A stretch of DNA of 64,000 bases, taken from NCBI GenBank assembly GCA_034509425.1, contig JAVTVJ010000049.1, positions 2,130,001 to 2,194,000 on the forward strand, read 5' to 3'. This document shows, one piece after another, positions 1 to 64,000 of the stretch. This stretch comes from Eopsaltria australis (lineage: Eukaryota > Chordata > Aves > Passeriformes > Petroicidae). Both the position numbers and the translations under genes were made by a program. Every line of letters starts with the position of its first letter. Position 1 is the stretch's first letter. The notes below the pieces were generated by a model. It had not been told where the DNA came from. It did no database searches and saw only the letters and a list, made by a program, of their open reading frames with translations.

Positions 1-239
1 ACTTCTGTTTAGAAAAATAACTTACACCATAACAGCAAGAAATCCATAGAAAAGCTCATGGGAACAGTGTAACTTGTAGAAACAGGATCAGAAAACACTT
101 ATTCAAGGTGATAAAGTAGTACTGCAGTGACCAAAAGGAATGATTTAGTTTCTACAAGGTGAATTATTTTCAGAGAGCTACAGAAACACTGTTATCAAAA
201 GCCACCACAAGATTCAGAAAGATTGCAATGCATGTGTGA

Positions 240-845
240 CAGATTTTTTAGGAGTCTTCTAGCCCAGGTTGTACCAGCTGTGTGAGGCTCTCAGTTGATT
301 TCTGGCAAGCTGAAGTCCCTAAGGACAAGAGGAGTTGACTTGGAAGCATCCCTTGAGTCCTCAAAAAATAATTTTTTGGCATCATCATCCAGAGTTGGAG
401 AGCTGTAGTAGACATTCACATTATTTGTTTGACCCTTGATTCTTTCCAGAGGCTCTAAACTGTGCTATTGCCATCTGTGAGCCCCATACATTCTGTCCCT
501 TCCATCCCACACAGTGCCATGTCTCTCTATATTCTGTCCTGTATCCCTCCAGAAGAGCCTGGAACAATCCAACAGGACACTGATCACAGGACTCACCCCA
601 GCAGATTTCACTTACGCAGGTGAGATCAAATATCTGGGACTGGGCCAAAGCTTCGAGCTGATCTCGTTTGTTCCTCACTCTTCCTGCATTAGTGTAGAAA
701 CATTTTGGATGGTTCTCTGCAGCCTCAACACCTCCTGAAGCAGATGAAAGGACCCCATTATTGATGATTTCCTCAAGTTTAGGCACAACATCCCCTTGCT
801 TACCACTGGCAGGTATTTTCCCTTTTCCCCTTCCAAACTAGTTAA
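240..845 (-). mobile_element. CR1-like LINE fragment: ORF2 endonuclease domain relic
   Basis: The minus strand encodes a decayed piece of the apurinic-type (EEP) endonuclease that starts CR1/Jockey ORF2 and nicks target DNA for target-primed reverse transcription. Reading from 786 downward, an open stretch contains KCFYTNAG (residues 28-35, the first conserved Asn motif), then a leucine-rich helix, then VSEICWGES (residues 58-66, the Glu motif). Near 465 the frame shifts and continues with RIKGQTN, VYYSSP and LVLRDFSLPEIN, the last matching the conserved GDFN-type segment. A TGA at 291-293 interrupts this, and TAGTTWARRLL follows in the same frame. No reverse-transcriptase sequence follows below 240, so the copy is truncated on that side. 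The match to CR1 rests on family motif knowledge and could not be confirmed by a search. Confidence 0.72.
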
Positions 846-3800
846 AGGCACTCCTTCAGCAGAGCTTTCTTAGCTTAATCTCATGATAGTTGAATTTTTT
901 AGCGTATATTTTCTGTAAGATAAAGTTACAAGTGAAGATTTCTGTAGTGGATAAAATAATAATTTTTAGGTGAAAAAATTATTCCTGTGATGCCACTGTC
1001 TGCACTGTGAATCAATGTATTTTATTAGAATTTTCCAAAATCACAAAAAAAGAGAAAATTGAATATAATCTTTCTCACCCAAACCAACAACAAGTCTTTT
1101 GCCTTTTCCTAGCCGCAACATGGGTTGCATGCTTACAAGAATCATGACAAGTTCCTGGACCAAGTATAGCTGTTTCTTCTGTAGGGAATTCTGAAATATA
1201 TATTAATTACTAATTTTTTTTCAAAAATCCAAATGAATTTGTGTTTACATATAGCACACCAAATTTCATTAGATTTTTTTATAACTGAAAATTATTTAAT
1301 AAATTTAGAAATGACATGCTTTAAACTCTGGGAAGTGTAAGATCTGTTTTAAGTGTTGCTCTTCTCAGCATTTTACTATTCCTAAGGTCTTTACGAGGAC
1401 AAATTTTCAGTTGTGCAAAAAAAAAAAAAAAAAAAAAATCCGTGCAGTCCTTTATAAAATATTTTGTTCAAGTCTATAATCCTGTGAATTGAACCCAAAG
1501 TTGGTTTTCCTTGGAGTGTGGAAGTTGTCACATAATTTTAAATCTAGATATAATTACTCGCCCCAATCCTAACCCCAAATACAGCTTTAGTTTTAATGTT
1601 ATTGTGGGTTTAGGGATGCTTCTCACCATGAAGCTGATGTAGCAGCTCATGCTTTGGGAAGTGAGTGGTTTTGTTCTTTGTGCAGTGAAACAGATCAAAG
1701 GAAATGTTTCAATATGTCTCTGTGTGGGGGCTAAAGCAATTCATGTAACATTATTGGTCATCTTCCATGCTGTGCATTATTACAAATGTGGAAGAGAAAG
1801 TTATATTTGACTAAATTCCTAATATTTTCATTTACTACCCATGGAATAGAGGTAGCTCAGAGACAGACTGTCATGGTACAAATATGCTGATACTTCGTTC
1901 CGTTTTAAAGAAACATAAATTTTAGTTCCCAGGGAAATAATGTTTTTACCAGAAATTTGTCCTTCTGGGCCAAGTACTGTCACAATTATGAAGAATAGTC
2001 CCATTGCATTGAAGAATGAATTCTCAACTATTTCACAGGGCTGTGAGACAATGCAAGCTCTTGAGCTGGATCAAAACAATTGTGTCTAATATAATTTATT
2101 TGCAATCATTCCATCTCTACAGTTTTCAGAAGTAAAATTGCTCTCAATTTCAGTCAGTTATTCAAGCATTGTTGAGAGAACACTCCCTATAAATGAAAAG
2201 TGGGCGGAAACATGGAAACATTAATTAGCTCTTTCTAATTTTTAATGAGCTATGAGAGTTGGTCAGCTATGCAGCATATGTAGGGCACAATTTATACAGT
2301 GCATACAGCACTAAATTGTTCAGCTGTACAACACTTCAGCTCCTCTAGACAGCACAGAACCTGGCAAGAGGCCAAAGCATCTAAAGGAGTTTACGCATGT
2401 GCTAACCTCCTAAAATAAAAATTGCTCCCTGATGCTTCTATTTGCAAGGTGTCACTTTCTGACCTGGAGTTTGCGTAAGCCTGCATGTGCTCTACGTGCA
2501 GGTCCAAAACTGCTCCCCTCTGAAGAATGAGACACATCAATAATCCAAAACCTGACCACGGAAGGACTGCATTAACTTGAGAAACCAAACCTAGTAAGTG
2601 TTTTCCAAATGAAATGATGCACCAGCAACTGTCACACAATCTGTGAGTGATGCAGTGTTGTGGTATGGTCCCACCTACTGGGTGTGACTGGTGGAGCTGC
2701 AGGATACTGTGCTGCAGCATCTCTTCAGTCAGAAGAAATTCAGCAGGGACTCAGCATGGAGCAGCGATTTCATTCAAAGAGAACAGAAGCACCACACTGT
2801 AAGGCAGGGTAGGAAGTTAGATACATGCATGGATTTATAATTCTCCATTGGTTTGCTCCAGACTGCTTTCCTCCCTTTCTCCTCACAGCTAGAGCATTAG
2901 GATTATTCTCAGCAGGTGGCTAATTTCTTTCCATGCTGCCAATAGGAAGACAAGTAGGTCTCTGTGCTCTCTGGGTTAGGATCAGCTAGTATGCTTTTGG
3001 TTTTATATGTGTGATCTGTGCTTCAGAAGAATAGTTCTGCCAAAGGTAAAAGAGGTTTTTTTGAAGAGAGAATCTAGAGAGGTTGGTGAATTAAATGTAA
3101 AGCAACCTTTTGAATTATGTGTGATGCTGCACGTCTTTCACTGAGTTGTAGAGAACACCAGTGCTGAGGTTATCAGTCTGCTGTTTCCACCCACTGAGAG
3201 AATATTTAAATTCTGGTGGAAGAATGTGAAATAGATACTGCAATTTCCCTAAGGCTAGCACTTCTGAAAAAAGAAAAAATAAATAGGAGAATTTCATGAG
3301 ATAGCAAATGTCTCATGCTTTGCATGCTGTAAAACTGGACAGGTGTTTTGTGAAGAACCCCCAGGGAATGTCTGCATTGATGTAAACAGGAAGGAGTTTT
3401 CATTTCATGAATGACTAGATTCTCAGTGATGCATTGTAGCTTGTCACAGATACTATGGGGCAAAAATGAAGTATTACCCTGAGTTTTATACCCCCCTGAC
3501 TAGAGAATTTGAACCATGGGATTTGTAAATTTTAACTGTAATCATCAATGGCAATTTTTTTAACTGCAATTATAACTATGAGAATTTTTGAGACACTTTT
3601 TGTTAGTAGATTTTGTAACTGGATAAAGCAATTAATCCTTTAACATCATCTCAATGATAGCTACTCTCTTGTGTCAAAGGCAAAATATGACACTACTGAA
3701 TCTCAAGCAATTGCTTTGTGAAATAAATACTGTAACACATCACTATAAACAGATTTGTGAGTTGGTCTCTGAATAGTGATGGATAAAATAGCCCTTAAAC

Positions 3801-6799
3801 ATACACTGTGTGTAGTAATAGGTGTACTAGAGAGTCAGGCATTTCTTAGTGACTCTATGAAGCAGGAAACACTTTTGTACCTCTCATCATGCTCAACCAA
3901 ATATGTAAAGTTTTTTTTTGTTTGGAATTCTTTTATTCCCCCCAAAAAAGTCTCTCACTGGAGCAAGTGTGTCAGTCGGGTGTTCACAACTTGGATAAAC
4001 CTCTTGTAAATTTTTGCATAGGGTGTTTGTACCACTAGGTAAACATAATACACCCATGTCTTTAAAATGGTGTATTATTCCTGAATACATTGTATAAAAT
4101 AATTATGCAAATGAACTTGGAGTTCATTCACTTTTGCCTAGCAGAATTTTGCCTTTGACTGTTCCCAGCTGTTCCCACTTTGTGTGAATCATTCAGCAAG
4201 TGCAGAAAATATAGCTATCACCTTTGCAAAAAATATTTTTGACCTTGTGAATTTCCAAAATTTCATTCCATTAATTTGAAAGCTAAGATTTAGTTTTGTG
4301 AACATCAGGCTATCTGTAGCACTTAATCTACTAACTCAGCAAAACACCAAATTAATTCAAATTTGAAAAGGCCTCTCCATCTGTAGCAAAAGTGTGTTCT
4401 CAATTACATATTGAATTAAATAAGAGATAGGAATATTTTTTGAAGCTTGAAATATATGGTTTCATTAGACTGAAAAATTAAACCTAAAAATGTGTAAAAA
4501 TCCACATTAATAATTTAGTTTTAGCACATAAATGCAAATGGCTTGGAACTGAGTTTCATTTCAGGCTGTAAGTAGTAATTACCTAGTGACACCTCATGAG
4601 CTTCATTAGAACCTTGCTTTTAATAAAAGTGGGGAGCACTAGGGATCTGCACAAATAAGAGGATTATGGTATTTAATCACCACAAAGTGGTAATGATAAA
4701 ACTTCATTAGATAGGATTTCCAAATATGAAATCCAAGAAGACAATCAAATATGGGATCATTTAAAAGTATTTTATTTAGTGAGTTCTCTTTTCTTCTGTT
4801 CATGAATGGTTTGTTTCGTATAAATTATTTTGTGGAAAATTATTTCTTCCAAAGTGTTGATCATATACAAGGCCAGTCCACAACTGGGTTTAGTTATTCA
4901 TTAGTATTTTAGTATTTGTTATCCATAATTTTTGATATCTAATAACCACTTCAATACAAAATAATTTCTGGTCCATTTCTGGCCTATTATCTACAAGATA
5001 CACGTTTCTATACAAATATATACACGAGAATTTATATTATGGCAAAAGTAATGATACACAAGGCTCCTCTTGACCAGCATTTTACGTTGATTTGAATTAG
5101 TATTTAAAGACAAATACATGACAGAGGATTTTGGGGTGCATGCATGCTATATGTAGAGGTGAAGAGAATGGAAGTATAAAATTAAAACGATAATGAGAAG
5201 ACAAAGATCTACTTCTCTCTCTGCAAAGCAGATTTTAGATAAGAGGAATCTCTTCTGCTGTTCAAGCTTGTATGTGCAATTCTGGTAAGAATAATGATTA
5301 AATAATTTTCTTTTCTGTCTTGCACAAGTGAACTCAGGTTCTATATTTTTGCTGATGTTTTATTTGCAATCATTCCAAAATATGTTGCAAGTACTCTGAC
5401 TGTATATGTGCAGGGGAAATTCTTGTAATGACAGTTTTGTGAGCTTGTCTAGAATCCAACACAGTATTCAGGACCTCATGATCTACTGTGACATTTTATT
5501 CAGGTTGAAAAAATATACATCTACTACTCTTACAAAGCACCTAGGCCTTAACTTATTTTTCTATTCTTTTTTTTATGCCCTCCTCATGTTTCATACTCTG
5601 TCTTTTTGTTTATAACATAAAATTTTACCGAGTGTCTTATTCCATTGCTTTGGCGGTTGGTTGGTATCTCATGTTGTGATATCCTCACCACTGCAGCTTT
5701 ATCATCCATGGGTTTGTAACTATGCCAAGCACTACCCTTCTGGAGTCCTCTTTCATCTGTTCATATGCAGATCCAAATGTCCTGTTCTTTTTATTTAGTT
5801 GTGAAAAACTTGTCCTTATACAAATTGGAAAGTTCACTAAAGAAAGGTTCTTACACAGTTTGGTTAACTTCACAAATGGCCGACACATGATGCAATTCAG
5901 AAAATGTATGTAGTTATTGCACATCAGCAATTGCATTTTTAATCACCCCAAATGTTCAACTGCATGTCTTAAACCTGCTGATCTTTACATTAATTTAATG
6001 ACTGAGGGCTGTTTCAGAAGAAAATGATTTTAAAATTATATCTTTAAAGCACATAAGGTTTACAGCTGAAAATGTCCAAGCAATATTGAAAATTGAGGAT
6101 GATTCTTGGAGAATGCTTATTCTGGTTGGGCAGATGGAATTTTATATGATTTCATATATTTTTTCATTCAAAGACAGAATTTTAACTCATTATGCTACTG
6201 CATCAATATGTAATCTAGATAGTCTCAGCAATTATACGTTTATGAATCTATTTTAACTTCTGTATTGTTTCATTTTTTACACCACAAGTTTCACTGGTTT
6301 TAGTATTCTGAAATTCCAATTTTTTTCTCTTACACTGTATAACAATTCCTATACCATGTGGTAGTTAACCATTGCATTCAATTTAAAAGGCTGTACTTTA
6401 CCCAATGGCCATTACACTGTGCAGTTATAGCCTTAACAAAGCATTAGTGCTTCTGTTTTCCTCATTAAATTTCTCCTAAAGATGTTTTAGAGCATGTGGA
6501 TTTCTTTCATCACAGTTGCCGCTTCATTGCAATAAACAAGTCTTTACTCTTCTATAGTTTTTATATAACTTGCTCTGTAGTTTCCCATTAACCTGTTTTT
6601 CCCAGAAAGGTTATAATCCCTTTCAGTCCTATTGTGTGTAATTCACAAATTTCTCAGAATGACATTTCTGTAGCATCCAAATTCTTCATAGTTAGACTTG
6701 ATGAAAAGTAACATTAAGGTCAAAATGCTTAGGTCTGTGCTGTCTCATCAGCAACTGACCTCAGAGAATAAGATATTTTTATATAATCCAATAACAAAT
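846..6799. other. AT-rich non-coding stretch, no gene recognised
   Basis: No recognisable protein, RNA gene or mobile element was found. Open frames here are short and show no family motifs; the longest, at 2391-2720 on the minus strand, has 109 codons. The stretch includes a poly(A) run at 1417-1438. A dense block with AATTA-type words at about 4495-4640 may be a regulatory element, which is treated as a finding rather than an annotation. Confidence 0.5.
1417..1438. repeat. poly(A) tract, 22 bases
   Basis: There is an uninterrupted run of 22 A. No retroposed gene or SINE body is recognisable upstream, so it cannot be assigned as the tail of a specific element; it may simply be a mononucleotide microsatellite. 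Confidence 0.9.
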
Positions 6800-7405
6800 T
6801 GGATAGATCATAGAAGCGTTTGGGTTGAAAGAGGCCTTTAAAGTTTGTCTAAAATGACCCCCCTCCAGTCGGCAGGGACATCTTCAACTGGATCAGTCTG
6901 CTCAGACCCTCATCCAGTCTGACTTTGAATGTTTCTAGGGTGAAGGCATCTATCACCTCTCAGAGCAGCCTGTGCCAGTGTTTTCATCACTCTCATTGTA
7001 AACATTTTTTTCCTTACATGTAGTCTGAGTCTACCCTGCTTTAGTTTAAAACCATTAACCTTGTCCTTTTGCAACAGACTCTGTTGAAAAGTTTCTACAC
7101 ATCTCTTTTATGAGCCCCCTTTAGATGCTGAGAGGCTGCAATGAGGTCTTCCTGGAACCTTCTCTTCTCTCTCAGCCTTTCCTCATAGGAGAGATACTCC
7201 ATCCCTCTGATCATCTTGATGTTCCTCCTCTGGACTCGCTCCAACAGGTCCATGTCCTTCCTGTGTTGGGTATCCCAGAGCTGGATGCAGCACTGCAGGT
7301 GGGGTCTCACCAGAACAGAGCAGAGGGGCAGAATCTCCTCCCTCCCCTGCAGGCCACACTGCTTTGGATGCAGCCCAGGGAATGGCTGGCTTCCTGTCTG
7401 CAAGA
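6800..7405 (-). mobile_element. CR1 LINE 3' fragment (ORF2 C-terminus and 3' end)
   Basis: This is a 5'-truncated CR1 copy on the minus strand. Its 3' end lies near 6800, where the plus strand reads atcatagaagcgtttgggtt, a diverged form of the CR1 3' end. Translation of the minus strand from 7436 down gives LVRPHLQCCIQLWDTQ, then LLERVQRRNIKMIRGMEYLSYEERLRE, then FQEDLIAASQHLKGAHKRD. These are the ordered C-terminal motifs of CR1 ORF2 after the reverse-transcriptase core. The 5' boundary near 7405 is where resemblance fades, just after a segment matching the usual CR1 sequence around atgcagcccaggg. The coding frame is broken beyond 7095. CR1 copies are usually truncated at the 5' end, so this length is ordinary. 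Confidence 0.88.
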
Positions 7406-10400
7406 TCTTTCTAGAACAGGAAGAGTGCATGCACATCCATTTTGAAGCACTTCAAGCACTCATAAAATCTTTGAGATCAGATTGTGTAAAAAAAATTTCA
7501 TATTGATCTCAAATTACTTTTGATTTCCTTGAAACCTTTTCTGATTTAATAAAATGTTTACAACAAGCAGTGCTTACACTGAGAGGAAGTTGAAAACTCT
7601 CATAATGGCACAAAGTAATTCTACTTCTTTATCTTCTTTGACATTAAGTGGTCTGCAGGTGAATCCAAGCTCAATTGCTGCAACAGTTTGTACGACTGTC
7701 CCTAATATCTGAACCTGTCCATCATAAGAATTTTTTCTATCTAAGAAGCAGTGCCTCCAGGCTTTCAGAAAAAATACAGCTGTTTCATTTTCCAACCATC
7801 TGTCCAGACCGAAATACAAAAAAATTATACAACTTAGGGCATCTGCATCAGTTAGCACCAGAGCTGTTAATGACTGAAGGTCAAAGTGAAAAAAAAGCCC
7901 AAAATATGTAAAGCCTTTCTGGTTATAAGTGGCTGTTTAGTTGGAGTCAAGCCATATCATGCTGACACTTATGTAATAAAATAGTTTATTAATATTAATG
8001 TTTTGGAAGTGACTGGTCTTTTCATGTTTAAAATATGAGTATTCAGAAAATATATATGAAACTCTCAGGACTGACCCTGGAACTGTTTGAAAACAAAAAA
8101 GCTAAGTTCATTAAATAATGGATGCCCAACAAATAAATAATTAAAAAGAAAGATAAATAACTGCATTATCTAGTGGGACAGTTATGTATTATCTATAATG
8201 AACATGTGACCCTTTGCAATCTCTATTTGCATCTGACAGCTGTTCTCAAAATAGCTGACACACAATATTTCTGAGTTTGCAGTAAGATGTGTTGTTCCAG
8301 ATGCAGCTCAGCTGGTTAAAAAGTTGGTTAGTAGCTTCTTCTATGATGCCATCATCTATGAGTGTTATCACCACTTACTTGCCAACCTAGAAGCAAACAC
8401 ACTCACTATTAATTTGCTTCTGTAAAATTACCTGGGTTAGAAAACACCGCTACTGTTAACTTATGCTAATGTCATGTGCTGACACCCAGGTTAAGCCAAC
8501 AGATCTGAGGGGATATTAATGGGAAGAGAAGGAAAGAGTGACAAGGAGTGGAGACCAGTACAATCTTAACCCAGCAGTGCTGCAGCCTAAAGAAGCACAT
8601 CAAGCCATCGTCTTGCATGATCCCAAGGATATTTGTACACTGCACTATTCCCCTATTTAGGCACAATAATGCTAGCTGGACCATGAGATGCCCAGTTAGT
8701 AAAATAACTTGTGAATAAATTTCTTGCATAAGATTTATTCTAACATACTGTTGCTTCACTTGCCATTTGGTAGTCAAGAAAAAAGCAACCACCACCCCCC
8801 AAAATAACAGAGAAAATAGACAGATGCATGTGATCACTTTGGATGGCTCGCATATCTGATCAGAATGATACAGCTAATGTGGATTACTGCTGAGGAACAA
8901 GAATAAGGGAGAGGAGACACGTGCAAATTCAATATTTGTAATTAATGACAGTGTACAGATAGTTTTAAACATGAATTGAAATATATTCTTGTGTGCCCCA
9001 GAAGTAATATAAATCTGTTGAGGCTCTGGGAAATATTATTCTATAGATGATGTAACAGAGAGTAATGTTTTATGTCTTTTAAATAAATCTCCGAAGTTAA
9101 GAAACACCGGACCAAATTTATAGTGATTCTAAGATGTGAATCTGACATTTTTTAGCTCATTTAACCCTATTAATGTAACTGATGTTACCCGGATATTCCT
9201 CAGATTGCAGTGATATAAACACACTCGGAATGTAAATCAAGAGAAGATTTAAACGTATTACCCTTCAGAGCTACAAACTTCTGGCTTAAAAGAAGGTTAC
9301 TTTGGAAAGATTTAATTCTGTATTCCCAAACAGTTAAAATGTCATCCAGCCTAGCACAGTTTCCTTAGAATTATCACAAAAACTAATTCTGTTCAATTTT
9401 CTTTTTAAAATTCTACTACCTGTGACAATTTAATTCTAACAGAATGTAAGCAGTACCATATAATGAAAATTCTTGTGATTAATTGTTGCTAGAATGACCC
9501 TTGGCATAATAAATATGTAAATATTGGATATTTCTTCAGTACGATGGCTTTTATTCAATATTACAAAAATAATAAGATAAAGTAAAGATCAGTTTAAGCA
9601 TACATTAGTAGAAAACAAGCAAGTTGTAATGCTTTAATTTGGAAAAGGCAGTGCAATTAAAACCAGACAGCTGTTGTGGAAACCTTAAGGTTTAATGGGA
9701 AAAGTTATAAATCATGATTTATGTGAGAGAATGCAATTTCTTGGAATGGATAATGCCTGAATTAAACCTGTTCCAAAAGTACACTTTATAAGTTTTTTAT
9801 ATAACTTTATATGATCTGCAAAATGTCACTTAAATGGTAGCCAGGGATATAATTTGTGCTTCCCATGAGAAAACAGAAACAAAATTAAAGCTAAAGAGAG
9901 TACAAAGCCATTGCATGTTCCAGTCATCAATTCATCCTCACAATATCTCTACAAAGTCCTTTTCCTCTGCAGTTATTTTTTCTTTTTGTTACAGTAGCAT
10001 TGGACATTTCATGATTCATATTTCTGGGGTCTTTGACCTTCATGGGATCACAGATCTAGGATGCAATTTGTGCCCCAAACTAGCAAACAACAGAACAGCG
10101 TTACTTCAAAGTTTATCTTCAGAGTGAGAAAGTATGTGAAGGTACAGAGAAATGTAAGTGTGGGGGAAAGCACTCAGTTTGCCAGCACATATTTAGATTG
10201 TCAGCCCCTCCTCTTGCTGACAGGGTTGAGTAGCAAATAGATGTTAGATAACATGACTTAAACCATGAATGTGTTAATGACTGAATGTGTTAATGATGCC
10301 CATTGCAAAAATTTTATATAGGGACAAATCACAGGAACAGATCATCAATATCTGACCTTGCCCCACAGCAGAGGTATGCTAAATTGTCAATGGAATGTCA

Positions 10401-11534
10401 ACGGTGGGACAATCTTGAGCAATAACCTCTTGCCCTGTCATGAAATGGTAGAAGCAGAACTTCTGACAGATTTTTTATTTCCTGATGCTTTCAATGTCCT
10501 GTTGGATGGCAGTATGTGTTCATTTCTAGAATGTCCAAGATGCAGGTCTTCAACACCTCCTTTTTCTTCCAGTTTGCTGGAGTAAGAAAGATATTAAAAA
10601 ATGTCACAGAGATAATTTTCTTTTATGTATTCCAGAAATGGTTATAACCAGCAGAGGAGACTGAGATTGGTACCTGTATTCTTCAGTTATCAGTGACTTC
10701 ACAGAAGGAAAGCTATTACTCAAAAGGGGAGTTTACACAAGTAAGAAAATATCCATTCTATTGGAAATTATTGTTTAAGTCAAACTCAAGCAGCATGTTG
10801 TTTTCAGTGTCAGTTGTCTGTGTCAAAATCTGATTGAACAGGCCTATTGTGGGATTTATTTTGATGCTGACAGACATGCAGTATTACCACTGGTGCTACA
10901 GACAGGAGCACAAGGCACATAGGTGCTGCCGTTTTCAGAACTATTAACATTCCAGAAACTGAGAAAGCACAGAAAATAACCCAAAATATGTAAACACATA
11001 AAAGTTATTCAAATACAGGAAATTATTTAAACAAACAAGCAGCAGAAATAAAAAACAGAGACCAAATATTGAGCAGCATACTCAATTTCCTAATCTATTT
11101 TCATAGCCTATTAGGCCTGTAAATCCACAGCAGGAGTCACACAGACAAGCACATTTTAAAGTGTAGTTACACTAGGTTAGAACTGTAGTATTCCACAAAA
11201 TGGATAAACGCAGAAGTGTTACACTTTTTTATCCTCATTTTCTGAGCTGTAAAATGATAAGCATGGAAAGGTGCTGTGTAACTACTGTTTCGTAATTTCA
11301 GGAAATTGAAGAATTCTGGTTGTGTTTAGAAAAAGGAGATTGTTGATTGCTCAAATGAAGATTTGAGTCTTCATTTAGAAATTATTATCAGATCCATGAA
11401 TGAGGTGAACCTGTGCATGAAAGTATATGTGCACACATATATATACACCAGGAACTTATATTTAAGAAAGACAAATGGCTCATTTTGTTTCATTTTTTTA
11501 ATAAACCCAATATCTGAATCATGCTTTTCTGCGC
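7406..11534. other. AT-rich non-coding stretch, no gene recognised
   Basis: No repeat family or gene was recognised. Open frames at 7574-7858 and 8472-8837 on the minus strand have 94 and 121 codons but carry no known motif, and the latter is simply rich in hydrophobic codons from AT-rich DNA. A short alternating AT/CA tract lies at about 11430-11449. Confidence 0.5.
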
Positions 11535-12305
11535 ATTTTGAGTTTCTTGCAGCACATTGTGGTGTGTTGGCCCTGGCTAACAGTCAAGCACCTAGCTGGC
11601 CATTTGCTTACTCCCTCTCCTCTACAGGGTAGACGGGAGAAAAGAAGAATACTGGGGAGAAAGTTCATGGGTCAGGATAAAGGCAGGGAGATTGCTTATC
11701 AGTTACTGTCACAAGCAAAACAGGCTCAACTGGGACAAGACAATGTAATCTACTCCTAATTAAAATAGGCATCTATTAATTTGTGTAATGGAAGACAGAA
11801 AGACAAATGTTAAAACAACACCTTTCACCCCAAATCTGCCCTGCCTCCCTTTCCTGTGCTCTACATCATTCTTTCATTTCTAACTCTTCTAACCCTGCTC
11901 CAAGTGGTGCAGGAGTTCACAGTCAGTACGTGGCAGTTTCTTTGCTCCTCTCTACTGCTCCTTCCTCCTCACACTTCTGTGCTCCAGCAAGGACCCTTCA
12001 TAACATGCAGGGGAGATAACAGTTCTTCCACAGAGCTTGTCCTTCTCTGACTTCTGTTTCCTCTCTGTTGTTTCTCATTACTTTTTCCCCCTCCTCCTCT
12101 CTCTGTCTGGCATTTTATGCATTTTTTAATCTATGTTTTCATGGAGGTGTCATTAGCTTGGCTCATGTGTTCACTTGTGTGCTGTTGTGGGCCCATTGGA
12201 GCTGATTGCACCTGATTGTGTCTGGCACTGAGCAAACCCTGCCTCCTCCCACAGAGGCCACCTACAGCCCCACCTGGCTACCACCTTGCCAAGAGCTGGA
12301 AAATT
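11535..12305 (-). mobile_element. Degenerate endogenous-retrovirus LTR-like repeat
   Basis: This block differs from its AT-rich surroundings: it has pyrimidine-rich, moderately GC-rich plus-strand sequence (for example cctcctcacacttctgtgct near 11965). In order, it resembles a dispersed bird LTR that I recognise from memory: a segment with ttggccctggctaacagtc near 11568, another with gtcaggataaaggcagggag near 11671, repeated tgctcc words near 11900-12000, a TA-rich TATA-like patch near 12120, and the end around ccacctacagcccc near 12259. In the usual orientation of such LTRs this copy is on the minus strand. It is strongly diverged, no paired LTR or internal gag/pol sequence was seen, and the assignment is recall-based. 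It could instead be another interspersed repeat. Confidence 0.5.
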
Positions 12306-14605
12306 TTGGAAAATTTTAATAATGTAGGAAATCCAGTTACTTTCCAAATTTTTTTTGTTTCTCTCTGATATACATCACAGGAGACTACTAGCTCTGAATT
12401 GAGTATGAAAGTTGAAACTGCAACACCACTGATTAAAAATTAAAGTACATGGTCCAGAATACCAGGTGTTTTGCTAGGTCTTTGCTTTCAGAAGACATAA
12501 TTTCTTTTATTCCTTAGTACTGATAACTTAAATTGGCATCTTCCCTCTCCCCACCAAAATAATTCTGAAATCTAGCACTGGTTAAGCAGAAAAAGTACAT
12601 CACCTCTGGAAAACTTAACCTTACAGCTTCTAATTTTCAATAAATGAGATGCAATTAACCAATTAATTTTATTGTCCAATTCTCAGACTTTAACACCTTT
12701 TGAAAATGCTGTTATAAACATCAGTTGTTTATAACATTGTAAGACAATGCTATTTGCAGCTTGGCAGGTATTTAATCTCTGGTGACTGTGAGGTAGGTCA
12801 TTTATCTCTGCCTGAAAGCTCTTTGGTAGTATTTTGTATTTCCTGCCATTAGCAGTGAAGCTGCAGGTTTAGTCACATCCATTTTGGCATAAAGTCTGTT
12901 CTTCTAGTTCACCTTTGCGGCAGCTATTAGAATAAAAAATATCTTGGATTTTAGTCAGTGCACTAAGAATTTTGTAAGGATTAGTAATCACAGTTCTGGC
13001 ATGCTAACAAGAGAAACAGAAAGACTGAAAGGCTGGGTGTTTGACCTTTTATGACAGGAACTTGCAAATCATACTGTTACAAGCTTTGCTTGCTGACAGC
13101 TTCAAAGTAAATAGCTACAAAATGTTCTTCTATAATGCTGAACCATTTAAAAAAATTAGTAAAGAGAGATTCAACTGCTAACAAAAGAAAAAATACTTCA
13201 CAAAGAGGGCATAGAAAAAAGCAAAGTGCAGAAAAGAAGCAATCAGAGAGGAAAGCTAATGCAGGAATGAAGTAAGAAGAGCACTTTATGTGCTGGATAT
13301 GATAAAGGCTGGACAAAGCAAATTAAACACCTTCACTCAAGTAGCCTACTTTTTAATGAAGTACAAAGCTGTCAACAAAAGAGAAAATGTCATCAAATGT
13401 CAGCAACAGAATAAGCACAATACAAATCAGAGCATATTTTTTGAGATAAAAGTTATGTAAACTCCATGAAACTTTCCCAATCAAGTTCTAAAAGAAGAAG
13501 AAAAAATCCTTGCAGAGAAAATGTCAATGCTAATAGACAGTCGAACAGAAAACAACGCTACTAGGAAAGAATGAAAAATAAAATTCTCTCAAGTGACATC
13601 AAACTACAGACTGACCTGAATGAATGACCTTAAACATGAGCCTCTAATTTTAGAGAAAACAAAAATTTTGTAATAGAGCACAAGGCAAGGAATTGTTTTA
13701 TGAAAAATTAAATGTTTTGTGGTAGTGTATAAGTGAATTCTGTGTACTGTAACTTAGGTGTTTAGTAGTCTTCTCTTCCTCTACTGTAAAGAAATTATGC
13801 CCTTTTGCATCTTTCCTGCAGTTAGATGGTTTAGTCCTTCTTTAGCAATTAAGAATTAGTTCAGTCACTTAATAGAGAAAGAGCATCTTGGGCTCAGGTA
13901 CCTGGATAGCACGAACCTTGTTTTCTATTTTCCACTGCCTAAAGAAAATTTTCACCCTCATCTATTTTTTCCAAATACTCCTTTTTTATGTTTAGGAGGA
14001 AGTGTCCTTATTACTGTCTCCTGACATTTTTGTCCTTTGTATGAAATCAAGACATGTCAGTGCAAACTATGAAACATCAATAATCTATAATGGATAATCA
14101 ACCTATGGATAATTTTGGGTTTTATTTATACTATATATATGGTATACAATAGAGGGAAGGAAGAAAGAAAGAAAGATGTAGGAAAAGGGGAATTTGGTAG
14201 AAGAAACACATTACCTTGAAACAAATGCAAGATTTTGTTTCTAGCAAAAAGGAAAGAAAACAACTCAGATTAATGAAATTAGGTGTAATGCTGCTGTCAC
14301 AGAAACAATGGAAAGATCACAAGTCCCTAGGCTTTAGGTCCACTATCAGTTAAGAGGATGTTTGCTGCAGCATCATCAAAATCTAAACAATGCATTGTGT
14401 TCTTCTGCTGTCTCTGCAAATGCCAAGCTAGGTTTTGAGGATTTAAAAAAGAAAAAGGAGAAAGTGTAAGGTAAAGAAAGAGAAGCAGAGAAAATAAGAA
14501 CCAAGAGCCTGCATCAATGTAATTCTTGAAACAGGAAGTATTTGTATTTTCCTGCTAGTCATTACAGCAGGAGTAACTGACCTTAAATTTCATTACTGTT
14601 TTTAC
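12306..14605. other. AT-rich non-coding stretch, no gene recognised
   Basis: Nothing was recognised except a short purine microsatellite, (GAAA)n, at about 14157-14176, and purine-rich plus-strand sequence at 13200-13600. No open frame is longer than about 80 codons. Confidence 0.5.
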
Positions 14606-14715
14606 TGAATTTAACTAGGACAGAGTTAATTTTCTTCATAGTAGCCAATATGAAACTCTGTTTTAAGTTTGTGATTAAAATGTACAAGAACATTTTAGTT
14701 ATTTTAAACAGTGCT
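14606..14715 (+). mobile_element. Short LTR-like fragment (possible ERVL-type solo LTR piece)
   Basis: About 110 bases resemble the beginning of a common bird LTR: taggacagagttaattttct near 14618, followed by a tagtagcc-type segment, a cattttagttattt segment and an acagtgcttgcc segment in the expected order. The similarity stops near 14715, so only one end of the LTR survives. The assignment rests on remembered repeat sequence and is tentative. No TATA box or polyadenylation signal can be assigned. Confidence 0.4.
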
Positions 14716-17700
14716 TGCCATCATATTCCATGCACTTGAAAGTGTATGTCTCCTCCTCTTTCTCCTCCTGGACTACTGTATGCCCCACTAAATCTTCTGA
14801 TGCCCAGTGTGACAGCTCAAAGAGTCACTAATGGAATGGCAGGTATTCAAACAAAAAAACCCGTCAAAATTATACATATATATGTATGTATATCCACATA
14901 CACAGGAAATCCTTTAAAAGAAAAGACACTTCAGGAAAGAATATCTTAGAAGCAAAAAAAGCCAAGTAATGCTTGTTGTTCTTTGTTCAAGAAGTACTTT
15001 AGTATCTGGAAAAAAAGCCTACATTTCTTTATAGAGACAGACAGCTGCTACTGATTAGTGTCCTGATTTAGGTATCTCAAGAGATATAAGACCCTTTCTC
15101 ACTCATCACTTCCTCTTGATCAGCCTGACACTGGGTTTTCTGATTCCTGTTCCTAGACTTTATAAACGGAGGTGTTGAGACTGATCATGAGCGATTGTGA
15201 ACCCTACAAGATGACAAAGTACTTAAACCCAAGTCACTAGCACCTCTCAGGTCCCCTTTCCCCAAGCTTTATGTGTGCATTGATGATGAACAGTGACATC
15301 AGAACAGTGAACAAGTGGCCTTCCTATCATTTCCCCTTCCTTTGACTGCTGAAAGATCCAGTTCTCAAAGACATATGCTCCATGAGAATAGTCCCACTGA
15401 ATTCAAGAGCAGAATTTATGTTTGTGTTTATTCAGTTTATGGCCCCTTCAGGCTTTTCATCCATGGACAAATGCAGTCAAATAAAAACAACCAGAATCAC
15501 AGAGGTTCTGGCCTCTAGGTCAGTTTTCCATGATGTTTTTTGTATCCTAGCTCTCCCATTTTTGTTTTATTTCCATTGAAATTGCTTAGTAATTTAAAGG
15601 GTGCATTTAAGACCTGTTATTCATTGTGAGATTAGTGTGGGCATTCAGACTCAGACCAACAAAGTACTCACCTAGGGATATAGGAAAGTTTATGAGCTCT
15701 AAGGATCTTGTTCACTAGATGTGAGGAATGTTAGCTGGTGCTACAGTAATTAATGGTTAAATTACCCTTGGGTAGTAGGTAGTAGGTAGCATAACTTTAC
15801 AATCTGGTAGCTTTAAATTTCACTACTAATTGTAGCAGTGGGAGTTAGAATGCAGGTTGAAGACATAATGAAATTACCATGGGGAGGAACAGACTAATGA
15901 ACTGAAGTCCAACAAAAGTTATGGCTACATTACTGTCAACTTGAAAATCTGTAAATAACAACTTTGAAAACCGTTGAGGGCACTAGACAATGGGTTTTAT
16001 GTGTATGTAAGTATGAAATGTGGACTGGGAGGAATAATTGAGTTTGCTAGATTGTCAAGTAGGTACTTGGAAAAAAAATCACTTGGTCATCATTTAATCT
16101 TCTTTGCACACCTTTTTCATCTTATTTGCATTTTTAATGCAAACCCCCACAGAATATCTCTTCAATCATACTGAATTGGTTTGTGTCAAGCAGTTAATGC
16201 ATACACAACTTTGCAAGTCTTTTAATTCTTCAGCAAAAAACTTAGAGGAAAGCATAATAAACTCTTTATGGTTTTGGTGCTTGAAATTTCAAAGTCAAAC
16301 TTTCCCGGTTTTATTAAGAATTCTGAAATCTTAGTTTATTGAATAGTAGCTCTAAAACACGTTTTTAATGAACTGGAGTGCTTGAAGCTAAATCATTTTC
16401 AGTGAGTAAAATATAGATGAGTAAACCAGTGCTTTAGGAAATGTGGCTGAAAACTGATCCCTATGGATGTCTTTTCTTCCAGGTTTTTTAATACGAATTT
16501 ATAGTTTTACTTTTTAAGTTCTCTGGAAATTTTGAATGAAAATAATGTATGTTGCTTTACTTGGTGCAGAAGTTTGAAAGAATGGCAATTGACCTTCCAA
16601 AGGAGGCCACAGTCTGTACTTGCTGTAGAAGTTTCAATGCATTTGATGGAATTCTATAACATCATCTTCCTATGTATTGTGAGGTTTTTTTAATGCATTA
16701 TCACTAGTATCAGCTACATCAGCTGTACCAGTTTCACCTATATCAACAATATTATTTTCAGCTTTATGCAGTGCTAGGGTATTGCCTAGCCTGTGAATTG
16801 TTCCAATAGAGGAAATTTCAATAGTTTATTGGTTAACCTGTGCCATCAGATCAGTCCTTCTAATCTAAATTATTTCCCAATATCCTGCCTTTTTTATTGT
16901 AAGTGAGGCCTGTTTATTCTTGTCCTGTATGTCACTGTAATGCAGGCATAACTTATTTTCCCTTTGTTCCACAGCTTTTAACATAATTAAGTCTATCCCA
17001 CACCCTCATTCAGTTTTGTCTTTATGTTAAGAAGATGTCCACTCTTGTCTTTCCATGTTTTCTGTGCCTCTGGCCAGCTGTTGATCATCTCTCTAACCTG
17101 TACCCAGTTAATTCCCATCTTTCTTAGACCGCAGTAACCAAGGCTGCTCAATTCATGAAGGCTGTGCCCCTGATAATTAGAGCAGAGAACAGGTATTTAG
17201 ACTTAGATCTGCAAGCTAGGTGGTTCTTTTGCATCCTGTCCCCTTTATCCTATATCTGTTTTGCGACTTTTGGACAACTGGAATGTCTTGCACCAATTTC
17301 CAGTTGTTTTGTTTTTGTAAAAAAGCATAGATATATAGGTGGCAAGTATATAAAAGCATAAACCAAGGCTGAAAGTTAAATTCCTACACTTGAAAAATAT
17401 GATGATATTATGATTTTAAAGGGATTTTTTTAATCCTCTCTTACAATGTTCCTCATAGCATATACATTTAGGCACTGTGTACAGTTCAAATGATGAAAAT
17501 TTTGGTTTCAGGTAAATTTAGAAAAAAATATGGGGCCCTAATTCAGGACAAAGCAAATATTAAGAAATTATTGCAAATAACAATATCTTATTGTTGTAGA
17601 TAACTTCTTATTCATTATCAGTGTCATAGCTATCTCCAGTTCAGTACTAACTCAAACTATCTGTATTTGAATTAGCATCTCAAGTCACCTCAGTTGCAAT

Positions 17701-20700
17701 GCAAGTGGTGACAGTGCAAAAATAAGCATAGAACTACAGCTCATGGCTTGATTAGTAACAGAACACAGTTGCACCATCCTCTTGGAGTACATGGGACTCC
17801 TGAGCAGTACCAGGTTAATCAGGAACATGCAGCTGTCATTATTTCCCTTCTGGCAGATCCTTTTTGAGTTTAAAGTCCTATTTAACCTGAGGTGGAAACT
17901 TATGTATGTACATGAGAATGGAGTTCTCAATGAGGTGTAACTCCTCCAGTTTCTGAAGCTAGCATTGCACTGAAAACAAGAGCACGAAGCAGGCAAGCAC
18001 TTCAGTAATACTTACACCTCCATTGGCCCTCAATTTCTGCTTTACTTTATTCTACCATCAACCTTCTTCATACAATAAAATGCATAATCAAAGCAGGGAG
18101 CTAAGATAAAAGTGAAAAAAAAAGCACTAGAATCTCCACTTTGTGTAGGCTTTTTTTCCCTAACAAGCTTAGTCTTTGATCATTTTCCATTTGATCAAAG
18201 AGAGCTTTGATGCTCTTTGAAGAAGTACTGAATTATTGGAATAAAGATATAGAATTTGATTCACATTTTCATCCAAAGAAAATAAGCAGGAGAACTGGAC
18301 TAGTAGTTTGCAGTAGATATGTCTAAGGATATGGAAATAATTGGAAAAACCTCCCACAAATACAAAGAAAAAGGAGTATAATCTACTTACAAGCAAAAGT
18401 TAACAATGGGAAAGAAAGTCAAACGTATGGCATGTTTGTTCTAGAAAATGGGTCTCTAACTGCCAGTCAAACTGTGATAAATGTCTTTGACTTGGAAGGA
18501 AATGTATGCTCACGAATATCAAAGTGGAAAATGTATTGCAGATCCATGCCTGAGCAATATTTACCACAGCTGGAATGCTTTAAGGAATGCTAGGAAGAAA
18601 GGAATAAATCTCTAGGAAAAAGCAAGTTAGTTTTGGCTCTCTATGTTTAGTGTTTTTTTTGTTGTTTGATTACAGAAGTGGAAAAGTTCAAACTTCTTTT
18701 GAAAGTCATCAAAATTAATATATGTAAAGTCCATAATCTGGGGTTAAACTCATGTTTTTGGACCTTTAATGCAATACTTCAATTTTATTTTGGAGGGGGT
18801 TGGTCAAAGGTAGCCAAGAAACCAAGCTAAATTTCAATGTACATATTCTTTTGTTGTTTTTTCTTCTGGTTTGATCTCATAAATGGCCCAGTGCTAGGAA
18901 GTGCCAGCAAGGTCAGATGGAAAGACTGGAAAGACTGAAAGCTGCTTTTAGTCTAGAAAGGAAAAAACTGCTATTCATATATATATACACACACTTTGGT
19001 CAACTCACTTTTGTTGTAGAGCAGTTATTTAGTGAATACTTTGTCTCAGTTGTAAATATTGATTTAAAGTTGCAACAACTTTAGAAGGTAAATTATTCCT
19101 ATTTGCAGCAGAACGGTTACAGTGTTGGAGTTGTGTCTACCATGAAGCAACTTTCATGATAGTCATGTTTTAAGTCTCTGTGATTTGATTGAAGTAATGT
19201 TATTGAAATTCCGGTACTCAATCTTTTCAGCAAAATCCCTTCCTTCAATAGAAGTTTTAATGATTTTTTTAAGTGGTATGAAAAAATGAGAAGTGTTCAT
19301 GAATTCAAGCTGATATTTTTTGTAGGTGGTATGAGATTCATGTAAAACAGCTTAACAGGTTAATTTGGCTCTGACAGGAAATAAAGCTAACCAGGCATGA
19401 AGAGAGGCAAATGAGATCCATGCTAAACAAAAAAAAAAAAACAAAAAAAAAAAAAAAAGCAAATTTGGGTCAGAAATTACAAACAAACAAAAACCAGACA
19501 ACCAATTCTTGAACATGAAAAAGACTTCAACAACTGAGAATGCACCCTGAGAAAGGAGGAGAAAGATGCTTCATATTTGAGGGAGGGGGCATTTGAAAAC
19601 TTTTTTTCTATGTCCCACCAGTGCATAATGCACAAGAGCTTTAAACAGAAAGTCGAATAAAGCTGGCTCCTACTCCATCTGCCTAGCAGAAAACACTATT
19701 AGAAGCAACCTCAGATGATGATTTGGACTATTTTTCAGGTCTTTTAGATCTTCCCAGAAAATTACCTGGCTTCCTAACTCACCGAAGTAATCTTTACCAT
19801 CGTAATGTCCTTTTAAAAGAACTCTTGGAATGACAGGGACATTCCAGGAAGCTGGAAAAGTGGTAAATTTTGATTTTTTTTGATTAGCTGGACCATGTGC
19901 AATTGACTCACTCTAGACTCACATTGACACATTAAAAAAGTAGAAATGTAATATGCACAATTGCCAAGTGAAGCATTTAAGAATAAGGACCACTGCAGAT
20001 TCTAGAGTGAGGAAAGCTGCAACACCGAGAAAACTCTAGGAATTATTAAGATAAGTAAATGAAGAAACAGTTGTGTCTAAAAGGGTTAATATCATTCCTA
20101 CATATTTAAAGGGAGTAGGACTGAGAAGCCATTATCCATCTGTCTACACACTGGTAAAATCAAGAGCAGAATATTCTATACATACATGCCCAGATTTAAA
20201 ATGGGTATTTTGTAATTAGTACAGGTGAATAAAATCCCCCTGCTATAGTTATATAAAGTGACAGAAAAACTGTCATTGAAAGAGGTCAATTTGAGGGATG
20301 ATACTTACAGTTTGTCCATCAGAATTTCAATCCATATTAGTTCTTAAATTAATTAGTAAATCATGGTATATTTCTGTGCTTATAAGTATTTTCCAGAATG
20401 AAAATGCATCTCTTATTTTAGTTGAGTAGTTTCTACTTTTCGAATTATTATAGGAATCTTTGTTAATAGCCACTGATAAAGAGCTTGTGCAAGTTAAACT
20501 TCTCTCTGTTTTAGGTAATTTTTTTTTGTCCTTCTATGGCTTTGACTCTGAAGGGAATGCTCTGGTTTCTTTGAAGGTTTGTTTTTCCATTGTCATAGAT
20601 AGGATGTATAAATGCTCCATATGATTTCTTGCTTAGCTGTATTTGCTGAGGAGTGAATATTCTCTTTGTTTTGTAGTTTAAAAAAGAAATTAACAAAAAT

Positions 20701-22719
20701 CTAGATGGCTAAACTCAGGGAATATGAAACAAAAAGATCAATAGCAAATGTAAAAGATTAGATTGAAACAGTGGGAAAAAACTGCATACAGAAGAATTTG
20801 ATGTTTTCATAGAAAATATTTGTTTCCCTCTTGCAGGTGCTTTGCTGACATGGTAACTACTTTTGCTACTTTGTTTTGAAAATTTATAAATAAGGTTTTA
20901 TATATGAAAATAGATTTTAGAAAAAAAGGACAGGTCTACCTGACATTTCAAATGGTAAAGAAAACTTTAATAAAGCTGAAAGAGACTTTCTGAAAAGATA
21001 TTTTATGTGAGAAATTATTGAATAATGAGGTTGGAATTAAAATTATGGGAAAACATAAACCATGCAGATTTTAACTTACATTACCATGTAAATGTATTCT
21101 GTGTCATTGGGTTTTTTAATTATTGTATGGTGAATATTCCTTGTCTTTGAGGCAAATCCCACCAGAGTCTATTTCCAGTTACTTCAAAGGAGTCAGGCTA
21201 AACTACAAGCTTCTGCCTGCATCAGATCAACAATGATAAACAAAAAGCTTGCTCTTGGTAGATTGCTTATTAAGGATCAAGAAACAGGTGAGAGAGGTAG
21301 TCTTGGACTGATGGAATCTGCTTAAAGGCTAGAAAGCATGGATATGAAGTGTTCTCAAAACCAGTAACAATATGTACAGCTGTAGAAAATAATTTGCTTT
21401 CCAGGTTTTGAGAATGACAGCTGTTTTTAATGGAATGACATTTAAAGGATTTACTGCGGTATTGTGGTAACTTTTGTAACAGGATAGAAAGAACATACAT
21501 ATTCACATTTGGATGTCCTAAATTGCTATGATGTCTCTCATCTGCTACAAAAAACCTATAGTAAAGAATGGTGTTCCTATTGTTATTACAGTAAAAATTC
21601 ATTTCCAGTTTACAAACTCATTATTTCTCTTATGAAAGGGAAAATAAGTCTTTTTTTTCTGAAACAAAACTTACAGTGCCTCAAGGTTACATTAGTATCA
21701 CTGTTCTTGCAGTTGTGCTTATATGAAGCAACATTGATGCAGTTGCTGTCATGTTGAAAGTAGATTTATTTTTTCTTCTGATATATGTCTGCAATAGTGT
21801 CAACTCCTTGACTCTCCTACTGTATTAGAAGTTATCAGAGAGCCAAATTTCAAAGACTCCAACTCCTTGTTACTGTCCAGTCCAATTTATCAAGCACATT
21901 GAAATGACAAATGCAAGACAGAAAGTTCTTGCTGCCCTTGGGCTGGCAAAAAATGGTCTGGTCACCTAAAAATCAGAATAAGGTTTGTAGCTGGATATTA
22001 CAGTTTTATTTGGTGAGTTTTTTTAATTGATGAATTGTTCTGTATATAGTTTGATCCATAAGCAGAAAAACAGTTTTAGGCTGGAAAATGAAGGAAGGTC
22101 CTAGCATATTCTGAATGAAAATATATGTGTTCAGTTCAGCAGTATGTATCACAGACAATAATGTTTTTGGTTGTAAAACTCCACAAAACCAGTTTTTTTT
22201 TCTTGTTGGGCTGTCTCCAGGTCTCTGAGCAATCACTGACTAATTCCTTGAAGATGGGCCAGGCAGATACAGAAACAGGTTCATATGGTTAACCATAGGA
22301 GTAAATGAGTATAATAAGCACCTCTTTGGTTCAGTGCCTCTGTTCCCTTTGATGGTGGTAGAGCATGTGAAGAGAGGATAAAGCTATAAGAAGTGACTGC
22401 TTTGAAATAGGTTGTGTATATTCTGGGCTGAAATAGAAAATGTATGCTTTTTAGCCTCTATATTAATGAAGTGACACACCTGTTTCTTTTTGAAGAAAAA
22501 TCCTGCTTCAGCATCAAAAAAAGCACTACATAAGACTCAGGTAAGTTCTTGAGTGCCTGATATGCTGGTTTTAAATGTTCAGCTAAGGCATGTAATTAAG
22601 TGTGTGATTCTGCTGCAGTGGAAATTAAAATAGGGGAATTTTTTTGTGAACTTACATATAAGAAGTACATTCCAGGTTTTAGACGTACAGGATTCTCCTT
22701 TGTTATTTGAGGAAAATGT
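14716..22719. other. AT-rich non-coding stretch, no gene recognised
   Basis: No mobile element or gene was identified over about 8 kb. Small tandem features are present: a 7-base GGTAGTA-type unit repeated at about 15771-15790, TA/CA tracts at about 14870-14892 and 18977-18995, and the interrupted poly(A) tract at 19429-19458. A possible 45-base exon-like segment at 22496-22540 is discussed as a finding. Confidence 0.5.
19429..19458. repeat. Interrupted poly(A) tract (A13-C-A16)
   Basis: Two A runs are separated by a single C. No element body that could own this tail was recognised upstream. Confidence 0.88.
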
Positions 22720-23030
22720 TATGATAGAATTACAGAATGGTTTGGGTTGGCAGAGACCCTAAAGATCATTTAGTTCCAAACCTCCTGCCATGGGCAGGGA
22801 CACTTTCTGCTAAACCAGGTTGCTCCAAGTCCCATCCAACCTGGCCTTGCACATTTCCAAGGATGGGACAGCCTCAGCTTCTCTGGGTAGCATGTTCCAG
22901 GATGTCATAATCTGCATAGTGAATATTTTCTTCTTAATCTAGAACCTAAATTTACCTGCTTTCAGTTAGAACTCTTAGCCCTCATCCTGTTCTATTACTA
23001 CACTCCTTGATAAAGAGTCCCTGATAAGAA
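22720..23030 (-). mobile_element. CR1 LINE 3'-end fragment
   Basis: This is a short, 5'-truncated CR1 copy in minus orientation. The plus strand begins with degenerate tagaattacagaatgg octamer-like repeats, then tttgggttggcagagaccct, the signature of the CR1 3' end. A cctgccatgggcagggaca block and a caacctggccttg block follow, corresponding to the reverse complement of the ORF2 C-terminal region. Frames are broken, and only the final few hundred bases of the element remain. The 5' boundary near 23030 is approximate. Confidence 0.88.
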
Positions 23031-25512
23031 GTGTTTGTGGCTTTTCCTGTGTAAGGAGTTTTATTGTTCATCTGCATGTGGCATCCAAGGGGCACACTGC
23101 AGAGCATTTGATGACTGAGTCATCTTTTCTTCTTCTTCCCTTTTCCTTACTACATAGCTGAATGGAAAAGTCCACATACCAAGCTTAAATATTGAAACTA
23201 GAAAAGTAATAGAGTAAGAAAGGTAGCAAGCTGAGAAAAAAATGCAGATTAATTTCACTCCAGAGTTTAAAAAGAATTAGGGACATAGCTGTGCCCTTAT
23301 GTAATTTTCTTCCTGTTCTGTTCCCATGGCAGTAGTGTTTTTTACTGTCTCTTCCTACTGACTGCTGAGGAAATTTTAAATCTGAGTGTACATTGTTGAA
23401 TCTTACTAACAGAGATTTGATCTTTATAACAGAAGCCCACGTACTGCCAAGTGGTGTGTATTGTGTACACATACAAATGAATTACAGTAGAAATAAAAAT
23501 AATTCAAACATTTTTAAGATGTCTGTAATTTGAAGTTTAGAATGGGCATAATAAACTTGTGGGTGTCTTGTGTAAAGAAAACACCCAGATGGGCTCACCA
23601 TCTACACTCCATATGGCACTTAGTCTCTGCTCTGCATCCCGCTGTGCTCACAGTGTAATCCATATGGACCTTACTTGATTGGTTTCCTGTTCCTGAAACA
23701 CTGTCTGTTCAGAGCTTTCCATCAAACATGCACTTATTGCTGAGAGCGCACATTATTTTGGGATGATTTCCTGGATTGCTGGAAATGTGGAAGCATTAAT
23801 TTTTTGTGTGTGTTGATCTATGCTGTGGCTTTGGTACTTAGTGGTGAGGTAGAGTGCACACATATAAAGCCAACATGCAGGATTTCAGCCAAGTTATGAG
23901 TGTTCATATGCACCCCCTAAAGACAGATAGTGAGCATTTCTCTGTTCAAGCAGCGAGCTCCTAGGTTGTGCAAGCCACGAAAAGGAAGGCCATGGAAAAT
24001 ATCAAATGGCTTTAGGAGAATTCCTCCATCTCTGAACTGGGTATGGAATTAAAGGGGAGCTGTGCAATTGCTAGGGTGTGAATTGCATGTGCATAGATGA
24101 GAGACACAAAGGACAAAGTAAGTGCAAATGTCACTGTCGAGATTTTCAGTTTTCAAGGTGAATTAGCAGTGCTTGTACACTGTAAGCTGAATGCATGTGA
24201 TGCAACCTTAAAACAGGGTTTACACATGAAGACCCCAGCTCATAGAAATTCCAGCTTTAATCCTCACTAGATGTGTGCATAAAAAACCTGCAAACAGCTC
24301 GTTAAGTACTGACAAATTGTAGGAGTTGATCTCACAATCATATCTTGCTAGTGTTCATAGGAAATGGGTACAACTTTGATGTTGTCAAGTTGTTTTGAAA
24401 GCTACGTTCAGTAGTGGTTGTCCTGATTCTAAAGAGATTAAGCAAGGGGATGCAATGCTCTATGATGAAAGACCATAAGAACATGACAGACAGACTACAA
24501 GGATAAAAATGTGGAAAAAGGGGCAGGGAGAAGTTGGCCTAATGACTAATATGGTCGAGATTAAAAAAGATAAAGAGAAAGAAAAGGTTTTTTTGTTGTA
24601 TCTTTTGTTGTAGTGAACCATGATAAAAAACATTCTTTAGAACATATTGCAATTATAGTGTGGAACTCTGTCACTAAGTATTTCTACAGCAAAGTAAGTT
24701 GTGGTATTCAGTAAAGAATCAGACAACTGTACTGATGATGAAAACATTCAGAAAATTGTTACATGTTATATAAATTATCTATAGCTATACATTTTAATTG
24801 TTTTCATGTGAAAGTATACGTCTGTATCTTATCAAAATTTACCTGGCTGCTGGCCAGTAACATTCAGGGTTATGCTTGTCATATATATATTTATATATAT
24901 TTATATATATACATGTGCAGAAATACACGCATTTACATATATATATCTATATAAATATTTATCCACTCACAAAAAACTCTCAGAAATTTTGACATCTTCC
25001 TTGAACTGTGCATACTAAAAAGGAGCATAAGGGAAGCCTTGGGGCTGGTGACACAACTGAAAATTCATAAAATACAGGCATGCTGAAGGACAAAGGGAGA
25101 AATCAGCATCTTTTTTGGCAATCAGTATCTCTTCTACATGGTAATGCTTATATAAGGGAAAATACTTTTGATAAAATATGCCCTATAATATCCTTTATTT
25201 TTATTGCTGTCATGACAGCTGATAAACTCAAATTGCTGATTGTGTCTGGTTCAGTGACAACTTGTAACAATTTCTCTTTCTTTCCCTGCATTTTGCCTTT
25301 ACCCTTTTCCCCAGCTCCTAGAATAATTTAAACAAATTACCACTATAATCTATATCACAGTTTCTCACTGTATTTATTTTCAAATATAATATATTCATAC
25401 CTATAGATTTATAGATGTAGATGAGTTTTTTTCAGGCACCAAATTTGCTTGTGCTGTTCACACTGTTCTACATGGTTCCCTGGCAGCCAATGTATAATCA
25501 CCATTTCTACTA
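23031..25512. other. AT-rich non-coding stretch, no gene recognised
   Basis: No gene or element was recognised. The stretch includes the AT-dinucleotide microsatellite at 24878-24962. Predicted open frames are short and without motifs. Confidence 0.5.
24878..24962. repeat. AT-rich microsatellite with (TA)n and ATTTATAT units
   Basis: Runs of alternating TA are interrupted by TTTATATATA units and a short tgtgcagaaatacacgc spacer, followed by more TA-rich sequence. The TA runs are self-complementary, so hairpin extrusion and length polymorphism are plausible. Confidence 0.85.
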
Positions 25513-26720
25513 CATCACAGAATCCCAGAACAGGTGAGGTTTGGCACCTTTGGATCATCTGGTCAAAACTCCTTCTCAAGGCAGGGACACCTAGGGCTGT
25601 TTGCTCAGGGTTATATCTGATCAAGTTTTGAATATTTCCAAGGAGGAAGACTCCACGCCCTCTCTGGGCAACCTGTTGGGGAAAAAAAAAAAAAAAGCTT
25701 TTTCTTGTGCTTAAACACATTTTTCTCTGTCTGTGCCTTCTTGTCTGGTCATTGGTTCCCATGAGGAAAAGTTTGGTTCCATTTTCTTTACTTCCCCCAT
25801 CAGGTATTTACAAACACCGAAAAGATATCTTCTGAGCCATTTCTTCAGTTTGAGTAGTCCCAGCACTTTCAGTCTCTCTGTATAAGACATGCTCCAGTCT
25901 CTTAATCATCTTTGTTGCCCTTTGCTGGACCCATTCCAATAAATCCCTGTCTTCTATTGGAGACCAGACCTAGGCACAGTACTGTAGATTCATCTTACTA
26001 GGCTGAGCAACCTTCCCACTTCTGCAATGTTCTGCCTAATACAGTCCAGGAAGTTCTTGGCCTTCTGTGACACAAGGGTACATGGACCTTGGTTGAGTTT
26101 TAACTTGTCTAACAGGACCCCAAGATCCTTTTTGGCAAAGTAGTTTCCCAATCAGTCTTCAGCCTGTACTGGTACATGGATAATTCCTTTGCAGGTGCAG
26201 GAATTTATTTTTCTGTTTGCTGTGCTTCATGAGATTACTGCCAGCCCAGTTTTTCAGCCTGTTGAGGTCCCTTTGGATATCAGCACCACTTTGTGGTTTA
26301 TCAATTGCTTCTCTGTTATTTTTATCATGTCCAAATTTGCTGAGTATGTATTCTGTCTCATTATCCAATTAATTAATGAAGATGTTAACCAGTATTTGCC
26401 CTAGTATTGACCCTTTGGGTACACTAGTTATATGTGTTGGACTGCTGCTGCCCTCCTGTGTTGTTTATCCAGGAAATGATGGGGTTAATTGAGTTTCCTA
26501 TGAGTATGGCTTGAAAAAGTGAAATTATGTGAAGGTTTTGTCTGCATTTTCCTGATCAGATGTCCCGTAGTAGACACGCACAGTTGTACCAACCGCTTTG
26601 ATCTGCCCTCTAATCCTGACCCATAAGATCTCAGCTAGCTCATCATTCATCAGAAGGAAGATCTTCATGTATTCACTCCCATAAAATGACTCTCCCTTTG
26701 TGCCATCCTGGCCTGTACTT
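25513..26720 (-). mobile_element. CR1 LINE relic: endonuclease piece joined to reverse-transcriptase and 3' end
   Basis: Read on the minus strand from 26720 down, the first part gives DELAEILWVRIRGQIK and VRVYYGTSDQENADKTF, matching the middle of the CR1 endonuclease domain. Near 26450 the reading jumps to PKGSILGQ and VNIFIN, and then to LSKFGHD (26338-26318), the place of the FADD catalytic motif of the reverse transcriptase. ADIQRDLNRLKNWAGSNLMKH and FLHLQRN follow. KDLGVLLDK, VSQKAKNFLDCI and a diverged C-terminal segment lead to the 3' end near 25513 (plus strand catcacagaatcccagaaca). The rest of the endonuclease, the connecting region and early reverse-transcriptase motifs are missing, so an internal deletion is inferred. 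Stops, a T14 tract (plus-strand A run near 25681) and the FADD-to-FGHD change show the copy is dead. Confidence 0.8.
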
Positions 26721-27007
26721 AAATTTTCCTAAAGTGGGACACGTCTCCATCCACTGCAACGTTTCAGTTATATGAATTCTTAGCACACATCTAGGATACT
26801 TTCAAAGCTCTGAAGCTGCACACTGACCTCTATTTCCTCATATGTTCCTGTATTTCATGTGTTACTGTACAGGCACTTCAGAGAGGCATCCAGCCATGCT
26901 CATTTTCCAGAAAAGGTACAAGTGTATTCCCCATGATACTGTCTTTGCTTGCAGGTACTCCTTTATTTCTGTACCTATACTTAAAATGGAGCCCTTTTAA
27001 ATTTTTC

Positions 27008-27029
27008 TTTTTTTTTTTTTTTTTTTTTT
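27008..27029. repeat. poly(T) tract, 22 bases
   Basis: There is an uninterrupted run of 22 T, followed after one C by five more. It could be the complement of a retroposon tail on the minus strand, but no element body was recognised beside it. Confidence 0.9.
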
Positions 27030-29291
27030 CTTTTTCATAATAAGGATGTTCCAGTCCACATCACCCTGGAACCCCTGCTTGCCAACCTAGTCCACCATTT
27101 CCTCATTTAATTACTGGCTGTGGACTTTGTCCCATTGTTCCTACTTTAAAGCTCTTCCCACTTGCTTGCACAGCCTGATGATAAAGATCATTTTTTTCCT
27201 GCTTTGAAAGGTGGGTCCTGTCTCTTTCCAGCTATTCTTAACAATTGAATAGTCACAAAAAATCCATGTTTTCAACACCAGCCATGCAGCTGGCTGTTGA
27301 CTCACAGAATCAGTGGGTCTGTATCAGGTCAAGCAGACAAACTGATGCCTTGCACTGTGCCTGTTTACTTGGCAAGACAGACCTTCTGTCAGTGCACTCC
27401 TGGTATCCCAGCCTCAGCAAGAGCCCAGGCACTCCTGCAGCTCCAGACCTGCAGTGATGCATCTGTACATAAGTTGAGGCCCCAGATGTGCTGGGGAAGA
27501 GCTCCAGTGGGGTGGGGACTGAGCCCTGCAGTGTCTCCACTGCTGCTGAGTAGCACATGTGCTGCTCTCCCCAGAGCTTCTGCCTGCACTGTGTGCCTTC
27601 TGCATGAGCTGCTGCCTCTGTTATGCAGCAACCCAGCACCAGAGCAAATGGATTTCTTGTCTGACCTAGCTGGTACCCAGATATTCTTTGTAACTCTGCA
27701 GTAGTTTGCTTCCCCCTCTTTTATTAGTATCAGAATAATGCTTTGTGGTTTAACAGCAGGGAACTGTATTGTTTATTCAACAATAGCTTAGGCCTGGAGA
27801 AGGAAAGGTGTGAGGGCAGGAATGGATACACATAATCTTAAATACCAGCAGAATGTCTGACTTTTAATAACTTGATCAAAGCCAGAGATGTGTATTAACC
27901 TGTTCTGTACTAAGGATGATGTGACCTGGGCAGAGAGTAATTGAAAAGGGGTTAGCCAAAACCAAATAATATCTCTAGGGTTTTTGTTGGGTTTTTTCTC
28001 ACTTGCTTTTTTTCCTTTGGCTATATAAACTTACATTTTAATGTCTAGGGTGTTTTTCTTTACTGTAATTTCAGATACAAAGGTTTCATTTACAAGTGGA
28101 GAAATGGTCTTTAAAATGTCATTTTGCCACGGGCATCAAGAAGTATTTATACACACTGATTAGCAGCCACTGTCTTTTTAATGAGAAATAGAATATCATT
28201 TTTCATTGTAGCAGATCCTGCTGTCATTGTTCTGTACTGTATTTTTAGCAACTCCATAATAAATAACTGAACACAACAAAGTATAGCTGGGTTGCTCCCG
28301 AATGAGGAAATCTTCAAAAACCTTCACCAAATCTCCACCAAACCTCCAAAATGGTTATCTCTAAGAAACAGAGAGCTACCCTAATTATTTTTTGAGGTTT
28401 TTTTTTGTAAATATATTCTCTTTTGGTAACGTATAGTAATAGTATATTAACAAACTTTATTAGATTCTAATTAATGATTTTAAAAGTTAACGTTGCATTA
28501 AAAAATGAAAGAAAAAAGTAGATCTATTCATGCCATGCAGGTGGTAGGGAGACAAAATTCCATGAATGTGGAATCATTTTACATGTTATGTAGTCCTGAG
28601 TGCTACCAGAAACAATGAATGAAGCCTGAAGTCCCAGAGTAATTTTTTTCCTCCCAGGCACATTTAGGCTCCTTTATTCTAGTTACCACATCATGGCTCC
28701 AGCTGTCTTTGAAGTACGTGTGAATTTAGACACTGATGTTAATAGAAGTACTGCTGGACTCTTGAGTAACTGAAATAATCTGGAAAACTACAGTCTTCAC
28801 CTAAAAGTAAATTACTTGGACAACATTTCTATACAGTGGACAGTATATTGACTTTGCAGTAAAATGAGATGATGGTAGCAAGTCTAGTGTAGTCATAACT
28901 GGTGCAGCATAGCTCTTGCTATTAGAGTTTCTCACAAGTCAAGTATTTGTGCTCCTACAAAGGAATGAAATGTTCTCTTGATTACCTGCACACCAGGTAG
29001 AACTGTGACCTGATGGTGACACTTGTAAAGTAAGAAAGGACTGGTTCTAGGGATTTTATGACCTTTGAGTTTGTTTGTGATTTCTTTCCCCCCTCCCTCC
29101 AGATTTCCGTAGCAACAAGGTTTAGAACCAATTACTTCTATATTAAAAAGAAAAAATGCAGAGAACAGGAAAGAGAAATAGTACTGAAGTCCATAAGTCT
29201 GATGTTCAGAACAAATAACGAAAATTTATAAGGAGCTATCTTTGTATTTCATAAGTTTACTTTATAATCTCTTTTTTATACATGAAGGGGA

Positions 29292-29310
29292 TTTTTTTTT
29301 TTTTTTTTTT
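29292..29310. repeat. poly(T) tract, 19 bases
   Basis: There is an uninterrupted run of 19 T in unassigned sequence, and no associated element was recognised. Confidence 0.9.
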
Positions 29311-32300
29311 GTTAAAAGGATACAATATACTGGTGCTTTTTCTTCATTCCAAAACCTTTATATAATATAAATTTTGGCAGGTCACAATTCTGATATGCAG
29401 GACAATTAAACACATAATTATGCCTGTTGAAACTCAATGGGATGAAAGATTAGGTCAAATACAATTGTGAAGTGGAATGCTTGTATTAACATCAGTTTTA
29501 ATCCCTGATTTTCAGACTTTCAAAAAAAGGTCTAAGTGGATGTGGATTCCTGTCCTTGCTGTATACACCTTTTGACAAATGGGAATTTACTTTTTACCTT
29601 ATTTTACAGCAGCAAATATCATGGACATATGTTTCTTTGATATATATTTGTTGCTATGGGTAAACTCCAGAATTTTCATATTTTCTGCATATATTAGCTG
29701 CATGTAATGTAACCCCTCAAGGTTCATGAAGATGAAAAGGGGAAAATGAAGCAAATACTTTAAGCACTTTTAGTGAGTGTTGCAAAAATATGTAAGGTAA
29801 CCGTGCCAGTTAAGATACCGTTTGTTACTGATGAAAGAGATGATCCAGAGCTGCAGTAAATGCAGGAACTTGTACTTGGAAATAAGAAACCACTCATCAA
29901 ACCAGAACTTTCCTTCGCTTTAGTGCCATCATGATAGAACTTCAGTTGTGATATTAAGGAATATTTGCATGTTGAAGGTAAGTATATCAACCTAGAAAAG
30001 ATAAAGTGGAATGAATGATATTTAGATACAGATCATAATGTTTTCCAACCTAGTGACAAGTCTAGAGCTCTCCTTCCCTGAAAGGAAGCTTCTGCAGTGG
30101 GAGAGTGGATTTTCTTGCTATGGGCTCTCTGTTATTCCAAGTTAGTAGGTGGTATTGCTGGCTTTTCCTCACAGCTGTTGAGAGCATCAGACAGGAATGC
30201 AGAAATTCTTATCACTTCAGGTCCTTTCTTGAGATGTTTGGAAGCTGGGCACAGTGCAAGAACCCCTATACATATGGAAGAGCTAACACAACCAAACCAC
30301 AGCAGTCATGATACAATAGGTTGCCCCATGTTTGGTAAAATGTTGTAGAAGTGTAGCCTCCCCTCAAGAACCACACTGTGGGCATTCTCTGTGACGTTAA
30401 AGGAGTTTTCATAGTGCAACAAAATGTAATTAAGCAACACTGAGTTTGAAATTAATTTGGCAACAACTCAGATGTTTCTCAATACTTTGTGTTGTTCATT
30501 AGTATGAAAAACGGCAGCCTTTACCACATTTACATTCATCTGAGGAGTATGTAATGAGGGAAAGTAGCAAGAAAACGTATAAAAGCTGTCTGTATAGCAA
30601 TGCAATAGCAGTTAAGAAATATAATAAAATGAACACAACCACCTAGAATTAAATGCTAATTAGAATGATGTATTGTGCCTATTCACAGAGTTTGATCTAG
30701 GCTCTTGATTACTGGTGAGCACAGACTGTTCAGCAACAGGCAGATAAACTTTCTAGATCCATCTGTCTGCCAAAGTGGTTCTATTCTAAGTGCTTTCTTA
30801 TATGATGTTCAACTGATTATCTGAACCAAGCATTTTACTTAATGTTTCAGCACTAAAAGGTGTGCTTTATTTATTGACCATGGAGTGCCTCTCACTGGCA
30901 ATAATGACCCTGTGAAAAAATGCTATTTTTCTGTATAGAAACAGAGTCAGGAAGAAATTAGCCATTGGGTTGTTGATTGCAGTGTTTCACAGCTGTAAGC
31001 AAGCATTAAATACAGTGGTTTCCAAAGCCTTCTAGGAAGGTAATGCAGCTGCTATCTCTTCGTCACAAAACTGAAAAAGTATTTAATTTAGATTTGGGTA
31101 GATTTTTTTCTCTTAATCATGCAGACAAAAATAAAAATATTTTATTATCATTGCTTCTGGAAAGCTTGGACCCCCTGTTTTGTTGTGGAACTAATCACAG
31201 TCTACCTTAACCTTACTGACTTCAGAGGTACTATTTGGAATTATGGTAGTATTGCATGCGGCTGTAGTTCAGACCACAGCTCATACACCATTAGAATATT
31301 TTTGTTTGCAGTTCAAGAAATATGCAGTGTAATATTGTGTTTCATAGAGATTTTGCAATAGCTTATAGCACTTAGAGTTCCACTTACAATTCTGCAAGGA
31401 AAAAAGGAAGAGAAAAACTGGCTAGAAACATTAAAATAATCTGTCTTTAATTAGTACTATTCAATTTTTTTTTATTTTTCTGAATCATCTGTCACCCTTA
31501 AGCATAGCCTACTCCAATAAAGTGTTTTTCTCCCTCTAGAAGGAACTTTCAATCTGTTTTATTTGACAGCTAACTAAAGTGTACAGTTTTCCTTTCTTCA
31601 CTTTCATGGCCTATTAATGTCCCTTATAAGGCCAACCAATTTTTTTACTATTAACCAATGTTACCACATTAAACAAGAGGTAGAAGCTGTTTCCAAGCTT
31701 CATCTATGAACTCTGCTACTAAAAGTCTTCCTCAACACTGATTAGGGCCAGAACACTGTGAGCTCGGAGACTTGCATTCGTCTAAAGCCAAGCAGAATTA
31801 AGTAATTTTGCCCACCAGCTATGTAGTGTGAACATTCAAAGGTAAATGATAGCTTTTTGAGAATGGCTGTCAGGTTGGTGAACCTTGCATGAAGCAGGGT
31901 GCTCCCCAGTGCCAAACTGGTTCTAAGGACTGCATATTGCACCAAGGGTGCTGCAAAGTTGTCAGCCCTGCCCAGTGTTCTGTTCCAGGACTGAGACATT
32001 TTCACAATGCAAGGACCTGTGCTGCATGCCAGTCTCCATCTGAAAACTGGTATGTGGGATAAGTGTTGGTGATGCCTAGAAAAAGTGGTGTAAGCATCAC
32101 GGCACTGGGAACAGGGGAAGCTCCTCAAAAGTAGGACAAAGACTTCTTTTTTAATTAGTGGTCAAAATCACAGAAGGGTTTACAAAGAGATTGATTTAAA
32201 ATCACAAGTGTAGTCTTAGGGATCAGTTATAACTGGGTGGTTCTTACAGAGGTGTAAGTAATGCTATGATTTAAGAAATAAATATGAGCTCTTTTCTGGA

Positions 32301-33689
32301 GAGTAGTGGCAGAGATGTCCTCCCCCTCCCAAGTGATAATGTCTGTAAAGAAAGGGGGAGGCACAGAGACAAGGTTCCTATGCAGGATGCAAAATTGAGA
32401 TTTTCTAGGAAAACTTTTTGTTGTTTTAGTGAAGAACCTGTATGTCAGTAATTTCCATGTCATGTATGTAGCAGGCTTGGGTGGACCTGAAATGAGGAGA
32501 GGAGTAAGGACTTGGGCTCACCTGCCAGTTAATGCAGTGATGCCCGTGGTATTTACTTGGTAGGTGAGAGAATCACACTTGGAATTGCCATGCATTGCTC
32601 AAAACAGCAGCTTAAATCTCTTACATCAGTTTCAAGTAAATACTTCTATGAGTTTAAAGATCACGACAGAGTAAAATTTGCTCATTCATCTTTACTGGAG
32701 ATTCTTTAACATTTGGTAATTCAGTACCTGATAAAGCCCTGAACTTCCAGCTTCTCCAAATCAGGTGAAGCAGCTGCACTCCTATTAAACCTCTCCTCTG
32801 ATTCTTCTTCCTGTCTTCCCTCACTTCTCTTTGAAAGTTTCATTTTATGGAGAGAGAAAGTAATTTTAAACAATAAAAATGGTTCCCTAGCTTGCTCTGG
32901 CAGGCGTGGTGTTTAGGGCTCTTTTTGTTTTGCTTTTTTTTTTTATATTTTTTTTTTATTTTCCCCTTAGATTTATGTACCTCTTGGGCTGTGCAAAGTA
33001 AGATAAATCTTTGAATGTCTGTTCAAAATATATATCCAGAAATTCTATGGTCCAGGAATTGCATAGCAAAATGGATTGACACATCAATGGAATTTTCTCA
33101 AATTAATAGAAGTTTACACATTTACTGATCTAGAACTGAGATATAAATAAAATGGTTTAACCTAACATGTAATTTTCAACAGACAAATCTCTCTGGCTTT
33201 AGAAATGCTGAGGATTAGATCTGGAAACTCCAGCTTCTTTCAGGTAAGAGAACAATTTCTACTGGTATTGAGGTAATAGATTTTCTATCATGAGTACTTT
33301 TTACAAAGTCTGATTTCTCTATGACTCAGCAAGGAACCCACTTCTATTTGCTCTATTTTGTGAAAAAAATTCAGGGAAAGTCCTTTTGTTCATATAAATA
33401 TTTAGATAATAGCTTCTCTGTGTGTGAATAAGGCTATTGGACCATGAATGATTATTTTTTTTTATCCAAACAAGGGTATTCATGCTGAAATGTCTTAACT
33501 AGCTGCATAATATAAAAAGGCTTTGTGCCTCTATGAGTTAGCAATCAGAGGGAGATAAAAAGTGTTTTAAAACATAAGAAATAAATAAGCTTTGGTATGA
33601 ACTAATGTGAGCATAAAAATTTGAATTACAGGATCGTATTAGTAATAGCAAAAAATAATCACTGAAATCTGTGCTCCTGGCAGGAAAAC

Positions 33690-34015
33690 TACTATCCTGA
33701 AACATTTGGCTGATCAGCCTCACCTCAGGCCTGGGGAAGGTGATTGAAAACCCAGTCCTGGAAGTAATTTCTAGGTGCATGAAGGACAAGAAAACAGTAG
33801 TCATCATGGATCCACCAAGGGAAAGTCATGTTTGACCAGCTGGAAAATATTGTACAATAAAATGGTTGGCTTGCTAGATGGTGGGGATGTAGTAGATATT
33901 TCCTAGATTTCAGTAATTATTTCAATGTTTTTTCCTGTAAGAGTCTCATGCAGAAGCTGTTGAAGCATGGGCTGGATGAGCAAGCAGAGGTGGATTGAAA
34001 ACTGGCTGTTGCTGG
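33690..34015 (+). mobile_element. CR1 LINE fragment: reverse-transcriptase segment
   Basis: The plus strand carries part of a CR1 ORF2 reverse transcriptase in broken frames. SLTSGLGKVIENPVLEVISR (from about 33717) corresponds to the conserved segment just after NYRPVSLTS. STKGKSCLT follows (near 33810), then a VVDIS remnant of the motif A region. The fragment ends with the nucleotide block ggctggatgagc...gattgaaaactggctg, which encodes the GLDE...WIENWL segment and stops near 34015. The catalytic FADD region and everything downstream are missing. Immediately after 34015 the sequence changes to the R2 element on the same strand, so the two elements abut with no recognisable spacer. Confidence 0.75.
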
Positions 34016-34060
34016 GACTAATTCATCATCTAAAGAGGATGCATGGTCAAAGAAAGATCT

Positions 34061-34408
34061 TTTTTTAAGTGCTCCAAATGTGGTAGACAAAATCTTAAGT
34101 ACCGTAGTATTGCCTGTCATGTCCTACGGTTCAAAGGGACTGTGAGTGTGGTTCCTACGGGCAATTGGACTTGTGAAGTATGCCATAGAGAGTTCTTGAC
34201 CAACATTGGCCTGGGCTAACACAAGAGGTTGTTGCATCCTCTTGTGAGGGACTTGGAGCAGACTGCTGCCTCCCATCTAAAAGAGTCATCTTTGAGAGGA
34301 GCCCACAAAAAGGTATGGACTAAGGAGGAAGAGGGTCTCCTGAGTTGCTTGGTGGTGATGTATGCTAGTAACAGGAATGTTAGAAAGTTGCTTGTGCATT
34401 CCATCTAA
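34061..34408 (+). pseudogene. R2 protein N-terminus: zinc fingers and Myb-like DNA-binding segment (broken)
   Basis: This frame encodes the DNA-binding head of R2. The first finger has Cys codons at 34070 and 34079 and a His at 34118 (C-x2-C-x12-H), but the fourth ligand position reads Phe in HVLRFKG. The second finger has Cys at 34172 and 34181 and His at 34220 and 34235 (C-x2-C-x12-H-x4-H), interrupted by TAA at 34217 just before the first His. HKKVWTKEEEGLL (Trp codon at 34316) looks like the Myb helix start, and the frame ends at TAA 34406. In the family these modules contact the rDNA target. R2 elements have one to three fingers depending on clade; two are visible here, and a further one may have been lost at the truncated 5' end. 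Confidence 0.8.
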
Positions 34409-34445
34409 GACAGTGAAGTAAATTAGTGACAAGAGATGCCTTCTT

Positions 34446-35839
34446 TTGAGAAGTCCCGCGGAAGTGGCTCCATCTGGAATTGAAGGCGTGCTCCAAACGG
34501 GTGGTGAGGAGCCTACCCAGTCTATTGCTTTGCCAACAGAGGGACAATTAAAGATCCACTATTGGGATGACACCTGGAATGGGTTATCAGCGTGCAGGTT
34601 CACCAAGTGCCAGAGGGCTTTTGAAAGAATTTTGGATGGACAAGATCCGCAAGGAGTGGTGAACGACTCTTATGAGGAATGTTTCAGCAGACTGAGTAAG
34701 CTCTGCCAGGTTACAAAAGCAACCAGGGATTCAAAGTCTCAAAGATCCCATGGTCAGAAAGCATCTAGAAAAACAGCTATCTGGATGCAAAAAAGAGCGA
34801 GAAACAGAGATTGTTTGACTTGCGTAGGGGAAACTGGCAAGGATTATTTTGGATAACATGGATGCCTTGCAATCTGAGATTCCATTTGCCATTTTCTACT
34901 CTAATTTCAGAGCAAGGTGGGAGACATCAGTTGAGTTTAAGGGCCTTGAAACCTTCCTGTCGTACAAGGAAGCAGATAACACCATGTTTCAGGACCTGAT
35001 TACTGAAAAAGAGGTTGAAAAGAACTTGAAAGAGGTGAGAAGGACCTCAGCTCCTGAGCCGGATGGGTTTATAATGGGTCAGCTTACTAAATGGGACCCT
35101 AAGTATTCCCTGTTGACTGAGAGATTTAATCTCTGGCTTGCGACTGGAACAATCCCAGACGCACTGCAGAAATGCTGGATGGTCTTGATACCAAAGTCTT
35201 CTGATCTGGAGAGACTTCAAGACATCAATAACTGGAGGCCTATCACTATTGCTTCTATAGTACTTAGGTTATTCTCCAGAATTTTGATGGCAAGGCTGGA
35301 CTGGGCATATCCAATTAACCCCAGACAGAGGGGGTATATCTGTGCGTCAGGTTGTTCTGAAAATCTCAAGCTGTTACAGCTTGTGGTTAAACATGCAAAA
35401 ATGGAGCATCAAGAACCTGAGGTTGTGTTTGTAGACATTGCCAGGGCATTTGACACCATCTGCCATTGGCATATTATTAAGGGTTCAGAGCAGCGGGGGC
35501 TCGATCCCCATATGATCCATCTAGTCAGTGAAAGGTACGAAAACATTGTTACGTACATTAACACCAAAAGGGGAAGGAAGGGACCCCATTAAGATCCTTA
35601 TGGGTGTCTAGCAGGGTGATTCCATGTCACTAGTGTTATTCAACCTTGCTCTTGATCCCCTATTATGCAAGTTGGAACGGGTGGGGAAGGGTTTCTGTCA
35701 TGGTGGTTTGAAAATTATGGCCATGTCCTTTGCAGATGATCTAGTGTTGTTGAGTGATTCCTGGGAGGGAATGCAAAAGAACATCAAAATATTGGAGACC
35801 TTTTGTGAGCTTACTGGTCTCCAAACACAGAGGGTGTAA
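34446..35839 (+). pseudogene. R2 protein: linker and reverse-transcriptase domain (frameshifted)
   Basis: Three frames together cover the region. 34446-34856 holds the linker (HYWDDTWN, then FERILDGQDPQGVV and KRARNRD). 34849-35592 holds RTSAPEPDGF, a KCWMVLIPK segment, INNWRPITI (Asn127 codon at 35227) and FVDIARAFDTI, whose catalytic Asp codon is at 35434. Near 35590 the frame shifts, and KILMGV-stop-QGDSMSLVLFNLALDPLL continues, with TAG at 35609. FADD, the second catalytic pair, lies at 35729-35740 and is intact. GLQTQRV ends at the stop closing 35839. The domain synthesises cDNA from the element's own RNA at the nicked target. The core catalytic aspartates survive, but the frame breaks make a functional product impossible. 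Confidence 0.87.
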
Positions 35840-36286
35840 TGCCATGGCTTTTACATCAAGCCTAATAAAGACTCATATACCATCAATGATTGTCCTGCAT
35901 AGACAATAAATCCCATAATATGATTGACCTGGGACACTCAGAAAAATATCTTGGCACTTGGGTTGATCCCTGAACTGGCTTTGCTGATTCTGGTCTGTCT
36001 GAGAAATTAGAGAAATGGCTCCATTAGATTGGTGAGGCACCACTCAAACCTCTTCAGGAGGTCAATATACTAAGCACTTACACTGTCCAGAGACTGGTGT
36101 ATCTGGCCAACCATACTGACGTAAGAGCAGTGCTCCTTCAAACTCTTGACTTACTAATTTGAGCTGCAGTCAAGGGCTGGCTTCATCTTCCACCAAATAC
36201 GTGTGATGGTATTTTGTATTCCAGCTGTAAAGATGGTGGATTAGGTATCTTGAAATTGGTGGTGCTCGTTTCAAGATGACGATCTT
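35840..36286 (+). pseudogene. R2 protein: reverse-transcriptase thumb and connecting region (multiple stops)
   Basis: Too broken to form a long open frame, this stretch is still readable. From 35923 the frame gives IDLGHSEKYLGTWVDP, then TGA at 35971, LSEKLEKWL, TAG at 36025, PLKPLQEVNILSTYTVQRLVYLAN, then TGA at 36160, and KDGGLGI (Lys codon at 36229). The EKYLG and KDGGLGI words are characteristic of the R2 thumb and linker. This part uses a different frame from both the preceding FADD segment and the following endonuclease frame, so at least one indel lies on each side. It joins the polymerase to the endonuclease. Confidence 0.8.
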
Positions 36287-37168
36287 GTGACGTTTCTGAA
36301 GGGTGAACATCTGGAATTGTTATATGAGAAATTGTGGGTTCGAGCTGGAGGTAATAAAGAGTCCATCCCGCAAATTTGGGAACCTATTCCAAGGCTGGAG
36401 AGTTCTGTGGGTGGGGATGAAGGTCTGTCAGAATGGGAGGCATCAGTTCAGGAAGTCCACTATCCAAGACCTTGTAATTGGCGGAAGTCTGAGTTTCAGA
36501 AATGGAAACAGCTGGTTGCCCAGGGCCATGGTATTGAGAATGATAAGATCAGTAATGGATGGATGATACGCTACAGAGGCATACCTCACAGAAAGCTGAT
36601 TACTGCACTTCAATTGAGAGCCAATGTCTACCCTACAAGAGAATTCCTGGCAAGGGGTAGGCATGGAGACTGCATGCGATCTTGCTGGCATTGTGGTGCT
36701 GAGTTTGAGACTTCTGCCCATATAACTGGAAACTGTCCAATTACTCAGGATGCCAGGATTAAGCATCACAATTCCATCAGTGAGACTCTTAGCTGCAAGG
36801 CTAAGAGGAAGAATCAGACATTTTTCCACGAACCACACCTCAGGGATGAGGACAATGAATTGTTTAAACTGGATTTAATCTTCATTAAAGAGGACAAGGC
36901 ATTCATGGTTGGCGTGACAGTCAGATACGAGCTCAGCAACTCTTCTCTGAAGGATGATGTGGCTGAGAAGGCAAAAAAATGTCAATGCCTTTTCAAACAG
37001 ATCCAAGAATTGACTAACGCGGTTATCATAGAATTCATGGGCTTTCCTTTGGGAGTGTGGGGAAAGTGGTACGAGAGAAACTCTGAGTTGCTATCAGCCC
37101 TGGGTCTCTCTAAAACAAGGCTAGAGAAGACTGCATGCACTCTACCATCCAGAACTCTCCTCTGTTGA
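36287..37168 (+). pseudogene. R2 protein C-terminus: CCHC knuckle and restriction-like endonuclease
   Basis: This open stretch of 293 codons is the best preserved part of the element. Cys133, Cys136, His145 and Cys150 (CWHCG...HITGNC) form the C-x2-C-x8-H-x4-C knuckle. The PD-(D/E)xK-type nuclease follows: KLDLIF around Asp196 sits where the family has a KPDL word, and MVGVTVRYE places Gly209 where an acidic residue is expected. FKQIQELTNA, FMGFPLG and KWYERNSELLSALGLSKTR make up the conserved R2 C-terminus, and the frame closes with TGA at 37166. The nuclease nicks the 28S target in working elements. The Gly209 and Leu195 substitutions suggest lost cleavage even apart from the upstream breaks. 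The first Met is not a true start; the segment belongs to one long protein. Confidence 0.87.
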
Positions 37169-37385
37169 TATTCTACATATATTTAAAAGCCAAGCTCATT
37201 CCATTGTACCTTAATAAATAAATATAAAATTGGCTGTGACATTTCGCTTGGACAAGGAGAGGTGGATACCAGTGGGGATATTCATCCTGCTCATACCGTG
37301 TCGCCCACCACCTATATTTGGGCATATCAAATTCCAATTGGGACCAGGTGGACGGGCCACCTTTACTTAACCTGGAAAAGAAACA
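37169..37385 (+). other. R2 3' untranslated region (probable)
   Basis: The sequence after the R2 stop includes ccttaataaataaatataaa near 37208 and a more structured, GC-richer stretch with ccagtggggat, cgtgtcgcccacc and ggacgggccacc up to about 37371. In R2 the 3' UTR RNA folds and is bound by the R2 protein for initiation. Similarity to R2 3' tails is inferred from position and composition. The endpoint near the aacctggaaaaga words is tentative, and no 28S sequence follows. Confidence 0.5.
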
Positions 37386-39550
37386 TACACAATTTGTATG
37401 CTTATTAGATAGTCTTCAACTAGAATGCCTGTGGGATCTGCACTCTAAGTGTGGTTTGGAACTTCCTTATCACAACTAATGCAGCAATAGAGTGATAATA
37501 ATTAAAATATAAATTTCAGTAACTACCAGCACCACAGCATTCTGAAGTATCGCCTTTTATACATGTGTTTTAAACAGGAGAGATCTGTGGTAATTTCTAA
37601 CCATATCATGGCTTCTAAGACAAAATACGATGAACAGAGATGAAGGTGTCTATGATTTTTTCACTGCTATTCTCAATTCAGCTGTCCTTTCCATACAGTA
37701 GTGACTGTCACATTGAAAAATATTGCAGGTTGTATAAAAGTAGATCTGTTCTGCAAGGTTTGTGTATGCCGTTGCCAGGTTAATATTAACATTTACTAAT
37801 TGATCTGTAAATTTTTACTAAGACATTTAAGATTATAAATTTCTGAACCTATAAAAAGTGCAATGAAGTACTCAGGATGAAGGTTTTGGAAGAAGAATGT
37901 TGGAATCTCTTATGTACTTGTCATAATCAAGATATTCTCATGCTGCTTCAATTTGTCCATGTTGCAAAATGAATTATGGATAAATTTACATTTCAAGGAG
38001 GTGCTTCATATGTACTGAGGCCTAGGTCAAACAAATATTATGATGATGTAGAGCACATGAGCACATTGCCAGAGGCTTTAAAGCTCCTTGTAGTTTACAT
38101 AATTTGCATGACTCATGGTCAAAATTAATGCAAATCAATATAATATTTCTTTGGAAAACTTGCACTTTTTTTACAGCTTAAGTCTGTAAGTTTGAGTTTG
38201 GCAGGGATCAATAAGAGTCAGAAGAGAGAATAAAGTGTGCTGGGGCAACCAAACAAAGCAGCCTGGTTGTTCAACATGCAGGGCAAGAAAATGTGACCCA
38301 GTGGCACGACTGCCTGCCTGGAGTCAAGAGCAGTTATGTAATGTCCTGGTAGTTACAAGCAGCCAAAGCACAGCTGAAGCAGTAATTCCTAAGGAGTAGA
38401 AAGAGGAAAATAATCAGACTTAAAACTCAAGACCTTATTTACCAAAAGAAATGAGTTCTCCAAGGTAGTTCATAAGACTACACGATAAATGCACTAATGT
38501 GGATAAGAAAAATGTGACATAAGTGTCCCAAAGAAGATGCAACAAAACTGCAAGGGAACAGAGACTACTGCCTGTCTCTTTGGCTGTAAATTGTTTAATC
38601 TTCCTTCCTTAAAAGTCAACATGGGTGGACTAGATATTTGTTATTTTTGTGTCTGGCTTTCTGATTATGTGGTTCAGCTACTAAAAATGTCAGTGAATAT
38701 TCCTTTTGTCAAACACCAGTACAGCTCCACTAAATCTTTTAGAAACGGCCAGTGAATCTTTCTGGAATTCCACCTGAACTCCTGTGAAACCTCCCTGTTT
38801 CAGCTCCTTTTCAGTCTTTGTTACTGTTTCTTTGGGGATCACTGTAGAATTGAGGTGGGGGCTGTCTGCACATTCTACCTGTCTGTCTGCTTGTTGGTAA
38901 GAATTGATTTTCCCCTACTTCTTGTTTTCCTCAAAACCTCCCCTTCAGGTTTCTGTACTTCAGAGAAATGAGGAGTAACCTTTCTGATAGCTGTAATCTT
39001 TTAAAGTTTGTGATTTATCTATGTAGAAATGAACTAGAGCTTCACTTTATAATGAATTTCATACTTTTGAATCCCTGTTATGCCATGAATTTTTTATGTC
39101 TTTATCAGTTTTTCTTGCTGTATATTACAATTTGTTCTACTCTCTGCCGCAGTTCTGCTAAACTGGGAATTTGCTCTCCCCCACTAAACGCGATTCCAAT
39201 AGTGATGTACTGTGCTGTAAAGGCAATGCCCTTAGGTTCAGCTGAACTAAATCCTTCCAACCTCTGTAGCCTTTTGAATTAGCTCTTAACTGTCTCAATT
39301 CTTTTTCATCAAACTGTTCAATCACAGGTACCTGTGATGTTAAGTGTTGAAATACAGACTCTTCTGAAAAAGAAGCTTAAGCAGTCTGCGTTAGACTTTG
39401 TTTCTTTTGTTCATTAAGCTGTGAACCACCACTAGAGAAAAATATTCTGGAGTTTCATGTCCTGCAATAATAGATTTAATGTACATTTAGGACAGGTTAC
39501 ACTATTCCTCTTCATTACTAACATGCTCTAAGACTTTCATGTTTGATTAT
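37386..39550. other. AT-rich non-coding stretch, no gene recognised
   Basis: No element was recognised, and the CR1 copy interrupted before the R2 element does not resume here. The open frames at 38537-38755 and 38968-39282 have no recognisable motifs. Confidence 0.5.
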
Positions 39551-40090
39551 CCATGGAATCGTACAGAATCCATACAGTTATGGAATCACTGAGGTTGGAA
39601 GAGGCCTTTAAGATCATCCAGCCCAACCATCCGCCCAGCACTAACACCGTTAACTCCTGAACCACTAAACCTCATTGCCCTCACCAGACCCCGACACCTC
39701 TTAAACATTTAAGGGATGGTGACTCCACCACCTCTCTGGGCAACCTATTCCAATTCCTGACCACCCACAACAGTGAAAAATTTTTACTAATATCTAATCT
39801 GAATCTCCCCTGGCTCAGCCTGAGGCCATTTCCTCTGGTCCTCACTGCAGGCATGGTAGAAGAGACTGGTCCTCTCCTTGCTATACCTCCTTTCAGGGGG
39901 TTATAGAGAGCAATAAGGTCCCCTTTGAGCCTCCTTTTCTCTAAGCTGAACACTCCCAGCTCCCTCAGGTGCCCCTCATGGGACATGTGTTTTATACCCT
40001 TCACCAGCTTTGTTGCCCTTCTCAGGACATACTCAAGCACCTCAATGACCTTTTGGAAGTTAGGGGCCTGGAACTGAATGCAGTACCTGA
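39551..40090 (-). mobile_element. CR1-like LINE 3' fragment with ORF2 C-terminus
   Basis: The plus strand starts with degenerate octamer-like repeats (ccatggaatcg, ccatacagttatggaatcac), followed by tgaggttggaagaggccttt, the 3' signature of a minus-strand copy. Minus-strand translation from 40040 down gives [26 protein letters not shown], then [42 protein letters not shown] and [14 protein letters not shown], the ordered C-terminal words of CR1 ORF2. One frame stays open for 119 codons, so this is among the less decayed fragments. It shares its subfamily-specific words with the plus-strand copy at 49950-50476, but only in part with the copies at 6800 and 22720. The 5' boundary is approximate. 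Confidence 0.87.
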
Positions 40091-43000
40091 TGTAAACTCA
40101 AAGAAGTATTACTAATAATATATCAAACTGTTTTATAAAGTATCTGTAAATGTGGCCTAATTTTCTAATTATGTATCACAGCTTCATGATCTTTGTCTTT
40201 TGAATTTTTTTTTTTCATTATGTCTTTTGAAGCATATGTATGGGTTTAGCAATTAAAACACGTTTAACAGGTTTAATTTTCACTTCTGTTTTTCAGTTCA
40301 AGATTATTTTATTCTTCAGGAAGATCTTTTTTTCCTCTTGAGGTTATTTTGAAGGGGACTTTAGTGACTGTTTTTTCACTGAAAACTCATAGCTACATTT
40401 TCCCGTCTAACATTAAATTTGATATCTATAGCCAATCTATAATTCAAAATGGTTGCCTCAGTGTGTAGGGCAAGATGTCAGCTTCCTGTCATCCCTGCAT
40501 TCAGCTAATGAAGATTAAGGCTCTCTCTAGAAGTCCCTTTCAGTTTTTGGGGGTTTTTTGCAACTTTTTTTTAATACAGAACACTGATATGCTGATATTT
40601 AATGTGGTTAAATCTAAAATGATTGTGAAATGGTTACGTTCATGGTATCTAAATATGGATATTGGATGCTTGCATCTGGGCATGTTTTTACAGTTAGTGC
40701 ACTTCCTGTCCATCACAGCTTCTTGTGGTTCCATGATTTTTCTAACTTATTATTGTCTTTCCATTTTCCAATTTTCCCTTGTGCTAATCTGTTTGTCCAG
40801 TGTAACAGCATCTCAGTTTTCTTCTAACATCTTTTTGACATGTCCTTATTGCTTCCCCTAATTTAGGTTTCTATCTTGTAGCTGTCATCCCAGTACCTTT
40901 ATATCTTTGATTCCAATCACTATTTGATCTCTTCTAATGGAATCAGTCAGTATGCCATAATTGCATGGTGGACTTGTTAAGTGACTGTCAGTCAAGGATT
41001 CCTCAAATTTAGAGAAATGAAAGAAATTCTGTTCTTTGAGAGGTGCATGTGATGACAATGATGTCCTTCAAAAGTTTCACTTTTCTTAGGAACACTGTAT
41101 TTCTCCAGCACATTTTCAGAGACAGGTTTTTCATTCTCTATTAGTACCAAGATAACAAGTAAATGGAGAATTTCAGGTACTGCTTTATTCAAAAAATAGC
41201 AGCACCTTTTTATGATTGCTTTTGAGTCCGGTTGGTCATGCATAGATTCAAAAGCCTGCATAAATCTTTGATTCTGCAGCATTGCCAAAGAACATCAGTT
41301 GTTTCTCACTCTCAGTAGCATTCTTCTCTCTGTCTCAATTTCTTTAAAAACTTGTTTTTTTCAAGAGCTCATTTCAGTATAATGCAACACCTGTAGAATA
41401 TCTGGTTGTAGAGCAGCCACTGAGAAGTTAGAAGCATTGCTTCTGCATGCTCTAAATTTCTTTGATTATGTAAAAAATAACCAACACACACCAACATTTT
41501 AAAAAAAACTACAGGGAAGGTAATGTAATTGACTTCCTGACATTTAGAGTATTAAGTGTTGAACTGTCTTTCTAATCAGACTTATCTTGACACAGGTGTT
41601 TTGGGTTTTTTAAAATTTATTTTGCCACTCTGCCTTGCCCCTTTGTCTTTTGTCCTCCATGTTCGGAGACTGTAGTCTTTCTCAGAAGCTGGTTTATGTG
41701 TGTATGTACCAAAATGACAAGGTTGTTAACTGCACAGTCTGCCAGTGATGTTCAGCAGAACCAAAAACTATAGTCAGGGCCCACCTTGAAACCAGAGCCA
41801 TGATTGACTGCAAGATCATACATGAAGCTCACTCTGGGTTAAGGTGCGCAACCAGCTCAGGCTGCAAGTGTGAGTATTCGTGAAGGGAAACCTCATGGCC
41901 CTCATTTGAGATGGTATGGTGTGCCGTGTTGGCTTGGTCCCTATATTATAGTGCAGGTATTTAGTAAACTTTATACAGTCTAAATGAAGTATTTGACAAA
42001 AGCTATTAAAAATTCATGAATAACGGTGGGATTCCTGTTGTATAAGAGTGGATATTTCATTTCCGTTTGCAGTTTTGGCTCTACCATGAGGAACTGTGTA
42101 AGATCACATTAAGGATCCCCAGAAGACATGTGGAATGGGGTCTCCTTGCTGACCTGAAGTGAAAAGAATCACCACCACATGACAGTGTTTGAAAACTGCC
42201 AACAAAATATCCAAAAAGTCATTAGTTAGGCTGTCAGTGTATTCTTTCACCTTTCCCCTGAAACCCTCAGAGGTCCTCATGTCTAACCCTTCATCTAGGA
42301 GGCTGGGAATTTCAGTCTGCTGTAATGCTAAATTTAAAAGTGGATGGAGGGACAAATAGTCTACTTTTTTTTCCTGAGTTAATGAATCTCAGTAACTCTG
42401 AATGAAGCCACATTCCAGTGGTACCTACAGGCAACAACCAAAATCATGATGAATATATCTGAAGAAAGTTTGGAAGCTGGTAAGATGATCTAGAGGGGAT
42501 TAAGGAATGAAATATGGAAATATGTTCATTGTTGGAAAGGATAGATTGAGCTTGCTACAGAAAGTCTATTGTGTTTTACTGAAAATACTGCTCAGTCATA
42601 GTCAGAGAGGGAATAGTTAATTTAGGTGTGAAGATATTATCAGCATTACCAGTAATGTTAAGTAGGATTTTGTCATCAGTTTATCATCAGCTGTAACTTC
42701 ATTGGCACTTGCATTCTCCTCAACATTCCACAGTGGAACAGCAGTAGTTGGGTACAGAAGTTTCCTGGGAGATTCCATGCAAGCAAATCCTGCTGAACCT
42801 CTGTGTGCCTATGCTGCCCATAGGCACCATGATGAGGAACGTGAACAGTCTGTATTGAGCTTGTCCCTTTCATATAACTTTCTGTAGGTACTGTTGAGCG
42901 GATTATAGGGCTTGATGAACCTTTTGGTATGGCTCAGTAATGCTCTTTTTTAGTTTTGTATAGGTGTTAGGGAGAAGAGGAAATGTGGGTATCAAGTTGT

Positions 43001-46000
43001 CCCCTGAAAATTTTAAGTTCCTTTCAGATTAGTTTTCCCCTTTGTGACAGGACAGCTCAGTGCATAACTCATGAAAGATCTTTAGTATATTGTAATATGA
43101 GTGTGCCTTCCCTACGATGCACCAAATTGCACAGGTTTGTAATTTGTTCTGTCTGGTCATCTTATAATTTAATAATTTTGTCTTAATGAACTTCTAACCC
43201 CAGGATTAAATTATTTAAGAAGAAACAGAGAGGTATATGAATGACAGCAACTCATCAATGTTGAAAACAGGCACTAAAAGCATCCTTAGGCACCTAGTCC
43301 TGTTGTAGACCTATTACAGTGTTGCATACCATGATTGCATGATGTATTGTCTCATCTCAGTTATTTATTACACGTCCAGATGTTGATGGAGAAGGCAGTT
43401 CAAGATAGGTCTGTGTTCTTGTCTGTGAGATTGTATGATATCTGGATAAATATGAAATTCTGAAACTAGAAAGCAAAACTTAGGTTTTGAGAAGTTATAC
43501 AGGTGATTCAGGAAATACATAAAACTGTTCTTGGTTACCTTTGCAATTTAAGATCTTGACAAGCTACTCTGTGAAAACAGTAAGGAAACTGTGTAGGAAA
43601 TTTAGCAAATAGTTTACCTGATTATACCAAGAGTGAAATCCTCCATCATCCCTCCATTGATTCCTCCATCTATTCATCTGGTGATTACTGCGGCATTTCC
43701 TTTGTCACAAAATCACAAAACATGCATCACAGACTAGACTTCATGCTAAGGGAGTCACTTTAAAATGGCAGCCCACACTGAGAGACATCAGAACAATTCA
43801 CAGCTGGGCAGATGTTGAAGCAGTGCTGGTATAACACAGCATTCTGAAAAGGTGTCATAGCGATTCATTTGTGGATTCAGCCTTTACAACTACAACACTT
43901 ATCCTGGAGTATTCAAATGAATTGTCCTTAGTTAGGAATCTAAACATGTCTAACCATGCATTGTTTGTTGTGAGAACACTTGACTGGAATGCTCTGGGTG
44001 TTAAATGATGATCTTAGACACACCAGTAATACCTCTTCCCTCTTCAGAGATAGGGTATCTATTGCATGGGAATTTAAATGGAAATTACTTGTTTGGATTT
44101 CCAAAGCAAAACATTTTTGCAATAAACATGTCTATGAAAAGCTATATTAGGCCTCTTACCTCCTGCCTCTAGGAAACAAAGTAAGCTTTTCTGAATAACA
44201 TTTCTGGCTGAGCTTTTGTGGGAAGATCATGACATCCACCTGTTAGAATACACCTTTAGGATACAAGGTGTGAAACCCTCACAAGTAACCAGCCTTGGGG
44301 CTGTTTGTCTCTTCTGCCTCAATTCTGGATGCCCTTTGCTCATGGCCTGCTCCTGCAACCTTAACTGTGTTGGCTGTGGATTTCTCTCTTGTATCTCTCC
44401 CAGGCAGTTCCAGGAATGCTATGTAGATCTTCTTCAGTGAGTCTTTTGAATAGAGGAAGTGATATTGGTCACAGATGTATATTCTTGTCTAATGGAAACT
44501 CTAATAATGTAGCCAAGTTTCCTCATTTTTACTTTAAGCTTGGAGTAAATGCCTGTGTCTGTTTAGTGGATTAAAAGACACTCAGTAATTTGTTCAGTCA
44601 TGGAAATGTGATTATGTGCTTGATGTATGTTTCAGTTCAGCCAAGAATATAACGCACCATGGCATGCACACCAGCAAAATCTGAGAGGCCTAATGGTGCC
44701 TTGAAGCAAGCTTTTAGGAACGATGCTCAGGTTCTTAAGCAGTAATTATTTTATGAGTCATCCTATATCAGGAAAGAATTTTTGTTTATAAATCAAACTC
44801 CAATTTTTAAGGATTGCATTTTGCCTATCAACTACTGTTATCCCAGAGTAGATGAATATCCACCTTGGTAGGTAGATAATAGGATCATTCTGAATCCCTA
44901 TACAGTAGATGGTAGATGAAAAATAAATAAGATATCTAAGATCAGGAGTGATGATTTTTGATCTCTGATGTGCCATAAAATAAGTGGAAGCTTGTGGGCT
45001 GTGTTTGTTACTGAGTATACAGCACCGACTGCAATATATGAGTGACTGCAAAGCCGGTTATACAGTTTTGTAGAAGATTACAAGTTAAATCATGTGCCAG
45101 GATACATGTGTAAGGTTTTTGTGAGACCCATCTCATATTTAGGGCTTGAAAGGGGAGAAATGGCAATAAACTCACTGTAAAATTCAACCTTTTGGTGCCT
45201 CTAGGCAATTCTATGTGAGGCATTTACTGGCACCAGTAAATGCTGGAATTAAGTTTAAGACAAGGAAGGATATCAGTCAAGGGTTATAATATAGGATATA
45301 TCATGAATTTTTTCTTTGGAAGTTGCCTGTGCTATGCACTAGCTGCTTATTTGACGTGTTTCTGTCCGAAGTGAAGGCAGTGTAAATGCTGTTTTTTTTC
45401 GCAAATGCGCTGCTTACTCCATTAGCGTGTAACATAACAAAATTTAATTTCAGCATTCATTAAATTGTTAGTATGTAAAAATAAAGAAATGATAAGAACT
45501 AGAGAAAAGACTTTAGGAAGAAAGGATTTAAAATATTATTTGGATGATCATGTAAATATAAAAGAGCACAAGCATATGATACATTGTGAGCAGTCTGAAA
45601 GTATATTTATATGTGTATGGACATCTCTGGAAAATCTGAAGACATTTTCTTCTACTTGTCACAAGGCAAAAAAAATTATATTGCTTACTTATAGAATTTG
45701 GTTTAATTCAAGTTAAACTGAAAAATACGCTGGTGGCCTAACTTCAATTTTTTACACAAATTTAGTTGGGACATTAGACAAAGAAAGCAATTCAGGCCAG
45801 CTAATGTCCTTTATCATTTACCTGGGAAACTCCTAATACTGTTTCTATTCTAGATTTTGTATTTCTCTATGTGTCTGGGACTAAGTATCTCTGCACAGTT
45901 TAGAGTTTGAACAGCTATACATTCAGCTGACAGCTCAACTCCATTACAGTTCAGAGATGCAGTACTGAACTGCTCAATTCTTCAGAGATTTTTTGCCTTC

Positions 46001-46964
46001 AGGAATTGTCAGAATGGGCACTTTACCAAGCAACCAGAGCCAAGGTGGAAGCATCAGAGTTTAGTTCTGAATAGCATCTGAAATTTACTTTTTTAAAACA
46101 AGAGTTAGGGTACATCTCAAGATACTGAAATGCTAGTTTTTAGGCCTCTTCTGCTCAAAAACTGCTTCTGCTCCTGAGAATGCAGTAATCACTGAGCTGA
46201 TACGAAATGTGCTAATTTTGCTGTTGAACTTGCAGCACTAGACAGCAACAACAAGATTCTTAGAATGAAGAGGGTCTGGGGAAGACAAGATATCACCTGG
46301 GAGCAGGGAAGAAAATTGTCTTGTTGATATTTTATATTAATGCATTCTGCTGTTTTATTCAATTTGCTAGTGAGTTGGAAAGCACGTGTATGCAGCAGAG
46401 GCGGGGAAGGACATTTACGTATAGTACCCAGGATTGACAGGGAGTTTTGAAGTTAACCAATTCTGATGCATTTTCCCCAAACTGATCTTTAATAAAATTA
46501 TTTTTCCCCTTGAGATTAAGCCACTTTTATATCGTTGCATAAGCTGCAGAATATGAGAAGGGCTGCATTGGTTATCCCACTGGGAACCTGAGACTAGTGT
46601 TACCTCAGAGGTAATAAAAATTTGTATGAAAAATGTTCATTTAGCATGAAATAGTCAACGTTAAAAAAATTGTTATTCAATATAACTATTTAGTACACAG
46701 TAATCAAAAAGATGTTTATCTAATTTTATATTTTAGAAGGATGATATTCACACTATAAATATTAAAATTACTGAACAGTTAACAGCGTTTAATACTATCT
46801 GTACCTTAAATGATCATCTGTAGTCAAGGGAATCACATTAATTGTAAAAGGCCAAATAATTCTAATGTATTTAAAGTCATGAATGGCAGTAAAGATTCTA
46901 AGTATATACTTAAATATATCTCTATCAACACCAAACATCAGTATATAAATCCTGATCTCATCAT
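40091..46964. other. AT-rich non-coding stretch, no gene recognised
   Basis: No mobile element was recognised. A 98-codon minus-strand frame at 40992-41288 has a fairly protein-like composition, but no family was identified. A C/T/A-rich tcctccatc-type tract lies at about 43639-43680, and a CpG-bearing block lies at about 45390-45450. Confidence 0.5.
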
Positions 46965-47300
46965 GGAACCACAGTATCACAGAGTATCCTGAGTTGGAAG
47001 GGACCCACAAAGAACCATTTAAGTCCACCTCCTGGCCTTGCACAGCAACATCCCCAGGAATCACTCCCTGTGCCTGAGATTGTTGTCCAAAAGCCTCTTG
47101 AACTGTGTCAGGCTTGGTGCTGTGACCACTGCCCTGGGGAGCTGTTCCAGTGCCCAAACACCCTCTGAGGGGAAAAGCTTTTTCCTAATATCCAGTCTAA
47201 ATCTCTCCTGATACAGCTTCAGGCCATTCCCTTGGGTCCTGTCACTGGTCACCACAGAGAAAAGGTCAGTGCCTGCCCCTCTGCTTCCCCTCATGATGTT
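46965..47300 (-). mobile_element. CR1 LINE 3'-end fragment
   Basis: The minus-strand CR1 3' end is seen on the plus strand as cacagtatcacagagtatcc followed by tgagttggaagggaccca. Minus-strand translation from about 47294 down reads GAGTDLFSVVTSDRTQGNGLKLYQERFRLDIRKKLFP, then LEQLPRAVVTAPSLTQFKRLLD, the final words of CR1 ORF2. The 77-codon frame is intact over this part. Only the last 330 or so bases of the element remain. Confidence 0.9.
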
Positions 47301-49949
47301 GTTATTCCACTATAGCTGTCAGCAAGTATGTCTGCATTAAGTGTGTAATTTTAAACTTTTCAAAGTACTGATAAATATGATAGCTACCCTTTATCTGCTA
47401 AAACAGTAGAAGCAATGAAGCCAGAAAATAAGTTTCTGCTGAGATTACAGGTCTGTAAAGCTCTGTGTTGTGAATTCCAACACAAGGTGCCTAATTTATG
47501 TTTTCCCATCCTTTAATAATTAGACACTGGATTCATGGTATAATTATTAAGCTCTATAAGCAATCAAGCAAGCAGGTCAGACACCTCCAAAGAATAAACC
47601 ATAAGGCTTAAAAGATCTCATCTTTCTGGTTATGGCACACAGGATTTGAATAGCATAGTGTGGGTAACCTTTTTTGTTTGCAGGAAACAGGTGAACTCTG
47701 GGGTTAGGGAAGAGCACAGACATCCCAGACCTGCCTGGCAGAGCCCTCTAACCTCACAGGTTTCAGAATGCCAGCAGGCACTAACCACACAGTTTCAGCA
47801 CCTCCCTATCCACCCCCTGGCTGCCTGGTAGATTTAACACCTACATGTCATCCAGGACGTTCTGACTGTGTGGAGCCACATTCAGAGATGTAGGCAACTT
47901 CATTATCCAGTACAGAGGTAATGAGCATATTTAGATGACTGGCAGGTCTGATAGGATTGTGCAGTAAGTGGTCTAAATTACTGCATTGAATTTGAGAACA
48001 AATATCTATAAGCCAAGTGCAAAACTTTTGTTTTGGTGGAGTTGTTGTTGTTGTTGCATTGGTGTTTGTTTTCTTTTTAACCTGAGGAGCTTCTGAATGG
48101 GTTTGAGCAAAAAAGCAAACTTTCCAAGTAAGATGATACCATTCAGAAAGATAAAGAAGAAAACCTGAAATTCTAGGAGGGCCTTAAAAATCTTTTGGCT
48201 TCAGAAGTAATTTTTTAAAATTCTGAGCAATGAAGTTAGATTTTGCACATAATACCTATAAACAACATCTACTAAATGAAGTGTGGCTAAAGTCACATTT
48301 TGCACGGGAAACATGAAGAAAAAGTGGCTTTGTCAGTGGAGGAGTAACTGGGACTTGCATCTATACCAAGAAAAAGTATAGGAAAGAGGCTGGGGAAAAG
48401 GAGTTCTCAAGCATAATAAAAAAGATGAATAAATGACTCACACAAGTCTTCTGTTGTAGACAAGTGAAAAGGGATTTCCAGTAGGTGTCCTCTCACCTTT
48501 AGGCCTGTCAGCTTTTGCATCATCAGGTACATCATCTTCAGACTGCTCTATTCTCTCTCACACATAGGTTGCTCTTACATTGATATATGGCTTGTATAGC
48601 ATTGTAACAAGAGAGTCTCATTCAAATTTCTTTAAAGTTTATCTGCACCAGACTAGACCTTTATCCATTGGTTCCTATATTGGTTCATATATATTGATGG
48701 AAATTCAGTCTGTTCATATTGTCTGGTATTTATAAAGCAGGAAATTTAGTTGTAATATGGTTATGACAGATGTTTTTTAGATATTTAATGAGTTTTCTTA
48801 AACAAAATTATTTTCAATTTCTTGCAATATCAAGAAGACATGAAATATGTCAGCATCAGAACAGACTGGATATATTACCTGGAAAGGTTATCTCAGTTTT
48901 ACTCCTCAGTTATTTCAGCAACTTGCAAGAAAGCTACAAGAAAGTGCAGAGTTTGAGCTTAGATGATGGATTTCAAAGATTATTTCATATTGGCAGTTAA
49001 TTTTCCATTAATAGATTGGTGTCCGAATGGAGTGATTAGATAACAAATGCAAACCCTTTCCCATTATTTAGGTCTGAAATATGAGGAACAAGAAAGGTTG
49101 CAAGGGAGAAGAGCGATGATGGGTATGTGTGGGACCAAAAGTTAAAGCTAATCTAACTATCCAATTGTTGGTTGGCTCTAGGTGGTCGCAAAATGTCTCT
49201 GTCAGGGTGGCAGAAATCCCTCCCCAGCAGAGCTGATTTGATATCTTTGACAGTGTGATAGATAGCTTTGCAACAGAATATATCCTGGTTTGCCAGGAGA
49301 TGATGTGAACCTCTTTCAGCAGTTTTGTTCCCCACTTCATGCCAGACATTGGCTGGAATGGTTCATTAGCAAGGGAGCCCTCCTGGTGTATTTCACTGCC
49401 TTACAGATACAGCTGGTCTATTTTCTCATGCAACCGATATGAGGAAATAGCTGCTCTTTTGATTTGTTTCAGAGCTGTACACTAGTGTAGCAGCAGGCAG
49501 AAGCTCAAACTATAAAGCTGGGAAAAGATCCATAACTGGCAATTAGCAGTAATTGTGATAGCTGTAACACATTCGTATCACACTGGTTTCAAAATGCAGT
49601 TCTTGGCACTTGAGTACATTTAAGGAAAGCACAAATTATTTTTCTGCTGTTATCCCTTTTCAGAACTGTAACACTATTTGGAGGATGTGAACAAACTACA
49701 TTTGCAGGGGGAACATTTCCCTGGAGAGCTGTCCCCCAGCTTCCTGTGTAGGTTTTATGTTAGTGGAAGATGAGAAAAAAGAAAAAAACTCTTGGGCAGT
49801 ATTCAGGGATTCTCACTGCTGTGGATTCCTGCATGAGGAGCTCTAAGCCAGCATCACTTCCTTTTCTTTATTTCTTTTTCTTTTTCTTTCTTTTTTTTCC
49901 CTTAGACTTTAAGTTTCATGTTCCATGTTGCACCTATTTCCCCTTTACC
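47301..49949. other. Non-coding stretch, no gene recognised
   Basis: This holds a short (GTT)5 microsatellite at 48041-48056, an unassigned GC-richer patch near 47690-47830, and a T/C tract at 49858-49903. No gene or element was identified. Confidence 0.5.
49858..49903. repeat. Polypyrimidine T/C tract
   Basis: Plus-strand tracts of T with single C interruptions (ttctttatttctttttcttt and similar) lie just before the CR1 copy at 49950. No element boundary can be assigned to it. Confidence 0.8.
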
Positions 49950-50476
49950 ATTGACTCAGCACTGGTGAGGCTGCACCTTGAACCCTGTGTTTAGCTCTGG
50001 GTTCCTCACAGCAAGAAGGACATTGAGGTGCTGGAGTGTGTCCAGAGAAGGGCAGTGGAGCTGGTGAAGGATCTGGAGCAGAAGTCTGATGAGGCATGGC
50101 TGAGGGAGCTGGGGTTGTTTAGCCTGGAGAAAAGGAGATTCAGGAGGCCTTATTGCTCTCTACAACCACTTGAAAGAAGGTTGTTGAGAGGTGGTTGTTG
50201 GCCTCTTTGCCTGCATAACAAGTGACAGAATAAGAGGAAACGGCCTCAAGTTGCACTAAGGCAAATTTAGATTGGATATTAGGAAAAATTTCTTCATTTA
50301 AAGGGTTGCCAAGCATTGGAACAGGCTGCACAGGGAAGTGGTGGAGTCACAGTCTCTGGAAGTGTTCAAGAAAGATATAGATGTGGTGCTTAAAGACATA
50401 GTTTAGTGACAACCATCAGTGCTGGGCTGATGGTTGACTTGATGATTTTCCAACCTCAATGATTTCATGATTTTAT
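49950..50476 (+). mobile_element. CR1-like LINE 3' fragment with octamer tail
   Basis: This is a plus-strand copy. From 50028 one frame reads MLECVQRRAVELVKDLEQKSDEAWLRELGLFSLEKRRF, the C-terminal ORF2 signature; frame breaks follow, and FRLDIRKNF- and WNRLHREVVESQSLEVFK-type segments can be traced to about 50370. The 3' end is clean: ttccaacctcaatgatttca runs into gatttcatgattttat (50461-50476), which reads as two copies of the CR1 8-base tail repeat. The orientation is opposite to the related copy at 39551-40090. Confidence 0.88.
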
Positions 50477-53400
50477 TTTTTCAGCACATAGTACCCTAAG
50501 ATCTAGTTTAGTACTTTGCGTATGTCCTTGAGCAACACACCATTGTGTAAAACTTGCCAGATAAATTAGAAGGACACTCACAGGAACCAGGCATTCAGAT
50601 AAGCTTGGTACAGGAAATAACAGAACTTCTTCAGCTGATAATCTCTTATAAGCGTTTGGACCTCAAGTTACCAGCACATTGAGTAAAGGCATTACTGAGC
50701 CCCTCTGCCTTTTAATTTATTGTTTCTATTAATGGCATCTAATCTCCTGCATAAATCACAAATATCTAATGAAATTTAGAGTCATCAGTGTCTGTAATTA
50801 GTAATTTACTCACAATAACTTTTAAAATCCAAGAACCTTCTTTGCCTAATTTTCAACATAATTGGTTACTACCCTTTTGCAAAGAAACAAATTCTGTTAA
50901 ATATTTCTGCTAATAACACTGCCAATGCCATTGAAGTGCAAAATTGCCCATGAAGCTACAAACAAATTAGAAATTTAATGTATATATTTTTAAAAAATCT
51001 TAAGTTTGAATAATTTATAATCCTGGAATATGAATTACTATTATTTTCAAATAGCTAATCCCTATATGATTCTCTGAAGAATTTTTCTATTTAATCACTC
51101 AAGTCACTTTTATACTAGTATGGGGGATTTTTTACTTACCAATTTTTCTTGATAGACTATTTTATATTAGGATTTTTAACATAGATGTCTACTTGAAAAG
51201 CACAGGGAAAGCCCAGAGGAAGATTTCAATGTTTATTTGGGGTATTTTTTATATTCTGATTTGTTATCATTTTCTTGGTTTTCATGAATATTCATTCTCT
51301 TCCTAAAAGAAAACATACTTCTATCTTGTTCTGTCCCTGTTAGGAAGTTGGTCTCTAAAAAATATTTTTCAGCAGATGTTTCTTCTACCAATATATCAAG
51401 GGAATGTAAATATTTGCTGCTCAACAAGATTCATGAACCAAATCTACTTGGACCATAAGGAAGTCCAAGGATCAGACTTACAGAATACATGCAGATGCAG
51501 TCTCACTGTATCTTGCATATGCAAGCTTATTCTTCAATTTAGATCTGGTAAAGATTGCAGTAAAATTATTTTCTAATGATATAATTAAAAAGCTTAATAT
51601 CAACACAAATGAAATAAAATTCAAACATTCTTTTCCAATATGAAACTAATTTCAAGAGCATTTTCTTATTGACAAGATATAAAGTATTAAAACTAATACT
51701 GAACACACAAGGTCCCTGATAGAAATTCAAATCTAAAAGCCAGTTTCAATTCTAAAGAAGCTTCAGCACGAAGCAGAGGCAATTTTGACCCATCTGTAAT
51801 GAACATAATATGGTATCAGCCAAGTAAGAATCCTTCTCTTGTTAATTTTCTCTTGTCTTGTATCACGATAATCTCTCCGATCTGTGCTGTTTCCCGCTGA
51901 GCTAATTTAAACTAATTTAAGGCAAGCCTCACTTCCCTTTTTGGGTTTGTAATAGAAAGGCTTCCTATTAAACTCTTCAGATGATATTTTAGGGAATCAA
52001 TGCCCCAATAAATCTTTGGCAGGTAAAAACTACAGTAAATGAACAAATGTTGATTTAAGTTACATTTAACTTTGGCAGGTTGTTAACCAAGATGATGCTG
52101 CACTCCCACGCTGAAACTTGATTTGGCAAGAAAAACTACTGATTTAGCAGCTGAGAACATAATGCACTTTAGCTAATAATTCTACATATGGAATAGATGT
52201 GGAAAAATTTATTATTAAAAAAGAGCTTAGTTGTGGAGATTAGGAAATCTAAGGCAGAGTTATGGATCTGACACAAATGAAGGAATGAAATACAGTACCT
52301 ATATGGTACCTGTAAATGTGCTGCTACTGAAGGGACCTGAAGGAAGAAAAGGCAATGGAAAAAAGCAATAATAAATGTCAAAATATCAATCTATTTAAAA
52401 CCTGTTTTGATTCCAATTAGGATCTTATTCTTGTCTCAATATACGAGGCTGTATTTTACTGCTTAAATTGTGAGCTGATGATTTATCTGAATAATGCCTT
52501 ATCCCTTCATGTCTTAAGACTGGTGGTGGAGGTGCCGAGGTGCTGGACTGGAGATAACTTTGCAGTTGATATCTTACTGCATGCTAGAGTGTCCTCCTGA
52601 TTACCTTTCAACACATAAAGATTTTTCTGTGTCTCCTACATTTCCAGCTCACTGTCAGCCTGGAGGCAGCAGTGTTTTTGTTTATATACTCATCACAATA
52701 CAGCCTTGTTATCAATTTATCGTAAAATTCCAGTTTCTTCAATCCAGATAATTTTTTTACAGTTTTTGCCTAGAATATTGAAAATAGGCAAGCAGTTAAC
52801 AGTATTCATGAAAGGCTCAGAGATATGAAAAAATAATTGCTTGAAATAAGAGTAAACTAGAAGATTTCTGTTCCTTTCTTCTTTCTGCAGATGATTTTTT
52901 TCTTTCTCTTCTAACAATTTTATCAAGGTTTCTTCTTTGAGTGCATATTATATTTCAAGCTGCACCTTTTAGAGTGCTGACCTTTCTAACCTTCACCACA
53001 GAGCATTCCCAGAGGGTACCTCCTTCTGGTGTCTCTGTTAACCTTCACAGACCACTACCCTTTTGAAATTTTCCACAGACTTCAAACAGATTAATTCTTT
53101 CTACTTAGAATTCATCCAGGGGACAGTTTAACTGTTCTTCTTCAAAATAAACTGCATTTCTCCATTTACAACAGTGTCTTGATGGAGACGCCATCAAGAA
53201 TTTTAAATGTTTTGGGTGTCTGACTCAGTCTCTAACTGATGACCCAGGAGGGCACAGGTTCTACATAACTCCGGAGAGATGGCAAGACCTGTGTGGTCAT
53301 TTTGGATACCTCAGAGCACTGGATTAAGCTGAAATTAACACTTCTAGCTTTTCTGTTTGATTGTTTTATTTTGTCTGAAACAAGATGTGATTATAAATGT

Positions 53401-56400
53401 GCAGCAGCAACTTTTGAGTAAAGGATCTCCCAGTTATTTGTCCTAAGCATATTATAAGAATACTGCACATAAATGTGGCACAGCTGAATAAAGTCAAAAG
53501 GTTTATGCAAACAGCTTTTCATATTTCAGAAACAAGGAGCTCTCCATTAAGCAGAAATCATGGCAGTAGCATCTGGGTAAAATATGGAAAAAATAAGTCT
53601 CCAATGATTTTTTAGAAAAATTAAATAGCTGTGTGCCTTACGCATGTCCATCAATGTACTCTCAGCGGCTTCTAATTAATTTGCAAAGCATACTGTGAAC
53701 TGTCTGAATAACTATCTGAATAACTGATTTCTATGGAAAATGAGTTTCCAAGGCATGTTAGAATTATTAATTGTATCTGAATACATAATGTCCCTCTTTA
53801 TAATTTCTTTTCTGGAAACGACTTCCTCATCTTCTAAAGCACAGAATATAATCCCTCTTTGCTCACTAGTTACTGCTGCAGTGTATGTTTCTCTCATGCT
53901 TAGAAGTATTATTATTTTAATTGTTCTGTTTGATTCCTACCAAAAATCCCCCTACAACTTGCTACTAATTTGAAATGTAGAAAATTTAAGAAAACTGAAT
54001 TTGCTTGCCTACATTTCATGGTCTTGCTGGTGAAAGGTAAGTTGCAAAGACACCAGTTTTTGTTCAAGTCTGCATTTACCCAGACAGTGTGTACTTTAGA
54101 GAAGTGGCCTACTTCTCTCCATGGCTTTCCCACTGTGGGAAAGATGATGCTGCAAATCTCTGTTTTGCAAGCCTCATAAGGTGTCATGAGGACCTAGCTT
54201 TTAACAGCTAGCTGAAGTAATAATAACAACAGATCAATTGTGGTATTAGTCTCACCTAATTTTAGATTAGCTCTGTGTACATCTGAAATAATCAGCATAA
54301 GCTATTTTTACAGTCCATAAAGAGAATTAGGCAGTTGCAAGTTTTAATTCATCTGACATTTTCAACATCCTTGTTAGGGTGAATTATATTCTAAATGTGT
54401 CTCCACTAGTTATGAAGGCAAAGCAGATGACAAGCAAGATATAAACATCTAAATTGTAGAGGTCTAAATTGGTCACATTTAAATATTTATCCTAGATCAC
54501 TCCAAAGTTTTGAATACTATATTTTAATTTTCAGTTTGATTCATCTGTATTTTATTAGTCATCTTACCTGACTATTTGAAGGCCAGCTCTATATGCTTGC
54601 AGAGAAATAATCCATAAGCACAGTGCCCATAACTGATTTCCTTTCCCATCTCCTTCATATCCTTAAATCAAAACCAGTCAAACTAAAGCCACATGAATAT
54701 TTTTTTATGTTTCAAGCAAAGTTGCATCATGTCACAAAACCAGATTAGGAATATTCATACTTCTTATCCTATGTATAAGAATCTCATCTCTTCTGATGAT
54801 AAATAATCCCTTTTTTCATTTCTTCTGTTGAATTATAACTGCTCATGTTGCACTTGTATTCAAGTCATATCGTATAGCAAGATTGCAGAAAAACAAATGT
54901 AAAATAGGAGTTTGAAATGGAAAAAAGGTTATTACTTTCTATCTGATTTAATTCAGAAAATGTATTACTTGTGCAACTACTTAGAACAAAGGTGCAAAAA
55001 CAAAAAGGCCAGATTTCAATCTGATGTAGATCAAGGTATATACATCAAAAACAGTGAAGGTACATTAGTCTGATTTAACTAAAGGTATGGCCATTGTGTG
55101 GGAGTATTCTGATATTTTTTTCTTTTGTGTGAACAGTTGCAATGTGGGAATAGGAAATAAAAGTAAGATTTCTTAAATCTTAAAGTTAGGTTTCATAAAG
55201 CTTGTGTTTTCTTCTGTTGCAGTTGCATAAACTCCCAAGGTAAGAGCTGAGGATATGAAACATTTTTCATTGTCTCATATTTTCATTTGATCTGAAAGAA
55301 AGCCCAGGGTAAAAGTCTACTATGTTATGGTTAGAAAAGTGAGGATTCAGAACGTGGGTTCATCGTACTCTGGCTCTGCTCTGTTGTAGCTCTGTTGATT
55401 GCCACTCTGTTCTGATTGTCATACTGACTTCTGATCAGCCACCTGTTGCCTGTTTTTCCTTTGATAGGCAGGGACAGCAGGGACTGTAAAATGCTTCTCC
55501 ATATAAAAGAGAGTTAAAATGGAAAAAATCTCAGTCAGAAGGAAGAAAAGAACTTATTTTCTCTTTGATACTGTATTTCCAGAAGACAGACGGAAGATGG
55601 ACAGACAGAGATATGGACTGAGAGACTCCTGACAAGTATTCTGATCTCCAATGCTTAGGCTCCTTTGGGAGTCTATCCTTGTGCTTTTTAGAAAGTTCTT
55701 CACTATGGTTCCTTTGTAATTCCACGTTTTTTTTTTAACACTCAATATATCCCTATCTTTGAGGGCTATCAGGAAAAGAAGTGATTGTGCCTTAAAGTAG
55801 TTTTTTATGTATTTGAAAATTATAGTATCTGCTAAAACATGTGTGTGTGGAGGAGTTGGTTGGTTTGTCTCTGGTTTGTTGGGGTTTTTTCCCCCAAGCT
55901 TAATAAAACAATTTCTCCAGTATTTTCTATTAGTTTATATATTTTTAAATTGTTTTTCTCATCATTTCCTATCACAATCACATTTTTTTCCTCAATTAGA
56001 GTGCCCAACACTTTATGGTATGTTTGCATCCAGGTTAAATTGGTAGTGAATGGAGAGTAAGATTACTCAAATGACATTTTGTTTTTATATCCTTGTATAA
56101 TTATGCCAGTTTCGGTAACAGGTAGACACCTATGACCTAATGTCTCATTGATTCTGATGTTCTTGAAGCGTCCTTATTGCTGGTGCACAGATGCTGATGG
56201 AACCTAAAAGCTTTAGAATCTTTTGGACTATGGAGCACATATTTGTGTCAGACTAAGTATAAGTACACTTTTTTTCCCTTTATGTAAGGATAGCTCTTAA
56301 AAGGATATAAAGTTAGGTAGGCCATATGGCTTTATGTCTTACGGGAAGCAAAAGAGGAAGAAATGTTTTCCCCTCCTTGCTATGGCAGCTCTCCTTTGCT

Positions 56401-58667
56401 TTTCTCAAGTGACATGCTGAAATGGAAAGGAAGCACAGCTCCACTGATGACTTCCCTACTGGGCACATGGGTGAGAACTTTGCTCCACATTAATATACAG
56501 GAGAGGGTTGCTCCACAGTGCTTTGCCTCTGCTGATACATCTATTTTCCTTGTCCCTGTTCAGTGCTGCAGAAGGAAAACACTACTAGCTTGCCTCAGAG
56601 AATTTACTTCACAAATTAAAGAGCAGATTTCCATGGCATTTGTGAATTTGGAGCTCAAAATGGAAAAAAGATTATACACAAGATTCTGTGAACAGTACGA
56701 ATTCTTACTCTAAAAAAATAAAAAACCCAGAACAATATTAACAAATCCTTACAGATAAAAGATATTAATCACCCATAAAAATTCAAGATTTCTTTGGAAG
56801 AAGTTCTGGCTGTCTAAAGAAAGTTTGTTTCTGGAATATACCTCAGTACGTAAAATTCAGCTGGTTGCTTACAGAGAGGCAAGATCTCAGTTCCAATGAG
56901 AATAAATCCTCATGTTGTCACATTGACATCACATCTGTGCATCTAAATGTGAAGAACTTTTTTTAACAAGAGCAAGTAATATAATTTGCGCTGTTTTGAC
57001 TGGTATTAACCTGATGAAAATAAGTGCTTGCATTTTTGTTGCCAAGGCAGGTGACCCTTTCCTCATATTTGTCCTTTATTTTAACAGTTTGAGGAATAAA
57101 TTGTGATTCCAGGAAACAACTGTTGTGAGACTTTGATGCAGAGTACTAAAAATAAAATTAAGGAAAATTAATAAAAATCAAATACAATGAACACTTAGAA
57201 TAATTTTTCCACTCTTGTACTTAACAGTCCTTAATGTGAGAAATTATTTCATATTTCTCTGTAAAAACATATCTATCAACCCCAAAACCAGTGCAGAAAC
57301 AGTTTCTGCACGATCACTACTCCATGACACAAAAGCTTGAGTGCTGATCAGGTGGATCTTATACAGTGTTCCTCTCCTTAGATAAAACGGCTGGCATTTT
57401 TATTTCCTGGATGGATTTATGTGCATGCATGTGGTGTGATACAGGTACTGTGAATCTAATGTGTCTGAATTACTCCTGATCATGGCACACATCTGGATCG
57501 TACATTAACCATAATTAAAAAGGATGTTGAGTGCATCAAATTATTTTGTTGTGGATGTGATATCCAATTCCTATATAATTTCTTATTCATTCTCTCCAGA
57601 AATCCTGGAATCAAATCAAGAGCAGGATGTCCATAGAGACTAGAAAATGCCCCAAGTTATCAAATTCTGTTCAGGAAAAATATTCTGCATGACAGGAAAA
57701 AAAACTCAACAAAATCTTGCCTGGTCTTACTCATCAGCAAAATATTCAAAGCCTGTACAAAGAACATAATATATTACTGGCACAAGGCATGGTATTCTAT
57801 TTTTTCCTGGAAACTGTTGTCAGAAATTTGCATGGGTGAACTTAAAAGTTCAGTTTCTTGAACATCTTTGTACTGATCTTTTTCACACAACTTTGTTCAT
57901 AATAAAAAAATTCTTACTCACATATATTTTGTCACGCTTCAGGAAAGTTAGTAATGACCTTTGAAAATGTGTTAATAAACAGGTAATATTTTTACCTATA
58001 TTGCAGCACAGGTAATTACAATAGATGTAACATAATATTCCGTTGTAATATTCATTATCCATTTATCTTTCCTATGTATTTCATAGCAGCTTGTAAACCT
58101 CTGAATTTTTAAAAGCTTGCCTTAGAGAAAGAAATGCATTTTAAAGTTATGGTCTCAGATTAATCAAGAAAATAGAGGCAAAGAATCATATGAAAATAAA
58201 AAAAACCCTTAATCTGTCTTGAATTTTGCTACTTGTGAGTTATATATGGGAACTTTAAAATAATTTACTTTCAGTATTTTACATTCTTTTACTGTCACTG
58301 AGAACAAATGGCTTAGATAAAAAGGACTTAACAGAAAAAAGATAAATATTTATTTTTCCTGCTTTATCATTAAACTAAGAAACATAAAAATAAAACTAAA
58401 GTCTCATGCTTTTCCCAAAACTAACATTTTTCATTAAAATGCTGCACAAATTTCAGTTAGTTCTCCTTTAGTCTTTTTGTATGCCTGAGGCAGCTGCTGA
58501 AGAGCTCTGAATTTTGAGGCTTTCAGACCTACAGCTGGAAAGAACCGTCTCAAGTGTTTTGTGCTATTGCGTGGCTCATAGGCAGACACAATTTTTTTTC
58601 ATTGATCCCTTTGTGTTTAGCAATCATTTCTTTCTTTTCAATGGTGGTAATTTCTACTTCTTTCCCC

Positions 58668-58696
58668 TTTTTTTTTTTTTTTTAATTTTTTTTTTT
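58668..58696. repeat. Interrupted poly(T) tract
   Basis: T16 and T11 runs are separated by AA. No adjacent retroposon body was recognised. Confidence 0.85.
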
Positions 58697-61600
58697 ATTG
58701 TTCATCAGGACTGTTCTGGACCTCAGAAACAGCCAGGAGTGGGCCCAAGCACCTGGTACCAGTTAATGACCTCTCTGAAGCTGACCATAAAGGAAATTGT
58801 AGGATTTCAAAAGCAGAGATCTGTCTCCTGCTTGCAGAATGCACCTTTCTAAATGAAGAGCTACCAAATGAGAAAGAGATGTGTTATATACAAGTCACCC
58901 TTCATTAATTATGAGAAAGTTCTAAGAATAGCATCTTCCGTAAGGTAAACATGGTTCTGATCTGTCAGCAGCTCCCTACAACTAAATTTTTCTAATGCTT
59001 AACAGTAGAATTACAAGATTTTTTAACTCTTTCAAAGCTGTCTAATTTGACAGAGGAGACATATGAGAGCAGTTTCTATTGCTGGTGCCTTACTTTCCAC
59101 TCAAACATCATGACTGAATGCCAACAGTGAAATGTTTAGAGTTGGCATGTCCTGCTTGTGTAAAGAGATTGCTGAGGTAGCCAGTGCTGACTACAGTGTG
59201 CAGGGAAATAAAAGATAAAAAAACATCAAACCCCCTTCAAACGAACAACAACAAAAAACCAAGCAGAAAAAAAACCAACAAAAAGGAAAAAACAAGCAGT
59301 ATTCAATATTGCAACTACCAATACTAAGCTGGCAATGTCTAATTGGAGAGTAATGAGAAGGTTATTCTGATTGTGGTCTAGAAGGCTGTACCAGAAAGGA
59401 CATAAATATTCTGGAAAACAAGTATCTTAATGCTTGTACCTTTTTCCCATGGTATGAATTTTAAATCAGTTTTGGCAATGATACCTGAATTTTCATCAGG
59501 GAGCCAGGAACTGGAAACCCTGATAAATTCTTGGTCATAAGATTACAAACTAAGTGTTCATTACCACATTATCTTGAGATAACCAGGTTACCTGAAGCTA
59601 ACCAAGCTAACTGCAGTGGGTTCTGGTTAAAGGCTCTGTGCAATAAAGGTGAGTGACAGATGGTTTTCTTTGATTTCTCTAAGTGCCACATTGCCACCAT
59701 TTCTGTTCTATTTACCAATGTCATGACACTATGTGCCTCAGAAAATCAAGCATAAAGAGGTACTCAAAAACCAATGCAATTACAAGACATGCCTGATCTG
59801 GAGAATTTGGGCCTTATTTGCCTGGACAGCTTTTGAAAAACATTTTTGAGGAGGAAGCTGTTATATGACGTTTAAAAACTCCAACATCAAAAAGATATAA
59901 TGCCTGTGCAGGGAAATATAAATGGCAAACTGAAAGAAGATTAAATGAGTAACTCATAAAGTCTATAAGCTATGGAAAAGAGAGAAGATAAATGGTCAAC
60001 TCAATTTAATGTTACAGCTGAAAGCCTAGGTTTCCAGAGAGGCTCCTTCTGTTGCTTTTACACAGGCTCTTTATTCCCATCAGGTGATGAATGCTTAGGG
60101 AGGTTCAGTTATGGGCATAATAAATGTTCATAACTCTTCCAAAAAACATGCAAATGACAAAACCAAGAGTACATGCCTAAGAATAATTTATAATCCCCAT
60201 ATCAGTCAGAACAATGTAACAGCAGCACAAGTTCATTATGCACAGGAACAGACCAGAATCTGACAGCTTTCCACTAGAGTTTACAAGAAAAGAAATGTTG
60301 CTATCTCATAGTAAATACTCTCAGTGATACTCATGCTGGCAAGCTGTAAGTTAACATACACCATTTCCCTGAGTTCCCTCTTTGCAAAGAAAGAATGAAA
60401 CTGCTGAAAATATATTGATATAGCAGTGATAATTAAAAAAAATTGTCTATACCTCTTAATGATCACATATCTAATATCCCAAGAAGGGCACATTTTTTTG
60501 ATAATTATCCTGTTGGTGTTGAAGGAAGAGCCAGGCAACATGGAAATATTGTAACGTTTGAACAATAGGAAATAATTAAGAATTTTTATTTCCTACCTGG
60601 TGGATAGTGTCAAGTTTTTTTTAAAATTTTTGCATCTATGTAAGATCTATGGAAAGCCATATATAATGATTGGTAAAGAAATTCACATGAAATATCTGTA
60701 TTGGCAGAAGTTCTTAAGGTTCCTTGAGATGACCTTCAAATTTAAATAATACCATGTGATTTAGATGGAAGAAATATTTTAAGGAAAACAAGAAAAGTGC
60801 TGACTGATTGTGGTTTATGTCTGTTTATTTTGTATTGAATAAGGTGCGCAAACTCAGGCATAATTATGGAGGCATCAAGAAAGACATGAAGATAATATGT
60901 CCCAAAGGCTTGTAGGGTCATGCTAGCTTTCAACAGAGTGAAATCAAATAAAACAGACAATTTATCCTGAGTATAAATTCTTAAAACAATGTAAATATTT
61001 TGCTGCAAGCCACAAAAGTATGTAGCTAAAGAAAACAGAAAAAAAAAATCATTAGAGATTCAGAAATGTTTCATTTGCAAAGGCATACACTTAAAGTGTC
61101 ACATTTTCATTTTCTGTGCAGCTTTAGTCCTCAGTGAGGCAATAGCCTGTGGTGAATAGATGTGAGCCTGTTGTTGAAGATCATGTCATATTACATAAGC
61201 ATAATGACAAAGGAATTAAAATTCTACAAGGAAATGTAAATCTTTCATGTCTTAACATTTGAGATTTTCTACCTAAATAACCCACATTTAAGCTATTTTT
61301 GTGTAAAGATAATGTAATTGATTAAGATTTACATTCAATGCAAAACAGGTAAAAAAGCTATGAATGTATTTCCTCCAATGTAATGTGGAACTAAATTAAA
61401 TTTATAAGATCTTAACATCTGGGAGTAAACACAGAATTCCTGTGCCATTTTTATTGATGTGTTAGCATTCTTGTGTTGCTGTGTAATTGTCACATTAAAG
61501 CATCTGGTATCATTCTCTGGTTTTTTCAGAAATATGTGCACTGAAGGACATTGGAGTTTATAATGCACAGGAAACGAAACACCTTTTCCACTGGGAAAGA

Positions 61601-61840
61601 GGGAGGAGGGAGAAGCTTTCTTATCCTGAAGGTTTTCTTCCTGTCAGTGTTCACAGGCTTTGTGCAACTAAGAAGGAAATGGACGTATTAGATCTTCTTG
61701 AAAATACCGTGTGAGCTTTTCATTTACTATTTGAAAAAATGGCTTTTTAGAATTTCAGAGCAGAAAATACAGAAAAGCTTGTGAAATATAAAGAGTAGAC
61801 AATAGAGCCCTGATATGGTCTGCCTAATCTGTGCTTTTCC

Positions 61841-61860
61841 TTTTTTTTTTTTTTTTTTTT
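61841..61860. repeat. poly(T) tract, 20 bases
   Basis: There is an uninterrupted run of 20 T after ttttcc. No adjacent element was recognised. Confidence 0.88.
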
Positions 61861-64000
61861 GTATTGTTCCCAACTTCTTCAGCTCTCTCTCAGCAATCCC
61901 TGTTATTTTGGTTTCAGAAGTAGTTATTTTGATTCAGAAAGTATGATCATTGCTGACAGTACAGACTGCTGGGTAAGAGCAACAACTCTACCTTTTCTTT
62001 CCTCGTGGACATGATCTCTTGTGAGTGTCTTGGAGGCTGGGGAGAGCAGAAGGCAGGCTCTGTCACCTCAGCCGACTTCTCCTGATGGGAAAATGTTACA
62101 TTCTTTCCTGTTTAAGCACTGGGAGTAGTGCTAAACCTATGCATAACGTGAGTGGAGTTGTCTGGGAGTCAATCTTTAGTCCTAAACTGTGCTTCCAAAA
62201 ATAATTCACATCAAAAAAATTGCAGTGGTTTAATCACAGAGCCTGTAGTTCAACACTAGGACAAATCTAGAAATCTCTTCTCTCATACACTGAGGCTCTA
62301 CATTAGGAATCGCCTCAATAGTTCTTGTCAATCACTAACAGCTCACAGTATCTATAAAAGAATTTATGTACAGAGTGGAGAGCACTCTGTATTATAGGCA
62401 TAAATCTACCAGAAAATTTCAGGTATGTGCAAGTTTGTAAAAGTCATCCATGTGTGTTGATATTTTATATTATAATGTGATAAGAAAGAACATTTCTTCA
62501 TTTGATGATGTCCATCCATATCTGATGGTACACAGAATCTATGTTACCAAAGGCCTAAATTTAAACTTGTATTTTTATTTTTAATCACAAAAATTATAAA
62601 ACTATAATTCTTTTTCTGATTTAGATCTAGCTATTTGATCTTTAGACATACTTTAGTTAAAATAGCTTGAGCATGTCTTAAAATACCAACTGTACAGTGC
62701 TCTAAATATTTCTAACTTTATGCTTCTGTAACTATAGAATCCATTTTTATTCAAATTTATAACTCTCATTAATTAAGTTTTCAATTTGGTTTCTAGCCAC
62801 TTGTTTTATCTAGGACCCAGGCCTTGCTGAAAAGTTTTGACCCAGAATTTAGCTTAGAAAGACAAAAATATGCTCAACGGAAAATCTTCTTTACTTTCCA
62901 GATATAAAAATTATTTTCAAAATAAGACTAGTAGGCAAGCTATCTATCTTGCTGATCTTGTAGTTCTGAGCCTAGAGTTAAAAAGGTCTTTAAGGATGTA
63001 CTCTCTTCCATTCAGCTGTTTTGCTTTGTAACTTATAGAGGAAATGTTGGTTCTTTTAATTTTTCCTCCTAGGTCTTTTAATTATACCATGACCAAAGAT
63101 TTTTATGTAGTATCTCCAGTTACAACTCACAACCTTGTCCAACATTGGAATTTTATATAAAAATGAATAATGTATACGATACAGCACTAATTGTTCTACT
63201 CAGACTGTCATGTTCATCCTCAACTCCCCAAACTCATATCCTATCATTCCTACTCAGAAACAGAATTTTGCTTGTCCAGCTCATTAGATTTCTGCAGTCA
63301 GGAAAAGGTAATAACACATAGTGTTATGTTATCACAGTAGTAATAGGGTCACCGGATTTTAAAAGCCAAAACAGACACTAAAGACATAATCATGACAGGA
63401 AATGTGCTTCCTGTATCTTATATGGTGAGAAAAGTGTCTTACTTAATATGCAAAATAAAACAGCATTCCAGTGTTCCTTGGCTCAGAGATCTGAATTTTT
63501 GGATTGTTTCAATACAGAATAATTTTGCTCTGCTTTCCAGGCCATAACAAGTTTATGCCCAGCTCACTTGGTGCTCATATAAAGAAAATCAATTCTCTCT
63601 GTTTGCAAATGAGTATGTTGGCCATATCCTGAACTGTTTTCTTCCTTCTAGGGAGGAAACAAGACTAGAATCATAGTGACTGCTCTCTCACATGCCAAAC
63701 ATTCAGCTGCAAGCTTCCTACTGCACTTTTGCTCTGGAAACGTATCCTAAGGTGCAGATTCTTTGGGGAAGCTCACAGAATATTTGTTTTGTCATATCAG
63801 GGTCTACTTCTACATCCTTTGAAGAGATTGTAATTTAGTGTTAAACTGTGCACTGTTTCCTCCTCCTTTATTTCAATTAAGGTAAGACTATACACATCTT
63901 TCTGAGTATGAATCTTACACTATTTTGTACTTCATCTCAGGATCCTAATTTTACTTCTCATCTATGAAAAGCTCATAGTAAATATGTATTTTATTGGTTT

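What the first reader, a model, noticed from the sequence alone, without database searches (positions are those of the whole stretch)
34016..37385. R2 retrotransposon copy lying outside ribosomal DNA
R2 elements are famous for inserting at one fixed place in 28S rRNA genes. Here a nearly complete R2 coding region (zinc fingers to C-terminal endonuclease) sits in AT-rich, non-ribosomal DNA, with a CR1 fragment on the left and unassigned sequence on the right. It may be an off-target insertion, or a piece moved out of the rDNA with its 28S flanks lost. Such copies escape rDNA turnover and can preserve old R2 lineages.
Basis: partly seen in the sequence, partly recalled or inferred. Interest (0 to 1): 0.78.

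Follow-up and report, generated by a model that had tools for sequence, protein, structure and literature searches.

The report
Fossil R2 retrotransposon outside ribosomal DNA
This is a dead, shortened copy of R2, a 'jumping gene' that normally lives in ribosomal RNA genes, stranded elsewhere in what is probably a songbird genome; such strays are already known in birds, but this one belongs to a little-noticed second songbird R2 lineage.

Summary
An avian A-clade R2 lies at about 34009-37410 (+ strand). It is dead: 8 in-frame stops and 8 frame changes over 1059 aligned codons. No significant 28S sequence was found at either border; the window contains no N.

Best explanation (inferred): an off-target, 5'-truncated target-primed insertion, perhaps tens of millions of years old. 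The right flank begins TAGTC against TAGCC in 28S; R2Tg off-targets in human cells share 4-5 nt of such homology. The upstream off-target signature is not seen, and a weak 28S-like stretch at the right border (about 9% by chance) keeps 'moved out of rDNA' alive.

In trees the copy falls in a passerine R2 clade (100/99) separate from the zebra-finch clade. Corvus and Zosterops each carry both, contrary to the published 'single lineage in birds'. Dead avian R2 copies flanked by non-rRNA sequence were reported in 2016: a new member of a known kind. The host-genome search did not complete, so copy number, empty site and assembly remain unchecked.

The parts
33713..34008 (+). CR1 LINE fragment (RT domain, SLTS..WIENWL), sense strand, stops abruptly at the R2 5' junction; weak CR1-like similarity may reach left to about 33655
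   Evidence: frameshift-aware alignment to 3 bird/turtle CR1 proteins, 44-47% identity, 3 frame changes in 296 bp, all three ending at 34008; tblastn of 120 CR1 proteins at E up to 1, two hits starting at 33655/33658
34009..37202 (+). R2 coding remnant: half of ZnF3, ZnF2, ZnF1, Myb, RT, linker, zinc knuckle, restriction-like endonuclease, to the penultimate residue of the Junco R2 protein (148-1236 of 1237)
   Evidence: Pfam RVT_1 in two pieces above the cut-off, zf-RVT below its cut-off
34009..34390 (+). N-terminal DNA-binding part: ZnF3 remnant without its CxxC, ZnF2, ZnF1, Myb
   Evidence: alignment to Junco P0001 and TaGu/PlaMe R2; domain names from the R2 papers and recall
34828..36270 (+). 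reverse transcriptase core and following linker; FADD motif kept
36275..37165 (+). zinc knuckle and restriction-like endonuclease in one open frame; KPDLI..VVDV of Junco reads KLDLI..MVGV here, so an acidic position is lost
   Evidence: that these residues are catalytic is recalled
37203..37411 (+). R2 3' UTR, about 207 nt
   Evidence: position between the end of protein homology and the matched R2Tg 3' end
37347..37374 (+). candidate H-type pseudoknot: GGTGG/CCACC with loop CGGG pairing CCTG (one G-U)
   Evidence: read from the sequence against the pseudoknot-hinge-stem of avian/turtle R2 3' UTRs (PMC12180492 passages); the nested fold of 37340-37411 alone is not significant (z -1.0)
37375..37380 (+). 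GAAAAG hinge, identical to the hinge read by A-clade R2 proteins
37381..37409 (+). terminal stem and 3' end of R2
   Evidence: hairpin in 37375-37411, z -2.2
37410..37414 (+). first bases of the right flank, TAGTC, against TAGCC downstream of the R2 site in 28S
   Evidence: 3.6% of window positions do as well at any of 4 offsets

Best explanation
A once-active songbird R2 of the A clade made an off-target insertion. The R2 protein nicked a chromosomal site that offered a few bases matching the TAGCC tail of the R2 transcript. It primed reverse transcription at the R2 3' end, stopped before reaching the 5' end (truncation inside ZnF3), and the cDNA end was joined to upstream DNA that was already an old CR1 fossil. 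The copy then decayed neutrally. Shown: the intact R2 3' terminus, the 5' truncation, no significant 28S at either border, and the broken reading frame. Inferred: the nick, the priming homology, the joining step, the age and the passerine host.
For: Native 3' end kept, with candidate pseudoknot, GAAAAG hinge and stem, as expected if priming began at the R2 3' UTR. 5' truncation is a known R2 outcome (PMC11371274 passages; PMC4370867 start of abstract in a listing). Flank TAGTC against TAGCC fits the off-target rule of 4-5 nt downstream homology (PMC12222951 passages); off-target candidates were about 1% for TaGu and 0.1% for ZoAl in human cells (PMC11371274 passages). No significant 28S at the borders. 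CR1 has 3 frame changes in 296 bp against 8 in 3194 bp for R2 (P=0.04), so CR1 is probably older. CpG o/e is 0.26 in R2 against 0.11 in the rest of the window, so R2 is probably younger than its surroundings.
Against: No target-site duplication: the best matches are two of 6 nt, with 4.8 such matches expected by chance. The other off-target signatures of PMC12222951 are not seen if the 5' join lost no bases: the base 20 upstream is G, not T, and the last nine, AACTGGCTG, are not T/C-rich then T/A-rich. The rest of CR1 is not found to the right (5 weak rows at E up to 1 in 37380-39400, one of them on the + strand at 38817-38936), so the insertion must have deleted it or CR1 was already cut. TAGTC could be chance (3.6%). 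Adding 27 nt of 28S to the R2Tg end raises the alignment from 71 to 77, matched by 9.3% of 1000 shuffled tails. No empty site could be examined.
Confidence: 0.58

Rival explanations
1. The copy was first inserted in a 28S gene or an orphan rDNA piece, was moved out by recombination, and later lost its 28S flanks by deletion or decay.
For: PMC5035012 describes avian R2 copies with fragmented 28S flanks. Two weak 28S-like stretches lie to the right: TAG-AATGCCT-GT..GATCT at about 37421-37439 in the expected order after R2 (alignment gain 6; 9.3% of shuffled and 8.8% of window-drawn tails do as well), and 37627-37649 (score 15, 20 of 24 columns).
Against: At about 5-12% neutral decay a 28S flank of the same age should still be obvious; none is significant. 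The second stretch is about 60 nt off the expected diagonal, and 5 of 396 control stretches do as well. The left flank is CR1, with no 28S similarity above controls (81% of them as good).
Confidence: 0.21
2. Chimeric insertion: during reverse transcription the R2 enzyme switched from R2 RNA to a CR1 RNA, so CR1 and R2 entered together.
For: CR1 and R2 have the same orientation and a sharp junction. Avian R2 proteins jump templates in vitro (PMC11371274). An R1-R2 fusion outside rDNA is known in D. simulans (PMC2718515).
Against: CR1 looks more decayed than R2 (P=0.04), and its left edge is not sharp. No duplication flanks the pair: the one 7-nt repeat that I saw by eye at the CR1 left edge lies inside the R2 3' UTR.
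Confidence: 0.1
3. The second passerine sublineage, to which this copy belongs, has relaxed or changed target specificity, so this is an ordinary insertion for it.
For: Of seven sublineage-2 proteins from named birds six have a contig length, and four of the six lie on contigs over 50 kb. The two N-termini seen start ZnF3 with CPQC/CPHC, not CPCC.
Against: Two of four zebra-finch-type proteins with a named bird and contig length are also on long contigs. CPCC is also missing in the cuckoo protein and in owls. The canary copy R2-1_SCa, listed among those with 28S junctions, is divergent (76% in its first 100 bp) and could be of this sublineage (my guess).
Confidence: 0.07
4. Assembly chimera joining an R2 contig to unrelated DNA.
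For: No read data were available to test the joins.
Against: The R2 copy is decayed like an old resident, the window has no N, and the join is at base level into a recognisable CR1 codon.
Confidence: 0.04

Closest known systems
R2Tg / TaGu R2 of zebra finch (A clade; PDB 9nl3, 9dou)
   Same: domain order, 59.7% RT identity, 3' UTR end with 46 of 54 bases identical
   Different: active and 28S-specific in the papers read; belongs to the other passerine sublineage
Junco hyemalis R2 protein (P0001, UniProt A0A8C5JJ73)
   Same: closest full-length relative among those aligned, 61.7% over 1059 codons, same clade at 100/99
   Different: predicted open frame of 1237 aa; its genomic site is unknown to me
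Dead avian R2 copies of Kojima et al. 2016 (PMC5035012)
   Same: disrupted R2, some flanked by non-rRNA sequence
   Different: described there as a single bird lineage
R2NS families (R2NS-1_SMed, R2NS-1_CSi)
   Same: R2 outside 28S
   Different: families with copies over 98% identical to their consensus, D and C clades, flatworms; here one dead A-clade copy
Non-28S R2 copies in Drosophila (PMC2718515)
   Same: frequently incomplete, outside rDNA
   Different: 1-2% diverged from the rDNA copies; insect lineage

Membership tests
R2 element, A clade | single ORF with R2-type RT and C-terminal restriction-like endonuclease | tested here: met
   (now broken by stops and frame changes)
R2 element, A clade | three N-terminal zinc fingers and Myb | tested here: inconclusive
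   ZnF2, ZnF1, Myb and the second half of ZnF3 are present; the 5' part is truncated
R2 element, A clade | avian/turtle 3' UTR pseudoknot-hinge-stem | tested here: met
   46 of 54 bases match R2Tg; GAAAAG hinge identical; pseudoknot pairing read by eye
R2 element, A clade | 5' HDV-like ribozyme | tested here: not met
   0 Rfam ribozyme matches; expected, since the 5' end is missing
R2 element, A clade | insertion at the 28S site | tested here: not met
   no significant 28S at the borders; this is a property of this copy, not of the family
Passerine R2 sublineage 2 (Junco/Corvus type; my name) | falls in the clade of Junco, Chloebia, Corvus P0248, Gymnorhina, Zosterops P0257 | tested here: met
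   100/99 in two trees of overlapping rows (14 of 46 rows; 11 of 27 rows)
R2NS (non-specific R2 family) | several near-identical copies at unrelated sites | not testable with these tools
   own-genome search unanswered in 15 attempts
CR1 (left neighbour) | CR1-type RT sequence | tested here: met
   44-47% identity to 3 bird/turtle CR1 proteins over about 100 codons

The most novel reading that the evidence does not exclude
Passerines have carried two R2 sublineages side by side since before crows and white-eyes split, and the second (to which this fossil belongs) is a vertebrate R2 with relaxed target choice that seeded dispersed copies, making this locus a normal rather than a stray insertion.
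Probability: 0.08. Interest if true: 0.75.

Novelty: new member of a known kind. Interest (0 to 1): 0.42.

Why it matters
Off-target insertion by avian R2 is of practical concern, because zebra-finch and sparrow R2 proteins are used to write genes into human 28S loci (PMC11371274). A natural junction of this kind, with its native 3' end and first flanking bases still readable, shows what evolution has recorded of the same reaction. The copy also points to a second, co-resident passerine R2 sublineage, whereas published surveys describe a single lineage in birds (PMC5035012) and few, if any, sub-lineages in lineage A (PMC13188248); its living members may be additional tools.

Tried and rejected
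A CR1-R2 duplication: the 7-nt GAAACAT at 33699-33705 and again at 37380-37386 looked like a target-site duplication until the R2Tg 3' end printed in PMC12222951 showed that the right-hand copy lies inside the R2 3' UTR. A scan with the corrected end gave only 6-nt matches (2 found, 4.8 expected).

28S remnant in the right flank: AATGCCT (37424-37430) alone is not significant (33% of 3186 controls as good); with the neighbouring bases aligned after the R2 end it reaches about 9%; the match at 37627-37649 is off the diagonal (5 of 396 controls as good). Kept as a rival.

Significant RNA fold of 37200-37400: no (z -0.47). IMG/VR scan for relatives of the Junco R2 protein: nothing. Rfam: nothing of use. 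Host identity from coding genes: I saw no recognisable exon among the frames of at least 95 codons, and six open frames outside R2, at least one of them a CR1 piece, had no Pfam match.

For the C-terminal tree I used 34 of the 37 proteins, leaving out P0274 and P0275 (35-37% identity) and P0277 (27% coverage), plus 10 of the 120 listed. One search used 20 of those 120. One search used 27 hand-picked rows. The two 'one clade' tests were run after the tree had been seen. Third and last protein search spent on the endonuclease piece.

Full report
What is there. The RT piece (34828-35589) and the endonuclease piece (36254-37165) match zebra-finch R2 (PDB 9nl3) at E=5.4e-94 and 3.1e-102. The set of pieces gives 1162 bits against zebra-finch R2, 870 against the 9nl2 protein (turtle PlaMe) and about 200 against Bombyx R2 (8gh6). 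Among 259 proteins found with the RT region (best 120 listed) the first is a Junco R2 of 1237 aa (P0001). A frameshift-aware alignment runs from 34009 to 37202 against Junco residues 148-1236: 61.7% identity over 1059 codons, 8 stops, 8 frame changes; three other R2 proteins give 7-8 stops and 7-8 frame changes over what they cover. Pfam sees RVT_1 in two pieces above the cut-off and zf-RVT below it.

Borders. On the left, CR1 homology ends at 34008 in the three CR1 proteins aligned, within ...WIENWL, and R2 homology begins at 34009 within ZnF3. So the 5' UTR, the first 147 residues (Junco numbering) and the ZnF3 cysteine pair are missing; no match to the missing part was seen elsewhere in the window at E up to 1e-3. 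On the right, PMC12222951 (section 35 read) prints two pieces of the end of the R2Tg 3' UTR. The window matches them in 46 of 54 bases (score 71, best of 704 control stretches 33). The hinge GAAAAG, which A-clade R2 proteins read in the cryo-EM structures (PMC12180492 passages), is identical (37375-37380). A GGTGG/CCACC stem with a CGGG loop can pair with CCTG (37347-37374) as an H-type pseudoknot (my reading), and a terminal hairpin follows.

Not in rDNA now. The 28S target is absent from the window with up to 3 mismatches. Rfam finds no rRNA in the window at gathering scores or, permissively, in 33500-38000. The best ungapped matches of the 28S pieces are 17 of 28 and 17 of 27, none at a border. 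Against this reading: when 27 nt of 28S are added to the R2Tg end the alignment score rises from 71 to 77, reading the right border as TAG-AATGCCT-GT..GATCT after a short insert, but 9.3% of 1000 shuffled tails and 8.8% of 1000 window-drawn tails do as well. Another local match (37627-37649) is equalled by 5 of 396 control stretches and lies about 60 nt off the expected diagonal.

Age. Simulated neutral decay of the same codons makes 8 stops compatible with roughly 0.05-0.12 substitutions per site (transition bias 4, no CpG effect). With a recalled avian neutral rate near 2e-9 per year this is some 25-60 million years; it is rough and assumes an intact copy at insertion. CpG o/e (0.26 against 0.11 in the rest of the window) says that R2 is probably younger than its surroundings. 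CR1 carries proportionally more frame changes (3 in 296 bp against 8 in 3194 bp, P=0.04).

Mechanism. A kept 3' end, 5' truncation, no significant 28S flank, and a flank starting TAGTC (against TAGCC; 3.6% by chance at any of 4 offsets) fit off-target target-primed reverse transcription. PMC12222951 (passages) found that R2Tg off-targets in human cells match 4-5 nt of the downstream tail, and also a T 20 bp upstream and a pyrimidine-then-T/A motif; these upstream features are not seen here (G at -20), though the upstream side would be blurred if the 5' join lost bases. PMC11371274 (passages) found off-target candidates at about 1% (TaGu) and 0.1% (ZoAl), a need for primer-tail pairing, 5'-truncated insertions and template jumping. 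No target-site duplication was found, and the CR1 remainder was not found in 37380-39400 (5 weak rows at E up to 1, one on the + strand), so a deletion at the 5' join or an already truncated CR1 has to be assumed.

Lineage. In the long-protein tree (21 rows) the window groups with Junco (100/99) inside the birds, apart from turtles. In the endonuclease tree of 46 rows it lies in a 14-row clade (100/99) with Junco, Chloebia, Haemorhous, Corvus P0248, Gymnorhina and Zosterops P0257. Zebra finch, Lonchura, Acridotheres, Corvus P0253 and Zosterops P0270 form another, 10-row clade (99/99); both lie inside a passerine group (97/98), in which Willisornis, Formicarius, Manacus and Cyanistes stay unresolved. 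A 27-row subset gives the same two clades (100/99 and 99/98) with the passerine group at 94/92, and holding the two Corvus rows or the two Zosterops rows together is rejected (p 6e-61, 2e-54; groups chosen after seeing the first tree). The simplest reading is that two R2 sublineages coexist in passerines and that the window's host is a passerine; the host is inferred, not shown. PMC5035012 (passages and section 11) concluded that birds have a single lineage; PMC13188248 (abstract, sections 8, 9, 11, 14 and passages) found few, if any, sub-lineages in lineage A and two avian subclusters split mainly by passerine or not. I did not find the passerine split described in what I saw from searches; supplements were not readable.

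Known or new. Bird R2 copies flanked by non-rRNA sequence are in print (PMC5035012), as are non-28S R2 copies in Drosophila (PMC2718515 passages). This is a new member of a known kind, with a readable 3' junction and an informative lineage.

Limits. The own-genome search did not complete (15 attempts), so copy number, the empty site, rDNA-resident relatives and assembly support are untested.

Noticed in passing
proteins P0001, P0242, P0243, P0248, P0250, P0257 against P0031, P0253, P0263, P0270: Two well-supported R2 sublineages in passerines; Corvus brachyrhynchos and Zosterops borbonicus each have a protein of both.
   Followed up: partly
P0276, P0007: Gene models in which an R2 endonuclease (P0276) or RT (P0007, cuckoo) part is followed by the N-terminal zinc-finger part of R2, as if two R2 copies lay head to tail or one were rearranged; P0276 stands for 9 sequences.
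   Followed up: no
window 6803-7396 (-), 22721-23017 (-), 25628-25983 (-), 26011-26428 (-), 39571-40097 (-), 47076-47246 (-), 49954-50370 (+): Further CR1 fragments, found with a recalled CR1 sequence.
   Followed up: partly
names: Public bird annotations name many CR1 and some R2 reverse transcriptases 'mitochondrial enolase superfamily member 1' or 'triadin', apparently a misannotation.
   Followed up: no
window 36850-36935: KPDLI..VVDV of the Junco R2 endonuclease reads KLDLI..MVGV, so the nuclease would probably be damaged even without the stops (catalytic role recalled).
   Followed up: partly
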